This document shows, piece after piece, positions 1 through 64,000 of a DNA stretch of 64,000 bases. The stretch covers positions 2,951,501 through 3,015,500 of the forward strand of contig NZ_CP088245.1 of NCBI RefSeq assembly GCF_021117275.1, in the 5' to 3' direction. Numbering within the stretch: position 1 is the first letter of the stretch; every line of letters begins with the position of its first letter. A model generated the notes under the pieces. That model worked only from the letters and a program-made list of their open reading frames with translations. It ran no database searches and was not told the origin of the DNA. The position numbers and the translations under genes are program-made. This stretch comes from Metabacillus sp. B2-18. GTDB taxonomy: Bacteria > Bacillota > Bacilli > Bacillales > Bacillaceae.

Positions 1-51
1 ATCTTCCGCTACTTTTTTAATAATATTTTCTCTTAATTCTATTACTGTCAT
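1..51 (-). CDS. 5' end of an unidentified gene, cut by the window edge
   Basis: Seventeen codons are visible, reading MTVIELRENIIKKVAED, and the frame is open at base 1. An AGAAGG ribosome binding site lies about 8 bases before the ATG, which supports a real start. The fragment is too short to name a family. It is transcribed in the same direction as the MFS gene to its right, with about 140 bases between them. Confidence 0.5.
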   Translation of the reverse strand, partial: MTVIELRENIIKKVAED

Positions 52-192
52 ATGATCAACCTTCTTCCGAATAATCTCTTTAAATCAATATTATCAGAAA
101 ATTCATGCATTAAAAGGTATTTGTGAGAAAATCTTACACATTATTTAAGACAACCCTTTACCCACCAATAGGATGGTAGGTTTTCCAACATA

Positions 193-1380
193 CTAGCTTT
201 TTGTCTTTTTGACAAGAAGTACAATATATAAAATAATTGAGACACTAACTGAAATAGCTGATGTTTGGTAAATTGTATGATAACCATAAACATGACCAAT
301 TTGCCCAAACAAGAGTGCACCAATTCCAACACCAAGATCAAAGGATGAAAAAAAAGTTGCATTTGCCATCCCTCTCCTATTTTTAGGTGCTTTTTCAATT
401 GACCATGCTTGAAGTGCCGGTTGAACAGAACCAAATCCAATTCCATACAATACTGCAGCTGTTAATAAAATGGTTGTGCTTGGGAGCCATGACAACAAGA
501 TCATTGCGATCATAATGAATATAGCTCCAGGAATAAAAACAGCCTGATGACCTTTACGATCATATATTTTTCCTGCGAACGTTCTTGATGCCATTAGTGC
601 AATAGCAAATACAAGGAAATACCATTGAATCCCTAATATCCCCTTTTGTTCAGCATATAAAGGTAAGAAAGATGCAATTCCTCCAAATGTTACAGTAATA
701 AAAAACAAAAGCATAGCTGGCTGAAGTGCACTTTTTTCATAAAAATCCCATTTATCTTTCTTTGTTGTTTGCTGTGACTTTTCCACCTGTTTATACTGTA
801 TTCGTGAAGACAGAATTAATGCTACAATCCCTAAGAAAGCACAAATAAGAAATAATTGTTTAAATGTTATCATTCCTGCCAAACTGAGGCCTAGAGAAGG
901 ACCAAAAGCCAAAGCGATATTACCTGATAAACCATAATAACCCATACCTTCTCCACGTCGCTTAGGAGGGATAATATCACTAGCAATTGTGCCAGATGCT
1001 GTAGTTGAAAAACCCCAGCCAATACCTTGAATAACTCTCATAAAAAATAAAAAAGCAATAGTAGGCAGAAATCCGAACGAGCCTGCAGAAATGATAAAAA
1101 TAATTAAACCGGTTAAATAAACAAACTTTCTTCCTTTTGATTCCAAAGTGTGACCAGCATATGATCTTACAAGTAATGCAGAAAATGTAAAAATTCCAAC
1201 AACAACTCCTATTAACTGATCATTTCCGCCAAGCTCCTTAACAAAAAGAGGAATAGTTGGTAAAGTCATCTGAAACCCGAGAAAGATGAAAAAGTTTGAT
1301 AAACAAATCAATACAAAATCCCGTGTCCAAATCTTTTCTTTATGTAATGCAATTCCGTTTGTATTAAATTGTTGATCCAA
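193..1380 (-). CDS. MFS efflux transporter (12-TM, DHA1-like)
   Basis: Major facilitator superfamily transporter of about 395 residues with roughly 12 hydrophobic segments, probably a drug or metabolite exporter in the cytoplasmic membrane. Family signs are the SYAGHTLESKGRK loop between TM2 and TM3 and the GIGWGFSTTASGTIASDI stretch of TM5. A longer frame begins at 1407, but a perfect AGGAGG lies 7 bases before TTG 1380 (LDQQFNTNG), so I choose TTG. The substrate cannot be read from sequence. It is divergent from the endonuclease IV gene, and the 292-base gap between them holds a perfect 10-base palindrome that could be an operator. Confidence 0.85.
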   Translation of the reverse strand: MDQQFNTNGIALHKEKIWTRDFVLICLSNFFIFLGFQMTLPTIPLFVKELGGNDQLIGVVVGIFTFSALLVRSYAGHTLESKGRKFVYLTGLIIFIISAGSFGFLPTIAFLFFMRVIQGIGWGFSTTASGTIASDIIPPKRRGEGMGYYGLSGNIALAFGPSLGLSLAGMITFKQLFLICAFLGIVALILSSRIQYKQVEKSQQTTKKDKWDFYEKSALQPAMLLFFITVTFGGIASFLPLYAEQKGILGIQWYFLVFAIALMASRTFAGKIYDRKGHQAVFIPGAIFIMIAMILLSWLPSTTILLTAAVLYGIGFGSVQPALQAWSIEKAPKNRRGMANATFFSSFDLGVGIGALLFGQIGHVYGYHTIYQTSAISVSVSIILYIVLLVKKTKS

Positions 1381-1421
1381 AAAAGCCCTCCTTTTCTCAT
1401 TTCTCAAATGAAATTTTAACT

Positions 1422-1431
1422 AAGTTAACTT
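1422..1431. promoter_or_regulatory. Palindrome AAGTTAACTT upstream of the MFS gene, possible operator
   Basis: This is a perfect 10-base dyad within TTAACTAAGTTAACTTA, 42 bases before the MFS start. A related TTAACTAACTTT follows near 1456. Many exporters are repressed through such dyads by MarR or TetR proteins, but no regulator gene is adjacent, so the role is inferred. The rest of the 1381-1672 gap is AT-rich with no gene seen. Confidence 0.3.
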
Positions 1432-1672
1432 ATATCCTACTCTTCAAGGTTATTCTTAACTAACTTTTATTTCAACTCATACGATTCTCTCCTCAAACGT
1501 TGCTTCAAGGAATGCATACCGTTCTTACTATTCTATTTGAGAATAAAGTTAATTATTTTAAAAATAATAAAAAGATACTTTTGTATAGATTTATAACGAT
1601 TACTGCTTTAAGCTTTTCCTTATGAATTAAGCCTTGAGGAAAATAAAAACTTTTTAAAAGATAGGAGCTTAT

Positions 1673-2509
1673 ATGAAATTTGGCAGCCATGTTAGTATTC
1701 GGAATGGGTATTTTGCTGCAGCTAAATATATGGATAGCATTGGTGGCAAAGCATTTCAATATTTCCCTAAAAATCCAAGAAGTTTAACTGTGAAGGAATT
1801 TAATCGGCAAGACGCAAACCTCTGTCATGAATTTTGTGTTGAAAACAATCTTGTCTCAATTGCTCACACCCCTTATCCAACAAGCTTAACACCTTCAATA
1901 GATAAAAAAGACCTAACAATTGATTCTCTTCTTAATGACTTAGAAATTGCTGATTGTTGTGGCTCAATTGGAGTCGTTGTTCATTTTGGAAGTCAAATTA
2001 GTAAAACTGACCCACTCGCCAGTTATCAATTAATGATTGAGATGCTTAATCTTATTCTAAGGAAGTGGAACGGACAAACTCTTATTTTACTCGAGAATAA
2101 CGCAGGGAAATCAGGAGCACTAGGCACAACATTAGAGGAACTTGTCCAGGTTCGGAATTTAACCGATTATCCTGAAAAAATTGGATTTTGTTTAGATACC
2201 TGTCATGCTTATGCAAGTGGACTTTGGTCCGGAAAGAATCAAGAAGAATTGTGGGGCAAAGCATCAGAATTGGGCTATATAAATTCCCTAAAAGCAGTCC
2301 ATCTAAATAATTCTAAGTATGAACTTGGCTCCGGTAAAGATCGCCATGCGAATATATTTAAAAATGGATACATTGAAAAAGAGTGCTTTAAAAATCTATT
2401 TCAGTTACCTAATCTTTCAGATATTCCCTTTGTTCTAGAGACCCCTTCAGATGAAGGAATTACTCATCAAGAAGAAATATCAATGTTATATCAATTCATT
2501 CAGACTTAA
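1673..2509 (+). CDS. Endonuclease IV family (AP endonuclease 2 / deoxyribonuclease IV)
   Basis: A 278-residue TIM-barrel enzyme predicted to cleave DNA at abasic sites in base-excision repair. The zinc ligands of the family are all in place: H65 (AHTPY), H104 (VVHFG), E141 (LLENNAG), D175 and H178 (CLDTCHAYASG), H210 (VHLNNS), D223 and H225 (DRHANI) and E256 (LETPSDE). The ATG follows an AGGAG about 8 bases upstream. Bacillus species normally carry another nfo (yqfS) near rpoD-type housekeeping genes; this copy sits beside an exporter and a transposon and may be a paralogue, so I give no symbol. Confidence 0.9.
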   Translation: MKFGSHVSIRNGYFAAAKYMDSIGGKAFQYFPKNPRSLTVKEFNRQDANLCHEFCVENNLVSIAHTPYPTSLTPSIDKKDLTIDSLLNDLEIADCCGSIGVVVHFGSQISKTDPLASYQLMIEMLNLILRKWNGQTLILLENNAGKSGALGTTLEELVQVRNLTDYPEKIGFCLDTCHAYASGLWSGKNQEELWGKASELGYINSLKAVHLNNSKYELGSGKDRHANIFKNGYIEKECFKNLFQLPNLSDIPFVLETPSDEGITHQEEISMLYQFIQT

Positions 2510-2716
2510 ATAGCTAGACCTTTTTATTATTTGAGCAAACTATTTTTCAATTCTCGTCCTATCATCTATACTTTTTTACGTGAAATACATAAAAGGAGCA
2601 TTCCTGTTAGAAGGATTTTCGGGGACTTGAACAAAAAAGAGCCCTCTTGGTATGATACGGGGTGTCAAAATCTGCAGAAATTGACCCCTAATTTGTTAAC
2701 CAAGGAGGACTCCATA

Positions 2717-3994
2717 ATGGATTTTAAACAAAACCATAAAATAAATCAAGTCACTGAAAAAACACTCGTTGTCGGAATCGACATTGCGAAGCGAAAACAT
2801 TTCGCCTGCTTTGTAGATGATCGTGGGAGAGTGCTCCAAAAATCATTTTCTGTATTACAGTCTAATGATGGTTTCCAGCATTTTTATCATCGTATTCTAA
2901 CTGCGATGAAAGAACACGAAAAAACAGAAGTCATCGTAGGGATTGAACCTACTGGCCATTACTGGCTTAATTTAGCCTATTTCCTTGATGAACGAGGCAT
3001 TCCCCTCGCAATGGCTAATCCTTTGCACGTCAAGCGTTCAAAAGAGTTGGACGACAATTTACCAACCAAACATGACCGCAAGGATGCACTGGTGATCGCT
3101 CGTCTCATAAAAGATGGACGCTTTAGTTATCCACGTATTTTGAAAGACATTGAGGCGGAACTTCGTGTTGGGTCAACATTTAGAGGTAAGTTGACAGAGG
3201 AATTTGGTGCTGTCAAAAATATGATGATTCGCTGGTTAGATCGATATTTTCCAGAATTCACTCAGGTGTTTCCGTCATTCGGGAAAATGGCTCTGGCAGT
3301 ACTTGAATGTACTCCATTTCCAAGTGATCTATTTCAAAAGCAGCCAGATGAAGTCTTATCGCTTTACCGACAGGTTGAGGGGCTAAAATCTCCCCAACGA
3401 CCAAAAGCAATACAACTTATTGAAGTCAGTTCTAACTCCATCGGAGTAACAGAAGGACGTGAGATGGCCCGTATTGAAATTGCCACGCTCGTTCGCCGTT
3501 ACAACCAGTTGGAACAAGAAATTGAAAGCATTACACAGCAATTAGTTACGCTTGTACAAACGTCTGTAGAGTACGAATGGCTCTCAACGGTTCAAGGACT
3601 CGGCGATACCACAATCGTTGATTTGTTGGCCGAAATCGGTAGCTTTTCACACTATGAAGATCCACGCCAAATCATTAAACTTGCGGGATTAACTTTACGT
3701 GAAAACTCTTCCGGCCAGCACAAAGGGCAAAAACATATCTCCAAACGGGGAAGAAGAAAGCTTCGTGCCCTCCTTTTCCGAGTGATGATGCCAATGGTTC
3801 GCCATAATGAAGCCTTTCGAAAGCTGCATGAATATTACACTAACCGTAAGGTTAACCCGTTACGGAAGAAGCAATCTATTGTGGTTCTATGCGGAAAACT
3901 AATAAAAGTCTTACATGGAATAAGTACAAAGCACAAAGCTTTTGACGCACAGCGAATGATGAAGGATATTCCTAGTCTCGCAGAGGCTATGTAA
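2717..3994 (+). CDS. IS110-family transposase (DEDD recombinase)
   Basis: A 425-residue recombinase. The N-terminal RuvC-like DEDD domain shows D in VVGIDIAKRKH, E in VGIEPTGHYW and the D-x-x-D of TKHDRKDALV. The C-terminal Transposase_20 domain holds LSTVQGLGDTT and the serine-bearing ENSSGQHKGQKHISKRG, where the nucleophilic serine is expected. The open frame begins at 2531, but AAGGAGG at 2702-2708 points to ATG 2717, and this also places the start inside the element. No frameshift or stop is seen, so the gene may be active. IS110 enzymes use a bridge (seek) RNA encoded by the element to choose the target. Confidence 0.93.
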   Translation: MDFKQNHKINQVTEKTLVVGIDIAKRKHFACFVDDRGRVLQKSFSVLQSNDGFQHFYHRILTAMKEHEKTEVIVGIEPTGHYWLNLAYFLDERGIPLAMANPLHVKRSKELDDNLPTKHDRKDALVIARLIKDGRFSYPRILKDIEAELRVGSTFRGKLTEEFGAVKNMMIRWLDRYFPEFTQVFPSFGKMALAVLECTPFPSDLFQKQPDEVLSLYRQVEGLKSPQRPKAIQLIEVSSNSIGVTEGREMARIEIATLVRRYNQLEQEIESITQQLVTLVQTSVEYEWLSTVQGLGDTTIVDLLAEIGSFSHYEDPRQIIKLAGLTLRENSSGQHKGQKHISKRGRRKLRALLFRVMMPMVRHNEAFRKLHEYYTNRKVNPLRKKQSIVVLCGKLIKVLHGISTKHKAFDAQRMMKDIPSLAEAM

Positions 3995-4316
3995 AGTTCT
4001 ACATCCCCTAATAGACCTAGACAACAGGATGACACGGAGAAGCTGGCACTATTTTTCCCATCCGACCTCGAGTCCCTAAAGGAGCTTCGCTAGCCTCTGC
4101 CTTATGACTAGACCGAACGAAGGAATGTAGGCACATAGATGCCCAGAGACATGGGAGGGTACGTCATCATAAGCTACGCAGAGATCCATTGTGCATCGCA
4201 TAATTCCAGAGCACTACTTACCATCATTATCCAGTAGTGACCGCGTAGCGTACCCATACATTGGAATAGTTTCACAAAATATGAAAAATTTATTAGGATG
4301 CGTGTCGATAAATATT
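3995..4316 (+). ncRNA. Right-end non-coding region of the IS element, candidate bridge/seek RNA
   Basis: About 320 bases between the transposase stop and the right inverted repeat carry no ORF and are clearly richer in G and C than the flanks. Complementary blocks are present, such as GGTACG near 4158 with CGTACC near 4248. In IS1111-type elements this region encodes the guide RNA. Its exact ends and guide loops cannot be read by eye. Confidence 0.45.
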
Positions 4317-4384
4317 TTTTTGACACTCCGCCAACGGGTCAAACCGTTGATAAATCAACATTTATAGAGGGAGGATATTTAATC

Positions 4385-5062
4385 ATGACAGAAAAAACTA
4401 TGACAAAAGAAACTATTCTTGAAGCATTTCGCTCACGTCATGCAACAAAAGAATTTGATCCAAATAAAACAATATCAGAAGATGATTTTCGCTATATACT
4501 GGAAACTGCGAGGCTATCCCCAAGCTCAGTTGGATATGAACCTTGGAAATTTCTTGTTGTACAAAACCCAGAGTTAAGAGAGAAGTTAAGAGAAGTTTCA
4601 TGGGGGGCACAAGGACAGCTCCCAACTGCGAGCCATTTTGTAATTATCCTTGCAAGAACAATAAAAGATACAAAATACGATTCAGATTATGTGAAAAATC
4701 AGATGCTAAACGTAAAAAAATTCCCACTAGAATTGTTTGATCAAATTAAAGAGCGCTATAAAAACTTTCAGGAACATGATCTCAAGCTACTAGAAAATGA
4801 TCGAACAATGTTTGACTGGGCAAGTAAACAAACGTATATTGCATTGGCAAATATGATGACGGCAGCAGCTTTAATAGGGATTGATTCATGCCCAATCGAA
4901 GGATTTGATTTTGATAAAGTCCAAAAAATATTAGAAGAGGAAGAGTTATTAGAAGATGGTCATCTAGCTGTTTCCGTAATGGTTTCGTTCGGATATCGCG
5001 CAAAAGATCCTCGACCAAAAACAAGAAAAGCGATGGAAGATATTGTTCAATTTATTGATTAA
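4385..5062 (+). CDS. yfkO: NAD(P)H nitroreductase, YfkO type
   Basis: A 225-residue FMN-dependent oxidoreductase of the nitroreductase family, expected to reduce quinones and nitroaromatics in the cytosol as a dimer. FMN-binding features are the N-terminal SRHATKEFDPNK, the LSPSSVGYEPWKFLV block and C-terminal FGYRAKDPRPKTR. The residue pattern, including the DWASKQTYIALANMMTAAA helix and the SCPIEGFDFDK motif, resembles B. subtilis YfkO. The open frame begins at 4298 inside the IS end; I choose ATG 4385 with GGGAGG 10 bases upstream. The IS insertion lies only about 55 bases upstream, so the original promoter may have been displaced. Confidence 0.88.
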   Translation: MTEKTMTKETILEAFRSRHATKEFDPNKTISEDDFRYILETARLSPSSVGYEPWKFLVVQNPELREKLREVSWGAQGQLPTASHFVIILARTIKDTKYDSDYVKNQMLNVKKFPLELFDQIKERYKNFQEHDLKLLENDRTMFDWASKQTYIALANMMTAAALIGIDSCPIEGFDFDKVQKILEEEELLEDGHLAVSVMVSFGYRAKDPRPKTRKAMEDIVQFID

Positions 5063-5186
5063 TTTGTAAAGTAGAACATCTTGTTTATTAGGTACTTTTA
5101 ATAAATAGACAAATTAATCTAGTAATTAGCCCTATCAAAAAAGATATGTCTTCATACACTATAGCATTCCATTAAAAGGAGTGCTA

Positions 5187-5468
5187 ATGATGTCAAACAT
5201 CAATGAAATGAAAAAGCAATATGAAGGTAAGATGGTACGTTTTAAAAATAAAGAAAATCAATGGGTTGTTGGAAGAGTAGCAAATATTGATGACAACGGG
5301 ATTGAAATAGAAGAATATCATTCCCCTGAAAATCAAAGTGAATATGGATATGGATTTTTTGCTCCAAGACCTTTTTACGGTCCACGTCCATTCAGAAGAA
5401 GGCCTTTTGTAAGATATCCTTATGGCGGATTTACTGCTCTTACTTTACTTCCTTTCTTATTGTGGTAA
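5187..5468 (+). CDS. Small basic protein of unknown function
   Basis: I do not recognise this 93-residue protein. The first half, about 50 residues, looks like a small SH3-like beta domain (KMVRFKNKENQWVVGRVANI). It is followed by a GYGFF-APRPFYGPRPFRRRPF stretch rich in aromatic residues, proline and arginine, and a hydrophobic C-terminal tail (LTLLPFLLW). Such a tail could embed in membrane or spore layers. The start is one of two adjacent ATGs (5187 or 5190) behind AAAGGAG. A strong terminator follows directly. Confidence 0.65.
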   Translation: MMSNINEMKKQYEGKMVRFKNKENQWVVGRVANIDDNGIEIEEYHSPENQSEYGYGFFAPRPFYGPRPFRRRPFVRYPYGGFTALTLLPFLLW

Positions 5469-5474
5469 TTAAGT

Positions 5475-5530
5475 AACCAAGAAAAAAGGATCATTCCATT
5501 TAGAGATTGGTCCTTTTCTTGGTTCTTTTT
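5475..5530 (+). terminator. Rho-independent terminator after the 5187 gene
   Basis: AACCAAGAAAA pairs with TTTTCTTGGTT and is followed by CTTTTT. Confidence 0.8.
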
Positions 5531-5624
5531 AGGAGTAAGTTTTAACTAGCAAATTCTTCCTCTATATTCCGACACTCATGTATTAAAATGTCAAGTTATG
5601 CGCTTTCCCAAGAAATAATCAACC

Positions 5625-6344
5625 CTATAAGCTTGCATTTCTTAAAATATTTATCATCATCTCAGCATTAGGATATCCTGAATCTTGATATTGTTTTATA
5701 ACCATTTCAACATCATAATCAACCCGCTCAATCGATGTACTAATTCCACTTTCATTTACCTTAAGCAAGCCATAGGAAGCTTTTGTTAAACCATCAAATG
5801 GAAGACCAGTACTGCCTATATTCATAACTACTCTACCGTTTATGTATCGTATATATGGTTTATGAATGTGACCATAAACATAAATATGTGAATCAACTTT
5901 AGACATTAGTTTTTCTTTTATGTATTCTTCTTCCGCCTCAGGTGATACAATATCAAATAAACTGCTTGGTGTTGCATGAAATGCATGTATTTTAACCCCA
6001 TTTTCTTCTATTGCAAGAGAATGTGGGAGTGTATTTAAATAGTCAATATCTGCTGATTGCAATCGTTCAAAAGTCCAGTCTCTCTCTCTATTCATCATCT
6101 CAAGAGCTTGAGCAGCTACTTCTCCTTCATTAACTCCCCGAACAACCCATTCATCTGCATTTCCCTTTATGACCTTTGTATGTAAATTACGTACTAAAGA
6201 TAATGATTTCTCCGGTTCAGGTCCACGATAACAAATGTCCCCTAATACATATACTTTATCAATTTCCTTCTTTTTTATATCCCGTAAGACAGCTTCAAGA
6301 GCAACCGCATTTCCGTGAATATCTGAAATAAATGCTATTTTCAT
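5625..6344 (-). CDS. Metallophosphoesterase, calcineurin-like (YfcE family)
   Basis: A 239-residue metal-dependent phosphodiesterase or phosphatase of the calcineurin superfamily. Metal ligands are visible: D8 and H10 (SDIHGN), D36 (LGDICYRGP), N62 (KGNAD), a histidine in FHATP, and the paired histidines in YGHIHKPY. NIGSTGLPFDG is the usual C-terminal loop. The physiological substrate is not evident. The gene stands alone between two divergent spaces. Confidence 0.85.
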   Translation of the reverse strand: MKIAFISDIHGNAVALEAVLRDIKKKEIDKVYVLGDICYRGPEPEKSLSLVRNLHTKVIKGNADEWVVRGVNEGEVAAQALEMMNRERDWTFERLQSADIDYLNTLPHSLAIEENGVKIHAFHATPSSLFDIVSPEAEEEYIKEKLMSKVDSHIYVYGHIHKPYIRYINGRVVMNIGSTGLPFDGLTKASYGLLKVNESGISTSIERVDYDVEMVIKQYQDSGYPNAEMMINILRNASL

Positions 6345-6636
6345 ATATAGAACCTCTCTTATAACATTGTTATGTAAATCATATCATGTTCACATCGATC
6401 ATGTATATGCTCCTGATTTACTCTATACAGGTTAATCTAGTTTATTCTAAGTATGAATGTGTTGAAAAGGATTATCTTACTCAACATGATTGAAAATGTT
6501 AAAATTTACTAATTTATTTTATCAATGTCAAGGAGGAAAGTTAATACATTTTACAGAATTGTCACTTAAAAGATTTTTTTATGAATATGAATCAATTTGT
6601 TACCGTTTAATTTTTAGGGATGTGGGAGGGGGATTT

Positions 6637-7230
6637 ATGATAGATCAATGTTCAACTATTAAGAATTCAATGTTAGATGGAATTTTTCCATATAATGATA
6701 AGTTAGCTCCATTATATATACGAAACTCTTTATTTACTCTTATTCCAAAAGGTACAGAGCATATATATGTTATTGGAATTGGCTCAAATCAAATTAGCGG
6801 TGATAGTCTAGGTCCCTTTGTTGGAACTCTTTTGAATGAAAAATTCCCAGACCATTTAACAGTCTTAGGAAACCTGCAATTCCCATTGGATGCATTAACG
6901 TTAGAAAAAGAGTACGGAAGCATCTCTCTGCCTAATAATAGCTTTATAATTGCTATTGACAGTGTACTTGGTTCGAGAAAAATCGTAAATTCCATTGTTA
7001 TTCGAAAAGGGGCATTACGACCAGGAGAGGGACTAGGGAAAATACTCCCTTCTATTGGAGATTGCAGTATTATGGGTGTTATTCAAGAAAAAGATTCCTC
7101 CCTGCATTCTTCGTTGTTTCATACAAACTTACACCTTATCTATACGATGACAACAACAATTGCTAAAGGAATTTCTCTTGCGGTCAGACAATATTTCAAA
7201 TATCCTTCAAATTATCCTATAATATTCTAA
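6637..7230 (+). CDS. yyaC: YyaC-type spore protease (DUF1256)
   Basis: A 197-residue protein of the YyaC/GPR-related family, found in spore formers and expected to act in the developing or germinating spore. The core reads YVIGIGSNQISGDSLGPFVG, then FIIAIDSVLGS, RKGALRPGEGLGK and VGD-like SIGDCSIMGV, all typical of the fold. An open frame extends up to 6490, but the GGGAGGGGG site 5-6 bases before ATG 6637 and the family length favour this start. The gene ends at a bidirectional terminator shared with the converging SRPBCC gene. Confidence 0.85.
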   Translation: MIDQCSTIKNSMLDGIFPYNDKLAPLYIRNSLFTLIPKGTEHIYVIGIGSNQISGDSLGPFVGTLLNEKFPDHLTVLGNLQFPLDALTLEKEYGSISLPNNSFIIAIDSVLGSRKIVNSIVIRKGALRPGEGLGKILPSIGDCSIMGVIQEKDSSLHSSLFHTNLHLIYTMTTTIAKGISLAVRQYFKYPSNYPIIF

Positions 7231-7245
7231 TTTTATTATGTAAGA

Positions 7246-7287
7246 CCAAAAACAGAGACAAACATCTTGCTTCTGTTTTTGGTTTTA
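7246..7287. terminator. Bidirectional terminator between yyaC and the SRPBCC gene
   Basis: CCAAAAACAGA pairs with TCTGTTTTTGG; T tracts lie on both sides. Confidence 0.8.
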
Positions 7288-7298
7288 GCATTTCAATA

Positions 7299-7754
7299 TT
7301 AACGAAGAACATTTTCCTTTTTTTCAATTTTTTCTACAATAGCTTCTGTTAATTCTTGTGTAATTTCCGATAAACTTTTCTTCAATTTAGAATTTATCAT
7401 TTTTGCCATTTTTCCTTCAGGTGTGATATCAAGATACCCCAACATCATTGTTTTATTTGCTGAGATTTCCTCCGCTTCAAAGTAACCATTTCCAATGATC
7501 TTCTCATTTATACCCGTTAAGTTAAACATGACTTTTTTGGGCTCATTCCAGCCGGTAATATCGACTTTTAAATGAATTTTTTTCTTTATTACACCTAAAT
7601 CTGTTTTGAATTTCCAAGTTGATTCTGAATCGTTTATTATTTCATGTTCAATATAACCCGGTACTAGTGGTGCCCAATGGTCCATCACACTAACAAACTC
7701 CCAAATGGCATTAATAGGCTGATCTACTTCTACCTTATATAAATCACTTGGCAT
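7299..7754 (-). CDS. SRPBCC/CoxG-like protein
   Basis: A 151-residue START-like fold protein similar to CoxG, the carbon monoxide dehydrogenase subunit G family, which many Bacilli carry without CO dehydrogenase. Signs are the N-terminal VDQPINAIWEFVSVMDHWAPLVPGY and the central GNGYFEAEE strand region, ending in a long amphipathic helix (KKSLSEITQELTEAIVEKI). It probably binds a small hydrophobic ligand or a membrane; the role is unknown. No partner molybdopterin enzyme is near. Confidence 0.75.
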   Translation of the reverse strand: MPSDLYKVEVDQPINAIWEFVSVMDHWAPLVPGYIEHEIINDSESTWKFKTDLGVIKKKIHLKVDITGWNEPKKVMFNLTGINEKIIGNGYFEAEEISANKTMMLGYLDITPEGKMAKMINSKLKKSLSEITQELTEAIVEKIEKKENVLR

Positions 7755-7843
7755 CTCTTTTTTCTCCCTTCTTTTTAAAAAACTAACTTGTTAACTTCTT
7801 TTATCATTTACTTATTCAATAAGGGCTGTACATTATGCAAAAC

Positions 7844-7868
7844 AAAAAAAGAGACATCCATTGTCTCT
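7844..7868 (-). terminator. Terminator after the alcohol dehydrogenase gene
   Basis: On the minus strand AGAGAC pairs with GTCTCT and is followed by seven T residues. Confidence 0.8.
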
Positions 7869-7870
7869 TC

Positions 7871-9007
7871 TTAAGGCTTTAAAATAATTTTCAAACATTT
7901 CTCTTTATGACTATTAAAAATCCTGTAAGCATGCTCTGCCTTATCTAAAGGTAAAGTGTGTGTAATAACATCATTGATAGAAATCTGCTTACTTTGAACA
8001 AGTTCATACAAAAACGGCATGATATGTATAACAGAGGCTAACCCCATTTTCAGGGTAATATTTCTTGCAAATAAGTCTCCTAAAGGAAATTGATTATATC
8101 TTAATCCGTATATTCCAATTAATTGAATGACACCTCCAGTACGAACGAGCTGGCTCGCAAGTTCGATCGCACCAAGAGCACCACCCTGTAAACGAAGAGC
8201 TGTTTCCACCATCTCTGCTGGAGTCATTTTACCACTCATTCCAACGCAGTCAATTACAACATCAGCACCACCCTTTGTTATTTCTTTTATATGCTGCTCA
8301 ATGTCTTTATGTTGCTGAAAATTAAACACTTCTGTATGATTCCATTTTTTTGAATGTTCAAGTCGATATGGAACATAGTCTAATGCAATAACACGTTTAG
8401 CTCCTCTAAACCATGCAAGCTTTTGAGCGAGAAGACCAATAGGACCACAACCTAATATAATGACTGTATCTCCTTTTTTTACACCTGCTTGATTAATACC
8501 CCAATAAGCAGATGAAAGAGCATCTGTTAACAACAATAGTTCTTCATCTGAAACAGAGTTATTTTTCGGCACTTTAAAGGTACCGAAATTAGCAAAAGGA
8601 ACACGTACATATTCCGCCTGACTCCCACTATAATCTCCATACAATCTTGAACAGCCATAACACCCACCGATCTCTCCTTCAGGGTTTGATTTTAAACATT
8701 GACTTTCCAGTTGATTTTGACAGTTGATACATTCACCACATGCTATATTATAAGGAATTGCTACCTTGTCACCTTTTTTAACCTTATGAACCGCTGAGCC
8801 GATTTCTTCAACAATTCCAACAGCTTCATGTCCAATAATATAATCTTTCCCCATACTTGGGATCATTCCATGATAAAAGTGTCGATCAGAGCCACAGATG
8901 GAGGTATGTGTGACTCTCACGATAATGTCATCTTTTTGTTTAATCACTGGATTTGGCATTTCTTTTACTTTAACATCCATAAATCCTTGGTAAGTGACTG
9001 CCTTCAT
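7871..9007 (-). CDS. Zinc-dependent alcohol dehydrogenase (MDR family)
   Basis: A 378-residue medium-chain dehydrogenase that should oxidise an alcohol or reduce an aldehyde with NAD(P). The catalytic zinc site has Cys in SICGSDRHFYHG and His in IIGHEAVG. The structural zinc lobe is ACGECINCQNQLESQC. A Rossmann motif reads ILGCGPIGLLA. A Cys-rich insert (GGCYGCSRLYGDYSGSQAEY) and the length match the AdhB-like group of formaldehyde-dehydrogenase-type enzymes in Bacillus. It starts 19 bases after the frameshifted cytochrome gene on the same strand, so both probably share a transcript. Confidence 0.88.
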   Translation of the reverse strand: MKAVTYQGFMDVKVKEMPNPVIKQKDDIIVRVTHTSICGSDRHFYHGMIPSMGKDYIIGHEAVGIVEEIGSAVHKVKKGDKVAIPYNIACGECINCQNQLESQCLKSNPEGEIGGCYGCSRLYGDYSGSQAEYVRVPFANFGTFKVPKNNSVSDEELLLLTDALSSAYWGINQAGVKKGDTVIILGCGPIGLLAQKLAWFRGAKRVIALDYVPYRLEHSKKWNHTEVFNFQQHKDIEQHIKEITKGGADVVIDCVGMSGKMTPAEMVETALRLQGGALGAIELASQLVRTGGVIQLIGIYGLRYNQFPLGDLFARNITLKMGLASVIHIMPFLYELVQSKQISINDVITHTLPLDKAEHAYRIFNSHKEKCLKIILKP

Positions 9008-9026
9008 TCTTTGTCCTCCATCAGTT

Positions 9027-10915
9027 TTAATCAGACACCTTCAATAAATAATCGATTAGTGCTTGTTGCTGCTCTTTTGTAAATCCTGTTGAGGAATCAA
9101 CCCAGAACTCATGGCCTTTTCCACTTATATGAGCAGTTTTTAAATTGTGATTTTCATTATTTGTCTTAATGACCTTTTTCCTTAACGAGGAATCAATCAT
9201 TGCTAACAAACTATTGCGAGGATCAGGTTTTTTATTACTCAAAATAGTACCAGGTACACCAACTTCATTCACAAGGTCTTTACCAACTGCAACTCCACCA
9301 TCATGCAGATAAGGTGCACTCCAGTTTAAACCAATTAAGCTAGTTGTTTTATAAGCACCATTTGTTCCACCTTGCGCCCACCCAAGTCTTAGTTGCTCAT
9401 TTTGTTCTTTTGTCAACGGGATTTCCATCACAACTGGATTTTCAGGTAATGGCACTGGAGTACTAGGATCATATATGGAAGGTAAGCTAAAATAATTCTC
9501 CGCTGCTTGAAATCCTTTAGCTCTAGAAGTATCTGTTTTGATCTCTTCAACTGGTATTAATTTATTATTTGTTAAATAATTACCTCCGTGGCATGTTATA
9601 CATCCTGCTTTTACAAAAACCCTTCTTCCCTCTTCTACTTTTTTTTCATCAGATTTTATATTTGTTTTAGGAGGATGCAAAGAATTCATAAAAGCAGACA
9701 TTGCATTTTGTTGCTCCCAGGCTTTATAACCATCAGAACTGGAAAATAAGCCAACACTTGTTACAAAAGAAGGTCTTGGATAAGTGGGTGCTGGTATTAA
9801 AGTGTTTACTCCATCAGCTCCGGTGTTGGATCAACTTTTGCAAAAAACTCTGAAGGTTTTTCCCCTGACTCGGGGTCATATCGATACTTTTTCCTAGCTG
9901 CGTTTTGTAAAATAGTACCCAAGTAAAGCTCTTTATCTATATTTAAGATTTCGTTACTTATTGTTGTTTGAGAGAGTGTATCCATGTTTTGAGCATGTGC
10001 ATTGTTTATAGCTGCGCTTAATCCTTTAAACGGACCAATTTGACCTTGTCCACTCCAGCCATATGGATGATCACCTTTAGTATAAACATCTAGAATTTGT
10101 ACTGGGTTATTTTTAAAGTCAATGGTTGTATCATTACTTCCTTTTGGCCACTTCATGACTTCTCTATCAACAAATTCTTCCAGTTCTTTCATATCAGGAA
10201 GTCCTACCATTTCCCCCTTTGTATTTTCGACAGTCCGATCGTCCGTTAAAACAAATTTTTTTATACTTTCCATCTCTGTATGTGAAAAATACGATGCTGA
10301 ATTAGTTGCCATGGCTACGAGTAAACCTATATCTAAATCACTATTTGTCATTCCATGTACAACTTCTTTTTCTTCGTTTAAAGTTGCATGACAAACTGCA
10401 CAACTAATCCCCGCTCTAATATTTCCTTTTTCATATACGAATTTAACACCAAGAGGAGTGAAAGCTCCTTTTGGTACATCAAGTCCTGTTTCAATTAACT
10501 CTCCCTTTTCAATCGTACGATCACCTATTTTTACTGTTTCAGCAGCCTCCACTAATAAATTATCAGTGCCTTTTCCATTTAACTTTACTATCGCCTTTCC
10601 TACATTTATTAGAGTAAATGTTCCATCAAACATCCCCATAATATCTGAAAAAAATACTTCATTACCAAATGTTTCTTCATAAAACAGCTTTTTCCCTAGT
10701 TCAATAAGCTCTTCAGAACTCTCATCCTGTATGTAAGAAACATTTTTCACATCGATAAGTTTATCTGATTCTTTATTGTGAACAATTTCATCAGGAGGGA
10801 GATAGGCATATTGGAATCCTACTATCGAAAAATATGTAACAACACCTATTAATCCAATGATAAATACAGATAATATGAGGAAAGCTTTTCGCAAAATAAT
10901 TCTCCTTTTCTTCAT
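9027..10915 (-). pseudogene. Membrane-anchored two-haem cytochrome c, broken by a frameshift
   Basis: Two frames together make one protein of about 630 residues. The first (10915 to 9806) has an N-terminal membrane anchor and a CAVCH haem site. The second is open across the junction up to 9831 and runs to 9027 with a CITCH haem site, YLHDGG and a C-terminal EQQQALIDYLL helix typical of cytochrome peroxidase-like domains. The frames overlap within about 9806-9830, and one missing base (a -1 change) restores reading: ...PTPELMEG then VNTLIPAPTYPRPSF. No slippery heptamer or homopolymer is there, so a true mutation is likelier than programmed shifting, though a sequence error is possible. Confidence 0.75.
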
Positions 10916-11100
10916 ATGTTTGTACTTAATATTTATCTAAATAGGTTTGTTATTCATTGTAAAAATCGATAGATGTGTTAAAAAATGGAAGTTAATAATG
11001 TAGCTAAGGAGCAATGCTTTATTAGTGCTATAGCCATTAAAGATTATATTTAGAGGATATAAAAAGGATAGAGGAATTTTTGCTCCTTACTCAAGAGAGA

Positions 11101-11505
11101 TTAAAGCCACCTAAGTGCAATTGTTAAGTGACAGCATTCAGCTCCCCCAACTGCAGAGGAAAGTTTCATATTAATTCCATCTGGATTAAAAGTAGTATTA
11201 ACTTTTGATTTAATGCCAGTTGATTGAATTAATTTATCCACTTCTTGTTTATTCGATTGTTGAGCTGCAGACATCACTTTTGTAGCAAAATCTTTTGAAT
11301 CAGCCAACTTGTTTAAAACTAAACTAGCTTCTTTCATTAACTTTTGCATAGACTTTGCTGATTGCTCTAACAATGTCGGGTCTACTTCTGGGTATTGTCT
11401 TATTGAAGAAGGATAAATAGCAAAGGAAGGAATTGTATGAATCTGTCTTGCAGCCTTTGAGTAAGGCGGACAATAACACATTGGATAACAGTATAATTGT
11501 GTCAT
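11101..11505 (-). CDS. Unknown protein with Tyr/Cys/Pro-rich N-terminus
   Basis: I do not recognise this 134-residue protein. Residues 1-35 are rich in Tyr, Cys and Pro (YCYPMCYCPPY), as in spore coat or surface proteins. The middle is helical (EQSAKSMQKLMKEASLVLNKL) and the C-terminus ends in GGAECCHLTIALRWL. An AAAGGAGCTGTTAGTA site precedes the ATG. A role in the spore is only a guess from composition. Confidence 0.6.
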   Translation of the reverse strand: MTQLYCYPMCYCPPYSKAARQIHTIPSFAIYPSSIRQYPEVDPTLLEQSAKSMQKLMKEASLVLNKLADSKDFATKVMSAAQQSNKQEVDKLIQSTGIKSKVNTTFNPDGINMKLSSAVGGAECCHLTIALRWL

Positions 11506-11569
11506 TACTAACAGCTCCTTTTAATAAAATCGCACATAAATAATATACGGTATTTACAATATTGCGTGA

Positions 11570-11704
11570 TTATAATTCTAAATATTGTAGTAATGCTAGA
11601 ATGCAAAATGCAACAAAAACTGGTAAAAATGACATCAGAAAACGAGAAATCCTTTTTTGAACAAACAACCTGTCATATATCTCTAAACGACGAGATTTTT
11701 CCAT
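11570..11704 (-). CDS. 44-residue single-span membrane microprotein
   Basis: Small ORF starting MEKSRRLEIYDRLF, with a charged N-terminal half and a hydrophobic helix from about residue 22 to 41 (LMSFLPVFVAFCILALLQYL). A strong AAAGGGAGG lies 8 bases before the ATG, which argues for translation. It is short enough to be missed by length filters. No function can be assigned. It lies between the sensor kinase and the Cys/Tyr-rich protein gene, all on the minus strand. Confidence 0.55.
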   Translation of the reverse strand: MEKSRRLEIYDRLFVQKRISRFLMSFLPVFVAFCILALLQYLEL

Positions 11705-11876
11705 TTACACAACCTCCCTTTCTTTATAAATTAAATCGTTCATTTATGATCTAAATCTTGTATTTCACTAAAAAAATTAGACTAATACAACTTTTATTAT
11801 ATATTATCCCTACCCCCAAAAAATGTGTGGATTTTGTTATTTCTGTTTTTAAATGAAACAATTATTTAAAAAACAT

Positions 11877-11902
11877 AAAAAACCCTAAAAAATTAGGGTT
11901 TT
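11877..11902 (-). terminator. Terminator overlapping the end of the sensor kinase gene
   Basis: AACCCTAA pairs with TTAGGGTT; the kinase stop codon lies within the hairpin and an A/T tail follows. Confidence 0.7.
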
Positions 11903-13524
11903 GTTGTAGGAAGTAATACGTTCACCTCAGTGCCTTCATTAACGACACTCTTAAATGAAATCTTCCCTTTATGAAACTCAACAATTCTATAACTAACTGT
12001 CAGACCAAGACCAGTCCCTTTTTCTTTCATAGAATAAAATGGTTCACCAAGATGCTGCAACCGATCTTCATCAATGCCACAGCCATTATCTTTAAAGGTA
12101 ACATCAATATTCTGATTGTTAACCTTTCCAACTTTAACTGTAACATAATTTGCTGATGCTTCAATTGAATTTTTTATTATATTTATAAAGAGTTGTTTTA
12201 ATTGATTTGGCTCACAATCAATTAAAGGAATGGAAGTATTAACCTCAACATCCAATGTAACACCATATAAATTTGCTTCAGATTTTAGTAATTGCTGAAC
12301 ATCTTCTAAGAGATGATTTATATTCACCTTTTGAAACTGTATTTTTTGAGGTTTAGCAAGTACTAATAATTCGCTTGATATGACGTTAATCCGTTCTAGT
12401 TCATCAAGCATTATATTATAATAATGTTTATTTTCATTAGAATCTGCCTGAAGCATTTGAACGAAGCCTTTTAAAGATGTTAAAGGATTACGTATCTCAT
12501 GAGCAACACTCGCCGCTAACTCTCCTACTACAGATAACTTTTCTGATTTTAGAAGCAATAATTCTGTTTCTTTTTGTTTTGTAATGTCAACTGCATAGCC
12601 GATAACCCCTACAGTTTTTTCATTTATAATCATTGGCACAGAGGTACATCTTAAAACTTTAACTGAACGATCTTTTTGGATCATTTCAATTTCCTCGTTA
12701 ATCCATGGTGTATTGTGATAAATAACGCTTTTAAATGCCTCTCTAACTCTAGAATGGTCTTTATTTGCTATTAGAGTCAAAACGGATTTATTGATAAATT
12801 TCCCTTTATCAAAACCAGTAAAACGAACAAAATGTTCATTTACATCAGTAAGCTTGCCATCTAGGTTGATCATATAAACAAGTTCAGGGTTAAATTCAAA
12901 CAGTGATTTATATCGTTGTTCACTTTCAGCAAGCTTCTTTTCAGCCTCTACCTTTTCTGTTACATCTCTTCCCATAACAACTAATTCTTTTCGTGCACCA
13001 TTTTCATAAAAACTAGGAATCTTTATCGTATCAAAGGTTTTTGTCGAGCCATCAGGCATTGGTATTATTTCAATACATCTACTTGGTTTTCCTTCTAGCC
13101 AAGCCTGTTCATCTGAAGTTTCACAATACCTAAGTGCATCAGCATAAAATTCCGTATACTCTGCAAGCTCGGAATCTTTTTTCCCAATATAATCTATGTT
13201 TTCAATCTGAAAAAGCCTTAAAGCAAAATCATTTGCCCGTGTCCACCGGCCTTCTCCATCCTTAAAATTAACAAAGTCAACCATCGAATTAATTAACAAT
13301 GATAGCTTTGTCTTTTCTTGTTTTTCCGTTATATAGGCTTCTCTTTTTAAAACCAAATAGTATATGAAAATACTTGTTATTAAAACAAAAATAAAGCCCT
13401 TGATATTTTGAAATACTAATAAAGCTTCTTTTGATATATTTATAGTAACCAAAACATTGTCAGTAACTAAAATCCATATAAAACTAAACAAAACATAACC
13501 AATAAGAATTTTGTATTTTTTCAA
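11893..13524 (-). CDS. PAS-domain sensor histidine kinase (sporulation-kinase type)
   Basis: A 543-residue membrane kinase. Two N-terminal membrane spans (about 7-24 and 33-60) enclose a very short loop. Two PAS domains follow (about 80-190 and 205-320). The HisKA phospho-acceptor is in ELAASVAHEIRNPLTSLKGF, His near residue 341, then an HATPase with DNGCGID and GTGLGLTVSYRIV. The H-box resembles the KinA-KinE kinases that feed Spo0F in Bacillus. No response regulator gene is adjacent, as expected for such orphan kinases. Start is TTG behind AAGGAG. Signal and exact partner are unknown. Confidence 0.85.
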   Translation of the reverse strand: MKKYKILIGYVLFSFIWILVTDNVLVTINISKEALLVFQNIKGFIFVLITSIFIYYLVLKREAYITEKQEKTKLSLLINSMVDFVNFKDGEGRWTRANDFALRLFQIENIDYIGKKDSELAEYTEFYADALRYCETSDEQAWLEGKPSRCIEIIPMPDGSTKTFDTIKIPSFYENGARKELVVMGRDVTEKVEAEKKLAESEQRYKSLFEFNPELVYMINLDGKLTDVNEHFVRFTGFDKGKFINKSVLTLIANKDHSRVREAFKSVIYHNTPWINEEIEMIQKDRSVKVLRCTSVPMIINEKTVGVIGYAVDITKQKETELLLLKSEKLSVVGELAASVAHEIRNPLTSLKGFVQMLQADSNENKHYYNIMLDELERINVISSELLVLAKPQKIQFQKVNINHLLEDVQQLLKSEANLYGVTLDVEVNTSIPLIDCEPNQLKQLFINIIKNSIEASANYVTVKVGKVNNQNIDVTFKDNGCGIDEDRLQHLGEPFYSMKEKGTGLGLTVSYRIVEFHKGKISFKSVVNEGTEVNVLLPTTKP

Positions 13525-13605
13525 GATTTACTTCTCCTTATTTGAAGGATACATAAATTTTATTGTACTAAAGATTAAAAGAGCAGTCCAATAGGAATAA
13601 ATGCC

Positions 13606-13636
13606 AAAAGACCTAAAGTACGAGACTTTAGGTCTT
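13606..13636 (-). terminator. Terminator of the gltAB operon
   Basis: On the minus strand AAGACCTAAAG pairs with CTTTAGGTCTTTT. Confidence 0.85.
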
Positions 13637-13659
13637 AAAAATAAGAATCTATTTGAAAA

Positions 13660-15144
13660 TTAAGCTAATACTGTACTACCCATTAAATACAGATCTACTT
13701 CACGTGCTGCTTCACGACCTTCGTTAATAGCCCAAACAATTAAGCTTTGACCACGACGAGCATCACCAGCGGCAAATACACCATCAATATTTGTACGGAA
13801 ATCACCATATTTAGCAGCAACCACATTTCTAGCTGTTTGATCAACACCAAACTGCTTTAGAACTGGTTGTTCAGCTCCTTCAAAACCAATCGCAATGAAC
13901 ACTAATTGAGCAGGCCATACTTTTTCTGATCCTGGTACTTCTTCAAAGTAATAACGACCTTCTTCATCTTTTAGTTTTTCCATTTGAATAGTATGAAGTT
14001 CTTTAAGATTTCCATTTTCATCTGAAACAAGCTTTGTAGTTTGGATGCAATACTGACGAGGATCTTCACCAAACTTAGCTTCTGCTTCTTCATAAGCATA
14101 TTCCATTGTGAAAACATGAGGAGCTTCTGGCCACATATTTTCTTTTGTACGTGACATTGGTAATTTCGGATGCTTACCAAACTGAACTACGCTATTACAA
14201 TTTTGACGGATAGCTGAGGCAACACAGTCAGCACCTGTGTCTCCTCCACCAATTACGATGACATCTTTGCCTTCAGCATTGATAAACTGGCCATCTTCAA
14301 AGTTTGTGTTAAGATAGCTTTTTGTTACATCAGTAAGATAATCCATTGCAAAGTGGACACCGTTTGCTTCACGACCCTCAATCTTCAAATCACGCTGCTT
14401 CTGAGCACCAACACAAAGAATAACTGCATCATGCTGCTCACGTAACTGTTCAGACGTGATATCTTTTCCAACTTCAGTATTCGTGACAAAAGTAATACCT
14501 TCTTGAGTTAATAAGTTCACACGTCGTTCAACAATACCCTTATCAAGTTTCATGTTAGGAATACCATATGTTAGCAATCCACCTGGGCGATCTGCACGTT
14601 CATAAACAGTCACTGTATGACCAGCTTGGTTTAATTGATCTGCAGCTGCTAAACCAGCAGGACCTGAACCAACAATTGCAATCTTTTTACCTGTACATTT
14701 TTCTGGAACACGCGGAGTGATCCAACCATTTTCAAAGCCTTTATCAATAATCGCTTTTTCAATGTTCTTAATTGTAACGGCAGGATCTGAGATTGCTACG
14801 TTACATGACCCTTCACAAGGTGCAGGACATACTCTTCCTGTAAATTCAGGGAAGTTATTTGTTTTCAATAAACGTTCTAATGCTTCCTTCCATCTTCCAC
14901 GATAGACTAAGTCATTCCACTCAGGAATTAAGTTATGAATTGGACATCCTGAAGTGAAACCATTAATCTCAGTACCAATATGACAGAAAGGAGTAGCGCA
15001 ATCCATGCAGCGCGCCCCTTGTCTGCTTAACTTTTCCTCAGAGAAAGGAGCTGAATACTCTTTCCAGTCATTTAAACGTGTGAGAGGGTCGCGCTCAGCT
15101 GCCTCTTCACGTTTAAACTCTAAAAATCCTGTTGCTTTCCCCAT
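13660..15144 (-). CDS. gltB: Glutamate synthase small (beta) subunit
   Basis: A 494-residue NADPH-oxidising flavoprotein that passes electrons to the large subunit for glutamate formation from glutamine and 2-oxoglutarate. N-terminal Cys clusters for two 4Fe-4S centres are present (ARCMDCATPFCH, GCPI, CPAPCEGSC). The FAD motif is VGSGPAGLAAADQL and the NADPH motif is IGGGDTGADCVASAIR. The gene follows the large subunit by 15 bases with RBS AAGGGGAGAGG. In B. subtilis nomenclature this is gltB; the E. coli name is gltD. Confidence 0.97.
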   Translation of the reverse strand: MGKATGFLEFKREEAAERDPLTRLNDWKEYSAPFSEEKLSRQGARCMDCATPFCHIGTEINGFTSGCPIHNLIPEWNDLVYRGRWKEALERLLKTNNFPEFTGRVCPAPCEGSCNVAISDPAVTIKNIEKAIIDKGFENGWITPRVPEKCTGKKIAIVGSGPAGLAAADQLNQAGHTVTVYERADRPGGLLTYGIPNMKLDKGIVERRVNLLTQEGITFVTNTEVGKDITSEQLREQHDAVILCVGAQKQRDLKIEGREANGVHFAMDYLTDVTKSYLNTNFEDGQFINAEGKDVIVIGGGDTGADCVASAIRQNCNSVVQFGKHPKLPMSRTKENMWPEAPHVFTMEYAYEEAEAKFGEDPRQYCIQTTKLVSDENGNLKELHTIQMEKLKDEEGRYYFEEVPGSEKVWPAQLVFIAIGFEGAEQPVLKQFGVDQTARNVVAAKYGDFRTNIDGVFAAGDARRGQSLIVWAINEGREAAREVDLYLMGSTVLA

Positions 15145-15159
15145 CTTCCTCTCCCCTTT

Positions 15160-18100
15160 CTACTGTACTACTGCTTTGGAACGTGACGCTTTTGTCGCCG
15201 AACCTTTTTTCTCAGATTTTGCATTTGCTTCAAACGCACTCATAATTGCTTCTTCATTTGTTAGTCCAGCAGCCATTTGCTCAGCAATACGATTCATCAT
15301 ACGCTTGTAATCTTTTGGAATAACTTTCACAAATTTCGCTACTGTTTCAGTCCAATGATCTAGAACAAATTTCGCTTTCGGACTTCCTGTATAGTCATAA
15401 TGATTTTGAATCATTTCTTTTAAGAAGTTTATTTCTTGGTCATCTACTAAACTCTCAAATTCAATCATTTCATCATTGCAAGTTGCTTTGAACTCATTCT
15501 TATTATCAGCAAGTACGTATGCAATACCACCAGACATACCTGCACCAAAGTTTTTACCAACTTCACCAAGAATCACAACACGGCCACCAGTCATATATTC
15601 ACAGCCATGGTCTCCTACACCTTCAACAACAACATTTACTCCACTGTTACGAACACCGAAGCGTTCACCAGCGTGACCGTTAATATATGCTTCACCGCTT
15701 GTTGCACCATAGAATGGTACGTTTCCGATGATCACATTATCAGCAGCAACAATGCTTGAATCCTCTGAAGGTTTAACAATAATTTTACCACCAGATAAAC
15801 CTTTTCCTAGGTAGTCATTGGCATCACCAGTTAAATGCATTGTCACACCTTTAGGAACAAATGCACCAAAGCTTTGACCAGCAGAGCCAGTGAAACGAAG
15901 GGTAATTGTATCCTCTGGTAATCCTTCTTCACCATAACGTTTTGAAATCTCACTACCAACAATTGTACCTGTAACACGGTTAATATTTTTAATAGTAAAT
16001 GAAGCATCAATTGGCGTACCAGATTCGATTGCTTTTTCTACTTTAGGTAAAATTTCAACCATATCCAGTGATTGTTCAATTTTATGGTTTTGTTTAATCT
16101 TTGCAGTACGAGTACCTTCAGGTTGGAATAATAGTGTTGAAAGATCTAGATGTTTTGCTTTCCAGTGAGCTTTTGCACGATCACTTACTTCTAAAACATC
16201 CGTGCTTCCAACCATTTCATCCATTGTTCTGAAGCCAAGCTCAGCCATAATTTCACGTACTTCTTGAGCCACAAAACGCATGTAGTTCACAATATGATCT
16301 GGATCTCCAGTGAATTTATCACGAAGCTCAGGATTTTGTGTTGCAACCCCTACTGGACAAGTATCTAAATGACAAACGCGCATCATAATACAACCCATAA
16401 CAACAAGTGGAGCTGTGGCAAAGCCATACTCTTCTGCACCTAAGATAGCTGCTAGAGCTACATCGCGACCAGTCATTAATTTTCCATCTGTTTCTAATAC
16501 AACGCGATCACGAAGACCGTTAAGCATTAATGTTTGGTGAGCTTCCGCTAGTCCAAGCTCCCATGGAAGACCTGTATGTTTAATACTTGTTTTTGGAGAA
16601 GCACCAGTACCACCATCATAACCACTAATAACAATAACATCAGCAGCACCTTTAGCAACACCTGCTGCAATTGTACCAACACCAGCTTTAGCAACAAGTT
16701 TTACACTGATACGTGCATCTCGATTTGAGTTTTTCAAATCATGAATAAGCTGTGCTAGATCCTCAATTGAATAAATATCATGGTGAGGCGGTGGTGAGAT
16801 TAATCCCACACCAGGTGTTGAACCACGAACATCGGCAACCCATGGGTAAACTTTGTTACCAGGTAATTGTCCACCTTCACCAGGCTTCGCACCTTGTGCC
16901 ATTTTAATTTGCAGTTCATCAGCATTTACTAAATAGTGACTCTTAACACCAAAACGTCCAGATGCAATTTGTTTCACAGCACTGCGTCGAAGATCACCGT
17001 TTGCATCAGCAGTAAAACGGTTTGAATCTTCTCCACCCTCACCACTGTTACTCTTACCGCCAAGACGGTTCATAGCGATCGCAAGTGTTTCATGTGCTTC
17101 TTTACTTAATGAACCAAATGACATCGCACCAGTTTTAAAACGTTTAACGATTGAGTCAACTGATTCAACTTCATCAATTGAAATGGATTGTTTCTTGCTG
17201 TTAAATGAGAATAGATTACGTAAGAAACCAATTCTCTCTTCATTTGCAGCTTCAGAATATTGTTTAAACAGGCTGTAATCATTTTTACGACAAGCCCACT
17301 GTAACGTATGAATTGTCTTAGGATTGAATGCATGGTGCTCCCCATTTTTTCTCCATTGGAAGTCACTACCAGAATCCAATACCTTGTCAACCTTTTCAGA
17401 AAAAGCATCTTTATGACGTAATACAGCTTCTTTTGCAATTGTATCTAGATCAATTCCACCAAGTTGTGTCGCTGTACCAGTGAAGAATCGATCAACAACC
17501 TCCTGGCTGATTCCAACTGCTTCAAAAATTTGTGCTCCACGGTAACTTTGTACAGTAGAAATCCCCATCTTAGACATTACTTTTACAACACCTTCAGTAA
17601 CACCTTTGATGTATTTTGCTACAACTTCATCATAGCTGTATGAAAGACTACCATCTAAAACAGCTTCTTTATAAGTTGCAAATGCTAAATAAGGATTAAT
17701 TGCGTCTACTCCGTAACCAATTAAAGCCGCGAAATGATGAACTTCTCTTGCTTCACCAGACTCAATGACAAGACTCGCCTTTGTACGTGTTCCTTGACGT
17801 ACTAAATGTTGGTGAATTGCACCTACTGCTAAAAGAGCTGGAATAGCAACCTTCACAGAGTTCATGGCACGATCTGATATAATAATGATATTTACACCAT
17901 CAGCAATTGCCTGATCTGCTTCTGCACATAACTCATTCACTGCCGCATCAAGATTATCCGTAAACAATGCTTGAAGTGTTTTACTCTTAAAACCAGAGTG
18001 TAAGTTTAAACGTAATTGTGCTAATTGATCGTTTGAAAGTACAGGTGAATCTAATTGAATTCTACGTGCGTTTTCTTTCGTAGGATGAAGAATATTTCCT

Positions 18101-19728
18101 TCAGTACCTAATAACGTCATTGTTGAAGTAACAATTTGTTCCCTAATTGCATCAATTGGCGGGTTCGTTACTTGAGCAAATAATTGCTTAAAGTAGTTAA
18201 ATAAAGATTGTGGGCGATCTGACAATACCGCAAGTGGAGTGTCATTCCCCATTGAACCTAGTGGGTCTTTTCCTTCTGTAATGATAGGAAGTAAATATTT
18301 TTGGATATCTTCGTACGTATAACCAAAAGCTTGTTGACGCTCAGGAATATCTGTTACAACTTCTTCTTCTAGATCTGCCGCTTGGTTTTCAAGCTTAATA
18401 AGCTGTTCAGTTAACCACTCTTGATACGGCTCTTCTTGTGCCATCTCTTCTTTAATTTCTTCATCAGAAATGATACGCCCTTGCTCTAAGTCGATTAACA
18501 ACATTTTCCCTGGGCTTAAGCGGTCTTTGTATAAAACATCTTTTTCATCTACTTCAATAACACCTACTTCAGATGAGAAGATGATGTAGTCGTCTTTTGT
18601 TACATAATATCGTGCTGGACGAAGACCATTACGATCTAAAATCGCACCAATTTGTTTACCATTTGTAAACGAGATTGCGGTTGGACCATCCCATGGTTCC
18701 ATTAAGCAGCTATGATATTCATAGAACGCTCTTTTTTCAGGACTCATATGAGGATTCTCAGTCCAAGGTTCTGGAATCATCATCATCGCAGCATGAGCTG
18801 GCTTGCGACCTGCTAAAACAAAGAATTCAAAAGCGTTATCTAAAATAGACGAGTCACTACCGTCTACATCTAGAATTGGTAGTACTTTATTTAAATCTTC
18901 ACCAAATGCTTCTGACACGAATTGTTGTTCTCTTGCTTTCATCCAATTCATGTTTCCACGAAGTGTATTAATTTCTCCATTATGAATTAGGTAGCGATTT
19001 GGATGTGCTCTTTCCCAGCTTGGGAATGTGTTTGTACTAAAGCGTGAGTGAACCAAAGAGAATGCAGAAACGAAATCTTCATCCTGTAGATCAAGATAAA
19101 ATGCATCAACTTGTTCAGGAGTTAATAGTCCTTTGTAGACAATTGTGCTGCTTGAAAGACTAGTAAAATAGAAACGTAGTTCACGTTCTCTTGCCCAGTT
19201 TTCAGCTTGTTTACGAATCACATATAATTTACGTTCAAACGTAATATTATCTTGGATTGATTCATCTGCTCCAATAAACACTTGACGAACAACTGGGCAG
19301 CTTAATTTTGCTACTGGTCCAATTTCTTCTGCGTTTACTGGTACATCTCTCCAACCTAATAAAGTTTGACCTTCAGCTTCAATAAATTTGTTTAATTGTT
19401 CTTCAATCTGTTGACGTTCTGAATCATCATTTGAGAAAAACATCATTCCGACACCGTAGCGTCCACTTTCAGGAAGGGTCATTTCCTGACAAGCCTTTTT
19501 GAAGTATGCATCAGGAATTTGTACCATTAATCCGGCACCATCTCCTGTTAATGGGTCACTGCCTTGTCCACCCCTGTGGTCTAATTGACAAAGCATACTT
19601 AGTCCTTTTTTTACAATATCATGTGTAGCATGGCCTTTAATATGAGCGTATAAACCGATACCGCATGCATCATGTTCAAATTCAGGACGGTAGAGACCTT
19701 GTGCTTTAGGTATTTGATTGTAAGTCAT
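15160..19728 (-). CDS. gltA: Glutamate synthase large (alpha) subunit
   Basis: A 1522-residue ferredoxin-like GOGAT subunit. Residues 1-21 form a propeptide; C22 in [15 protein letters not shown] becomes the N-terminal nucleophile that hydrolyses glutamine. The central and FMN-binding synthase domains follow ([24 protein letters not shown]). The 3Fe-4S cysteines are in [15 protein letters not shown] near residue 1115, and a C-terminal GXGXG beta-helix domain ends the protein. It is the first gene of the gltAB operon, transcribed away from gltC, whose product should activate it. In B. subtilis it is repressed by arginine-related signals and needs sugar; that is family knowledge, not seen here. 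Confidence 0.97.
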
Positions 19729-19831
19729 GTATATCTCCCCCCGTTAGATAATCTTACACCCGAGAATTTTCAGATAATTACATTATATCTTCCATAATTG
19801 ATATTAACAATATATAATTTAGATTAAAACA

Positions 19832-19846
19832 ATCTCAATTTGATAT
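19832..19846. promoter_or_regulatory. Likely GltC box in the gltA-gltC intergenic region
   Basis: ATCTCAATTTGATAT is an imperfect dyad of the LysR T-N11-A type in the 139-base gap between the divergent gltA and gltC genes. GltC of B. subtilis binds dyads of this kind overlapping its own promoter and upstream of gltA. The assignment rests on form and position. Confidence 0.5.
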
Positions 19847-19867
19847 AAATAGTTTGGAGGCCTATAA

Positions 19868-20770
19868 ATGGAATTACGACAATTACGTTATTTTATGGAA
19901 GTAGCTGAGCGTGAGCATGTATCTGAAGCTGCTCAATATTTACATGTTGCTCAATCTGCGATAAGTAGACAAATTGCTAATCTTGAAGCGGAATTAGGTG
20001 TTACCTTATTTGAAAGAGAAGGTCGGAATGTCAAGCTTACACCGATCGGAAAGGTGTTTCTTACTCATACAAAAACTGCAATGAAAGCAATTGATTATGC
20101 GAAAAAACAAATCGATGAGTACTTAGACCCTGAGAGAGGAACAATTAAGATTGGATTTCCAACAAGTCTCGCAAGTCACTTGTTGCCAACCGTTATATCA
20201 GCATTTAAGGATAAACATCCAAATGTTGCCTTTCATTTACGTCAAGGCTCTTATAAATTTTTAATTGATTCTGTTGTAAATCGTGAAATTGATTTAGCAT
20301 TTTTAGGGCCAGTCCCTCAAAATAATCCTGAAGTTGAAGGAACAATTTTATTTACAGAGAGCATTTCTGCTTTAATACCATCATCACACCATCTAGCATC
20401 AAAAAGCAGTATTCTGCTCAATGAGTTAAGAAATGACTCTTTTGTTCTTTTCCCTAGAGGCTTTGTACTACAAGAAATAGTGGTGGAAGCTTGTAAGCAA
20501 GCAGGATTTGTTCCAAACATTTCTTCTGTAGGAGAAGATTTGGACGCTATCAAAGGTTTAGTTTCAGCAGGAATGGGTGTTACTTTGTTGCCAGAAAGTA
20601 CATTTCATGAGTCCATCCCCCGCTTTACAGTAAAAATACCAATTGAACTTCCGATAGTTAGACGTTCAGTTGGTATTATTGTTTCTAAGAAAAGAGATCT
20701 TGCCCCTTCCGAAAAAGTGTTTTATAAATTTGTAAAAGACTTTTTCTCGATGCTAGAGCAATATCAATAA
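19868..20770 (+). CDS. gltC: LysR-family regulator of glutamate synthase
   Basis: A 300-residue LysR activator. The winged HTH is MELRQLRYFMEVAEREHVSEAAQYLHVAQSAISRQI-like at residues 1-60 (for example VAQSAISRQIANLE), followed by a periplasmic-binding-type effector domain (about 90-295). The divergent position next to gltAB is the conserved arrangement of gltC. In B. subtilis it turns on gltAB when 2-oxoglutarate is high relative to glutamate. TTTGGAGG stands 7 bases before the ATG. Confidence 0.93.
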   Translation: MELRQLRYFMEVAEREHVSEAAQYLHVAQSAISRQIANLEAELGVTLFEREGRNVKLTPIGKVFLTHTKTAMKAIDYAKKQIDEYLDPERGTIKIGFPTSLASHLLPTVISAFKDKHPNVAFHLRQGSYKFLIDSVVNREIDLAFLGPVPQNNPEVEGTILFTESISALIPSSHHLASKSSILLNELRNDSFVLFPRGFVLQEIVVEACKQAGFVPNISSVGEDLDAIKGLVSAGMGVTLLPESTFHESIPRFTVKIPIELPIVRRSVGIIVSKKRDLAPSEKVFYKFVKDFFSMLEQYQ

Positions 20771-20779
20771 ATCCATCCT

Positions 20780-20817
20780 GAGTTGACTCTAGAATTTGCT
20801 AGGTCAACTCTTGCTTT
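20780..20817 (+). terminator. Terminator of gltC
   Basis: GAGTTGAC pairs with GTCAACTC after a 15-base loop; the T tract is weak. Confidence 0.6.
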
Positions 20818-20915
20818 ATCATAACATTTATTAGTATGTATTGAATTAGAAATTAATGGGATTTCAATCGATTATCTCGTTAGCTTGTTCCTAGTTTCTT
20901 CTATTATATATATGA

Positions 20916-20929
20916 ATCAAACGCTTTCA
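20916..20929. promoter_or_regulatory. Possible CcpA (cre) site upstream of the 21030 gene
   Basis: On the minus strand this reads TGAAAGCGTTTGAT, with a perfect left half of the cre consensus but three mismatches at the end. It lies about 100 bases before the small gene at 21030. Weak. Confidence 0.25.
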
Positions 20930-21029
20930 TTTTTAGGGTTTTGAGCAAAAGAGGCATTTACTTCTTAGGAATGATATCTATGGTTTAGAGGAACATAAGA
21001 AAACAAAATAAAAAAGGAGGATGTTGTTT

Positions 21030-21212
21030 ATGAAAAAAGAACAATACCTATCTAATGCCCCAAAACAAGAGAAATTCACATTACAAACGGATGGTACTTT
21101 TCCTAATAAGAAAAATATTGATGGTGATTCGGTTATGGAACATAAAAACCAAGAAGTAGCTAATTCGTTAATTGCTGAAAAAGAAATTGGTCAACAACAG
21201 GAAAATCTTTAA
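21030..21212 (+). CDS. Small hydrophilic protein of unknown function
   Basis: A 60-residue, highly polar protein (Lys, Gln, Glu and Asn rich) with no membrane span or Cys, likely disordered. An upstream in-frame ATG at 21021 directly abuts the AAAAAGGAGG, so ATG 21030 with 9 bases of spacing is the better start. I do not recognise a family; such proteins in Bacilli are often stress or spore proteins. A good terminator follows, so it is a single-gene unit. Confidence 0.6.
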   Translation: MKKEQYLSNAPKQEKFTLQTDGTFPNKKNIDGDSVMEHKNQEVANSLIAEKEIGQQQENL

Positions 21213-21222
21213 ACCTTATGCA

Positions 21223-21250
21223 AAGAGGCTCACAATGTGAACCTCTTTTC
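21223..21250 (+). terminator. Terminator after the 21030 gene
   Basis: AAGAGG-TCACA pairs with TGTGA-CCTCTT, followed by TTCT; it could also serve the converging GDPD gene. Confidence 0.75.
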
Positions 21251-21257
21251 TGTTCAT

Positions 21258-22061
21258 TCATCCTTTATGGTTCATAAAAAAATCAGGATAGTCTGTTATG
21301 ATTCCATCCACTTTTGCATCTAGTAGTGGTTTAATTGTTTTTTTATCTCTAACTGTGTATGGCATAGTCCTCATGTTATAAGAGTGAATTTTTTTTACTA
21401 ATTTATTCGTAACAAGAGCTTTATTTGGGTTTATAAATTGCACTAATGAAGACCAATCTTTTAATTGTACATTTGACACTCCTTGTACTCGATATTTAAC
21501 AAGTAAGCCGAGAGGAACATGTGCTATCTTAGTATGAAATTTTTCTAACCATTCAAAATCAAAAGATTGGACAATAACCTCTTCATTTTCAAATTTTCCC
21601 TTCCTAAAAATATTAAGTTCTTCAGCCAATTTCACATGAAGATCATCATATAAACCTGGATTTTTCACTTCAATTAACAAACCTATTTTCCCTTTGAATG
21701 TTAGCAATACTTCTTCTAAACTTGGAACTTTTTGTCCAGAAAATTTCTTATGATACCAAGAACCAGCATCTAGTTTTCTTAATTCCTCATATGTAAATTC
21801 TTTAACTTCACCAGTTCCATTTGTTGTCCTATCAACGGTGGGGTCATGAATAACAACCACTTTACCATCTTTTGTCATCTGCAGATCAAGTTCAATATAA
21901 TCTGCTTCTAGCTCTACTGCCTTATTAAAAGCTGCCATGGTGTTTTCAGGAGCATGCCCTGAAGCACCTCGATGTGCAACAACTTTGAAGTTACCTTTTA
22001 TATCATGATGTTTTCTTTTTAAAAATTGAATGCTCTCTCTAAATTTATGTATCATATTCAC
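21258..22061 (-). CDS. Glycerophosphodiester phosphodiesterase
   Basis: A 267-residue GDPD-family enzyme releasing glycerol 3-phosphate from glycerophosphodiesters. The catalytic set is present: VAHRGASGHAPENTMAAF, ELDLQMTKDG and HDPTVDRTTNGTG, with a later LLIEVKNP metal-binding Glu and TDYPDF near the C-terminus. There is no signal peptide, so a cytosolic UgpQ-like enzyme rather than a secreted GlpQ is likely. Start is GTG with AAAGGGG 9 bases upstream. It stands alone; no glycerophosphodiester permease is adjacent. Confidence 0.9.
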   Translation of the reverse strand: MNMIHKFRESIQFLKRKHHDIKGNFKVVAHRGASGHAPENTMAAFNKAVELEADYIELDLQMTKDGKVVVIHDPTVDRTTNGTGEVKEFTYEELRKLDAGSWYHKKFSGQKVPSLEEVLLTFKGKIGLLIEVKNPGLYDDLHVKLAEELNIFRKGKFENEEVIVQSFDFEWLEKFHTKIAHVPLGLLVKYRVQGVSNVQLKDWSSLVQFINPNKALVTNKLVKKIHSYNMRTMPYTVRDKKTIKPLLDAKVDGIITDYPDFFMNHKG

Positions 22062-22180
22062 ATTTCCAAGCCCCTTTGCTTGTTCATATTAGAACATCGC
22101 TCACAACAAATTCAAATCTTTGAAAGAAAAGGAAAATTCAAGTAAAGTACAATTAAGAATATTGTTAGGAGGTAAAAATT

Positions 22181-22939
22181 GTGAATGATGTTATTAACAC
22201 CTTAACAAGTCACCGTTCTTTTCGTCAATATGAAGAAAAACTGGTAGAACAAGAACATCTAAATGCGATTCTTTCCTCTGCTCAAGCAGCTCCAAATTGG
22301 ATTAATGGGCAGCAGGTTTCTGTAATTGTTATTAAAGATAAAAAGAAAAAGCAAGAGCTTTCTGTTTTATGTGGTAATCAAAAACATATCGATCAGGCAC
22401 CAGTCTTTTTAGTTTTTTGTGCGGATTTTTACCGAGCGAAAATAGCAAGTGAAATGGAAAATGTTCCTTTTGAAGTAGTAAATGATGCTGATTCTTTATT
22501 AGTTGGAGCAACAGATGTTGGGATCGCACTAAGTAATGCAATAACTGCTTCTGAATCATTAGGTTTAGGAACTGTTCCAATAGGTGGGATACGCCGAAGA
22601 CCACTGGAAGTAATTGAATTATTACAATTACCTGAATACGTTATACCGATATCAGGATTGTGTATTGGTTATCCTTCAGAGGCCCCCGGTTTAAACCCTA
22701 GATTACCTAAAGATGCATTTATTCATAATGAGTCCTATAATGAAAACCAACAAAAATATATAGAAGAGTACAACAAGATGTTTAAACAGCATCAACTCAA
22801 TAAAACAAATGGTCAAAGAGACACTTCGTGGACTGAAAGAATATCGAACTTTTATAAAGGCCCACATTATAATAATAATTACCCTGACGTACCCAAAATG
22901 CTTAAAAAGCAGGGATTTACTTGTAAAGATTTATCATAA
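22181..22939 (+). CDS. nfrA: NADPH/NADH-dependent flavin or nitro reductase, NfrA type
   Basis: A 252-residue FMN-dependent reductase of the NfrA group (B. subtilis NfrA1 and NfrA2/YcnD). Key features are the N-terminal HRSFRQYEEKLV, the INGQQVSVIVI and IDQAPVFLVFCADF strands, LGLGTVPIGGIR, and CIGYP with the C-terminal clamp helices typical of NfrA. A serine-rich AAPSS of relatives reads AAPNW here. Start is GTG behind AGGAGG. It probably reduces free flavins, nitro compounds and quinones. Followed by its own terminator. Confidence 0.85.
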   Translation: MNDVINTLTSHRSFRQYEEKLVEQEHLNAILSSAQAAPNWINGQQVSVIVIKDKKKKQELSVLCGNQKHIDQAPVFLVFCADFYRAKIASEMENVPFEVVNDADSLLVGATDVGIALSNAITASESLGLGTVPIGGIRRRPLEVIELLQLPEYVIPISGLCIGYPSEAPGLNPRLPKDAFIHNESYNENQQKYIEEYNKMFKQHQLNKTNGQRDTSWTERISNFYKGPHYNNNYPDVPKMLKKQGFTCKDLS

Positions 22940-22946
22940 ACCACTT

Positions 22947-22980
22947 AACTGACAATATTTTCCTTGTCAGTTTTTTATTT
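22947..22980 (+). terminator. Terminator after the nfrA-type gene
   Basis: AACTGACAA pairs with TTGTCAGTT, followed by TTTT. Confidence 0.85.
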
Positions 22981-23123
22981 ATTAATCTAACATGCAATTT
23001 AGTTAACATTTCAATAAAAAATGATTTAATGAACGAAAAAAGGTTTTAATCGTACTTAAACCGGGTATAGAGAAATAGTATGTGTTTCTAAGCATCCTTT
23101 ACTAACTGTGGAGGTGATACATT

Positions 23124-23258
23124 TTGACTGATGCTATGAAAAATGACAGGAAAAATGAAATTTTAGAATTAACACTTGAGGCAATGAAATCTAATATTAG
23201 TAAAGAAGAATTCAAACAATTTTTGAAACAAAAAGCAAAAGAGAAAAACCGTACTTGA
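23124..23258 (+). CDS. SinI-like anti-repressor microprotein
   Basis: A 44-residue protein starting at TTG with GGAGGTGA 6 bases upstream. Its core, LTLEAMKSNISKEEFKQFL, matches the dimerisation helices of SinI and of the C-terminus of SinR (EA..ANIS.EE....L). In B. subtilis SinI binds SinR and lifts repression of biofilm matrix genes. There is no DNA-binding part here, so it would act by binding a SinR-like protein. No sinR lies nearby. It is followed by a strong terminator and thus monocistronic. The family call rests on a short motif. Confidence 0.65.
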   Translation: MTDAMKNDRKNEILELTLEAMKSNISKEEFKQFLKQKAKEKNRT

Positions 23259-23275
23259 TTTTCGGTACATATGCT

Positions 23276-23322
23276 AAAAGGGACAGATTTTTCATTTCTT
23301 CTTGAAAAATTTGTCCCTTTTA
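23276..23322. terminator. Long bidirectional terminator after the SinI-like gene
   Basis: AAAAGGGACAGATTTTTCA pairs with TGAAAAATTTGTCCCTTTT. It also ends the converging 23332 gene. Confidence 0.9.
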
Positions 23323-23331
23323 TTTAACAAC

Positions 23332-23610
23332 TTATTTTATCTTCTTAAACTCCTCAATAAACTGCTCAGGATTCGATCGCATTTGAAATGAATACATACC
23401 TCTTGTTGTATGTAAGTAAAGAAATCCTATTTCACTAGAAATGATACGATACGAAATATCTAATACATCTTTTAATAAGAAAGTTTCAAAAGAGGTCGAG
23501 ATCTCACTTGTAGACAATGTGATTTTATGTTGCTCTTCTTTATGACATATACTATTTTCTTCAATATTTCTCGTGACTGTAATATAGGGTAAATTGGCGA
23601 TTACTTTCAC
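23332..23610 (-). CDS. Small protein of unknown function downstream of helD
   Basis: A 92-residue protein with alternating hydrophobic pattern resembling a small PH-like or beta-barrel domain (ISYRIISSEIGFLYLHTTRGMYSFQM) and a C-terminal helix (PEQFIEEFKKIK). The longest frame starts at 23673 inside helD, but AAAGGAGGG 7 bases before GTG 23610 decides the start. It follows helD by 19 bases and is probably co-transcribed. No family recognised. Confidence 0.6.
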   Translation of the reverse strand: MKVIANLPYITVTRNIEENSICHKEEQHKITLSTSEISTSFETFLLKDVLDISYRIISSEIGFLYLHTTRGMYSFQMRSNPEQFIEEFKKIK

Positions 23611-23629
23611 ATTGTCCCTCCTTTTGAAC

Positions 23630-25972
23630 TTATTCTTCCTTACTATAAAGATGATCAGAGATATTTTCAACAAATGGAGTCACTTGTCCTGCAGAATAGA
23701 TAAATAATTCGTGCATCGCTCTTGTGCAGGCTGTATAGAATAGATTTCTTACATCTTCTTCATAATATTGTTCTTTAGAAGCATTGAACAAAATAACAGC
23801 ATCAAATTCTATTCCTTTTGCAAGATATGCTGGAATGATAATAATCCCTTTTTGGAACTCATTGCTTTTTTTATCGATTAGCTGTACATTCATATGCTGT
23901 TTAAGTTCTTGGTAAGCCTGCTGTGACTCCTCTGCAGTTTTGCAAATAATTGCAATCGTTTGATAGTTCTGCAATGTTTTAACTTTATTTTTTATGCTAG
24001 CAACAACTTCTGAGAGCTCTGTTTTTTCAATAATAACTGGTTTTGGTCCCTGTCGATTAAAAGGGTCAATTTCATTTTCATTATTAAGAATTTCACGAGT
24101 AAATTCAATAATTGGTTTGGTTGAGCGATAACTACGGTTTAAAATAATTTTTTCAATTGACTCTCCCTGAAACAAGTTCATTAATGCTTCAATACCTGAT
24201 TTGGAATGATGTGAATAGATTGCTTGGTTAGTATCACCTAACACTGTATATCTTGCGTTTGGGAAAAGCTGCTTAATAAATGCAAATTGAAATGCAGAGT
24301 AATCCTGTGCCTCATCAATAAACACATATTTCACACTCGTATTCACTTGAAAACCTGTTATTTTTTCCTTTACATATAAATATGGAGTTGCATCTTCATA
24401 AGGCAGTCTATCTTGATTAATCTGGGAAATAGTAAAAGAACAAACATCTTTCCACTCTTCTTCTGAGAGGCTTTCATTTTTTCCAACGGTTAAATGGGAA
24501 GGCAGTTTAAATAGCTGTCGATATATTTCCTTTATATTTAAAAATAAGTGAGATTTGATTTCTTTTCGGATAGAATGAAAGTGTCGCTTAACAACATATT
24601 TACGCCGCATCTTTTCCTCTCGCTCGTAATCATCAAATGTATCTTCAGTAAAATTCCTTTGTTTCGTTAATTTTTCATAGAAAATTTGGTATTCTTCTTT
24701 ACTTAAAAACTGAATTTCTTCTTCAACCCATGACTTTTCCCTTTCACTTTTTTCCATCTTCTTCAACTGACTTAATAGCCACTCTGAAACAAGCTTCACC
24801 CTATTTGAAAGGGAAAGTGCTCCGCTTAACGAATAAAAATACGATGAAATCTCATCAGAACGAAAAATAATGTTTCCTCTAAACGTAATGTTATGAAATA
24901 ATAACCCTTCTTCACTCAAATAATTCAAATACTGATCAATTACTTTCATAAAATCATAAGATGATTTATAAACAGAAGACATTTTTCTAACTGGATACAA
25001 TTGTTCATCCTTTGCCGTTAACATGTATTCCATTAAAGTGAAAGGATCTTCCACCTCATACTGATTACGAAGTGAATGTTGTAAATATTGCTGAAATGTT
25101 GTTTGCTGCATATTTTCTTCACCAAGTTCAGGTAAAACATTACGAATATAGCTATTAAACATAAAGTTTGGAGAAAACAACAAAATTTCTTCTGCTTGTA
25201 AAGTCTCACGATGTTTATATAGTAAGTAAGCCATGCGCTGAAGTGCAGCTGACGTCTTACCACTTCCTGCAGCTCCTTGGACAAATAGTAGCTTCCCTTT
25301 TTCATTTCGTATTACCTTATTTTGTTCTTGTTGGATGGTAGCTACAATGCTTTTCATTTGGGTGTTTGATTGATCCCCAAGCACTTCCTGCAATAGTTCA
25401 TCGCCAATTGTAATTCCAGTATCAAACATACTTTTTATGCTGCCGTTTTTGATAATAAACTGACGTTTTAATTTAAGCTCTCCACTAACAACACCACCCG
25501 GAGCAGTGAATTCTGCAGAACCTAAAGAATAGTCATAATATAAACTAGAAATTGGTGCACGCCAATCATAGATAAGAAACTCGTCTGTACTCGGATCAAG
25601 GTAAGATGCAATTCCTAAGTAAATACTTTCAACCTCCCGCTCCCCTTCTTCCACAAAGTCAATTCTTGCAAAATATGGTGCTTCGATAAGCCGTTTTAAG
25701 TTTTTTTCGTCTTGATCCAGATTTTTATGTCGATGCTCTCGTTCAGCTAAAAATTCAGCTTGTTGTTTTATACTTGTTGCTGTTTCACCTGCTTCTACAG
25801 CATCATCAAAGTTCACCGTAACATCTTCCCAGAAACTCTTTCTTATTTCGATAATATCTGTTTTCACCGTTGACGTTTGTTTCTGTAGACCCATTAAATC
25901 ATTTTTTAATTTATGTAGTACATCATTTATTCTAATTTGTTCATCTTGAAGATTTTTATCAAAAGTATCCAT
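23630..25972 (-). CDS. helD: RNA polymerase recycling helicase HelD (UvrD-like)
   Basis: A 780-residue superfamily 1 ATPase. The N-terminal coiled coil (residues 1-90, rich in Glu/Lys) is the arm that enters the RNA polymerase secondary channel in B. subtilis HelD. Walker A is VQGAAGSGKTSAAL near residue 235; Walker B is FIDEAQDYS, followed by VLGDTNQAIYS and the arginine motif NRSYRSTKPI. The length fits the 774-residue B. subtilis protein. HelD frees stalled RNA polymerase from DNA and nucleic acid using ATP. It is followed by a small unknown gene. Confidence 0.9.
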   Translation of the reverse strand: MDTFDKNLQDEQIRINDVLHKLKNDLMGLQKQTSTVKTDIIEIRKSFWEDVTVNFDDAVEAGETATSIKQQAEFLAEREHRHKNLDQDEKNLKRLIEAPYFARIDFVEEGEREVESIYLGIASYLDPSTDEFLIYDWRAPISSLYYDYSLGSAEFTAPGGVVSGELKLKRQFIIKNGSIKSMFDTGITIGDELLQEVLGDQSNTQMKSIVATIQQEQNKVIRNEKGKLLFVQGAAGSGKTSAALQRMAYLLYKHRETLQAEEILLFSPNFMFNSYIRNVLPELGEENMQQTTFQQYLQHSLRNQYEVEDPFTLMEYMLTAKDEQLYPVRKMSSVYKSSYDFMKVIDQYLNYLSEEGLLFHNITFRGNIIFRSDEISSYFYSLSGALSLSNRVKLVSEWLLSQLKKMEKSEREKSWVEEEIQFLSKEEYQIFYEKLTKQRNFTEDTFDDYEREEKMRRKYVVKRHFHSIRKEIKSHLFLNIKEIYRQLFKLPSHLTVGKNESLSEEEWKDVCSFTISQINQDRLPYEDATPYLYVKEKITGFQVNTSVKYVFIDEAQDYSAFQFAFIKQLFPNARYTVLGDTNQAIYSHHSKSGIEALMNLFQGESIEKIILNRSYRSTKPIIEFTREILNNENEIDPFNRQGPKPVIIEKTELSEVVASIKNKVKTLQNYQTIAIICKTAEESQQAYQELKQHMNVQLIDKKSNEFQKGIIIIPAYLAKGIEFDAVILFNASKEQYYEEDVRNLFYTACTRAMHELFIYSAGQVTPFVENISDHLYSKEE

Positions 25973-26177
25973 TAAATCCCGCCTTTATAGACTATTCTAT
26001 TGAAACTAACCACTTTTTTTGTTCTCCTATCTTTACATTCTAGACGTATCGTGAAAATCCTACATATTGGAAAGCTTATGTTACTTTTAATAAATTCATT
26101 AAAACTTTACAGAATATTTGCTGTCTGTTCATTTTTCATTGCTAAGCTAATAGTAAGAAAAGAAGGAGGGATCTCTT

Positions 26178-27701
26178 ATGACTAAACATAAAATGATCAT
26201 TCTTTACTGTGTTATTAGCTTACTACTTGTGTCAACCACAGTTTATTCAGCAACAACCTTAACATCAAGCGATGATACGATTGAAATTCATTTACTTGGG
26301 CTGAATGATTTTCACGGTCAATTAAACACTCACCACAATATATTAGGCCAAAAAGTTGGTGGAGCAGAGTATGTATCAGCTTATATCAATAAATTTAGAA
26401 AGCAATATGAAAACACATTCCTTGTTCACTCAGGCGATATGGTCGGAGGAAGTCCCCCACTATCTGCACTATTCCATGATGAGCCTACAATAGAGTTTTT
26501 AAACTACCTAAATGTTGATATAGGAACTCTTGGAAACCATGAATTTGATGAAGGAGTCCAAGAAATGCTTAGATTAGTTGAAGGAAATAATGATCGATCT
26601 TTTCCAGGATCTACTGCTACTTATATTTCTGCCAACGTAATAGATAACAAATCAAATTCACCCCTTCTTCCCCCATACACGATAAAAGAGATTAATGGTG
26701 TAAAATTAGGTTTTATAGGTGCAGTGACTACTGAAACAAATAACTTTGTTATTCCAGAAAACCGTCAAGAAATTACGATTTCAGATGAAGTTGCGTCAAT
26801 AAATCTCGCAACAGAAAACCTCATCGATCAAGGTGTTCATTCTATTATTGTACTAGCACATATTTCTGCTAAATCCAATTTAAAAGGCGGAAACCCTCAG
26901 TTAGATATGATCAAAATGGCTCCTCTCCTACATGATGAAGTGGATGTAATATTTGCCGGTCACAGTCATGGATACGCCAACACTGTTGTTGATAACAAGT
27001 TAATTGTCCAGGGCTATGCCTATGGAAAAGCCATTTCAGATGTAAAAATTAAGGTCAATCCACAAAACGGTCAGATTGTTAACAAAGAAGCTGACATTCA
27101 TTTAACCTTCCATTCTCTTATTAACCCAGACCAGACGGTAGTAAACATGTTGACTCATTACGAGAAAAAGCTTTCTAGACAAACAAAAGAAATCATTTCA
27201 TCTATCCCTCGTGATCTTTCTAGAAAAAAGAATTCAAAAGGACAATCAGCACTTGGGAGCATGATTGTTTCGGCGATGCTAGAAAAAACAAATAGTGACA
27301 TTGCATTTCTGCATCACGGAGGTATTAGGTTTTCATTAAATAAAGGAAATATTACACTTGAAGATATTTATAGATCATTACCTTTTAATCACAAATTAGT
27401 AAAAATGCAAGTAACTGGACAACAAATGATAAACATACTAAATCAACAATGGACTTACGAAAAAGAGAATCTCTTACAATCTAATGGTATTAGTTATCAA
27501 AAGACTCACATAAATAATAAAATAATTGAGCTAAAAGATTCTCTAGGAGAAGATATAGAACCAGATAAAATATATACTGTTGTAACAAGTGATTACCTTG
27601 CTTATGGAGGGGATGGTTTTTCAGCTTTTAAAGCAGGAGAAGTTATTTTTACTGGTGAAACTATTCGGGATGTTTTTATTGACTACTTAACAAAAAGATA
27701 G
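26178..27701 (+). CDS. Secreted 5'-nucleotidase / metallophosphatase
   Basis: A 507-residue exported enzyme. Residues 1-25 are a signal peptide (MIILYCVISLLLVSTTVYSA). The metallophosphatase domain shows LGLNDFHGQL, HSGDMVGGSP, LGNHEFDEG and FAGHSHGYAN. The C-terminal 5'-nucleotidase domain holds FLHHGGIRF, FNHKLVKMQVTG and SDYLAYGGDGFSAF. It probably dephosphorylates extracellular nucleotides for phosphate or nucleoside uptake. No LPXTG anchor or C-terminal span is seen, so it should be released or loosely bound. It is shorter than the multi-domain YfkN of B. subtilis. RBS AGGAGGG. Confidence 0.88.
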   Translation: MTKHKMIILYCVISLLLVSTTVYSATTLTSSDDTIEIHLLGLNDFHGQLNTHHNILGQKVGGAEYVSAYINKFRKQYENTFLVHSGDMVGGSPPLSALFHDEPTIEFLNYLNVDIGTLGNHEFDEGVQEMLRLVEGNNDRSFPGSTATYISANVIDNKSNSPLLPPYTIKEINGVKLGFIGAVTTETNNFVIPENRQEITISDEVASINLATENLIDQGVHSIIVLAHISAKSNLKGGNPQLDMIKMAPLLHDEVDVIFAGHSHGYANTVVDNKLIVQGYAYGKAISDVKIKVNPQNGQIVNKEADIHLTFHSLINPDQTVVNMLTHYEKKLSRQTKEIISSIPRDLSRKKNSKGQSALGSMIVSAMLEKTNSDIAFLHHGGIRFSLNKGNITLEDIYRSLPFNHKLVKMQVTGQQMINILNQQWTYEKENLLQSNGISYQKTHINNKIIELKDSLGEDIEPDKIYTVVTSDYLAYGGDGFSAFKAGEVIFTGETIRDVFIDYLTKR

Positions 27702-27732
27702 AATCTTAAAGAGACATTTTTCCAATCAAAAA

Positions 27733-27756
27733 TACCCCCCTTTTAAAGGGGAGTTT
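27733..27756. terminator. Terminator between the nucleotidase and the acidic protein gene
   Basis: CCCCTTTTAAAGGGG dyad; the minus-strand side continues into TATTTTTG. Confidence 0.6.
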
Positions 27757-27764
27757 CGCTGTAT

Positions 27765-28400
27765 TTATTCCAAATCAAACTCCGATAACGAGTCCATATG
27801 ACTTGCTATCATCGCAATAATTGTACTCGCTTCTTCTTTACTAAAGATAAAATTTGTTTCATCTTTTATCATATCATCATCGTCAGTCTTAATACGGTTT
27901 ATTCGACGAAGAACTCCATCACCAGTCTCCTGGACAACTCCAAATTGATAAGTAACTTCCACTTCATCTTCATACATAAAGGCTGTAACTTCTGGTGTTT
28001 CCCACTCAACATCAATTTCTTCGAATATGTCTGAATCCTCATCATCTTCATATTCGTCATCTAAGTATACAACATCATCGAACTCATCATCATTCATATA
28101 AAGATGGAAGCTTTCATGCACAGCATCTACGATATCTTCAATATCTCCTAATATTGCTCTAGATGTTTGCTCGTACTCAAGATCGAACGTTTCAATATAA
28201 AATTCTTCGTTGTGAGGATCAAAAAACAACGTACAGAAATAATCACGATCTTCATCCTCTGTTTCTACGAAAAATTCAATTCTAGGATGCTTTGCTCCGC
28301 GATCAATTGACATATGTCCTTCTTGGTCATATTTTTCACAAATCGACTCCAAATGGTCCTGTAATTCACTACTAACACGATCAAACCATTCCATACTCAT
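27765..28400 (-). CDS. Strongly acidic protein of unknown function
   Basis: I do not recognise this 211-residue protein. It is rich in Asp and Glu, with an acidic run near residues 101-130 (DDEFDDVVYLDDEYEDDEDS). Two similar beta-rich halves seem present: RIEFFVETEDEDRDYFCTLFF early and a later VTYQFGVVQETGDGVLRRI. Aromatic and acidic spacing suggests a cytosolic folded domain joined by an acidic linker. No signal peptide or membrane span. AGGTGGGG precedes ATG. Role unknown. Confidence 0.6.
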   Translation of the reverse strand: MSMEWFDRVSSELQDHLESICEKYDQEGHMSIDRGAKHPRIEFFVETEDEDRDYFCTLFFDPHNEEFYIETFDLEYEQTSRAILGDIEDIVDAVHESFHLYMNDDEFDDVVYLDDEYEDDEDSDIFEEIDVEWETPEVTAFMYEDEVEVTYQFGVVQETGDGVLRRINRIKTDDDDMIKDETNFIFSKEEASTIIAMIASHMDSLSEFDLE

Positions 28401-28615
28401 TTTTCACCCCACCTTTTACTCTAATTTCTATTTTACTATTCCCTACTTTTTTGAAAATTTCCCTATTTTTTTTATTTTTAGGTAAATAAGAAGTTCTCAC
28501 AAGCATACAATGCAGTCAAATTAACGAAAAAGTTTTAAGAATATAGATCATAAAGCTGGGTACCGGCATATGATGTTAACATCATCTATTAGACTGACTG
28601 AAAGGAGTGAGTTTT

Positions 28616-29395
28616 TTGGTTTATATAAAAAACGATCAACATCCTTTACTATATAAACATTCAGCAGAAGTTAAGGCTACATCGAACCAAGACTCTTATC
28701 GCAGAAACTATTTACAAGAATTTATTCATGCTCAACAAAAAATAAATTCACAATTAAGAAATGCTACAACACAAGTAAATACCCTTGTTCATGAAACAAA
28801 GGTTGAGCAACAGCATCATTTTGACCAATTATCAAAAAAAATAGAAAATCAAGAAGAAAGAACAACTCCACTGCTTGATAACATCCTTAAGCAGGAGGAA
28901 GCCTATAAAGTTTTACTGGAAAGATTTGAATCAATCGAAATGTTTAATCAAGAGTTGTTAAAAAAGTATGAAGATGAAGGTCTGCTTAATCAAGCAATTG
29001 TTGATCAATTAACCATTCAGGATACTGCCGTTCAAAACTTATCGATAAGGTTAGAAAAATTTGGTGAAAATCATGAAAACCTTAATGATAAATTGGCTGA
29101 ACAAAATGAGATTAACGAACAAATTTTAAAAACAGTCGAAATTCAGGAAGCATTCCACAAAACGGTCCTACAAAAACTTGAACAACAAGAAGCAATCAAC
29201 CTAAAGACTTCACGTGAAGTAGATAGTTTAAAAGCAACACTATTCGAACGAATTAGTTATGTTATTGACAAGATAGAAGAAAATTACCGCAGTGTAACAG
29301 GATTTATTAATCAATTCTTTACCAAAACACACATCATTCCAAAAAAAACAGCGGATACTGAAAGAAAACAGAAAGAAACAACGCTAAATAAATAA
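28616..29395 (+). CDS. Long coiled-coil protein of unknown function
   Basis: A 259-residue protein that is almost wholly helical: Gln-, Glu-, Lys- and Leu-rich heptads from about residue 20 to 210 (for example KIENQEERTTPLLDNILKQE). No signal peptide or membrane span is seen, and the C-terminus is basic. Start TTG 28616 has AAAGGAG 8 bases upstream; a GTG at 28607 overlaps that site and is unlikely. Composition recalls structural or scaffold proteins. It is a single gene with a near-perfect terminator. Confidence 0.6.
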   Translation: MVYIKNDQHPLLYKHSAEVKATSNQDSYRRNYLQEFIHAQQKINSQLRNATTQVNTLVHETKVEQQHHFDQLSKKIENQEERTTPLLDNILKQEEAYKVLLERFESIEMFNQELLKKYEDEGLLNQAIVDQLTIQDTAVQNLSIRLEKFGENHENLNDKLAEQNEINEQILKTVEIQEAFHKTVLQKLEQQEAINLKTSREVDSLKATLFERISYVIDKIEENYRSVTGFINQFFTKTHIIPKKTADTERKQKETTLNK

Positions 29396-29396
29396 C

Positions 29397-29448
29397 AAAA
29401 AAACTGATTTCATGTAGGAGTAACACCTTACATGAAATCAGTTTTTTA
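29397..29448. terminator. Strong bidirectional terminator
   Basis: AAAAAACTGATTTCATGTA pairs perfectly with TACATGAAATCAGTTTTTT; serves both converging genes. Confidence 0.95.
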
Positions 29449-29748
29449 ATAGTAATTTACTCTATTCTCACAGTCTGAATGTTCGCCATATATTATGCTC
29501 ATCATTTCCTGTGCGGCGTCTCCTGAAACTTTTTCATAGTCCTTTGCAAAATGCTTCAAGCTATCACAAAATCCAACATTATCCTGCCCTACACCTTCTG
29601 ACCAACTAACAAAGTTGTGGTAATCCTGAAGTGGGTCATAAGATTCAAAGTTAGCAATAACATCACTCGAACCAAGTGTTGTTACTTCAATCCCTTTATA
29701 AGTATCTGGAAGATGTTCATCATATTTTACACATGCGTAAAAAATCAT
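29446..29748 (-). CDS. Small acidic protein of unknown function
   Basis: A 100-residue protein, MIFYACVKYDEHLPDTYKG at its start, with three further Cys and many Asp/Glu. The longer frame (29775) lacks a ribosome site, whereas GAAGGG lies about 9 bases before ATG 29748. No family recognised. Its last codons reach into the shared terminator. Confidence 0.5.
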   Translation of the reverse strand: MIFYACVKYDEHLPDTYKGIEVTTLGSSDVIANFESYDPLQDYHNFVSWSEGVGQDNVGFCDSLKHFAKDYEKVSGDAAQEMMSIIYGEHSDCENRVNYY

Positions 29749-29913
29749 AGTATCTGTCCCTTCACAAATTGTCATATATCATAGTTTGCTTAGTAGCTAG
29801 TGAAAATATGCCATTTAAAGAAATGGAAACTCAAGATCATTTTTCAAAATTATGAGTTGTCATCACCCAAAAAGGAAAAAATAATTATGTGATTCGATTT
29901 ATGGAGGGAAATC

Positions 29914-30105
29914 ATGTCAAAAAAGTATCCTAGTTTTGTAAAGAGTGAATTTTTTGTAGATGAACCTGGAAATTGGCACTTAAAAGAGGGTGCACCAGAT
30001 GAAATGAAAAAAGAGTTAAAAGAATATGTGGAATCATTAAATACGATTCAAGATGAACCCGGTACAATTGACAGCATACATGTTCCATATCCTTATGGCG
30101 ATTAA
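29914..30105 (+). CDS. Small unknown protein
   Basis: A 63-residue hydrophilic protein with a central helix (PDEMKKELKEYVESLN) and a YPYGD end. TGGAGGG stands 7 bases before ATG. A long perfect terminator begins at its stop codon, supporting an expressed single gene. No family recognised. Confidence 0.6.
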   Translation: MSKKYPSFVKSEFFVDEPGNWHLKEGAPDEMKKELKEYVESLNTIQDEPGTIDSIHVPYPYGD

Positions 30106-30149
30106 CAAGAAGAAGACCGCAATCATCAGATTGCGGTCTTCTTCTTGTT
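30104..30149. terminator. Perfect bidirectional terminator
   Basis: A 21-base stem, AACAAGAAGAAGACCGCAATC with its exact complement, and a 4-base ATCA loop. It sits between the converging 29914 gene and galM. Confidence 0.95.
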
Positions 30150-30154
30150 AACCA

Positions 30155-31201
30155 TTATAGTACTGAAAAAGAATATGTTGTAGACGTTTTGTACTCCTCA
30201 TTAACATCTAAGACGCACGGAGAAAAATGTGGGAAGTGTATAGAATCAGGCAGCCCTTGTGTTTCTAAGCAAATACCTAGATATTTTCTTGCTTGAGTTC
30301 CTCTTATTTCAAAGGAATCGTCCATCATATTACTTGTATATATAACAACACTTTGTTCATCAGTTTCCACCGTTAATTTTCTCCCACTCTGTTCTTCAAC
30401 TAAAGTGATTTCTTCATTATGATGGTCGTTTAATAAAAATGGATGATCCACACCATTACCCGCTATTTGTATTTGTTGGTGATTTCCCGCAATCGCTTCT
30501 TTTATAGCTTTACTATTTCTGAAGTCAAATGGAGTGTTATCCACTTCAAGAAATTCGCCTGTTGGTAGTAAATTTTCACCTAGTTCAAGAAATTGATTGC
30601 TCTTTAGTTGCAGTTTATGTGATAAGATATCATTTTTTAGATTTCCACTTAAATTGAAATATGTATGATTTGTGAGGTTAACTAAAGTCTTCTTGTCTGA
30701 TGTAGCACTGTATGAAATCTTCAGCTGGTTATTATTTGTTAAGACGTACGTTACATGTACGGTCAAGTTTCCAGGGTATCCATTTTCGCCATCTGGACTA
30801 CAATAAGAAAACTCAATTCCAACTTCTCCGTCATGATGGAACTCTTTTGCAGCCCACAGTTTTCTGTCAAATGCCTCTGGTCCACCATGTAGATGGTTAA
30901 TATTTTCATTTTTCGGTAACGAATATTGTTTACCATCTAACTCAAATTCAGCATTGCCTATTCTACCAGCAACACGACCGACGATTGTTCCAAAGTATGG
31001 TGAATCATTTAAATAGCTGTCAATATCATCAAAACCTAGGACAACGTTTTCATAGTTTCCATTTTTATCAGGTACAATGATATCAGTAATAATACAGCCT
31101 AATGTTATACATGTCACTTTCATGCCATGATCATTTTCTAAAGAATAGCTGTATACGTTTTCGCTATTAAGCTCTCCGAAAGTATTTTTAGTTATATTCA
31201 T
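30155..31201 (-). CDS. galM: Aldose 1-epimerase (mutarotase)
   Basis: A 348-residue enzyme that interconverts alpha and beta anomers of galactose and glucose, feeding the Leloir pathway. Family marks are VVGRVAGRIGNAEF, the substrate-binding NHLHGG with catalytic-site His, LTNHTYFNLSG with the second His, DHPFLL and LGICLETQGLPD with the catalytic Glu. Full length, RBS AGGGAGAGAG. No gal genes are beside it. Confidence 0.93.
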   Translation of the reverse strand: MNITKNTFGELNSENVYSYSLENDHGMKVTCITLGCIITDIIVPDKNGNYENVVLGFDDIDSYLNDSPYFGTIVGRVAGRIGNAEFELDGKQYSLPKNENINHLHGGPEAFDRKLWAAKEFHHDGEVGIEFSYCSPDGENGYPGNLTVHVTYVLTNNNQLKISYSATSDKKTLVNLTNHTYFNLSGNLKNDILSHKLQLKSNQFLELGENLLPTGEFLEVDNTPFDFRNSKAIKEAIAGNHQQIQIAGNGVDHPFLLNDHHNEEITLVEEQSGRKLTVETDEQSVVIYTSNMMDDSFEIRGTQARKYLGICLETQGLPDSIHFPHFSPCVLDVNEEYKTSTTYSFSVL

Positions 31202-31356
31202 CTATCTCTCTCCCTTAATACGCTTTATTGTTTTCCCATAAAGATATAATAACACAACTTGTTCATACATCTTTATCTTTATAATTAAATAATTAATCAT
31301 TTATTTGTCGATTCCTGCTAAAAACGGAAATTTCCTTAATCAAGACCAGATATTAC

Positions 31357-32136
31357 TTATTTTTGTTGGTTTAGTGTGGCAATAAATGATGAAATCTCTC
31401 TATTTGCTGATTTCCATCTTTTCGTTGGCACTTGATGGTTTGTTCGTTTAAAAAACACAACTCTAAGGTTATTCGTTCTTTTTTTAAAATAAGATAAATA
31501 TTTATTAATTAAATCAGACCTCGTTCCATACATCAAAAGAATAGGAACGTTAATTTTATGAATATCATTTATTAAATTGCTTCTTAATACAACTTGATAG
31601 TATTTATACCAAGCACTAGGTTGACATTTCTCCATATGCTGAATAAGCAATTCCCTCAATTTTTTGTTTTTTGTATGACTTACAGCTAACAATTGACCTA
31701 AAAATTTTTGATGGTGTTTAACCATGTACATGCCTGCCTTGTGTTCCCACTGAAATGCTGTATTTATAACTGCTGGATATCCACCAAATAAAATAAGTCC
31801 ACTTACACGATTTGGATATAATATACATAAATTTTGAGCAATTACTCCACCGGCAGAGTAACCACAAATAACAACCTCTTCAAGATTCAGCTTATTTAAT
31901 AGTTCGATAAGCTCTTCACTATAATGACGAATCGAAACTTCACTTGATTTTATCCGTGAGCTATCTCCATGCCCTGATAAGTCAGGAACAATGATTCTCA
32001 TTTTTTCACTAAGTTTCCTTTGGTAATAAAACACGTGCCGCCCCATCCCAGGTGGATGTATAAAAAGGACCGGTATTCCTTGTCCAAAATCATCATACGC
32101 AATTATTTTATTCTCATTTAATTGAACAGTTGGCAC
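31357..32136 (-). CDS. Alpha/beta hydrolase
   Basis: A 259-residue serine hydrolase of the alpha/beta fold. The oxyanion region is FIHPPGMGRHV, the nucleophile is in CGYSAGG, the acid in LMYGTRSDLI and the catalytic His in RTNHQVPTKRW. Start is GTG behind AGGAGGG. The substrate is unknown; an esterase or lactonase is plausible. The gene stands alone. Confidence 0.85.
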   Translation of the reverse strand: MPTVQLNENKIIAYDDFGQGIPVLFIHPPGMGRHVFYYQRKLSEKMRIIVPDLSGHGDSSRIKSSEVSIRHYSEELIELLNKLNLEEVVICGYSAGGVIAQNLCILYPNRVSGLILFGGYPAVINTAFQWEHKAGMYMVKHHQKFLGQLLAVSHTKNKKLRELLIQHMEKCQPSAWYKYYQVVLRSNLINDIHKINVPILLMYGTRSDLINKYLSYFKKRTNNLRVVFFKRTNHQVPTKRWKSANREISSFIATLNQQK

Positions 32137-32399
32137 TGTATTTCCCTCCTATCATAGCCGTCTTGTCGTATTATTCCACATTCTTAATTTGTTACCCATC
32201 AGGATTGGAAAAAATTTCTTTCAATAAAAAAGAATAAATATTGTTTATCGTGCAATATTAAATATCAACAACGATACAGCAAGGCAACAAAGCAGTACAT
32301 CTTCTTCATTTATCAGGGGTTAACCTAGATGGTTAATGGATTGGTGCAATTCCAACCTAACCCACCAAACAATACATTTATTAAAGGAGATGGATTATC

Positions 32400-32618
32400 A
32401 TGGCAAGCAACAGTAACAACAATTCTAACCAATTAGTAGTACCTGGTGCTTCTCAAGCGATCGACCAAATGAAATACGAAATCGCAAACGAATTCGGTGT
32501 AGATCTTGGTGGCGAAACAACATCTCGTGCAAATGGATCTGTTGGTGGAGAAATCACAAAACGCTTAGTATCATTTGCTGAACAACACCTAGGCGGCGAA
32601 ACACGTAAACAATTTTAA
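32400..32618 (+). CDS. Alpha/beta-type small acid-soluble spore protein
   Basis: A 72-residue DNA-binding spore protein. It has both family signatures: the GPR cleavage region [31 protein letters not shown] segment (for instance [14 protein letters not shown]) and the C-terminal [18 protein letters not shown]. It coats spore DNA and is degraded by the GPR protease at germination. Expression is expected under sigma-G in the forespore; no convincing promoter was picked out by eye. RBS AAAGGAGATG. A terminator follows. Confidence 0.95.
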
Positions 32619-32637
32619 TTGAATATAAATGGCAATA

Positions 32638-32665
32638 GGGCACCATTTCGATGGTGCCCTTTCTA
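32638..32665 (+). terminator. Terminator of the SASP gene
   Basis: GGGCACCAT-TTCG-ATGGTGCCC followed by TTTCT: a UUCG-capped hairpin. Confidence 0.9.
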
Positions 32666-32739
32666 TTCCTGAAAAATTGTCATGAAAAAGGTACATATGG
32701 TTAATCTAAAGAAGAAACAAAAACTAAAAGGGAGTTGAT

Positions 32740-32925
32740 ATGATGGTTAATGAAAACTTTGATGAATTTATCAAAACTGAAGCAAAACATAAGGCAAAAT
32801 ATTTAGGATCTACACAACCATCACATGGTATTTATAAAAACGATGAAGAAATTAATTCTAGAACAAATACAGATGAATCTGTTGGAGCAGTTGGTAGAGA
32901 CGTTTTTGATAAAGAAAATAAATAA
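32740..32925 (+). CDS. Small hydrophilic protein of unknown function
   Basis: A 61-residue (or 60 from the second ATG) polar protein with no Cys or membrane span: NENFDEFIKTEAKHKAKYLG at the start and AVGRDVFDKENK at the end. AAAGGGAG lies upstream. It follows a SASP gene and is of SASP-like size and polarity, but I see no SASP signature. Function unknown. Confidence 0.55.
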   Translation: MMVNENFDEFIKTEAKHKAKYLGSTQPSHGIYKNDEEINSRTNTDESVGAVGRDVFDKENK

Positions 32926-33046
32926 AACAAATACGCTCTAAATAAAGTACCGTATTGTGTGGTAAAAATGATAGTTAATGCTAAGTTGTGGGTGATAAGG
33001 TCTGATGAGCAATAATAAGTAGACTTTCTTGAGTAACCTGATCGTT

Positions 33047-33242
33047 TAAATAAGCGGAGTTTTTCCGGTTATATTGAGGAATGGAACTCTTTTTTTTGAT
33101 ATTAGCGGAATTTTTCCGCTTAAGCAACGTAAAATGGTCCATTTTCACCTTTTTCGCATAAATAGGCGGAATCTTTCCGTCTATTTATTCTATTTTACGT
33201 GCTTTTTCCTCATTAAGAGAAATTTCTCCGTTTATTTTTATT
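33047..33242. repeat. Array of four related dyad repeats, core GCGGAATTTTTCCGC
   Basis: Four units occur: GCGGAGTTTTTCCG (33054), GCGGAATTTTTCCGC (33105), GCGGAATCTTTCCG (33166) and GAGAAATTTCTCCG (33217), at spacings of 51, 61 and 51 bases. Unit 3 extends to a 14-base-pair stem with a 3-base loop (33158-33188). Outer blocks are also inverted: ACGTAAAAT at 33127 with ATTTTACGT at 33192. The whole 32926-33417 gap holds no convincing gene; a 67-codon frame over the array is chance. Confidence 0.7.
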
Positions 33243-33296
33243 TACTGGTCATTCTTGAGGGTTTGGAAATCGCTTAACCTAGTGCTTATCTTGGTT

Positions 33297-33336
33297 AAAA
33301 AAATGCTTGGAGCATATATGTCTCCAAGCATTTTTC
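33297..33336. terminator. Terminator next to the repeat array
   Basis: AAAAATGCTTGGAG pairs with CTCCAAGCATTTTT. It may end the CAP-domain gene transcript on the minus strand. Confidence 0.75.
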
Positions 33337-33417
33337 ATTGCTAAATTTCTTTCGAAAGCAATATTCATTCGTACTTCAAAACAGAATCAATTATAAAGTG
33401 ACCCCGTTTTTTCCAAC

Positions 33418-34041
33418 TTATCTTCCTTTAATAAACATTTGCACCCATGCTCCGTGATAGAAGCCAACACCTATCGCATCAAATTCAGGTTTTAAAATAT
33501 TTGCACGATGTCCTGAAGAATTCATCCATGCATTCATTACTTCCTGAGGTGTTTTTTGACCTTTTGCTATGTTTTCTCCAGCATATGAATAACTAATGCC
33601 AAATGTTTTTAACATATCAAAAGGTGATCCATAGTTAGGACTTGTGTGAGAGAAATAATTAGAATTAATCATATCTTCTGCTTTCTTTTGAGCTACATTT
33701 TTCACATCAGCTCGATGTGTTAATGGCTTTAAACCAGCTTTAGCTCGCTCCTGATTTACCAGTTGGACAACTTGATCTTGGAAGTTACTTACGCTTCCTG
33801 CAGACGGTTTTAAGCGAATAACTTCACCAACATGCATATTTCTTGGCTCAACATTTGGATTTAGTTCCATTAGCTTTTTATAATCTAAGCCATATCTTTG
33901 AGCTATGTACCAAAAAGTATCGCCAGGAGAAACTTTGTAAAATTCAAATGGTGGTTCCTTAAATGTTTTAATTTGTCCATGTGACACCGCCGGCATCGCT
34001 AATAAAAAAACAAAAGTTGCAAGTACTAGTTTTTTTAGCAT
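33418..34041 (-). CDS. Secreted LysM-CAP domain protein (YkwD-like)
   Basis: A 207-residue exported protein. Residues 1-23 are a signal peptide (LVLATFVFLLAMPAVSHG). A LysM domain (about 34-80, YKVSPGDTFWYIAQRYGLDY) should bind peptidoglycan or a coat layer. A CAP/SCP domain (about 90-205) follows, with NYFSHTSPNYGSPFDML, GENIAKG and SSGHRANIL. This order is found in YkwD and SafA-like proteins of Bacilli. Start ATG 34041 has TGGAGG 8 bases upstream; the frame from 34065 has none. Role in envelope or spore coat is inferred. Confidence 0.85.
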   Translation of the reverse strand: MLKKLVLATFVFLLAMPAVSHGQIKTFKEPPFEFYKVSPGDTFWYIAQRYGLDYKKLMELNPNVEPRNMHVGEVIRLKPSAGSVSNFQDQVVQLVNQERAKAGLKPLTHRADVKNVAQKKAEDMINSNYFSHTSPNYGSPFDMLKTFGISYSYAGENIAKGQKTPQEVMNAWMNSSGHRANILKPEFDAIGVGFYHGAWVQMFIKGR

Positions 34042-34181
34042 TATGTCTTCCTCCAGTTTAATCAATTTAATTATTCAGTTTTCCACCACTATAGTTTGGC
34101 TAAGATCTTGAAAATCATTCATTAAACTTTCACAAAATTATGAGGATTAATAGAGTTATTCAAAAACGTTTTATAACAAAA

Positions 34182-34218
34182 ATGAAAAAGAGGCTGGCAT
34201 ATAAACACGGCCAACCTC
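34182..34218 (-). terminator. Terminator of the nine-gene aldolase/DHQS-II operon
   Basis: On the minus strand GAGGTTGGC pairs with GCCAGCCTC, followed by TTTTTCATTTTT. It lies 38 bases after the last small gene. Confidence 0.85.
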
Positions 34219-34255
34219 AGGAATGTGATGATTTTATTGACAAACATTCATATTT

Positions 34256-34396
34256 CTATGGTAATTGAACGTTTAGAGCTTTTAGCATATCATAGACAGC
34301 AGCTTTAATGTCTTCTGACTGATTTTCCCCTTCAAGAGCAGCATTAATTTGTTGCTTAAACTCTTGAACAACTGCTTTTACTTCATGTTTATTCAT
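34256..34396 (-). CDS. 46-residue small protein, last gene of the accessory operon
   Basis: Its start lies inside the end of the 62-residue gene with an 8-base overlap, which suggests translational coupling. The C-terminal half, EDIKAAVYDMLKALNVQLP, is clearly related to QDIQAAVFEMLQGLGLNIP of its neighbour, so the two are paralogues. It has no Cys and no membrane span and should form one or two helices. It is not homologous to anything I recognise. Position at the operon end suggests a partner, chaperone or modified peptide for the pathway; that is inference. Confidence 0.6.
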   Translation of the reverse strand: MNKHEVKAVVQEFKQQINAALEGENQSEDIKAAVYDMLKALNVQLP

Positions 34397-34577
34397 TGTT
34401 CTTATTCCCACCATTCATATTTTGAGTAATTTTATCTAGTGGAATGTTTAGGCCTAATCCTTGTAGCATTTCAAATACGGCAGCTTGGATATCTTGGCCA
34501 CTTGCTCCTTCTTTTTTTAAATCAGCGATTTTAGATGATAAACTTCCAATGGCTTCATTCATTTTTTGATTATCCAT
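34389..34577 (-). CDS. 62-residue small protein, paralogue of the 46-residue neighbour
   Basis: Begins 8 bases after the aldolase stop with GAGGTGAG before the ATG. Residues 1-25 form a helix (NEAIGSLSSKIADLKKEG), then the shared motif QDIQAAVFEMLQGLGLNIP, and a polar Asn-rich tail ending NGGNKNNE. The helical pair followed by a flexible tail is compatible with an adaptor, a carrier or a precursor peptide, but no Ser carrier motif such as DSL is present. Function unknown. Confidence 0.6.
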   Translation of the reverse strand: MDNQKMNEAIGSLSSKIADLKKEGASGQDIQAAVFEMLQGLGLNIPLDKITQNMNGGNKNNE

Positions 34578-34585
34578 ATCTCACC

Positions 34586-35350
34586 TCATGATTGATTTAA
34601 TATTGAGCGAATGTTTGCACATAGCTTTTCAGGATTTTCATCTTGGAAAATATTTCTACCAATTGAAATTCCATCAGCACCGGCACTTACAGCATCATCG
34701 ATCATTGTCAATAAATCATCATTTGAACCTAATCTCTCTCCCCCTGCAATTAGAACAGGGATTTTCACACCAGAAACAACTTGCCTGAAGGTTTCCGGTG
34801 AACCACTGTAATTTACTTTTACAATGTCTGCCCCGAGCTCTTCTGCTACACGGGCAGCATGACGAATACGTTCAGGATCAAATTCATGCGCTTTTGAACC
34901 GTCACGTACATACATCATCGCAAGCAAAGGCATTCCCCATTTGTCACATTCTTCAGCGATTAAACCCACATCCTTGATCTGTTCTGCTTCAAATTGAGAT
35001 CCAAGATTCACATGAGTTGAAATTGCAGTAGCCCCTAAACGAATCGAGTGCTCTACAGAGGATACAAGCTCTTTTCGCATACTTTGAGATTCTGGAGCTA
35101 ACGCAGTTGAAGCAGATAAATGAATAATTAGTTCACCTTTATTGGAGCCTAATGCATCTGTTAAATAGCGAACAAGTCCTTTATGCACAACAACAGCATC
35201 CGCTCCTCCGTCAAATACGGCATTCACTGTTGAATTGATTTCCGTTAAACCAGTTACAGGACCTATCGTAATACCATGATCCATCGGAACAATTAGTAAC
35301 TTATCGGAATGATGATATAATTTTTTCAGGCGAATTTCTTTACCGGACAT
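34586..35350 (-). CDS. ADH synthase / GriI-type aldolase (DeoC/LacD family)
   Basis: A 254-residue class I aldolase. Family residues are seen: VPMDHGITIGP, MMYVRDG with the acid-base Tyr, and IVKVNYSGS with the Schiff-base Lys; IAGGE and SIGRNIF bind phosphate. Relatives are archaeal 2-amino-3,7-dideoxy-threo-hept-6-ulosonate synthase and GriI of Streptomyces, both of which use aspartate semialdehyde. Next to a DHQ-synthase-II homologue, GriI-type chemistry towards 3-amino-4-hydroxybenzoate is the best inference. The frame begins at 35380, but TTGGAGG 8 bases before ATG 35350 decides the start, leaving 19 bases to the previous gene. Confidence 0.85.
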   Translation of the reverse strand: MSGKEIRLKKLYHHSDKLLIVPMDHGITIGPVTGLTEINSTVNAVFDGGADAVVVHKGLVRYLTDALGSNKGELIIHLSASTALAPESQSMRKELVSSVEHSIRLGATAISTHVNLGSQFEAEQIKDVGLIAEECDKWGMPLLAMMYVRDGSKAHEFDPERIRHAARVAEELGADIVKVNYSGSPETFRQVVSGVKIPVLIAGGERLGSNDDLLTMIDDAVSAGADGISIGRNIFQDENPEKLCANIRSILNQS

Positions 35351-35369
35351 ACAAATTCCTCCAATTTTT

Positions 35370-36476
35370 CTATCTTTCAATAATTGTTTCGCTAACTTTT
35401 ACTCCAACGTGACGTCCTGGCTCACAAATATAAGACAATAATTCATCACCTGGCTTAATTGTTGAAGCATTACGAGGCTTGCCGTCTGCACTCATAATAC
35501 GGATGTGCCAGTCATCCTGTACAACAACATTCAGTTCACGCTCTCCTACTTTCCCTTTGATTAACAACATTGGACGAACTTCAGTTTTAATACGACCAAC
35601 TGTTAATACGCGTGTTTCACCTTTTGTATTCACACAAAGAACTTTATCTCCAGCTTTAAGATCACTTAAATACTCCGCTGCATCTTCAGGCTGCCATACA
35701 TAAGAATGAACTGCACCTGCATTAACACGAAATGGTCTTAAGTTCATATATGGTAAATAATGTGTTTCAGAGCAAACAAATACCCCTCCACCTGAAGTAG
35801 AACCAATAATCATTCCTTCATCTTGTGTCATGATACCAGTTGTATCGATACAAGCACGAACACCCATACCAGCATGCACAACATCCGTAACAACCATTGG
35901 ATGTAAGTCTAATTTCGGTAACGATTGTTTTGACATAAATGCAGTTAATCGTTTTACTTCATCAACATTTGTTGTCGCGAATAAAACACCGTCACTACCC
36001 TTTTCAAGCGTTCCATATGCAATTTCTGTATCAATTGCCGTGTTAACAGCACGTAATAATACGGTGTTACTTTCTTCTAATCTAGCAATAATTAATTCAA
36101 GTGGAATGTTTGTTGGTAAATCAAAATCTACTGCAGCAAAATCATATTCACTTGCTTCTCTTGAACAACGTTCTAACATTTCACGATTATCAACTGAGTA
36201 GAAAATACATGTTTGATGACCACGTTTTTTCGCATCTGCTAATACTTCTTGGCTATCAGAAAAAATGACATCTTCTGCTGGTACTTGCTCTAATTCTTCA
36301 CTGCTGCTAACTTCTGTAATGAATGTCATTTTTTGAGGAAAATATCCATCTTGACGTTGTTGAAGTGAAACCAATACCTTATCAATAGGAGAATGATTAA
36401 TTAACTCCCAAACATCCATATTCTCAACTGAAACTCCTCTACCGTCATACCAAACTTGCCTAGCTTTTTGTTGCAT
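35370..36476 (-). CDS. 3-dehydroquinate synthase II family (GriH-like)
   Basis: A 368-residue member of the archaeal-type DHQ synthase family. Typical blocks are EGMIIGSTSGGGVFVCSET, LRPFRVNAGAVHSYV, GDKVLCVNTKGETRVLTVGRIK and EVRPMLLIKGK. Archaeal enzymes form dehydroquinate by oxidative deamination and cyclisation; GriH uses the same kind of precursor to close 3-amino-4-hydroxybenzoate. Bacilli normally use the unrelated AroB, so this copy points to special metabolism. It starts one base after the upstream ligase stop with GGAAGGAG. Which reaction it performs needs the product analysis. Confidence 0.88.
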   Translation of the reverse strand: MQQKARQVWYDGRGVSVENMDVWELINHSPIDKVLVSLQQRQDGYFPQKMTFITEVSSSEELEQVPAEDVIFSDSQEVLADAKKRGHQTCIFYSVDNREMLERCSREASEYDFAAVDFDLPTNIPLELIIARLEESNTVLLRAVNTAIDTEIAYGTLEKGSDGVLFATTNVDEVKRLTAFMSKQSLPKLDLHPMVVTDVVHAGMGVRACIDTTGIMTQDEGMIIGSTSGGGVFVCSETHYLPYMNLRPFRVNAGAVHSYVWQPEDAAEYLSDLKAGDKVLCVNTKGETRVLTVGRIKTEVRPMLLIKGKVGERELNVVVQDDWHIRIMSADGKPRNASTIKPGDELLSYICEPGRHVGVKVSETIIER

Positions 36477-36477
36477 A

Positions 36478-37740
36478 TTAATTAGCTCCTTCCAATCTGC
36501 TCATTTTTAATAAATTTTCTGTTTCTTGAGTTGTTAAAAAGTAGTGTGGCTTTGCTTTCATGCCAAAAGATAAATCATCTGATCTGTCATATAATGTTCC
36601 TTTATCTAAGAGAATAATAGAAATGGCAACTCTGTATTTTTCATTCAGTTGATCAATATAACTGCTTAAGATCCGATCATCTTTTGATTCTTTTTCGATA
36701 AAAATATAGAGATGAGAGTTGATTTTACCCGCTGACCAAAAACGCCTTGCTGGTAAAATTGTGATCATTTTCTCTAATTCATGCATATCAAAAGACATAC
36801 TATCAATTGTAATTAGATTTTCTTTTCTGCCTCTAATAATAAAAGAACGATTTCTACCGCAGGAACAAGGATGTTCTACTACTTGCACTAGATCTCCAGT
36901 TACATATCGGATCATCGGTGTTGCCCGTTTGCGAAGAGTTGTTAAGACTAAATTTCCAATTTCACCAGCTTTTACCTCTGTTTTTAAATCATCTGCGAGA
37001 ACTTCGACATGAAAATAATCTTCAAATACATGTAATTGTTGTGATGAGCAATCAACCATTGTTGTACCTACTTCTGTCATTCCATAATTATCAAAAACAG
37101 GTACACCCCATATTTCCTCTATTAATTTTCTTCGAAACGGTGTTAATGGTTCACCAGCAGTACAAATAGCTCTCAATGAAGGGAAATCCTTTTTCGGATT
37201 TAGTCCAAGCATTTCTGCTACCTCAGCAAGCATGATTGCTTGTAAAGAAATACATGCTAGTACCGTTACATTTAACCTTTTTACTAAATCAATGACTTTT
37301 GACATTGGTGTAATTGTTGTTCGACTATCAGCAGGTACAACACAACCACCTTGCCTTTGCACGGCACGATGAACAAAGTGTGAAATCGTTGAAAGTGCAT
37401 AAGGAAATCGGATTAGAACAATATCACTTTCGTTAAAAGAAGCACCACATGTTGCGATACCGCTCGTAATTTCATCAAGATCTTTTTCGTTATACCATAC
37501 TGATACTGGAGTACCTGTTGTTCCAGAAGACTCATGGTATTGTGACAAAGAACTCGAAGAAGCTGGCAAAAGACCAAAAGGTGATTGCTCTCTTAAATCA
37601 GATTTTGTTGTGAATGGTATATTTTTTATGTCTTCTAGTGAATGTAGTGGTAGATTTTGAATTCGAGTAGAGTAAAATGGTGATGTTTTTGCATAGTTTA
37701 GTACTTCATTCAAAGCAGCAATCTTATTTTGTGTGTTCAT
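36478..37740 (-). CDS. PaaK-like adenylate-forming enzyme, copy 1
   Basis: About 420 residues, phenylacetate-CoA ligase-like. The P-loop-like A3 motif is SSGTTGTPVSVWYN, then FDNYGMTEVG, the ATP-ribose Asp in RYVTGDLV and IIRGRKENLI. A CSCG zinc knuckle precedes the last motif, as in PaaK. The C-terminal lysine is less clear. It should activate an aromatic or short acid as the adenylate for transfer to CoA or another acceptor. A GTG at 37749 is also possible; ATG 37740 has better spacing to AAGGG. It follows the amidohydrolase within 13 bases. Confidence 0.82.
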   Translation of the reverse strand: MNTQNKIAALNEVLNYAKTSPFYSTRIQNLPLHSLEDIKNIPFTTKSDLREQSPFGLLPASSSSLSQYHESSGTTGTPVSVWYNEKDLDEITSGIATCGASFNESDIVLIRFPYALSTISHFVHRAVQRQGGCVVPADSRTTITPMSKVIDLVKRLNVTVLACISLQAIMLAEVAEMLGLNPKKDFPSLRAICTAGEPLTPFRRKLIEEIWGVPVFDNYGMTEVGTTMVDCSSQQLHVFEDYFHVEVLADDLKTEVKAGEIGNLVLTTLRKRATPMIRYVTGDLVQVVEHPCSCGRNRSFIIRGRKENLITIDSMSFDMHELEKMITILPARRFWSAGKINSHLYIFIEKESKDDRILSSYIDQLNEKYRVAISIILLDKGTLYDRSDDLSFGMKAKPHYFLTTQETENLLKMSRLEGAN

Positions 37741-37753
37741 CTTAAACACACCC

Positions 37754-38509
37754 TTATTTCATCTGTAAAAGATGTTTAATGTTTTGAGATAGGATTTCTT
37801 CACGTTCACGATCTGTTATTTGAAGCTTTATAATTTTTTCAAGCTCTATTCCAGGATGTGATAACGGATATTCTGATCCAAATATTACTTTTGATGATCC
37901 AACTTTCTTAACTGTTTCTTGGATGTGAAGAAAATTACCTGTTGATGTTTCTAAATAAAAATTCGATAAATTTTTTGCGGCCTCTAACGCTTCCTGATCA
38001 GCAGGACCAAATCCCATATGTCCGATAATAAAATTCGTTTTAGGAAATTGTTTAGCAAGCTGAATAAACTTTGCTGTAGAAGCACCAGGACTATAAACAA
38101 CATGAGAGTAGACCGGGAAACCATAATCACCACAAAGATCAGCTAAACTTGTAATGCCTTTTGAGGCAAAGGAAAATTGGTGTGATAAAGGCGATAGCTT
38201 TAAACCTTTAAATCCTTGTTTTTTTCCTTTTTCCAGCTGTTTGTTAACATCCTTGTCGTGAGGATTAATGCAGATAAAACCTTGAATGTTTTGATTTGCT
38301 TTAATAGCCTTTTCTACATATTCATTGTCAGGAACAGGATTATCCGGCTTTGCTCTACCTGTAATATATTCAGTCATTTTACGAACATCAAGCATCGCAC
38401 CAGGTACTGCCACCCCTTGGTCGATCCCTGCTTCCTTTATTACTTTTAAATACATCTCTGTATTTCCGTATTCAGTGTCAGACAAATGTGCATGTGCATC
38501 AATAATCAA
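37754..38509 (-). CDS. Amidohydrolase-2 family enzyme (decarboxylase/hydrolase-like)
   Basis: A 251-residue TIM-barrel metal enzyme. The HxH motif is IDAHAHL, further metal His are in YSHVVYSPG and GHMGFGP, and the last-strand site reads FGSEYPLSH, with Glu where Asp is usual. The family includes aromatic decarboxylases (ACMSD, gamma-resorcylate decarboxylase) and hydrolases, so removal of a carboxylate or opening of an amide or lactone are both possible. A GTG at 38518 abuts its GAGG, so TTG 38509 (IIDAHAHL) is preferred. It lies between the two ligase genes. Confidence 0.75.
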   Translation of the reverse strand: MIIDAHAHLSDTEYGNTEMYLKVIKEAGIDQGVAVPGAMLDVRKMTEYITGRAKPDNPVPDNEYVEKAIKANQNIQGFICINPHDKDVNKQLEKGKKQGFKGLKLSPLSHQFSFASKGITSLADLCGDYGFPVYSHVVYSPGASTAKFIQLAKQFPKTNFIIGHMGFGPADQEALEAAKNLSNFYLETSTGNFLHIQETVKKVGSSKVIFGSEYPLSHPGIELEKIIKLQITDREREEILSQNIKHLLQMK

Positions 38510-38520
38510 TTTTTTCACCT

Positions 38521-39855
38521 CTATTCATAAACAACACGTACTGTTTTACCTTGTGGTCTTGGAAGTTTATCAACGAACTCAAGTTTAAATGGAATTCCAG
38601 ATGCAAACTCCAATTTACTTTCTAATGAATCTGCTAGATGATTTGATGCTTCAACACCTTCAGCAAGTTCGCATCTTACGTGGATTGCTTCATTATCTTC
38701 TTCTTTTGCTAAAACAAATTCAAACCAGTTACCAATTTCAGGTTCACGCATTAAGAACTCTTCTAAATAAAATGGTGAAAGTGATGTTCCGTTATATTTG
38801 ATTTGATCAACAACTCTTCCTCGTAAATAGAACTTAGGCATCGTAACACCACAAGAACATGTTTCAGACTCAATATAGCCTATGTCTCCAGTTCGGAAGC
38901 GCAAAATTGGTGTATCATAACGAAGAGCACTTGTTACGACAATTTCACCAATCTCCCCTTCATCAAGTGATTCACCTGTTTTCGGATCCACAATCTCAAC
39001 AATTGCATGTGCTTGAGCTAAATGATAGCCGTCATGACTGTCGCACTCAATACCTAACACTCCACATTCAAGGCTGCCATAAAAGAAATTAGCTGTAGCT
39101 CCCCAAAGCTCTTCAAGACGCTCACGGAATGCAGGTGAACATCCTTCACCTGTGATCCATAATTTCTTTAATTGCAAGCTCTTCAAGTCAAATTGTTGTT
39201 CTTCCGCTTCTTCTGCAAGCAACATTGCCCATGAAGGCGTTGTAATAACAACATTAGGCTGTAAATCTTTTATCATTTTCAATGTTTTCTTAGGTGTTGA
39301 ATAAGCTCCACCTTTACCAGCAGGGATAACCGTTGCTTCACAACCTTCCATAAATGTTTTATGAAAAGCTAAACCTGCTGCACTCATTTCATATGGCAAG
39401 GCATTTAAGCAAACATCGCCAGGATCTACTTCAAAAAGCTTTGGATAGCGTGGAGCAAGATCATGTAAATAATAATCATTCCACGTATACATCATATAAA
39501 TCTCTTCTCCACCCGTTGTACCAGTAGAAACCTGAACAAGTGCAATATCTTTTTTATCTACCGTTAATAAAATATAGGGTTTGCCGCGCAGTTCATCTTT
39601 CGTTAAGAAAGGTAACTTACTTAAATCACTTACTGATTTAATATCATTCGGCTTCATATTCACTTCATCTAACTTTTGTCTGTAAAACTCATTTTTTTCA
39701 TATGCGTTTTTAACAATATGCTTTAACGATTCTAAATGATAAGAGTCAATCTGTTGCTGTGACATTTGATCAGGATGAGTGGTGCCATTGAAAAATCGCT
39801 TAATCGTTAAAGGCATTCTTACCTTTTTGATTTTTTTCTCAAATAATGAGCTCAT
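38521..39855 (-). CDS. PaaK-like adenylate-forming enzyme, copy 2
   Basis: A 444-residue homologue of phenylacetate-CoA ligase. Motifs: VSTGTTGGEEIYMMYTW (A3), NFFYGSLECG, LRFRTGDIGY, a CSCG knuckle and LRGRVVDQIKYNG, with the C-terminal KLPRPQGKTVRVV that carries the catalytic Lys of ligases. The set is more complete than in copy 1, so this enzyme is likely catalytically competent. The two copies differ around the A3 motif and may handle different acids. Start ATG overlaps the preceding stop as ATGA, showing tight coupling to the TPR gene. Confidence 0.85.
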   Translation of the reverse strand: MSSLFEKKIKKVRMPLTIKRFFNGTTHPDQMSQQQIDSYHLESLKHIVKNAYEKNEFYRQKLDEVNMKPNDIKSVSDLSKLPFLTKDELRGKPYILLTVDKKDIALVQVSTGTTGGEEIYMMYTWNDYYLHDLAPRYPKLFEVDPGDVCLNALPYEMSAAGLAFHKTFMEGCEATVIPAGKGGAYSTPKKTLKMIKDLQPNVVITTPSWAMLLAEEAEEQQFDLKSLQLKKLWITGEGCSPAFRERLEELWGATANFFYGSLECGVLGIECDSHDGYHLAQAHAIVEIVDPKTGESLDEGEIGEIVVTSALRYDTPILRFRTGDIGYIESETCSCGVTMPKFYLRGRVVDQIKYNGTSLSPFYLEEFLMREPEIGNWFEFVLAKEEDNEAIHVRCELAEGVEASNHLADSLESKLEFASGIPFKLEFVDKLPRPQGKTVRVVYE

Positions 39856-41780
39856 TCTTCTTCACCTACCTGATGTGCAATTCGACGAGCATACTCTGAA
39901 TGAGGATCTTCTTTCATAAGAGTTTTCCAAGTTTTCATTGCTTTGTCTATGAAACTAGTTTTTTTGTATAAATGCCCTAAATCATACAACAGTTTTAAAT
40001 ACTGCTCTTTTGTAATTGGAGCATTTTCGCGATTGTTTTCATATGCTGATTTAACCGATTTAAAATCTTTAGCTGCCTTGTCGCTAGTATGGAAAAATCC
40101 TTCCGGTAAACACATATAAATACAGCCTCGCAAATATTTTAATTCTGGGTCATCAGATTTAATGCAAGATTTTAATAGTTTTAAGCCTTTAATTGTTTCA
40201 CCAAACATTTCTTGTGGATCACTTGCAAATTTGCCCTTTAACGCAACAGATGCTGCATAATAGGTTTTAGCAATTTCACAATCCGGAAAAGCATCTTTTG
40301 CTTTTTCCCATGCTTCTAAGCTTTGTTTAGCTGCAGCCTTACTACCTTTTGCACCTAAGTGATGCATTTCTTTTGCTGCTTCATATAGCTTTTCTTTTGT
40401 TACAGTAGAAAGGGTCCGAAGATCAATTTCCTTATAAGAGTGAATGTTTAATTTCTCTTGAACTCTCTCTTTTATATCTTTAGAAGGTCTGAGCTTTAAT
40501 AGCTTATTCCATGTCTCATGTGCAGCATCAAGCATATCTAGCTTTTCATATGCAAAACCTAGATCAAATAGTAGTTGATGATGTGTGTCTGCTCCCGCTT
40601 CTTTAAGATAATCTTCAGCTTTTAATAATGTTTCTATATCACTTACAGCGATCGCAGCTCTTCTAAAGAAAAGTTCCGGTAAACGCAAGCAGTGCCTCGA
40701 ACGAATTGCACGTAACTCATGCAAAGACGGATGTTCATTGATTAAGCTATCCATTGCCTTCATAGACTTAATAGCTGAACCGAACATTTCGTACGTGTTA
40801 ATAGAATCACGACCTTGCATAGACTGAAGGTCAATATAAATCATCTCTACCTCTGGTGAAGGATTGGTTAACACAAAAACATCAAAGAAATTAAGAGCTT
40901 CTTTCACATCATCAGCATCACCATATAATGCTTTTTTATAATATTCCATTGCTTCATCAGTGAGCCCTTCATTAGAAACTTCATAATTATTGTCCACCGG
41001 TTTAGCTTTATCTTCAGCTTCATTAAAATGTCCACCATGTTTAAGTGCTTTTAATTTTTCCTGGTAATTTGTAGCTTTTTCTAGTTGATTTGTTCGTTTA
41101 CATGCTTCAACTAAGTTCTTTAATACTTCTGTATACTCAGCTTCCGATAGAATAGATGAGTTCCCTTCAAATGCAGTTACCAAGTATGAAAAATCCTCAA
41201 TTGCAGTAGATGTTCGTTGAAAATATAATTCAGGTAGACGATAGCACACATTTCCTCTTAAAAATCTTGCTAGAACAAGATCAGGAGAAGTTTCAACTAC
41301 TTCGTCTAGTTGTTTTAAACCTTCTAATGCATATTTCATTTTGTCTGTTACACTATTTGCATCTCTTGCTAGTAGAGTTGTGGCACTTCCATAGTAAGCT
41401 TTTATTTCCAAATTTTTCGGCTGCTTTTTAGATAACTCTTTTAGTGATGAATAAGCTTTCTTTACAGCTAGTTTATTGCCCTTAATACCTGCATCATGAT
41501 CCTTAATAGCTTCTTCTAAAGGTGACTGAGATTGGACAGGGTTTTTACTAGTTTTATTTGACAAATCTTCTTCTTTTTTTATTTTTGTTGGAACATGATT
41601 AGAAGTAGTTTGTTCTTTCACTTGCTGATTCCTTGTTTTAGTAGTTGCTGCTTCCATATTGTTTAATTGTGGCTGGGTATACTGAGCAACTTTTTTATTG
41701 ATTACTTTTTTTGCTTTATTCATAAAAGGGTTTGTTTTCATTAATGATTCCAACAAATCTTCTCTTTTTCTGAAACTCAA
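39852..41780 (-). CDS. Large TPR-like protein with three repeats of a new ~150-residue module
   Basis: A 642-residue helical protein. A charged, Gln-rich N-terminal part (1-85) precedes three similar modules, starting near 88, 275 and 475. Each has a helix pair with K.A...LK.LD, then a hallmark: CYRLPELYFQRT, HCLRLPELFFRRA and YMCLPEGFFHTS. Each ends with a TPR-like helix pair (DLGFAYEKLDMLDAAHETWNKLL). The small neighbour carries a fourth copy. A scaffold or binding role for the pathway enzymes is inferred. TTG start behind AGGGAG, five bases after the previous gene. Confidence 0.7.
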   Translation of the reverse strand: MSFRKREDLLESLMKTNPFMNKAKKVINKKVAQYTQPQLNNMEAATTKTRNQQVKEQTTSNHVPTKIKKEEDLSNKTSKNPVQSQSPLEEAIKDHDAGIKGNKLAVKKAYSSLKELSKKQPKNLEIKAYYGSATTLLARDANSVTDKMKYALEGLKQLDEVVETSPDLVLARFLRGNVCYRLPELYFQRTSTAIEDFSYLVTAFEGNSSILSEAEYTEVLKNLVEACKRTNQLEKATNYQEKLKALKHGGHFNEAEDKAKPVDNNYEVSNEGLTDEAMEYYKKALYGDADDVKEALNFFDVFVLTNPSPEVEMIYIDLQSMQGRDSINTYEMFGSAIKSMKAMDSLINEHPSLHELRAIRSRHCLRLPELFFRRAAIAVSDIETLLKAEDYLKEAGADTHHQLLFDLGFAYEKLDMLDAAHETWNKLLKLRPSKDIKERVQEKLNIHSYKEIDLRTLSTVTKEKLYEAAKEMHHLGAKGSKAAAKQSLEAWEKAKDAFPDCEIAKTYYAASVALKGKFASDPQEMFGETIKGLKLLKSCIKSDDPELKYLRGCIYMCLPEGFFHTSDKAAKDFKSVKSAYENNRENAPITKEQYLKLLYDLGHLYKKTSFIDKAMKTWKTLMKEDPHSEYARRIAHQVGEEE

Positions 41781-41782
41781 GT

Positions 41783-42349
41783 TTATTCACTCCCTGTTTT
41801 CCTTGCCTGTTCAACAAGTTTTTTATATTTTCCGCTATTTATTTTTAGTAGTTTCTCCCAAGTATTCTCGGCATTTTTAGAATCACCGATTGTTTGATAT
41901 GAACTACCTAGATTTAATAGAAACTCACAGTATTGGTCTTTTGAAATATCAGTTTTCTTTTTTTCATAATCACTAATTAAAAACTGAAAATCTTCAATAG
42001 CAGTTTTTGTTCGTTTAAAATACATTTCGGGCAATCGATAAGCAACGTTTGCTCGAAGCATTCTTATTTCTGTGTGATTTGGTTCTGCCTTTACTGCCTT
42101 ATCGAGAGCTTTTAATCCTCTTTTTGCTAAGTTCATTTTTTCAATTAAATCAGGGTGATCTCTTGCTATTAGGGCAGATGAACTCCCAAAATATGCTTCA
42201 ACAATGCTATAATTCATAGCTTGAAGCTTTATTTTTTTCAAAATATCATAAGCTTTTTTTGCTGCTTGTTGATCTCCATCGATTGCCTTTTGGTGAAGTT
42301 TAACTGCCTCTTCAAAGTCTTTTTCCCAATCACCTTTTTGATAAGTCAA
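41783..42349 (-). CDS. Single-module TPR-like protein, first gene of the operon
   Basis: A 188-residue protein made of one copy of the module found three times in the next gene: YFGSSSALIARDHPDLIEKM, then LRANVAYRLPEMYFKRTKTA and a terminal TPR-like pair (LNLGSSYQTIGDSKNAENTW). The frame allows GTG 42358 directly next to AAAAGGAGG; TTG 42349 with 8 bases of spacing is the better start. It heads an operon of nine genes. The single and triple proteins probably arose by duplication and may act together. Confidence 0.65.
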   Translation of the reverse strand: MTYQKGDWEKDFEEAVKLHQKAIDGDQQAAKKAYDILKKIKLQAMNYSIVEAYFGSSSALIARDHPDLIEKMNLAKRGLKALDKAVKAEPNHTEIRMLRANVAYRLPEMYFKRTKTAIEDFQFLISDYEKKKTDISKDQYCEFLLNLGSSYQTIGDSKNAENTWEKLLKINSGKYKKLVEQARKTGSE

Positions 42350-42747
42350 TCCTTCCACCTCCTTTTAACCAATACATGTTCGTAAATCTATCTCACTCAA
42401 TCTTCTTGAGTACATTTACAACTTATGTGAGTGATAAAGTATGGTGATAGACATTAATGGAAAAGAAGATATTTGATGATAGAGTCCACAATGTAAGCGA
42501 TATCATTTAACTAATTCTTGATTTTCTTATTGTTGTATAGACTATTAAACCTATTTAAAGAAGAATTTTAAAAATGTGCTTTATGAGCTTAAGTATTCTC
42601 ATAAGAGGTCAATTAAAGAAAAGGCTAATCCTATTAGAACAAAGAACAAAATTCTATATCGCACAAAATATAAATCATTTATGCAAATTTAAACATAAAA
42701 AACCATCAGATTTTATCTGACAGTTAAAAAAGAACGATAAAGCTAGT
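42350..42747. promoter_or_regulatory. 398-base upstream region of the accessory operon
   Basis: No gene is seen here. It should hold the operon promoter. A dyad ACTCAA-TCTTC-TTGAGT lies at 42395-42411, about 50 bases before the first start. On the minus strand CATACTTTA (42435-42443) resembles a -10 of the mother-cell sigma factors, but no matching -35 was found, so this is weak. A second dyad, TTATGAG with CTCATAA, lies near 42587-42604. The left part ends at the DUF421 terminator. Confidence 0.4.
42697..42725 (-). terminator. Terminator after the DUF421 gene
   Basis: On the minus strand AACTGTCAGAT pairs with ATCTGATGGTT (one mismatch), followed by TTTT. Confidence 0.75.
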
Positions 42748-43377
42748 TTATTGGAGATGACTAGGAGGTGTTGGGCTGTGTTTACCTTTTGTTATTTCAG
42801 TAAATAAAGTCGTATTCTGTGTTGATGGTTGATTTTGCTGCATATTAAGGTCTAATGGAATGACCCCCATTGATTGCTTTATTTGCTGAATTTCCTGTAA
42901 GATCATATTTATATCTTCTTTTGTTGCTGGCTTTTTATTCTCTTTTAATTCAAAACCAATTTGACCATTTGGTTCTAATGTTGCATATTTAATATCTTCC
43001 ATCTTATTAACATTTGATTGTCTTAGCTTCATTTCCAGTAAGTCAACTGAAAGACGAAGCTTTTTTAATTGGCCTTCTTGCAGCTTTCCATCTTTAATTA
43101 AGATTTTGGCTTTTCCTGAAATGAACTTTTCAAGCTTATCAGATTTTATTTGAGTAAATTCCACTACTACAAGCGTTAGGACAAGGGTTAAACCAACCAC
43201 TAATGTTGTCCATACATTTTTTCCAACTAACGGTTGAACAAGTAAAGATCCAATTCCAATCATAATCACTACTTGAGCTAATGTCATTTGCGAGATTGAC
43301 TTTCTTCCTGCTATTCTTAAGAGGATTGTCCCACCAATCACAATAATGACGCTTTTCCAAATCAAATCCAAATCCAT
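42748..43377 (-). CDS. DUF421 (YetF-family) membrane protein
   Basis: A 209-residue protein with three N-terminal membrane helices (about 5-80) and the conserved cytoplasmic YetF domain (FISGKAKILIKDGKLQEGQLKKLRLS, KMEDIKYATLEPNGQIGFELK). Members occur in many spore formers, some linked to spore membranes and resistance. The C-terminal tail is Gln/Pro-rich and lacks known domains. The frame opens at 43401, but AAAGGTGG 10 bases before ATG 43377 fixes the start. Single gene. Confidence 0.85.
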   Translation of the reverse strand: MDLDLIWKSVIIVIGGTILLRIAGRKSISQMTLAQVVIMIGIGSLLVQPLVGKNVWTTLVVGLTLVLTLVVVEFTQIKSDKLEKFISGKAKILIKDGKLQEGQLKKLRLSVDLLEMKLRQSNVNKMEDIKYATLEPNGQIGFELKENKKPATKEDINMILQEIQQIKQSMGVIPLDLNMQQNQPSTQNTTLFTEITKGKHSPTPPSHLQ

Positions 43378-43467
43378 GGTTAATAAAACCACCTTTATCA
43401 TTAGTTACTATTATTTTTTGTAAATTCCCTTATTTTATGCTTTTTAGGAAAGAAAGGATAGAAATGA

Positions 43468-44634
43468 ATGACAAACAGATTCAAATTTATTGATTCAATT
43501 CGAGGCCTTGCATTGTTTGGAATACTTCTCGTTAATATGAAGAGCTTTCAATCTCCAGAGTTCATCGATACGATGTTTAGCAAAACTTCTTATAAAGATG
43601 ATTTTGATCAAGGACTTTATTACTTTTTGCAATTGTTTATTCAAATGAAATTTTACCCCATTTTTTCCTTTTTATTTGGATTGAGTTTTTATCTTTTTAT
43701 GATTAAATCAACTCTTTCCAACTTTGTTTCAAGAACACTTTTTCTATTTTTGATCGGAATAATTCACCTTATCTTTATTTGGTATGGTGACATTTTACAT
43801 GTTTACGCGATAACAAGTGTGTTTCTCCTATTCTTCCATAAGCTTTCGAGCAAAAAGGTTGCAATGTGGAGTATAAGCTTATTATTTGCTTACCATTTAT
43901 TTCTTTTCGCGTCTATATTTGTTTCTGCTTCTACGATTCCAACAGCGAGCCAAAGTAAAATCGCATTAGAGTATATTCAAATGTATAAGGAAGCTCCTTA
44001 TTTTGAGTGGGTATTGTTTCGCTTTAACATTGAAGTATTGCCGATACTTCAACAGCTACCAATTGTCATGATTCCTGTATTAGGTTGGTTTTTATTAGGT
44101 TTGTTCGCAGGGAAAGAGAAGCTATACGAGAGAACCCATAGAAATATAGTTCGTATAAATAAGTGGTGGAAAATTAGTTTATTTTTAAGCTTGATTACAG
44201 TATGTTTGAATGGACTAGCTATACTCACAAACTTAGATGACGACAGTATTACCTATTTTCTTACTAGCTTGAGTGGTCTTTTTCTTGCTGTTTTTTATAT
44301 CACGGCGATCTATTTGCTTAGTAGTCGGACTATTTTCAAGAAGATTCTTTCTCCCTTCCAATATGTTGGGAGAATGTCACTGACCAATTATTTAGCTCAA
44401 TCCATAATGGTCATTTCCTTTTTTCGTTTTTTTCACATGTATAACACCCTAACTCTTACTGAAGGGTTGTTAATCAGTTTAGCTCTCTTTGTCATACAGC
44501 TTGGAATTAGTTATATATGGTTATCTTACTTCTACTATGGTCCATTAGAATGGATTTGGCGCAGCTTTACTTATCAAAAAATAAGTCCTTTTTTCATTAA
44601 CAAAGAATCACACAAGTTAAAAATCCAAAAATAA
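43468..44634 (+). CDS. DUF418 multi-span membrane protein
   Basis: A 388-residue protein with about ten hydrophobic helices. The N-terminal FIDSIRGLALFGILLVNM signature and the C-terminal VGRMSLTNYLAQSIM and YGPLEWIWRSFTY blocks define the YeiB/DUF418 family. These relate to acyltransferase-like membrane proteins; the substrate is unknown. Divergent from the DUF421 gene with 90 bases between starts. RBS AAAGGATAG. Confidence 0.88.
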   Translation: MTNRFKFIDSIRGLALFGILLVNMKSFQSPEFIDTMFSKTSYKDDFDQGLYYFLQLFIQMKFYPIFSFLFGLSFYLFMIKSTLSNFVSRTLFLFLIGIIHLIFIWYGDILHVYAITSVFLLFFHKLSSKKVAMWSISLLFAYHLFLFASIFVSASTIPTASQSKIALEYIQMYKEAPYFEWVLFRFNIEVLPILQQLPIVMIPVLGWFLLGLFAGKEKLYERTHRNIVRINKWWKISLFLSLITVCLNGLAILTNLDDDSITYFLTSLSGLFLAVFYITAIYLLSSRTIFKKILSPFQYVGRMSLTNYLAQSIMVISFFRFFHMYNTLTLTEGLLISLALFVIQLGISYIWLSYFYYGPLEWIWRSFTYQKISPFFINKESHKLKIQK

Positions 44635-44706
44635 TTTCCAAATTGTATAACAGCGAATAAAACAGGTAAAAATAAAATGTTGATAAATTTTTAGGAGGTT
44701 ATACAA

Positions 44707-44889
44707 TTGGATATGAATCGAGTAAAACAAATCTTATCTTCATCTGCTGATATTAAAGTTATGTATAATGGTAGTTCTGTTTGGATTGATGAATTGCATG
44801 AAGAGCAAGGAATGGTTACTTGTCATTTAAGAGGACCACTTGAAGAACGTTCACAGGTAAGTGTTGCAGAACTAAAAGAAGTAGAGTAA
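44707..44889 (+). CDS. sspH: H-type small acid-soluble spore protein
   Basis: A 60-residue protein matching the SspH family: NRVKQILSSSADIKVMYNG, then VWIDELHEEQGMVTCHLRGPLEE and a C-terminal VSVAELKE strand. SspH is found in the spore core and made under sigma-G. Starts at TTG with AGGAGG 8 bases upstream; ATG 44713 is the other choice and gives the usual MNxxR start. One Cys is present, which is uncommon. Confidence 0.85.
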   Translation: MDMNRVKQILSSSADIKVMYNGSSVWIDELHEEQGMVTCHLRGPLEERSQVSVAELKEVE

Positions 44890-45028
44890 TACGAAGGTTA
44901 TTAAATAAAGCTAATCAGGCTTGAAATAAGGTAATAACATAGGAATTTGTTAACATTTATACATATTGTTAGAAAAAATGTGTATAATGTACTTAGTACT
45001 AAATCTCCTTACTAAAGGATGTGTTGAT

Positions 45029-45238
45029 ATGAGATTTCAACAACAAGTTGAAAAACCACCAGAGGTAAGCTTAAAAATTTGGACTTGTGGTTCAGAAGAT
45101 TGTAATGGTTGGATGCGTGATAATTTTAAATCAAACGAAGAGCCTGATTGTCCTCTTTGTGGACACGCAATGATTGAAGGAGAACGCACATTACCTGTTC
45201 TAGAGAATTTTTCCGCTGTAAGCCACAAAAAGGAATAA
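45029..45238 (+). CDS. ydjO: YdjO-family cold-inducible Cys protein
   Basis: A 69-residue zinc-ribbon-like protein: WTCGSEDCNGWMRDNF and CPLCGHAMIEGERTLPVL give a Cys4 site. The length, motif and C-terminal NFSAVSHKK match YdjO of B. subtilis, annotated as cold-inducible. An AAAGGATG site is 7 bases before ATG. Upstream there is an inverted repeat TTATACA with TGTATAA around 44963-44998. The exact role is not known. Confidence 0.88.
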   Translation: MRFQQQVEKPPEVSLKIWTCGSEDCNGWMRDNFKSNEEPDCPLCGHAMIEGERTLPVLENFSAVSHKKE

Positions 45239-45264
45239 TTTCATACACAACAGTAATACTGTTC

Positions 45265-45306
45265 AAAATAAAATTCCATGTATTCACATGGAATTTTATT
45301 TTTATT
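45265..45306. terminator. Terminator after ydjO
   Basis: AAAATAAAATTCCATG pairs with CATGGAATTTTATTTT, with T tracts on both sides. Confidence 0.9.
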
Positions 45307-45406
45307 TATTTCAGGCCGAATCATGCAATATGTAGTGCATTGTTTTTTAGGAAGGTTTTCCACAGTGAAAATTGTGAGAAAACAATGAAGGTAACTGAGG
45401 TGTAAA

Positions 45407-46075
45407 ATGTCTTGGATTGATGAGCAACTTATGAAGCATATTTTTGTATACAGTAAAGATCCATTCGATCCTGTTATTGTAAATAACATACCGAACGGAT
45501 GGAAACTAATTGGTAAAGGTAATTTTGCAGCTGTATTTACTCATCCTTCTTTAGACGGAAAAGTAGTAAAGGTTTATGCTGAAAACCGTGAAGGGATTAC
45601 AGAAGAAATCATGGTTTATAAAAATCTTGGAGAACACAATGCATATTCAAGATTATATGAGTATGGAGAAAGATATCTAGTTCTTAAAAAATTAGAAGGA
45701 ATTACGCTTTACCAAGCCTTTAATACAGGAACATTTATACCAAAAACTGTAATTGAAGATGTAGACAAAGCCATACATTTTGCTAAATCAAAAGGGTTAA
45801 ATCCTACTGATATACATGGAAAGAATATTACAATGAAAGATGGTAAAGGATATATAGTTGATGTATCCGACTTTCTAAAAACCTATTCCTGCCCAAAGTG
45901 GAAGCACTTTAAAAGGGGTTACTATTTAATCTATCTACCATTATTTAAAAACATTCGTATCCCTTTCCCTCATTGGCTACTAGAAAGAATTCGCAAAAGC
46001 TATCAATTTTACTTACTAGTAACCGGCTTTAGAAGAAAACAAGAATTATATAGTAATAAAAATAGATCTAGCTAA
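45407..46075 (+). CDS. Serine/threonine kinase-like protein (YrzF-like)
   Basis: A 222-residue small protein-kinase fold. Gly-rich loop: LIGKGNFAAVFTHP; ATP-binding Lys in KVVKVYAENREG; a reduced catalytic loop DIHGKNITMKDG (His-Gly-Lys-Asn) and IVDVSDFL in place of DFG. The C-terminal lobe is short and ends in a basic RKSYQFYLLVTGFRRKQ segment. The substrate may be a protein or small molecule. AGGTG precedes ATG. Similar small kinases of Bacillus include YrzF and YbdM. Confidence 0.75.
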   Translation: MSWIDEQLMKHIFVYSKDPFDPVIVNNIPNGWKLIGKGNFAAVFTHPSLDGKVVKVYAENREGITEEIMVYKNLGEHNAYSRLYEYGERYLVLKKLEGITLYQAFNTGTFIPKTVIEDVDKAIHFAKSKGLNPTDIHGKNITMKDGKGYIVDVSDFLKTYSCPKWKHFKRGYYLIYLPLFKNIRIPFPHWLLERIRKSYQFYLLVTGFRRKQELYSNKNRSS

Positions 46076-46114
46076 TAGTAACCATCTCTGGGGTTAATTA
46101 TAATCATCCATAAG

Positions 46115-46150
46115 AAAGGCACGCTGTTAATGGTTCTGCGTGCCCTTTTG
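46115..46150. terminator. Terminator between the kinase-like gene and proC
   Basis: GGCACGC pairs with GCGTGCC, followed by CTTTTGTTATT; A-rich on the other side. Confidence 0.8.
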
Positions 46151-46951
46151 TTATTCTTCTCCCTTTGCTTTTTTATTCGTTGCAATAACAGCCTGTTGAA
46201 CAAGTTGAGTAAACTGACCATTTTGTAACACCTTGATCCCTTCTGCTGTCGCACCTCCGGGTGTTGTTACTTGTTCCCTTAGTTCCCGCGCAGAAAGATT
46301 TCCTTTAAGCATCTCTGCAGATCCAATTACCATTTCGTTTACTAATTTCTCAGCCACTTCAGATGATACCCCCATCTTTTCAGTAAACTCTATTAGTGTT
46401 TCAACGAAAAGATAAACAAAAGCCGGTGCACTCCCAGTAACGGCAGTTAAATCATGAATTTGTTGTTCAGTGCAATATTGTGATGCTCCAATGGAATTTA
46501 CTAGCATTTCCATTTGTTTCTTATGTTTATCTTTAACAAACTTTCCATATGTATAAAGTGAAATGGAATGACCAATTGTAGCTGCCGTATTTGGCATTAT
46601 CCATCCAACAGGAGTGTTAGTTGGAAGGTTATCCTCTAAGTAGGCAGGTCCAATTCCTGCTGCTACTGTTACAATAAACTGATTGGTTATGTAAGGACTT
46701 ATTCTCTTAAGAATATCTTTATGTTCACCTGGCGGCATCGCCAATACAATAACATCTACTCTTTTAATAAACTTTTCAATTTCATGTATTGCATTAGCTT
46801 TATACTTTTTAGCTAATTCAGTAAGTCTCTCTGGATTTGATCTGTTCGAAACATAGATATGACTTATTTGTTCATCGCTTTTTTGGTATAACCCAGATAT
46901 GATTGCCTCTGCCATTCTACCTGCACCAATAAATAGTATCGAATTTCTCAT
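46151..46951 (-). CDS. proC: Pyrroline-5-carboxylate reductase
   Basis: A 266-residue enzyme for the last step of proline synthesis. The N-terminal Rossmann motif is FIGAGRMAEAII; NTAATIGHS and AVTGSAPAFVYLFVE follow. The family signature EQVTTPGGATAEGIKVL is near the C-terminus, so it is catalytically intact, unlike ComER. The frame opens at 46972, but GAGGTACAGG just before ATG 46951 is more likely. B. subtilis has proG, proH and proI paralogues; I cannot say which this one matches. An unassigned structured RNA lies upstream on the same strand. Confidence 0.88.
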   Translation of the reverse strand: MRNSILFIGAGRMAEAIISGLYQKSDEQISHIYVSNRSNPERLTELAKKYKANAIHEIEKFIKRVDVIVLAMPPGEHKDILKRISPYITNQFIVTVAAGIGPAYLEDNLPTNTPVGWIMPNTAATIGHSISLYTYGKFVKDKHKKQMEMLVNSIGASQYCTEQQIHDLTAVTGSAPAFVYLFVETLIEFTEKMGVSSEVAEKLVNEMVIGSAEMLKGNLSARELREQVTTPGGATAEGIKVLQNGQFTQLVQQAVIATNKKAKGEE

Positions 46952-47388
46952 CCTGTACCTCTTTCTTCTCATATTTCCTATTACGATATGTTATTTTTGG
47001 AAATTATTCAAATCAAACTGTTAATTCTAAAAGGTCACGACAATATTATATTCGTACTTATATGAATTTTTACAAATAAAAAGAGACGCCTATAAAGACG
47101 TCTCCTGCGTATTGAGGCGAAAAACTGCACGCCACATCGTGCATTTAGCCTTCCGGCATGTTTTTCGACTTACACAATTCAGCTCATCGCTAGATAAATA
47201 TAACATAATGCTAGCAATAAGAAAAGAGGAAAATTTAAGAAGATGGTATACCCGAAATTTTCTTTATTTAATCACAATATAAAAAAGTTAGTAGAATTCT
47301 ACTAAATTAACTAGTAACATGCATTTTATGTTTAATACATCTTTTGTGTAATAGAATACTATAACATTTTAAAGGAGGAAGTTAGTAT
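46952..47388. other. 437-base gap with one structured RNA
   Basis: No protein gene is seen. The left part, 46952-47080, probably holds the proC promoter. The centre holds the RNA described separately. The right part leads the YflT-like gene: GTTTAA near 47330 could be a sigma-B -35, but no matching GGGTAT was found. Confidence 0.5.
47083..47200 (-). ncRNA. Structured RNA with three-way junction and terminator, class not identified
   Basis: On the minus strand CGAAAAAC (47167-47160) pairs with GTTTTTCG (47125-47118) and encloses two hairpins: GCC-GGAA-GGC with a GNRA tetraloop and TGCACG-CGTGCA. Outside, GUGUA can pair with UACGC. A clean terminator follows: GAGACG...CGTCTC then TTTTT (47104-47071). 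It ends about 130 bases before proC, so it is either an attenuating leader or a free small RNA. No T-box sequence (GGGTGG-ACCGCG type) is seen. The 5' end is estimated. Confidence 0.6.
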
Positions 47389-47733
47389 ATGAAACCTTAT
47401 ATTGAAGAATTCCAAAATGAAGACAAGCTGGAGCAAGCTGTAAATAATCTTAAAAATAAAGGTGTACAAGCTAATGACCTTTATGTGTTAACACATGATG
47501 ACGAACGAACAGAAAGAATTTCTGATAAAGCAGAAACAAATGTGATTGGTATTGAGGAAACAGGTTTAAATCAAGCTGTTGAAAACTTTTTTAGTAAAAA
47601 AGGTGACGAACTCCGAAATCAATTATATGAAATAGGGTTTTCAGAAGATGAAGCACAAACATATGAAGAAAAACTTGATGAAGGAAAAGCTTTATTAATT
47701 GTAACAAATGCTGAACAATATCATTTAGTATAA
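47389..47733 (+). CDS. General stress protein, YflT family
   Basis: A 114-residue protein with a ferredoxin-like N-terminal half (KPYIEEFQNEDKLEQAVNNLKNKGVQANDLYVLTHDD) and an acidic helical C-terminus (FSEDEAQTYEEKLDEGKALLIV). This pattern is that of YflT/GsiB-linked general stress proteins under sigma-B in Bacillus. No obvious sigma-B promoter was found. AAAGGAGG precedes ATG. Followed by a perfect terminator. Confidence 0.8.
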   Translation: MKPYIEEFQNEDKLEQAVNNLKNKGVQANDLYVLTHDDERTERISDKAETNVIGIEETGLNQAVENFFSKKGDELRNQLYEIGFSEDEAQTYEEKLDEGKALLIVTNAEQYHLV

Positions 47734-47743
47734 TGTAAATGAA

Positions 47744-47776
47744 AGGGAGCTCTAGAATATTAGAGCTCCCTTTCCC
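47744..47776 (+). terminator. Terminator after the YflT-like gene
   Basis: GGGAGCTCTA pairs with TAGAGCTCCC, followed by TTTCC. Confidence 0.85.
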
Positions 47777-47905
47777 CTTTCATTACCCACATTACTTTCA
47801 ATCTACCCTCACATACCGATTATCTTGAAACTTTTTGTACAAATTAGACAAGTTCTCCTTTCTAAAGTCATATAGTTAAATTGAGACATGCTTAGGGGGG
47901 ATATG

Positions 47906-48349
47906 ATGCGGTTTATTTTTATTCGCAAGAGCTGGTTGTTTTTTCTTTTTGTCGCAATTGTCATGGGTAGCTTGTATTACTTCTCGAATGATGTTGTGCC
48001 AACATTTCAAAATAGCGCTGAAAAAGATACGAACATTGTTATAAACATGGTAACCGGAGAATTCTCGACAACAACATCAGATGGTAAGAAAATTGAAGCT
48101 TATCGTTGGGATCCAGGTACAATTGTTATTCCACAAGATAAAGATGTTACATTAAGTATTATTGGTGTGAACGGTGAGGAACATCCTTTTTATATAGAAG
48201 GTACTGATATTAAAGGTACTGTTAAAAAAGGAGAGGAGACAGTTATTCCACTTCATTTCAAGGAAGAAGGAACTTATCGTCTTATTTGTGATACACACTC
48301 TCATGATGGTCAACAAGTTCCAATGATTGGATACATTGTTGTAGATTAA
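47906..48349 (+). CDS. Membrane-anchored cupredoxin-domain protein
   Basis: A 147-residue protein with an N-terminal membrane anchor (about 8-26) and one cupredoxin domain. Copper ligands are His in EEHPFYIEG and the Cys-x2-His plus Met group CDTHSHDGQQVPMIGY. It should sit on the outer face of the membrane and carry electrons or bind copper. No partner oxidase lies beside it. ATG 47906 has AGGGGGG 6 bases upstream; 47888 and 47903 are other in-frame ATGs. Confidence 0.8.
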   Translation: MRFIFIRKSWLFFLFVAIVMGSLYYFSNDVVPTFQNSAEKDTNIVINMVTGEFSTTTSDGKKIEAYRWDPGTIVIPQDKDVTLSIIGVNGEEHPFYIEGTDIKGTVKKGEETVIPLHFKEEGTYRLICDTHSHDGQQVPMIGYIVVD

Positions 48350-48456
48350 ACACTTTATCAATCCTTAGCCAAAAATAGGCATTAATACCTAGTTTATTTA
48401 TTTAGACAAGCGGGTATTAGATATCTATCAAAGAAGAAAGGCAAGGGTGAGTAGTT

Positions 48457-48606
48457 TTGAAGATTGTCATCTATAAAGAGGAATTATATGAAATATTTTA
48501 TACATACACCAGTGGATACGTAGAGCTTAAGAAACTCGAATCTGAGATTGATGATATCATACTAGTCCACCATTCCGAGGTATCAACGCTTGAATCTAGT
48601 GCATAA
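48457..48606 (+). CDS. Small ORF of 49 codons, unknown
   Basis: TTG start with AAGGGTGAG 5 bases upstream. The product begins MKIVIYKEELYEIFYTYTSG and ends with an acidic helix and SSA. It looks like a small beta-alpha protein without membrane span. It lies between the cupredoxin gene and nrnB. Being short, it may not be translated, but the codon pattern is Bacillus-like. Confidence 0.45.
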   Translation: MKIVIYKEELYEIFYTYTSGYVELKKLESEIDDIILVHHSEVSTLESSA

Positions 48607-48666
48607 ACTGAATTTTGTTCAAGTTAATCATAAGAGGAAAAGAACATTTTTTTCCGTTTTCTGTAT

Positions 48667-48700
48667 AAAAAAAGCAAAGCAAATTATGCTTTGCTTTTTG
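48667..48700. terminator. Terminator at the end of nrnB
   Basis: AAAAAGCAAAGCA pairs with TGCTTTGCTTTTT. Confidence 0.9.
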
Positions 48701-48714
48701 TTTATTTTGTTATC

Positions 48715-49893
48715 TTACTTAGATCGCTCATAAGAATCTAATAAATATTGAACGAGCTTCTCATCTTTTGATAAATGAACAGAATAAGTTCTTTTAACAA
48801 AGCGCTCTGCTTCTTCATAGCTTGAGAATTGATTTGAAAGTAATTTATGATTTTTTTCTATATTCCATACAGCTTCTTTATTTTTGTAAAGCAAGAATTT
48901 ATCCTTTTCAGCATTTTCAAAATGCGAACAATGATTTTTCAAGTTCATTTTATTGTGAATGAAATCTGTGCGTAATGGCTTTATTGAAAAAGGTTTTTCA
49001 ATAAATTCTTTATAAGCATCGATTGTTAAGGAACACCCAGCTGCTTTTGCATGTCCACCACCACCATATCTTGAGGCAATCTCAGAAACATCAGTATGAT
49101 CATGTATTGTTCGAAAACTAATCTTTTTATTACCCATATTTAATATCGAAATACAATCAAGATGTGGATGTTCCTTTCCTAATTCATTTCCTAATTCAGA
49201 ATGATAAGATTCAGCATGAACAATCCCTATACATACATCACCTAAAAACGATTGCACTAACTCTCTTTTTTTACGCCTTATGTAACGGTCTGTTTTCTTT
49301 TCTTCGATATCGAGAATTTTCTCTTCAAACTCACTAAATGTAAAATGATCAAATGTTAACAACCTATCTAACATGCTTGCTTCAAACTCTTCTATTGATT
49401 GCATATATAGAAGATCATTTAACCTTTTAGCTTGAATATTCTCATTCTTTTCCCATTCCCATGTATCATATTGACGTACTAGTTCAACATACTCATCCAA
49501 GATTGGATGAGACGATATAATGTTGTTCTCAACTAAGTAGGAATAAAGCAGTGATGTAGCAGAAGCCAGCTTTCCTTCTTTTTCTTCTACCTTCACGATC
49601 CCCCACTCATACTGATTACAATGAAGAGCTGTTTTATGATGATCAATTAATCTTATCTGCCCCCCATTTTTATAAAACTTTTCTAACTTTGCCTCATTTT
49701 CTTTATTAACAGATAAATCAGTTATGTATACTTCCTTATCTAAGTCCTGCTGATCAAGCAATTGTTCAACATGATAATCTAGACTATTAACAGAATGATA
49801 ATGTACCTCAACATTTTCTTTGAACGCAAATTTTGCTAGAATGCCACAACTTACACCATCTAAATCATTATGTGATAATAATATCTTTTGCAT
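48715..49893 (-). CDS. nrnB: DHH-family oligoribonuclease NrnB
   Basis: A 392-residue DHH/DHHA1 phosphodiesterase that degrades short RNAs and pApA-type nucleotides. Motifs: SHNDLDGVSCG, ITDLSVN, LIDHHKTALH and the C-terminal substrate motif RYGGGGHAKAAGCSL. The order and length fit NrnB (YngD) of B. subtilis. The frame opens at 49932, but AAGGTGG 4 bases before ATG 49893 and the conserved start MQKILLSHND favour this one. Single gene. Confidence 0.88.
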   Translation of the reverse strand: MQKILLSHNDLDGVSCGILAKFAFKENVEVHYHSVNSLDYHVEQLLDQQDLDKEVYITDLSVNKENEAKLEKFYKNGGQIRLIDHHKTALHCNQYEWGIVKVEEKEGKLASATSLLYSYLVENNIISSHPILDEYVELVRQYDTWEWEKNENIQAKRLNDLLYMQSIEEFEASMLDRLLTFDHFTFSEFEEKILDIEEKKTDRYIRRKKRELVQSFLGDVCIGIVHAESYHSELGNELGKEHPHLDCISILNMGNKKISFRTIHDHTDVSEIASRYGGGGHAKAAGCSLTIDAYKEFIEKPFSIKPLRTDFIHNKMNLKNHCSHFENAEKDKFLLYKNKEAVWNIEKNHKLLSNQFSSYEEAERFVKRTYSVHLSKDEKLVQYLLDSYERSK

Positions 49894-50048
49894 AAATCCA
49901 CCTTCTACCTCAACATGTTTAAATTCTTTCAATATATGTCAGTATTTGTTTTAATGATTGATCTATTCAATCTATTTTATATTTTTACCTATTTTTAAAA
50001 CAAAAAGAGGATACAATGAACCTGATTGGCCCAATGTTTCCTCTTTTT

Positions 50049-50558
50049 TTATTCACATACTCTTTTACCGAGAATAACTAAATCTCGTTCTACCCCATCC
50101 ATGTTTGCAATCCTCGGTAAGTGTGCCCATCTTTCAAAATTGTAGTTTTCAAAAAGCTTAATACTAGGTGAATTGTGACCAAATACAAATGCTAGTAACG
50201 TTTTTAATCCCAGCTCGGGACATTGAGCTATAGCCCGTTCCATTAAAACACGAGCGTAGCCTTTTCCGTGAGCGGAAGGATCAAGATAAATACTTACTTC
50301 TGCTGTTGCATCATAAGCCGGTCTCCCATAAAAAGATTGAAAGCTTAGCCAGCCAACTATAGTGCCACCCTCTTCTAACACCCATAATGGTCGTTGGTGT
50401 GCGTTATGTTCATGAAACCACTTTAATCTGCTCTCTACAGTCACCTCTTGTAAATCAGCTGTTGCAAGCTGCCCTGGAATAGAGCTGTTATATATTTCAA
50501 CGATCTTTGGGAGATCATCCAGATTTGCATCTCTTATTCTAAGATTCTGTTCACTCAT
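50049..50558 (-). CDS. GNAT acetyltransferase (phosphinothricin acetyltransferase-like)
   Basis: A 169-residue N-acetyltransferase. The acetyl-CoA site reads GKGYARVLMERA; EVSIYLDPSAHGKG and GHNSPSIKLFENYNFERW are typical of the PAT/YwnH group, which acetylates small amines such as phosphinothricin or methionine sulfoximine. Start ATG 50558 has GAAAGG 7 bases upstream; the frame opens at 50579. It precedes, on the same strand, no close gene. Confidence 0.85.
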   Translation of the reverse strand: MSEQNLRIRDANLDDLPKIVEIYNSSIPGQLATADLQEVTVESRLKWFHEHNAHQRPLWVLEEGGTIVGWLSFQSFYGRPAYDATAEVSIYLDPSAHGKGYARVLMERAIAQCPELGLKTLLAFVFGHNSPSIKLFENYNFERWAHLPRIANMDGVERDLVILGKRVCE

Positions 50559-50623
50559 ATCTGTCTTTCCTTTCGTCATATAACATTTCTTCTTATTATA
50601 GAATAAAAATAGACAGACAAAAA

Positions 50624-51154
50624 CTACTTTTTTGCTTCCGGAATAAAAATTGTCGACAGATGTCGAGCTTTTCGATCATTTGATGGTTCATTATCTATTA
50701 CTTTTTTGTACACTTGTGAAAGTTCTTGCATAAATTCTTGAAATTCTTGATCTGTTAAGTACACCATAGCTTGCCGATAACTTACTCCATCTTTTATTAG
50801 ATCAATATTTTCTTGGTTTAAATAACTTTCATACTGTCCAAGTAGATGAGTCATAAAGGTTAAAAATAAGTTTAAATGTTCATCTTTAGATATTTTTGTT
50901 AAATCTCTCTCATTAGATACCTCATGTTCATTTAAGGCATAGATTTTTTCGACCGTACCTCTTATTTGGTTTTCCTTTACAACTTTTAAAACTTCAGCCT
51001 CTAATAATTTATTTAGATGTCGATATAATGTTGCTTGTGGTACATCTGTTAATCTTGTTGCAATTTGCTGAACAGTATACTCTTTGTTTCCTATTAAGGT
51101 TTGAACAATTTTCATTCTTACTGGATGAAGGATTAGTTTCGCTTTTGAATCCAC
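50624..51154 (-). CDS. HTH transcriptional regulator (ArsR/winged-helix type)
   Basis: A 176-residue regulator. The N-terminal winged helix has LILHPVRMKIVQTLIGNKEYTVQQIATRLTDVPQATLYRHLNKLL, broken here only for description; the recognition helix is VPQATLYRHLN. The C-terminal part is helical and may bind a ligand or dimerise. GTG 51154 has AGGAGGGG 8 bases upstream, whereas the longer frame from 51235 would include the Fur box, so GTG is preferred. Target genes are unknown; the divergent MFS transporter is not adjacent. A Fur box upstream suggests iron control. Confidence 0.82.
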   Translation of the reverse strand: MDSKAKLILHPVRMKIVQTLIGNKEYTVQQIATRLTDVPQATLYRHLNKLLEAEVLKVVKENQIRGTVEKIYALNEHEVSNERDLTKISKDEHLNLFLTFMTHLLGQYESYLNQENIDLIKDGVSYRQAMVYLTDQEFQEFMQELSQVYKKVIDNEPSNDRKARHLSTIFIPEAKK

Positions 51155-51192
51155 TGAGGTCACCCCTCCTAATATAAAAATAACATTTGTAA

Positions 51193-51211
51193 CACAATGG
51201 TTATCATTATC
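51193..51211 (-). promoter_or_regulatory. Fur box upstream of the HTH regulator gene
   Basis: On the minus strand GATAATGATAACCATTGTG matches 16 of 19 positions of the classical Fur consensus (GATAATGATAATCATTATC). It ends 39 bases before the GTG start, within promoter distance. Direct repression of the regulator by Fur is inferred. Confidence 0.6.
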
Positions 51212-51275
51212 AATTATAATAATAATATAGTTCATGTCAAATAATATAGGTTATCAATAGGTATTTCTAAGAAAA

Positions 51276-51307
51276 TAAAAAAGAATGACAGTTTCCCGTC
51301 ACTCCTT
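51276..51307 (-). terminator. Terminator after the DUF6501-like gene
   Basis: On the minus strand AAGGAGTGAC pairs with GTCATTCTT (G-T pairs included), followed by TTTT. Confidence 0.65.
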
Positions 51308-51316
51308 AACGAATTA

Positions 51317-51520
51317 TTAAATCACTTCAAAATAGTCTTTGTAATATCCACCGACTTTACCGGTATTGTCAATAACAAAGAAAAATTCCTCTGTTTCATT
51401 TTGTACATCATACTCTTTTCCTGCTGTTAAAGCTCGATCTACCATATATTTTTCAGCATTCGTATGAATACATTTTACTTTCTTAATTTCTTTAGAATTT
51501 TGCCATGTTTTATGAATCAT
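51317..51520 (-). CDS. Small protein, DUF6501-like
   Basis: A 67-residue beta-rich protein: MIHKTWQNSKEIKKVKCIH at the start, then VDRALTAGKEYDV and FFVIDNTGKVGGYYKDYF. The compact pattern resembles the DUF6501 family of Bacilli. GAGAGGTG precedes ATG 51520. No function known. Confidence 0.65.
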   Translation of the reverse strand: MIHKTWQNSKEIKKVKCIHTNAEKYMVDRALTAGKEYDVQNETEEFFFVIDNTGKVGGYYKDYFEVI

Positions 51521-51577
51521 ATCTATCACCTCTCTAATTTCTTCTTTTATTTTATCCGAAAATAGTTAAAAAGCCAA

Positions 51578-52807
51578 TTATTGTGGAATGGCAACCTTAA
51601 CAGCCACACTTTTCTTTTTCATTTCATATTTTACATATAGTAAGATTGGTAAAGCGATAATTGTAATCATCACTAGTGTACCAAAAAGATATAATGGTTT
51701 GTTCGCGCCAAATTGCTCTAATAAAATACCGCCGATCCATGGGCCGATGACATTTCCAAGTTGTGTAAAACCCATAGCACCAAAATATGTTCCCTTTAAA
51801 TCAGGCTTAGCAAGCTGATCGATAAGTAAATCTGTCATAGAGAACATCAAGATTTCACCAATTGTAAAAATGATCATCATTAAAATTAATAGTGGCAATT
51901 CTTGACTAAATGCAAAGCCGAAAAGTCCTAAGCAAATGACAACATTCCCAATCATAATTGAAACAAGTGGGGAATATTTTTTCCCAATTTTTATTAACGG
52001 AAATTGCAAAACAATAACTGTAATTGCATTTAAAGTTAGTAAATATGAAAATAATTCAGCTCCATTTTTGAATAACTCCGAGCTTGAAAAGTATTGTGGC
52101 AATGTTGAGCTAAATTGAGAATATCCTGTAATACATAATACAAGTCCAACAAGACTATATAAAAAAATATGATCTTTACGGACAATTTGGACTGCATCTT
52201 TTAACTGAACAAGATTATTATTCGTTATGTTTACATTGTCATTGTATTTTCTCAACGTATAAAGTAAAACAATTCCATATAGAAAATACGTTATTCCCGC
52301 AAATATAAATGGAGTTGTGCTAGCAGCTGCCCCAAGTTTAAGTCCAATTAACGGTCCAAATGTAACACCAACATTTATTGCTGTATAGCGAAGATTGAAG
52401 ATTACTAAACGATTTTTTTCAACCGTTAAATCCGAAAGCATGGCCCTGGAAGTTGGTTCAAAAACAGAACGACATAAACCGTTTAACGCATTCATCATAA
52501 AAAAACCTACAATAGAATGAGTAAAAGCAAATCCTACAAAAACGAGGCCCCAAGCAAAAACAGAGATTAACAGAACTCTTTTTCTTCCCCATAAATCTGA
52601 TAAATATCCACCATAAAAGCTTGATGCAATGCCAACTAGAGAGCTAATTGCGATGATAGCACCTGTTGTCGACGGTGATACATGTTTTTCCTGTGTTAAG
52701 TAAATGGCTAAAAACGGTATACACATCGATGTTGCTAAACGTCCAAATAAAGTACCGATTAGAATATTCATTGTAACTGGACTAACATCTTTTAACTGTT
52801 TCCACAT
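51578..52807 (-). CDS. MFS transporter (multidrug-efflux type)
   Basis: A 409-residue 12-TM carrier. Motif A is SFYGGYLSDLWGRKRVLLIS between TM2 and TM3, and the TM4-5 region holds NALNGLCRSVFEPTSRAML. It resembles the YttB/MDR group. Start ATG 52807 has GAAGGGAAC upstream; the frame opens at 52822. Substrate unknown. It diverges from the hopanoid-type cyclase gene. Confidence 0.85.
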   Translation of the reverse strand: MWKQLKDVSPVTMNILIGTLFGRLATSMCIPFLAIYLTQEKHVSPSTTGAIIAISSLVGIASSFYGGYLSDLWGRKRVLLISVFAWGLVFVGFAFTHSIVGFFMMNALNGLCRSVFEPTSRAMLSDLTVEKNRLVIFNLRYTAINVGVTFGPLIGLKLGAAASTTPFIFAGITYFLYGIVLLYTLRKYNDNVNITNNNLVQLKDAVQIVRKDHIFLYSLVGLVLCITGYSQFSSTLPQYFSSSELFKNGAELFSYLLTLNAITVIVLQFPLIKIGKKYSPLVSIMIGNVVICLGLFGFAFSQELPLLILMMIIFTIGEILMFSMTDLLIDQLAKPDLKGTYFGAMGFTQLGNVIGPWIGGILLEQFGANKPLYLFGTLVMITIIALPILLYVKYEMKKKSVAVKVAIPQ

Positions 52808-52948
52808 TCTGTTCCCTTCCATCTTCTAATAGAATAATAATTTATTATACCTGATAATGGAAAAAAGAATAGTAGAAAAACAGATAAAATCGTTCAGTTT
52901 CATAACACACAGAATGATTGCATAATGTATGGAGAGGTGAACGGATAT

Positions 52949-54829
52949 ATGTATACGAATGAAAGTATTGATCAGAAGATAGAAGAAATGATCGAAAAAT
53001 TAAGAACTACTCAACGAAAAGATGGTTCTTGGAAATATTGTTTTGAAGGCGGTTTAATGACTGACGCTTTTATGATTATGACATTGCGTGCCTTAGATAT
53101 AAAAAATGAAGAAAAGCTAATAAAACAACTAGCAGATCGGATCTATTCGTTACAAAAAAACTCAGGGGTATGGAAGGCTTATTCTGATGAAAAAAGTGGG
53201 AACCTTTCTATTACCATACAAGCATATTGTGCTCTTTTATATTCAGGTTACTTTACACAAGAACATCCTGGCTTAAAAAAAGCTGAAGCATTTATCCGTA
53301 AGAATGGTGGATTGGGTAATTCCCATTTTTTGACGAAATGGATGTTAGCTGTAAATGGGCTTTATCCGTGGCCAACTCTATTTTATATACCAATGACCTT
53401 CCTTCTAATTCCAACTTCATTTCCCTTAAATTTTTATCAATTCAGTAACTATGCCAGAATTCATTTTATTCCAATGATGGTTGCTGCCAATAAAAAATAC
53501 ACGATTAAATCAAGTTATACACCAAACTTGAATCACCTGATTATTCGTTCTTCTTTTGCTAACGAAAACTGGGAACTTCCATTTGCGACACGTACAAATT
53601 CATCGTTTACAAATGAAATGAAAAAACTTCTGCAACTACCTGAATATTTACACCGGTTAGGCTATCAAAAAGCAGAGCGATATATGTTAAAAAGACTTGA
53701 AGCTGATGGAACTCTTTACAGCTATGCTAGTTCAACCTTTTTCATGATTTATGCCCTACTATCTTTAGGCTATAAAAAGTCTTCTCCAACGATATTAAAT
53801 GCCATAAACGGATTAAAGCATTTGGTTTCAACCAATTGTGATGGTATTCATCTAGAAAACTCAACCTCTACTGTTTGGGATACAGCTTTACTTAGCTATG
53901 CTCTTCAAGAAGCTAATGTTTCCAGTACTTCACCCATGATTAACAAATCCGTTCAATATCTCTTATCAATGCAACATACAAAAAAGGGTGATTGGAAGAT
54001 TCATAACCCTAATATTAAGCTAGGGGGATGGGGTTTTTCCCATAATAATACGATTAATCCAGACAATGATGATACCTCAGCCGCATTACGAGCATTAACA
54101 AGGAAAGCTCGTAAAGATCAAAAAGTACGCGATGCTTGGTATAAAGGAGTTACTTATCTTCTCTCCATGCAAAATGCTGATGGTGGATGGGCGGCCTTTG
54201 AAAAAAATACAGATCTAGAAATCCTTACGTATCTTCCGTTAGAAAACGCAGAGGACGCCGCTATTGACCCTTCAACTCCGGACTTAACAGGTAGAGTACT
54301 AGAGTTTTTAGGTAACAATGCTGGATTAACAAAAGAACACCCAAGTGTAAAAGCAGCAATAAGGTGGCTGATGGACAATCAAGAAGAGAACGGCTCTTGG
54401 TATGGAAGATGGGGAGTTTGTTATATATATGGAACTTGGGCAGCTGTGACAGGACTACTAGCTGTTGGTATCTCCCCAAATTCATCTGCTATAAAAAAGG
54501 CAATCAACTGGCTAGTAAGCATACAATTAAACAATGGAGGTTGGGGTGAATCATGTGCAAGTAGTGAGGAGAAAAGATATGTACCCCTTTCATTTAGTAC
54601 CCCTTCACAAACAACATGGGCATTAGATGCATTAATTCAGAGTAGAGCCTTTTCGAATTTATCTGTACAAAAAGGTATATCTCATCTAATAAATGATTCT
54701 TCTTTCACTGAAGAAGGAAGAACATATCCAACCGGCATTGGACTACCAGGGCAATTTTACATCACTTACCATAGCTACAATCTACTTTTTCCATTGTTAA
54801 CACTTGCCCACTACCAAAAAAGGTCATAA
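52949..54829 (+). CDS. sqhC: Squalene-hopene-cyclase family: sporulenol synthase
   Basis: A 626-residue terpene cyclase. The catalytic acid motif is in NPDNDDTSAALRAL (DxDD type), and many QW-type repeats are seen (QRKDGSWKYCF, QNADGGWAAF, QEENGSWYGRWGV, QLNNGGWGESC). In B. subtilis the enzyme cyclises tetraprenyl-curcumene to sporulenol in spores. The start at ATG 52949 has GAGAGGTG about 10 bases upstream; the open frame begins at 52925. It is followed by sodF, as in B. subtilis, so the pair is likely one operon. Confidence 0.92.
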   Translation: MYTNESIDQKIEEMIEKLRTTQRKDGSWKYCFEGGLMTDAFMIMTLRALDIKNEEKLIKQLADRIYSLQKNSGVWKAYSDEKSGNLSITIQAYCALLYSGYFTQEHPGLKKAEAFIRKNGGLGNSHFLTKWMLAVNGLYPWPTLFYIPMTFLLIPTSFPLNFYQFSNYARIHFIPMMVAANKKYTIKSSYTPNLNHLIIRSSFANENWELPFATRTNSSFTNEMKKLLQLPEYLHRLGYQKAERYMLKRLEADGTLYSYASSTFFMIYALLSLGYKKSSPTILNAINGLKHLVSTNCDGIHLENSTSTVWDTALLSYALQEANVSSTSPMINKSVQYLLSMQHTKKGDWKIHNPNIKLGGWGFSHNNTINPDNDDTSAALRALTRKARKDQKVRDAWYKGVTYLLSMQNADGGWAAFEKNTDLEILTYLPLENAEDAAIDPSTPDLTGRVLEFLGNNAGLTKEHPSVKAAIRWLMDNQEENGSWYGRWGVCYIYGTWAAVTGLLAVGISPNSSAIKKAINWLVSIQLNNGGWGESCASSEEKRYVPLSFSTPSQTTWALDALIQSRAFSNLSVQKGISHLINDSSFTEEGRTYPTGIGLPGQFYITYHSYNLLFPLLTLAHYQKRS

Positions 54830-54909
54830 CAGGTTTATTTAGAAAAAAGATCAACCTTTTTGGAAAAGTGCATATATTGTCTACGACTGATGTCAGGGAG
54901 GGAGAAATA

Positions 54910-55818
54910 ATGTCAGAGCAGTACATCGTATCCATGCAAAAATGGTGTGAGGAAATTTTAGAAAGTTATCATCATTCCTATGAAGAACTAAGCCGAAACC
55001 ATCACAAAGATACATTAGAAAATTGGAAAAGTGAGCTTGAAATCTTCCAAGCTCAACTAAACAAAGATGATCGTCCTGATAATAAGGAAGTTTATGAGCG
55101 TGCTGATCGTCTGTTTACACAGTTTGAAGCTTACTTTGATGATGAAAATAATGAACAGGAAAGCATTTTACGCGCCCATAACGAAGCAGGAACGGTTCCA
55201 ATCGGAGGTCATACGTTACCACCACTACCCTACAGTTATGATGCATTAGAGCCTCATATTGATCGTGAAATTATGAGATTACATCATGACAAGCATCATC
55301 AAAGCTATGTTGATGGTTTAAATAAAGCCGAAAAAGAAATGCAAAAAGCTCGTCAAACAAATAACTTCGAATTAATTAAGCATTGGGAACGTGAAGCAGC
55401 GTTTCATGGTGCAGGTCATTACCTTCACACAATCTTCTGGAATGTAATGAGTCCTAACGGTGGTGGCATGCCTTCTGGTATGTTAATGAGAGAGATTAAT
55501 CAAACATTTGGTAGTTTTGAAAAATTTAAAACCCACTTTTCTGAAGCAGCCAAAAATGTTGAAGCAGTTGGATGGGCAATTTTAGTTTGGGCACCACGTT
55601 CCCGTAGATTAGAAATTCTTCAAGCAGAAAAGCATCAAAACTTAAGTCAATGGGATGTTATCCCCTTACTTACGCTAGATGTTTGGGAACATGCCTACTA
55701 TCTTCAATATAAAAACGAACGAAAAAAATACGTTGAGAATTGGTGGAATGTTGTAAATTGGCGTGAAGTAGAGAGACGTTTTCATGAAGCACAACAACTA
55801 AAATGGAAACCATTTTAA
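54910..55818 (+). CDS. sodF: Fe/Mn superoxide dismutase with N-terminal extension
   Basis: A 302-residue protein. Residues 1-100 form a helical extension seen in SodF of Bacilli. The SOD domain begins at LPPLPYSYDALEPHID. Metal ligands: His in RLHHDKHHQSYV, His in GAGHYLHTIFWNVM, and the Asp and His in LDVWEHAYYLQY. Gly-Gly-Gly-Met in PNGGGMPSG is as in the family. ATG 54910 has AGGGAGG 9 bases upstream. It protects against superoxide; the operon with sqhC is conserved in B. subtilis. Confidence 0.92.
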   Translation: MSEQYIVSMQKWCEEILESYHHSYEELSRNHHKDTLENWKSELEIFQAQLNKDDRPDNKEVYERADRLFTQFEAYFDDENNEQESILRAHNEAGTVPIGGHTLPPLPYSYDALEPHIDREIMRLHHDKHHQSYVDGLNKAEKEMQKARQTNNFELIKHWEREAAFHGAGHYLHTIFWNVMSPNGGGMPSGMLMREINQTFGSFEKFKTHFSEAAKNVEAVGWAILVWAPRSRRLEILQAEKHQNLSQWDVIPLLTLDVWEHAYYLQYKNERKKYVENWWNVVNWREVERRFHEAQQLKWKPF

Positions 55819-55824
55819 TATACA

Positions 55825-55868
55825 AAAAAGGCAGATTATCTTATAAAGAAAAATCTGCCTTCATTTAT
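55825..55868. terminator. Terminator between sodF and yocR
   Basis: AAGGCAGATT pairs with AATCTGCCTT; T-rich on the right, A-rich on the left. Confidence 0.85.
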
Positions 55869-55869
55869 T

Positions 55870-57216
55870 CTATATAATACCTAAAGCATCTAAAAAGACA
55901 AAGATAATTACAATCGGTGATACATATTTTAATAGTAGGTACCAAATTGTAAAAATCTTTTTACTAAGAGATGATCCTTGTGATAGTTCATCAAACAGAA
56001 CTTTTTTAGATATCTTTAATGGAACAAATATTGAAATTAAGAGCGCACCAAGTGGCATAAGAATATTGCTTACTAGAAAATCAGCAGCATCAAAAATTGA
56101 CTTATCGAATAATGTTATATGTCCAAGCAGTCCGAAAGAAAGTGCTGACGGAATTCCGACAACAAAAATGCATATTCCAACTAACCAAGAAGATTTTCTT
56201 CTTTTAGAATCATTCCCCTTCGCAATCGGAGCTACAATTATTTCGAGCATTGAAAAAGCAGATGTTAAAGTAGCAAATAAAAACAATAATAAAAATGCGA
56301 TCAAAAAGATTGTTCCAAATGGCATTTGATTAAACACTGTAGGCAGTACATTAAACAATAACACAGGACCTGCATCCGGAGCTAAACCAAAAGAAAACAC
56401 GGCCGGAAAAATTGCTAATCCTGCTAAAAACGCAACTAATAAGTTAAGAACGACGATTGAAACTGCCGATTGTGGTAAGTTTTCATTCTTAGACAAATAA
56501 GAGCTATAAGTTACCATAACTGACACTCCAACACTTAGGGCAAAAAAGGATTGTCCCATCGCATATAAAATCGTCTCAGATGTTACGTTTGTAAAATCAG
56601 GCTTTAAAAAGAAAATAATTCCTTCCATGGAGCCATCTAGTGTAATAGAACGAACAATCAAGATGACAAATAATATAAACAACGCAGGCATCATAATTCG
56701 GCTTGCTTTTTCAATCCCATTTGAAACACCTTTAGAAACAACAAAACTTGTAATAAGTAAAAATAATAACTGTGCAAAAACGGTTAAAATCGGATCCGAA
56801 ATGCTAGTACCAAATAACTCACCATACTCCTGCTCTGTTAAGCCACTAAGATTTCCTGTAACAGCTTTAAATAGATAAATTAAGATCCAGCCACCTACTA
56901 CGCTATAAAAAGACAACAAGATAAAACAAGTCACTACACCAAGTCTTCCAATTAAGTGCCAAGAGGAATTCGGAGCAATTTGTTTGTATGCTTGAATGGC
57001 ATCTTTTTTCGTACTTCTACCTATCACAAACTCTCCTAATAGAAGTGGTAGTCCTACTAGTAAAGTAAATAAAATAAAGATTAGAAAAAATACACCGCCC
57101 CCACTAGTCCCCGCAACATAAGGAAACTTCCATATCGCTCCTAAACCAATTGCAGACCCGGCAGCCGCAAGAATAAAAGAGAGCTTGGACGACCATTGTT
57201 CTACAGAATTATTCAT
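55870..57216 (-). CDS. yocR: Sodium-dependent transporter (NSS family)
   Basis: A 448-residue carrier with about 11-12 membrane helices. The N-terminal signature [20 protein letters not shown] carries the sodium and substrate sites of the neurotransmitter/sodium symporter fold, and [14 protein letters not shown] is TM6. It should import an amino acid or similar solute with sodium. Named by family and by synteny with the sqhC-sodF-yocR order of B. subtilis. GAGGTGATGTT precedes ATG. Confidence 0.85.
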
Positions 57217-57381
57217 AACATCACCTCAAAATCCTACTGATCAAAGATTTCTTTCAAAAGAATATAAAATCAACCTTTGAAAAATATATTATATAAATAC
57301 ACATTTTATCATTTTACTAGGATAATTTAAATTAAATTTTAAAATAATTCAATCAGCAAAACTGAATTAATAGAAAAAAAA

Positions 57382-57415
57382 CAGCTTATTGCCAAGTCCT
57401 AATGGCAAAAGCCTT
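57382..57415. other. Hairpin in the yocR-odhB intergenic gap
   Basis: GCTTATTGCCA pairs with TGGCAAAAGC around an 8-base loop. No ORF is seen in 57217-57463. It may be a leader element or operator for yocR; no clear T tract follows. Confidence 0.3.
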
Positions 57416-57463
57416 AGTTTTCTATACTATAATTCATAAAACTTATCCTTGCTGATAGTAAAA

Positions 57464-57496
57464 GAAAAAAGGCTGACACATTTAGTGCCAACCTTC
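57464..57496 (-). terminator. Terminator of the odhAB operon
   Basis: On the minus strand AAGGTTGGCA pairs with TGTCAGCCTT (two mismatches), followed by TTTTTCTTTT. Confidence 0.8.
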
Positions 57497-57513
57497 TTAG
57501 ATTTATTAAAAAC

Positions 57514-58761
57514 TTATCCTTCTAATAATAATGATTCTGGATCTTCAAGTAATTCTTTCACTGTTGATAAGAAGCTTACTGCTTCTCTTCCGTCAACAAT
57601 TCGGTGATCATATGAAAGGGCAATGTACATCATTGGACGATTTTCCATTGTATTTTCATCGATAGCAACAGGGCGAAGCTGTATTTTGTGCATGCCTAAA
57701 ATACCAACTTGTGGTCCGTTTAGGATAGGTGTTGACATTAATGATCCGAAAACACCACCATTTGTAATCGTAAATGTTCCGCCTTGTAAATCAGAAAGAC
57801 TTAATTTGTTATCGCGTGCTTTCTTAGCAAGATCAAGAATTTCTCCTTCAATACCTGCAAAGTTTAAGCGATCTGCATCACGAACAACTGGTACAACTAA
57901 TCCATCTGGAGCTGATACCGCAATTCCAATATCATAGAATTTCTTCACCAAAATTTCATTGCCTTGTATCTCAGCATTAAGAAGTGGATATTGTTTTAAT
58001 GCAGCAACAACAGCTTTTGTAAAGAAGGACATGAAGCCTAAACGAACATCATGCTGTTCGAAAAATTTGTCTTTACGACGTTTACGAACTTCCATAACAG
58101 CAGTCATATCTACTTCATTAAATGTTGTTAACATAGCAGCTGTTTGTTGAACTTCTACTAATCGATTTGCAATCGTTTGTCTACGTCTAGACATTTTTTG
58201 TCTTTCTACTGGTTTACCAGGTTTATCATCCTGTACGGCTGGTGTAGCAGCTTTTGGTGCAGCTGGTTTCGATTCTTGTTTTGGTGCTTCTTGACCCGAG
58301 TGTGCTTCAACATCTTGTTTACGTACGCGGCCAAGTGGATCAACTGTTTGAACTTGTTGTAAATCTATTCCACGCTCACGAGCTAACTTACGTGCCGCTG
58401 GTGAGGCAATTGTACGTTGTTTTTTCTCTTCTTCCGTTACTTCAACATTGTTTTGTTGAGCTTCTTGTGGCGCCGGTGCTTCTTGTTTAGTCTCTGTTTG
58501 CTCTGGTTGTGAAGGAGAAGCTTCACCACTCTCATCAATTATCCCAATTGTTTCTCCAACTTGAACAGTATCACCTGATTCTTTGTGTAGCTCTTTTAAA
58601 ACTCCAGAAAATTCAGCAGTTAATTCAACATTTACTTTATCTGTTTCAACTTCTAAAAGGTATTCACCCTTCTCAACAACATCACCTGGTTGTTTTAACC
58701 ATTGTGCAATCGTTCCTTCAGTAATAGATTCTGCTAGTTCTGGTACTTTAATTTCAGCCAT
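57514..58761 (-). CDS. odhB: 2-oxoglutarate dehydrogenase E2 (dihydrolipoyl succinyltransferase)
   Basis: A 415-residue E2 component. The lipoyl domain (1-80) has the lipoylation Lys in [11 protein letters not shown] Glu/Gln/Pro-rich linker follows, then the peripheral subunit-binding domain ([17 protein letters not shown]) and the catalytic domain with [17 protein letters not shown] carrying the active His and Asp. It moves the succinyl group to CoA in the TCA cycle. It starts at ATG 58761 (AAGGGGG upstream), 132 bases after odhA on the same strand. Confidence 0.95.
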
Positions 58762-58893
58762 TGTTGGTTCCCCCTTGAGAAACTTGCTTGTTAAAAGAAT
58801 CACTTTTATTACATCTATATCAATTTAACGCGATAATATGATAACAGCAAGTCTCGCATTTTTCAATTTAAATGATGATTAATGGTTAAATAA

Positions 58894-61728
58894 TTATTTA
58901 TTCCAAGTTAATGCTTCTGTAACGATCCGTTCTTGATCTTTTTTGTGGATATTCGGATCACCTTCCGCTGGACTCTGTCTTCTTCTTCTACCTATATAGT
59001 TCACCTGAACTCCTTCAGGTGCAATTTCTCTTAATTTTGAATCAATAAACGTCCATGCTCCCATGTTTTGGGGTTCCTCTTGAACCCAAACAATTTCTTC
59101 AAGAGCTGGTAAACGATCCAAAATAGATGTAATAATTGTCTTAGGGAAAGGATATAGTTCCTCAACTCTTAGCATGTGAACCCAATCCAGATCGCCTTCA
59201 ATCGTATTTAACTTATCAGTTAAATCTGTAGCTACCTTACCAGTGCATAAAAGAAGTCTTTTTACTTTTTCCGGAGAAGTGCCTAGTCCTGGTTGTTCAA
59301 TAACTGGCTTGAACTCTCCTTCACATAATTCATTTAGATCTGATACAGTTTGTGGATTTCTTAGTAAGCTCTTTGGCGTCATAATAACAAGTGGTCTTAC
59401 TTCTTCACGCTTTAGCAAGTCCGCTTGACGACGTAATATATGGAAATATTGAGATGCACTTGTTAAATTCGCAACTTGCCAGCTATCTTCAGCAGCTAAC
59501 TGTAAGAAACGCTCCAACCTAGCACTGGAATGCTCGGGACCTTGTCCTTCAAATCCATGTGGTAATAACATAACAAGCCCAGATTTTTGACCCCATTTTG
59601 CACGACCTGCAGCAATAAACTGATCAAAGAATACTTGTGCTGCATTTGCAAAGTCTCCGTATTGTGCTTCCCATAAAACTAATGTTTCTGGTGCAAATAC
59701 ATTGTAACCATATTCAAAACCAATAACAGATCCTTCAGATAATGGACTATTGTGGATTGCAAATGATGCTTTAGCGTCATCTAGTCGATGTAATGGTGAA
59801 TAAAACTCACCAGTATCAACATCATGTAAAACAATATGTCTCTGTGCGAATGTTCCACGCTGTGAATCCTGTCCTGTTAATCGAATAGGAGTTCCATCTG
59901 TTAAAATGGATGCAAACGCTAACGCTTCACCTAAAGCCCATTCCACTTTTCCATCTTCCTTAAGCGCTTTTGCTCTTCTTTCTAGAATTCTCTGAAGTTT
60001 AGAAAACACATTAAAGCTTTCCGGCCATTTTACAAGCTCATCATTTAATTGAAGTAACTTATCCTTATCAACAGCTGTTTTTAACTTAGGAAGGCCACTG
60101 TTAACGAATTCCGGTAACTGAATTTCATGTTTTTGAGCTACCTTTTTATCAGGAACTTTTTGATATGCCTTTTCTAGTACTGTTTGAACTTCATCGCTAA
60201 TTTTTTCAACATCTTCTGGCTTAACAATTCCTCCACCTTGTAGTGATTTTGCATAAAGCTCACGTACAGTTGGATGTTTACGAACTTTTTCGTAAAGTTT
60301 TGGTTGTGTCATGGATGGTTCATCCATTTCATTATGACCAAAACGTCGATAGCCAATAAGATCGATTAAGAAATCACTCTTAAATTTATTTCTGTATTCC
60401 ATTGCAATGAACACTGCAGCAATACATGCTTCTGGATCATCTGCATTAACGTGTACAATAGGAATTTCATATCCTTTTGCAAGGTCACTTGCATATGTGG
60501 TTGAACGGGAATCACGACTTTCAGTTGTAAAACCGATCATATTATTCGCAATAATATGTATTGTGCCACCCGTTTGATAACCAGTCAGCTTATTTAAGTT
60601 CAATGTTTCCGCAACAATTCCTTCACCCGGGAATGCAGCATCCCCATGGATAAGAATAGCCATAGCATTATTTTCATTTTGTTTTGGATAACCTTTTTCT
60701 GTACGAGTTTCCTGTGCAGCACGGGTATATCCTTCAACAATTGGATCGATAAACTCTAGATGACTTGGATTATTAGCTAATGTTACTTTAGCACGCACTG
60801 TACTTTCATCTTTTATTTGTTTATTGGCACCAAGGTGGTACTTAACATCACCACTCCAACCATAGTTAATTCCAATAGAACCTTCTGATGGAACCAATTC
60901 TTTATTAGGTGCATGTTGAAACTCAGAAAAGATAATTTCATACGGTTTGCCAAGTACATGAGCTAAAACACTTAAACGGCCGCGGTGCGCCATTCCTATA
61001 TTTATTGTATCAGTGCCAGCTTGAACGGCATTTGAGATTAATTCATCAAGTACCGGAACTAGCATATCTAAACCTTCAATAGAAAAACGTTTTTGACCAA
61101 CAAAAGTACGGTGAAGGAATTGTTCAAACCCTTCAACTTCTGTGAGTCTTTTTAAGATAGAAATACGTTTTTCCTTTGATAAATTTTCAAAGATCGCTCC
61201 TGATTCCACCATTTTTACAAGCCATGTTTTTTCCTCATAGTTATGAACATGACTAAATTCGAATGCGATCGTTCTCTTATAAACTTCTTTTAAGTATTGA
61301 TATGCTTCAAGCCCATTGGTCACATGTGCAGGAGCATCTTCACATAATAGGTTTACAGGTATATCTTTTAAATCTTCTTCAGTTAAATCATATTCTTCAA
61401 GGCGAAGAAACTCATTCTTCTCATTTCGGTCCTCAAAAGGATAAATTGCTGCGTTTAAGTGACCATATCTACGAATATTTGTCACTAATCGAACTGCTTC
61501 AGCAACTTTTTTCATTTTATCAGTACTGATTGTTTCATTTTCAGCTGACATTGTCGTGTCTTTTGTTGTGATTGAAGGAGAACCCCAGGTATCAAAGATT
61601 TCTTTTAATTCTATATCAATAGAATTTGGATCAAGTTTATATTGATCATATTGTTCCATGACATAGCCGAGGTTAGGACCATGGAAGTCTTCCCAAGGGA
61701 AATTCTTCTTGCTATTGCCTTGTGCCAT
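58894..61728 (-). CDS. odhA: 2-oxoglutarate dehydrogenase E1
   Basis: A 944-residue thiamine diphosphate enzyme, full length. The N-terminus has the [19 protein letters not shown] start; THDP and substrate motifs include [48 protein letters not shown] and [16 protein letters not shown]. It decarboxylates 2-oxoglutarate and loads the lipoyl of OdhB. First gene of odhAB; regulation by carbon source is known in Bacillus, and a possible cre site is upstream. Confidence 0.96.
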
Positions 61729-61840
61729 CTAACATTACCCCCAACGATTCATAAGTGATCAGAAATGATTTTCCTGATACGTAGGAAGGATAAAATTATC
61801 CTACGATATTAACCACTCTTACGAGTATAGTAGTATGATA

Positions 61841-61854
61841 TTAAAACGCTTCCA
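61841..61854. promoter_or_regulatory. Possible CcpA (cre) site upstream of odhA
   Basis: On the minus strand TGGAAGCGTTTTAA has two mismatches to TGWAANCGNTNWCA. It lies about 115 bases before the odhA start, which fits catabolite repression of odhAB, known in Bacillus. Confidence 0.4.
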
Positions 61855-62162
61855 ATGCTATTTTAACATTGCTACCTTCACATTCCAAGATAGTTAATAG
61901 AAAAATCGAAAAAAAATGTTTCTTTTTTCTTACGGTTTTCCTTAGAGTGTCTAATTGTTCGGAATAATTGGAATTATCCAACAAAAATATCACTATCTTT
62001 ATTCCAATCATACAACATATACCAAGGAAAAAAGTACAATTTTTATTATTTTAATGTAAATTAATTATATTTTTTTAGTATTAATGAAATTTATGTTTAT
62101 TTTGAAATTATTATTAATGTCTTTCCTACTTTATGAGGCTAATTTTCTCCATGTAATTTCAA

Positions 62163-62203
62163 TAAAAACCTCTATTTTTATAAATAAATGTGAGGTTTTT
62201 ACT
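62163..62203 (-). terminator. Terminator downstream of yojO
   Basis: AAAAACCTC pairs with GAGGTTTTT; U-rich on the minus side. It is 118 bases after the yojO stop. Confidence 0.55.
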
Positions 62204-62320
62204 ATTTTGCAAACTTTGTCACAATATGAAATTTCAGTTAGTGCTTATAAAGTAGAGATACTCGTTCTTTTCTCACATCTACTCTTACAGACACTGCATA
62301 CTCGTTTCGGATCAATCCTT

Positions 62321-64000
62321 TTATAACATTTTTAATAACAATCTCTTAAGTATTGGATATAACTGCTCTGGGAGCTCTTCAATTTTGTCGACAAAAACAC
62401 TATATTTCCCATAAATATTTTTTATTGTTTTTTGTGTTGCTTCATTAACTTCGCCATTTGACAAAAATACATTGATTACTTCTATACCCAGTTTTCTTGC
62501 CTCTAAAACTGCTTCATGTGTATCAATTATACCATTCCGTTCATAACCTGTTGCAGCGGGCTCACCATCTGAAAAAACAAGGAGAAATTTCTGTTTTTCA
62601 TTTTTCTTCATTAGCTGTTCTGTCATATGTCTTATAGCATATCCATCACGATTATCTTCTTCTGGTGAGAGTTGCATAATTTCAGGTCCTGACTGCTGAT
62701 TTAAAGAGGTCTCAAAAGAGATTACCTCATAGAAATGATTTGGCTGTCGTGTTTTTGTCGATTCGTTCGTGTCCTCCCAAAATCCAACAATTTTATGTGG
62801 AACTCTTACTGATTTTAACGTTTCATGAAATAAGATAATCCCAAGCTTTGATTGATCCATTTTATCGAACATGGATGCAGAACAGTCAACTAATAGAGTA
62901 AAAACAGCATCAATATCAGGAGACTTTTCCTGTTTTTTATAAAAAAGCTTCGGATTGTCATCTGTTATAATTCGGAGCAGTTTTTTGTTTAATCTTCCAA
63001 TTTGAAGATCAGACCTCGGCATTGTTCTTTTATGCTCCAGCGTTTTTTGAATCATTAGCTTCAGCTTATTTTGGTATAACTGAATAACCATTCGATCTTT
63101 TTGATATTGCTCAATATCTGATATTGTTGGAGTCTTAGCTTCTTGAAACACAGGTACAGCATATTTATTTTCCTTACCATAAGATGCATCCCCACTACTA
63201 GCTCGATCTTCTTTTTGATTTTCCAATGCTTCCATTTTGGAGTAATCATTTCTTTTTGCTTTTTTTGAAGTTCCTTGAACCATCGCTAGAGCCTGGTCAC
63301 CGTCTTCTCCCTCACGTACAGCACCGTCTCCATTTATCGTCGTATTTGTTCCTTGTTCTAAATCGAATTGAAGAAAACTTTTTGTAGGCTTGCTTGTTTC
63401 ACTATGCCATGTTGGTAATTTGTCACCATGTACATCTTCATCACCTTGCTTAGCATCTTCTAACACATCTTTGTTTTTTAATTTAGATTTTCTTTTTAAT
63501 TCATCATATAGGCTGCCAGACAAAATGTTATTGTAAGGTAGTTCCGCTAAATAAAAATAGGTATTCAGCATATCTTTTTCCAATATTTCTTCTAAAACAT
63601 CAACAATTTCTAAGACAATATCAATAACCTGCTTAGTAGAACCTACATCAAACACTTGAAAAAGCTTTGACTCAATATAAGGTATCGTTCTGTCAATACT
63701 CTCAGATAAAGATGGGATTGTCTCGATTGTGGATTGTGCTGTTAGTGTTAAATACATACTATTAAAAAGCGCATCCGTTAAAATACTTCGCTCTTGATGA
63801 ATAATTAACTGACTTTGAAAATGTTTTCGATAAAGCTCTCTTCGAATATTAAACGCTTTTTTCGTACCGCGTCTTTCTTTTCTGCATTTTTCCTCTATTC
63901 GAAGGTCCTCCAACAGCATACATAATTGCTTCGCAAAGCTCTTTAGTTTTAATTTTGAAGACTTTTCAATAAAAACACCTAATTCTTTAAAATCAGTATA
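62321..64000 (-). CDS. yojO: VWA-domain protein YojO (NorD-like), 5' end beyond the window
   Basis: 559 codons are visible and the frame is still open at base 64000, so an ATG at 63919 is internal. The C-terminal von Willebrand A domain shows a MIDAS site in LLVDCSASMFDKMDQSK and the later VFSDGEPAATGY. The middle is charged and Gly/Lys-rich. NorD/CobT-like proteins of this type work with MoxR ATPases such as YojN to load or activate partners; yojN should lie to the right. The position next to odhAB is as in B. subtilis. Confidence 0.85.
   Translation of the reverse strand, partial: YTDFKELGVFIEKSSKLKLKSFAKQLCMLLEDLRIEEKCRKERRGTKKAFNIRRELYRKHFQSQLIIHQERSILTDALFNSMYLTLTAQSTIETIPSLSESIDRTIPYIESKLFQVFDVGSTKQVIDIVLEIVDVLEEILEKDMLNTYFYLAELPYNNILSGSLYDELKRKSKLKNKDVLEDAKQGDEDVHGDKLPTWHSETSKPTKSFLQFDLEQGTNTTINGDGAVREGEDGDQALAMVQGTSKKAKRNDYSKMEALENQKEDRASSGDASYGKENKYAVPVFQEAKTPTISDIEQYQKDRMVIQLYQNKLKLMIQKTLEHKRTMPRSDLQIGRLNKKLLRIITDDNPKLFYKKQEKSPDIDAVFTLLVDCSASMFDKMDQSKLGIILFHETLKSVRVPHKIVGFWEDTNESTKTRQPNHFYEVISFETSLNQQSGPEIMQLSPEEDNRDGYAIRHMTEQLMKKNEKQKFLLVFSDGEPAATGYERNGIIDTHEAVLEARKLGIEVINVFLSNGEVNEATQKTIKNIYGKYSVFVDKIEELPEQLYPILKRLLLKML

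Follow-up and report, generated by a model that had tools for sequence, protein, structure and literature searches.

A closoxazole-like benzoxazole pathway proposed for a nine-gene Metabacillus operon with TPR and tiny proteins

Operon layout and relation to the closoxazole gene sets

The closoxazole pathway is a recently described route that builds small aromatic benzoxazole rings, and closoxazole biosynthesis has been described from Clostridium cavendishii (clx) and Pyxidicoccus fallax (pfx). Five enzyme classes serve for closoxazole A in P. fallax, and the ligase and amidohydrolase steps were reconstituted in vitro. A comparison of the clx and pfx sets with an operon in the window (the whole 64,000-nucleotide stretch of Metabacillus sp. 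B2-18 DNA analysed here, to which all positions refer) reveals the same five classes: two AMP ligases, an amidohydrolase, an ADH synthase and a 3,4-AHBA synthase. The operon additionally encodes the TPR proteins TPR1 and TPR2 and the tiny proteins S62 and S46, none of which is named in the five-gene P. fallax account; the word 'tetratricopeptide' is absent from the text of that paper. An earlier note on this DNA had claimed aminohydroxybenzoate-type chemistry, which the enzyme families bear out in outline, and knew of no described Bacillus pathway with this gene set. The closoxazole pathway was missed in the latter statement, although it is true that neither known source is a Bacillus.

As the earlier note had stated, nine genes lie on the minus strand from 42349 to 34256, overlapping or separated by short gaps, in the order TPR1, TPR2, PaaK-A, amidohydrolase, PaaK-B, DHQS-II, ADH synthase, a 62-aa ORF (S62) and a 46-aa ORF (S46). 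The ninth gene (34256-34396) falls under the 60-aa limit of the ORF list and was read directly from the sequence. For TPR1, TTG 42349 behind AAAGGAGG fits better as the start than GTG 42358, which is the poorer choice because it lies inside the ribosome-binding site. The aldolase (ADH synthase) probably starts at ATG 35350 behind GGAGG and would therefore not overlap DHQS-II. The single terminator claimed for the operon end is also confirmed. A strong intrinsic hairpin (34190..34218, minus strand; -15.4 kcal/mol, z -4.57) stands 3' of the last gene with a T-rich tail below 34190. This hairpin is absent from the list of a consensus terminator scan, probably because its stem has a bulge.

An alignment of 16 upstream regions reveals a conserved stretch upstream of TPR1 (42406..42505, minus strand), most of which is lacking in the Rossellomorea row. 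A cre-like sequence, judged against the cre consensus, is found within it at 42505-42492. No promoter was listed between 42280 and 42900 by the sigma-70 consensus scan, which gave fewer matches over the whole region than shuffled sequence (22 vs a mean of 33.4). A sporulation-sigma promoter, weighed by eye on the upstream alignment, was unsupported. A short peptide in the conserved block was dropped, also by eye, with frames that break in several species. The Rfam scan of 33800-43500 gave no element at gathering score in or near the operon.

Enzymes and their proposed reactions

The ADH synthase (34586..35350, minus strand) is an aldolase of the GriI/ClxE/MJ0400 type; it matches TIGR01949 above the cut-off, and MJ0400 is its best PDB match. 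The DHQ-synthase-II family protein DHQS-II (35370..36476, minus strand) matches PF01959 with 334 bits against a cut-off of 22.2 and is a predicted 3,4-AHBA synthase of the GriH/ClxB type. A PDB search with DHQS-II gave no relatives at 0.001. The pair was originally claimed to be GriI/GriH-like, and this holds: the 3,4-AHBA enzymes of Streptomyces fall into the same families as the two proteins, with the NCBIfam models BagB/FevI and BagC/FevH matching below their cut-offs.

Two AMP-forming ligases are encoded. PaaK-A (38521..39855, minus strand), with a PF14535 C-terminal domain, is a candidate counterpart of ClxC/PfxA. PaaK-B (36478..37749, minus strand; start GTG 37749 or ATG 37740) is of the ClxA/NatL2 type. 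Its nearest solved chain is 9s3l (7.5e-70), which we identify as ClxA; all nine published ClxA residues within the aligned stretch agree with the numbering of this chain. In a quick tree, where the long ClxA branch leaves the exact placement of ClxA unsure, PaaK-B falls into one group with ClxA, NatL2 and AjiA1, from which two true PaaKs are separated (SH-aLRT 99). Although ClxA is the nearest solved chain, PaaK-B carries Thr at the position of ClxA N226 and Ser at that of K140. The Thr is shared by 20 of 27 window-type rows, and Asn is found in only two (L104 and L116), whereas ClxA and all exporter-type PaaK-B rows retain Asn. According to the published ClxA account, N226 contacts the 4-OH of 3,4-AHBA; since Thr replaces it, the donor of PaaK-B may be other than 3,4-AHBA. 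To be noted, N226 is one substrate contact, and Thr there is no proof of a different reaction.

The Amidohydro_2 protein (37754..38518, minus strand) is a predicted condensing, ring-closing amidohydrolase. The zinc site of NatAM-type condensing amidohydrolases consists of HxH, two more His and an Asp. The HxH motif and two further His residues of the window protein are kept in all 40 amidohydrolase rows examined. The usual metal-site Asp, present in 3cjp, is replaced by Glu in 40/40 cluster amidohydrolases; this is Glu216 in the window protein, equated with the metal-site Asp by motif rather than structure. None of the 120 matches listed out of 338, most of them without a name, was named Clostridium cavendishii.

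With a probability of roughly two in three, we read the operon as a benzoxazole pathway of the closoxazole kind, belonging to a distinct lineage within Bacillota, with the TPR and S proteins as dedicated partners. From the gene content, families, conservation and co-occurrence, which are observed, we infer all reactions, their end product and what the TPR and S proteins do, as follows. The ADH synthase would join aspartate semialdehyde with a DHAP-type donor, and DHQS-II would close and aromatise the ring to give 3-amino-4-hydroxybenzoate (3,4-AHBA). PaaK-B may adenylate an aryl acid and link it to 3,4-AHBA through an ester or amide bond, and the zinc-type amidohydrolase could then condense the coupled product to the benzoxazole. 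PaaK-A might add a further aryl unit or activate the product. The TPR proteins, S62 and S46 would most simply form a scaffold or a product-binding complex. The earlier note had assigned activation of the acid to both ligases and modification of the product to the amidohydrolase; PaaK-B is better read as an ester- or amide-forming ligase than as a plain activator, and the amidohydrolase as the predicted ring-closing enzyme. The missing exporter among the nine genes, the Glu at the metal site and the Thr at the ClxA N226 position speak against the closoxazole-like reading, as do five loci with an importer in which PaaK-B is missing (see below).

TPR proteins, tiny proteins and distribution of the operon

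TPR1 (41783..42349, minus strand) consists of one TPR-type module, recognised by a module HMM and conserved residues with weak Pfam TPR matches below the cut-off; 19 relatives were found in a protein search. TPR2 (39852..41780, minus strand) adds three modules like that of TPR1, giving four in the window locus by the module HMM. S62 (34389..34577, minus strand; 62 aa) is probably helical, as judged by eye, and S46 (34256..34396, minus strand; 46 aa) is an apparent paralogue. A protein search found six relatives of S62, one named 'hypothetical protein' and none with a function named.

Among 398 Bacillota genomes surveyed, the amidohydrolase is present in 21 and DHQS-II in 18, all 18 of them amidohydrolase carriers; a PaaK-A-type ligase occurs in every one of the 21 carriers. 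A TPR protein is found in 20 of these 21, vs 7 of the 377 others, where the matches are weaker. The tiny-protein family is found in 23/38 loci. The association of TPR proteins with the operon enzymes is strong and reaches far beyond Bacillus. What looks new is the company of TPR and tiny proteins in the operon. The literature search gave no title on TPR proteins in such clusters or on Metabacillus benzoxazoles, with subscription papers mostly outside its reach.

A window-type amidohydrolase (80-100% identical) is carried by 14 of 21 Metabacillus genomes, the window genome counted. Mapping of the operon succeeded in every one of these 14, and ten of them have the two ligases within it. The gene set is not due to chance because it recurs in this way across the genus. 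Four Metabacillus genomes have their two ligases outside the operon, still paired and adjoining a chorismate-lyase-like gene. In five loci PaaK-B is missing, and PaaK-A and the amidohydrolase are accompanied by an ABC importer of the NMT1/THI5 type, a possible hint that the substrate is imported.

Alternative readings and comparison with known systems

An ester- or amide-linked AHBA compound, of the bagremycin/ferroverdin kind or an oligoamide, with the amidohydrolase serving a hydrolytic or other step and no benzoxazole formed, is unlikely. It would agree with the best NCBIfam match of PaaK-B (BagE/FevW, far below the cut-off) and with the Glu of the amidohydrolase. It would also suit the Ser of PaaK-B at the K140 position, as ClxA is reported to make esters and its K140A mutant oligoamides. 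However, the amidohydrolase accompanies DHQS-II in all 18 genomes that have the latter, and in the exporter-type relatives the same Glu occurs within gene sets of the closoxazole kind. The same genome-by-genome tracking, which includes four importer-type genomes with DHQS-II (G081, G623, G648, G698), makes improbable the import and salvage or breakdown of an aromatic acid by CoA ligases and a hydrolytic amidohydrolase, even though the importer loci and PaaK-A, with its PaaK-type C-terminal domain and slightly higher scores against true PaaKs than against ClxA, would fit it.

The GriI/GriH-type pair could also supply a grixazone-like o-aminophenol pigment through 3,4-AHBA oxidation. The grixazone cluster carries a phenol oxidase, and no oxidase is found among the eight operon proteins scanned, the ninth having 46 aa; this reading is very improbable. 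Archaeal DHQS-II and ADH synthase make dehydroquinate, and the general DHQS-II model outscores BagC/FevH on the operon protein, as would suit an alternative housekeeping entry into the shikimate pathway. However, ligases and an amidohydrolase accompany the pair, and the operon is not the sole shikimate route of the genome, which has genes of the AroB (7.8e-46) and DAHP-synthase (3.7e-90) types at other positions. We reject this reading as barely credible; the earlier note would have accepted it had aroB been absent.

At clearly less than even odds, we consider that Bacillota have an undescribed, old system. In it, a benzoxazole or an aryl oligomer derived from AHBA would be built and kept intracellular by the TPR modules with their conserved polar residues and by the tiny, probably helical proteins, for the cell's own use (storage, protection, metal or redox) and not as an exported antibiotic. 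Should the product remain intracellular, this would hint at a physiological role for chemistry now viewed as antibiotic-making. To our knowledge, few pathways are known to form benzoxazoles. The closoxazole-like reading outlines a lineage of benzoxazole-type clusters with a thin but wide spread in Bacillota, Metabacillus species included, and ties it to two kinds of protein without an assigned role, the TPR modules and the S proteins.

The exporter-type relatives (L027, L028 and L029 in Metabacillus, L119 in another genome) contain all five enzyme classes. Their amidohydrolases are 41-48% identical to that of the window, with the same metal-site Glu. They carry ABC exporter genes, unlike the nine-gene operon, and gave no S-family match; L027 encodes a short TPR protein, L028 a racemase-TPR protein, and L028 and L029 a chorismate-lyase-like gene. 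The ADH synthase and DHQS-II pair is common to the window operon and to Streptomyces 3,4-AHBA synthesis (GriI/GriH and BagB/BagC-FevI/FevH), where the downstream enzymes are unlike those of the operon. In nataxazole biosynthesis, also of Streptomyces, Asp345 of NatAM corresponds to Glu216 by motif, not structure. NatL2 uses 3-hydroxyanthranilate, unlike the 3,4-AHBA proposed here; PaaK-B agrees with NatL2 at 5/9 compared positions vs 3/9 for ClxA. The logic of a ligase and a condensing amidohydrolase is common to NatL2/NatAM and the operon.

Operon anatomy and the shikimate route

The window covers C1:2951501-3015500 of a 5.47-Mb genome (C1, the contig NZ_CP088245.1), and the closest relatives that bear a name belong to Metabacillus. 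The nine minus-strand genes that the earlier note had joined into one operon are confirmed from 42349 to 34256, and the terminator proposed at its end is found as a hairpin (34218-34190, z -4.57) followed by T-rich sequence. By domain family the genes encode two TPR-like proteins (TPR1, TPR2), two PaaK-like ligases (PaaK-A, PaaK-B), an Amidohydro_2 protein, a DHQS-II protein and an ADH synthase (ADHS), followed by two small ORFs, S62 and S46 (62 and 46 aa). The Pfam TPR matches of TPR1 are below the cut-off. One TPR module of ~165 residues is found in TPR1 and three more in TPR2. The module consensus, R.LRg....rLPE.fF.rt.tAi.Df, is rich in conserved polar residues, a pattern that would fit a ligand-binding role no less than a scaffolding one. 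S62 and S46 seem to be relatives of each other: an S46 relative of another genome matches S62 at 1.4e-4, and a single HMM seeded with both recovers both.

The reading of the operon as the housekeeping shikimate route is rejected. As the earlier note expected of bacilli, genes of the canonical type are present elsewhere in the genome, with one AroB-type match (C1:3163921) and one DAHP-synthase-type match (C1:3766302). There is one DHQS-II match in the genome.

Upstream of TPR1, a stretch at 42406-42505 is kept in 15 of 16 aligned regions, and at its far end many of these carry a cre-like sequence. A 72-aa ORF on the plus strand (32400-32618) presumably resembles a small acid-soluble spore protein.

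Distribution and co-occurrence

A search of the family at 1e-20 finds the amidohydrolase in 15 of 80 genomes. All of them belong to the window's genus, where 15 of 21 genomes, counting the source genome, carry it. Fourteen of these carry a window-type copy; the sole copy in G060 is a 46% relative, and both kinds are present in G052 and G063. At the order level, a cut-off of 1e-25 leaves five matching genomes among 397, one of them the source genome. The mapped Metabacillus loci share the same operon neighbours, and those of Rossellomorea and Bacillus suaedae are different. Compared with the window, the 13 other genus loci show median identities of 92% for DHQS-II and ADHS, 91% for PaaK-A, 87% for the amidohydrolase, 76% for PaaK-B, 71% for TPR1, 65% for TPR2, 62% for S62 and 60% for S46, with both ligases at the locus in 9 of 13 and S46 found in 8 of 13. 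The neighbouring genes vary equally (LysM-CAP 92, DUF421 76, galM-like 68, alpha/beta-hydrolase 59%), and therefore identity alone fails to set the operon apart. TPR2 of G054 (L045 8522-10448) and ADHS of G066 (L049 10704-11479) each align in fragments, perhaps a sign of decay or of an assembly error.

A wider sample of 398 genomes was spread evenly over the phylum of G081 (Clostridia), read as Bacillota; it includes G081, a carrier known beforehand, and G083. The amidohydrolase is found in 21 genomes (1e-25) and DHQS-II in 18, all among these 21. The carriers lacking a DHQS-II match are G501, G655 and G849, and the G501 locus has a DHQS-II fragment adjoining ADHS. The TPR2 query matches 27 genomes, namely 20 of the 21 carriers (3e-32 or better) and 7 of the 377 others (3e-21 to 3e-13); the lone carrier without a match, G656, has an exporter-type cluster. 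Fisher tests against the amidohydrolase give 2e-28 for DHQS-II and 7e-27 for TPR2, both overstated because relatedness among the genomes breaks their independence. A PaaK-A-type ligase (1e-90) is present in all 21 carriers and in none of the seven TPR-only genomes. The latter (G502, G581, G585, G609, G764, G786, G844) show weaker module matches and no amidohydrolase match at 1e-25.

We mapped 38 window-type loci, one per genome with duplicate genomes dropped: 14 of the genus, two of Rossellomorea and B. suaedae, and 22 others (20 of the phylum sample, G082 and G340). TPR modules are found in 37, the exception being L111, where TPR and DHQS-II lie on a different contig of G648. The small-protein HMM (0.01) finds 34 ORFs in 23 of the 38 loci, that is 16 of 16 in the genus, Rossellomorea and B. 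suaedae and 7 of 22 in the others; it is partly circular, its 13 seeds being drawn from these same loci. Four of the seeds (L105, L108, L110, L118) had first come to light in BLAST searches that used S62/S46 as query (1e-12 to 6e-5), and seed-independent matches occur in L113 (6e-8), L115 (3e-8) and L109 (5e-7). No match is seen in 12 control loci or in reversed sequence, nor in 15 of the 38 loci, some of them cut by contig ends.

Split ligases and other cluster forms

Four genus genomes (G053, G057, G059, G071) keep TPR1-TPR2-amidohydrolase-DHQS-II-ADHS-S62 at the usual site without ligases, with S46 too in three (L030, L031, L032). In each case the two ligase genes are found as a pair elsewhere on that contig, ~120-145 kb away (L055 5151-8507; L124, L125, L126). 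They adjoin a gene with an open frame of 165-209 codons, whose relatives match PF01947 (chorismate pyruvate-lyase) below the cut-off (L028 0.0017, L056 0.0047); the G059 split-locus copy has no Pfam match. This chorismate-lyase-like gene is matched in 8 of 21 genus genomes; the window genome gives no match. Its presence suggests that 4-hydroxybenzoate could be a partner acid at the split-ligase loci. G065 (L056) carries PaaK-A, two PaaK-B-like ligases, the chorismate-lyase-like gene and two TPR genes, with no amidohydrolase match at 1e-20.

Importer-type loci (L011, L111, L112, L114, L123) bear an NMT1/THI5-type ABC importer together with the amidohydrolase and PaaK-A, the latter in one or two copies; no PaaK-B is found at these five loci. 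Exporter-type clusters, in three genomes of the genus (L027, L028, L029) and one other (L119), combine the full five-enzyme set with an ABC exporter, and their PaaK-B has Asn at the N226 position of the closoxazole ligase ClxA. A secreted product may be more likely to come from clusters of this type.

Ligases, amidohydrolase and the closoxazole counterpart

The best solved relative of PaaK-B is 9s3l (7.5e-70), titled only 'phenylacetate-CoA ligase'. We identify it by its residues as ClxA, because nine ClxA positions given in PMC12519233 all bear the quoted residue; the tenth, K393, is outside the printed alignment stretch. At these nine positions PaaK-B agrees with ClxA in three and with the nataxazole ligase NatL2 in five. 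Asn226 of ClxA contacts the 4-OH of 3,4-AHBA (PMC12519233), whereas this position is Thr in the window PaaK-B, as in NatL2. Of the 27 PaaK-B rows of the window type, 20 have Thr there, two have Asn (L104, L116) and five have other residues. A quick 84-row tree, with long branches flagged and that of ClxA among them, places all 33 PaaK-B-type rows in one group with ClxA, NatL2 and a further ligase, AjiA1 (SH-aLRT 99); two true PaaKs and PaaK-A fall outside it. PaaK-A itself scores 150-155 bits with true PaaKs, slightly above 9s3l (142).

The HxH motif and two further His are retained in all 40 aligned cluster amidohydrolases, an alignment without L115 and L116, whose ORFs were missed by the ORF picker. 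Glu216 of the window enzyme is Asp in the PDB relative 3cjp, and by motif it is equated with Asp345 of the nataxazole amidohydrolase NatAM (PMC7204872).

On the best reading, the operon would synthesize 3,4-AHBA, ligate it and condense the product to a benzoxazole, possibly adding one more aryl unit as the third. Because the residue at ClxA position N226 differs, the acyl donor may be an acid other than 3,4-AHBA. Titles and abstract starts of the literature searched, a set with few subscription papers and without the founding closoxazole study, yielded neither TPR or S proteins with closoxazole-type clusters nor a Metabacillus cluster of this type. According to PMC12118335, Pyxidicoccus fallax builds closoxazole A from 3,4-AHBA with a pair of AMP ligases and an amidohydrolase of the condensing kind, and the 3,4-AHBA is assumed to be supplied by an ADH synthase together with a 3,4-AHBA synthase. 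The paper gives the same five enzyme classes for Clostridium cavendishii and already mentions Bacillota homologues of ClxD. The clusters of both species have these five classes in common with the window operon, and its five-enzyme logic is already known.
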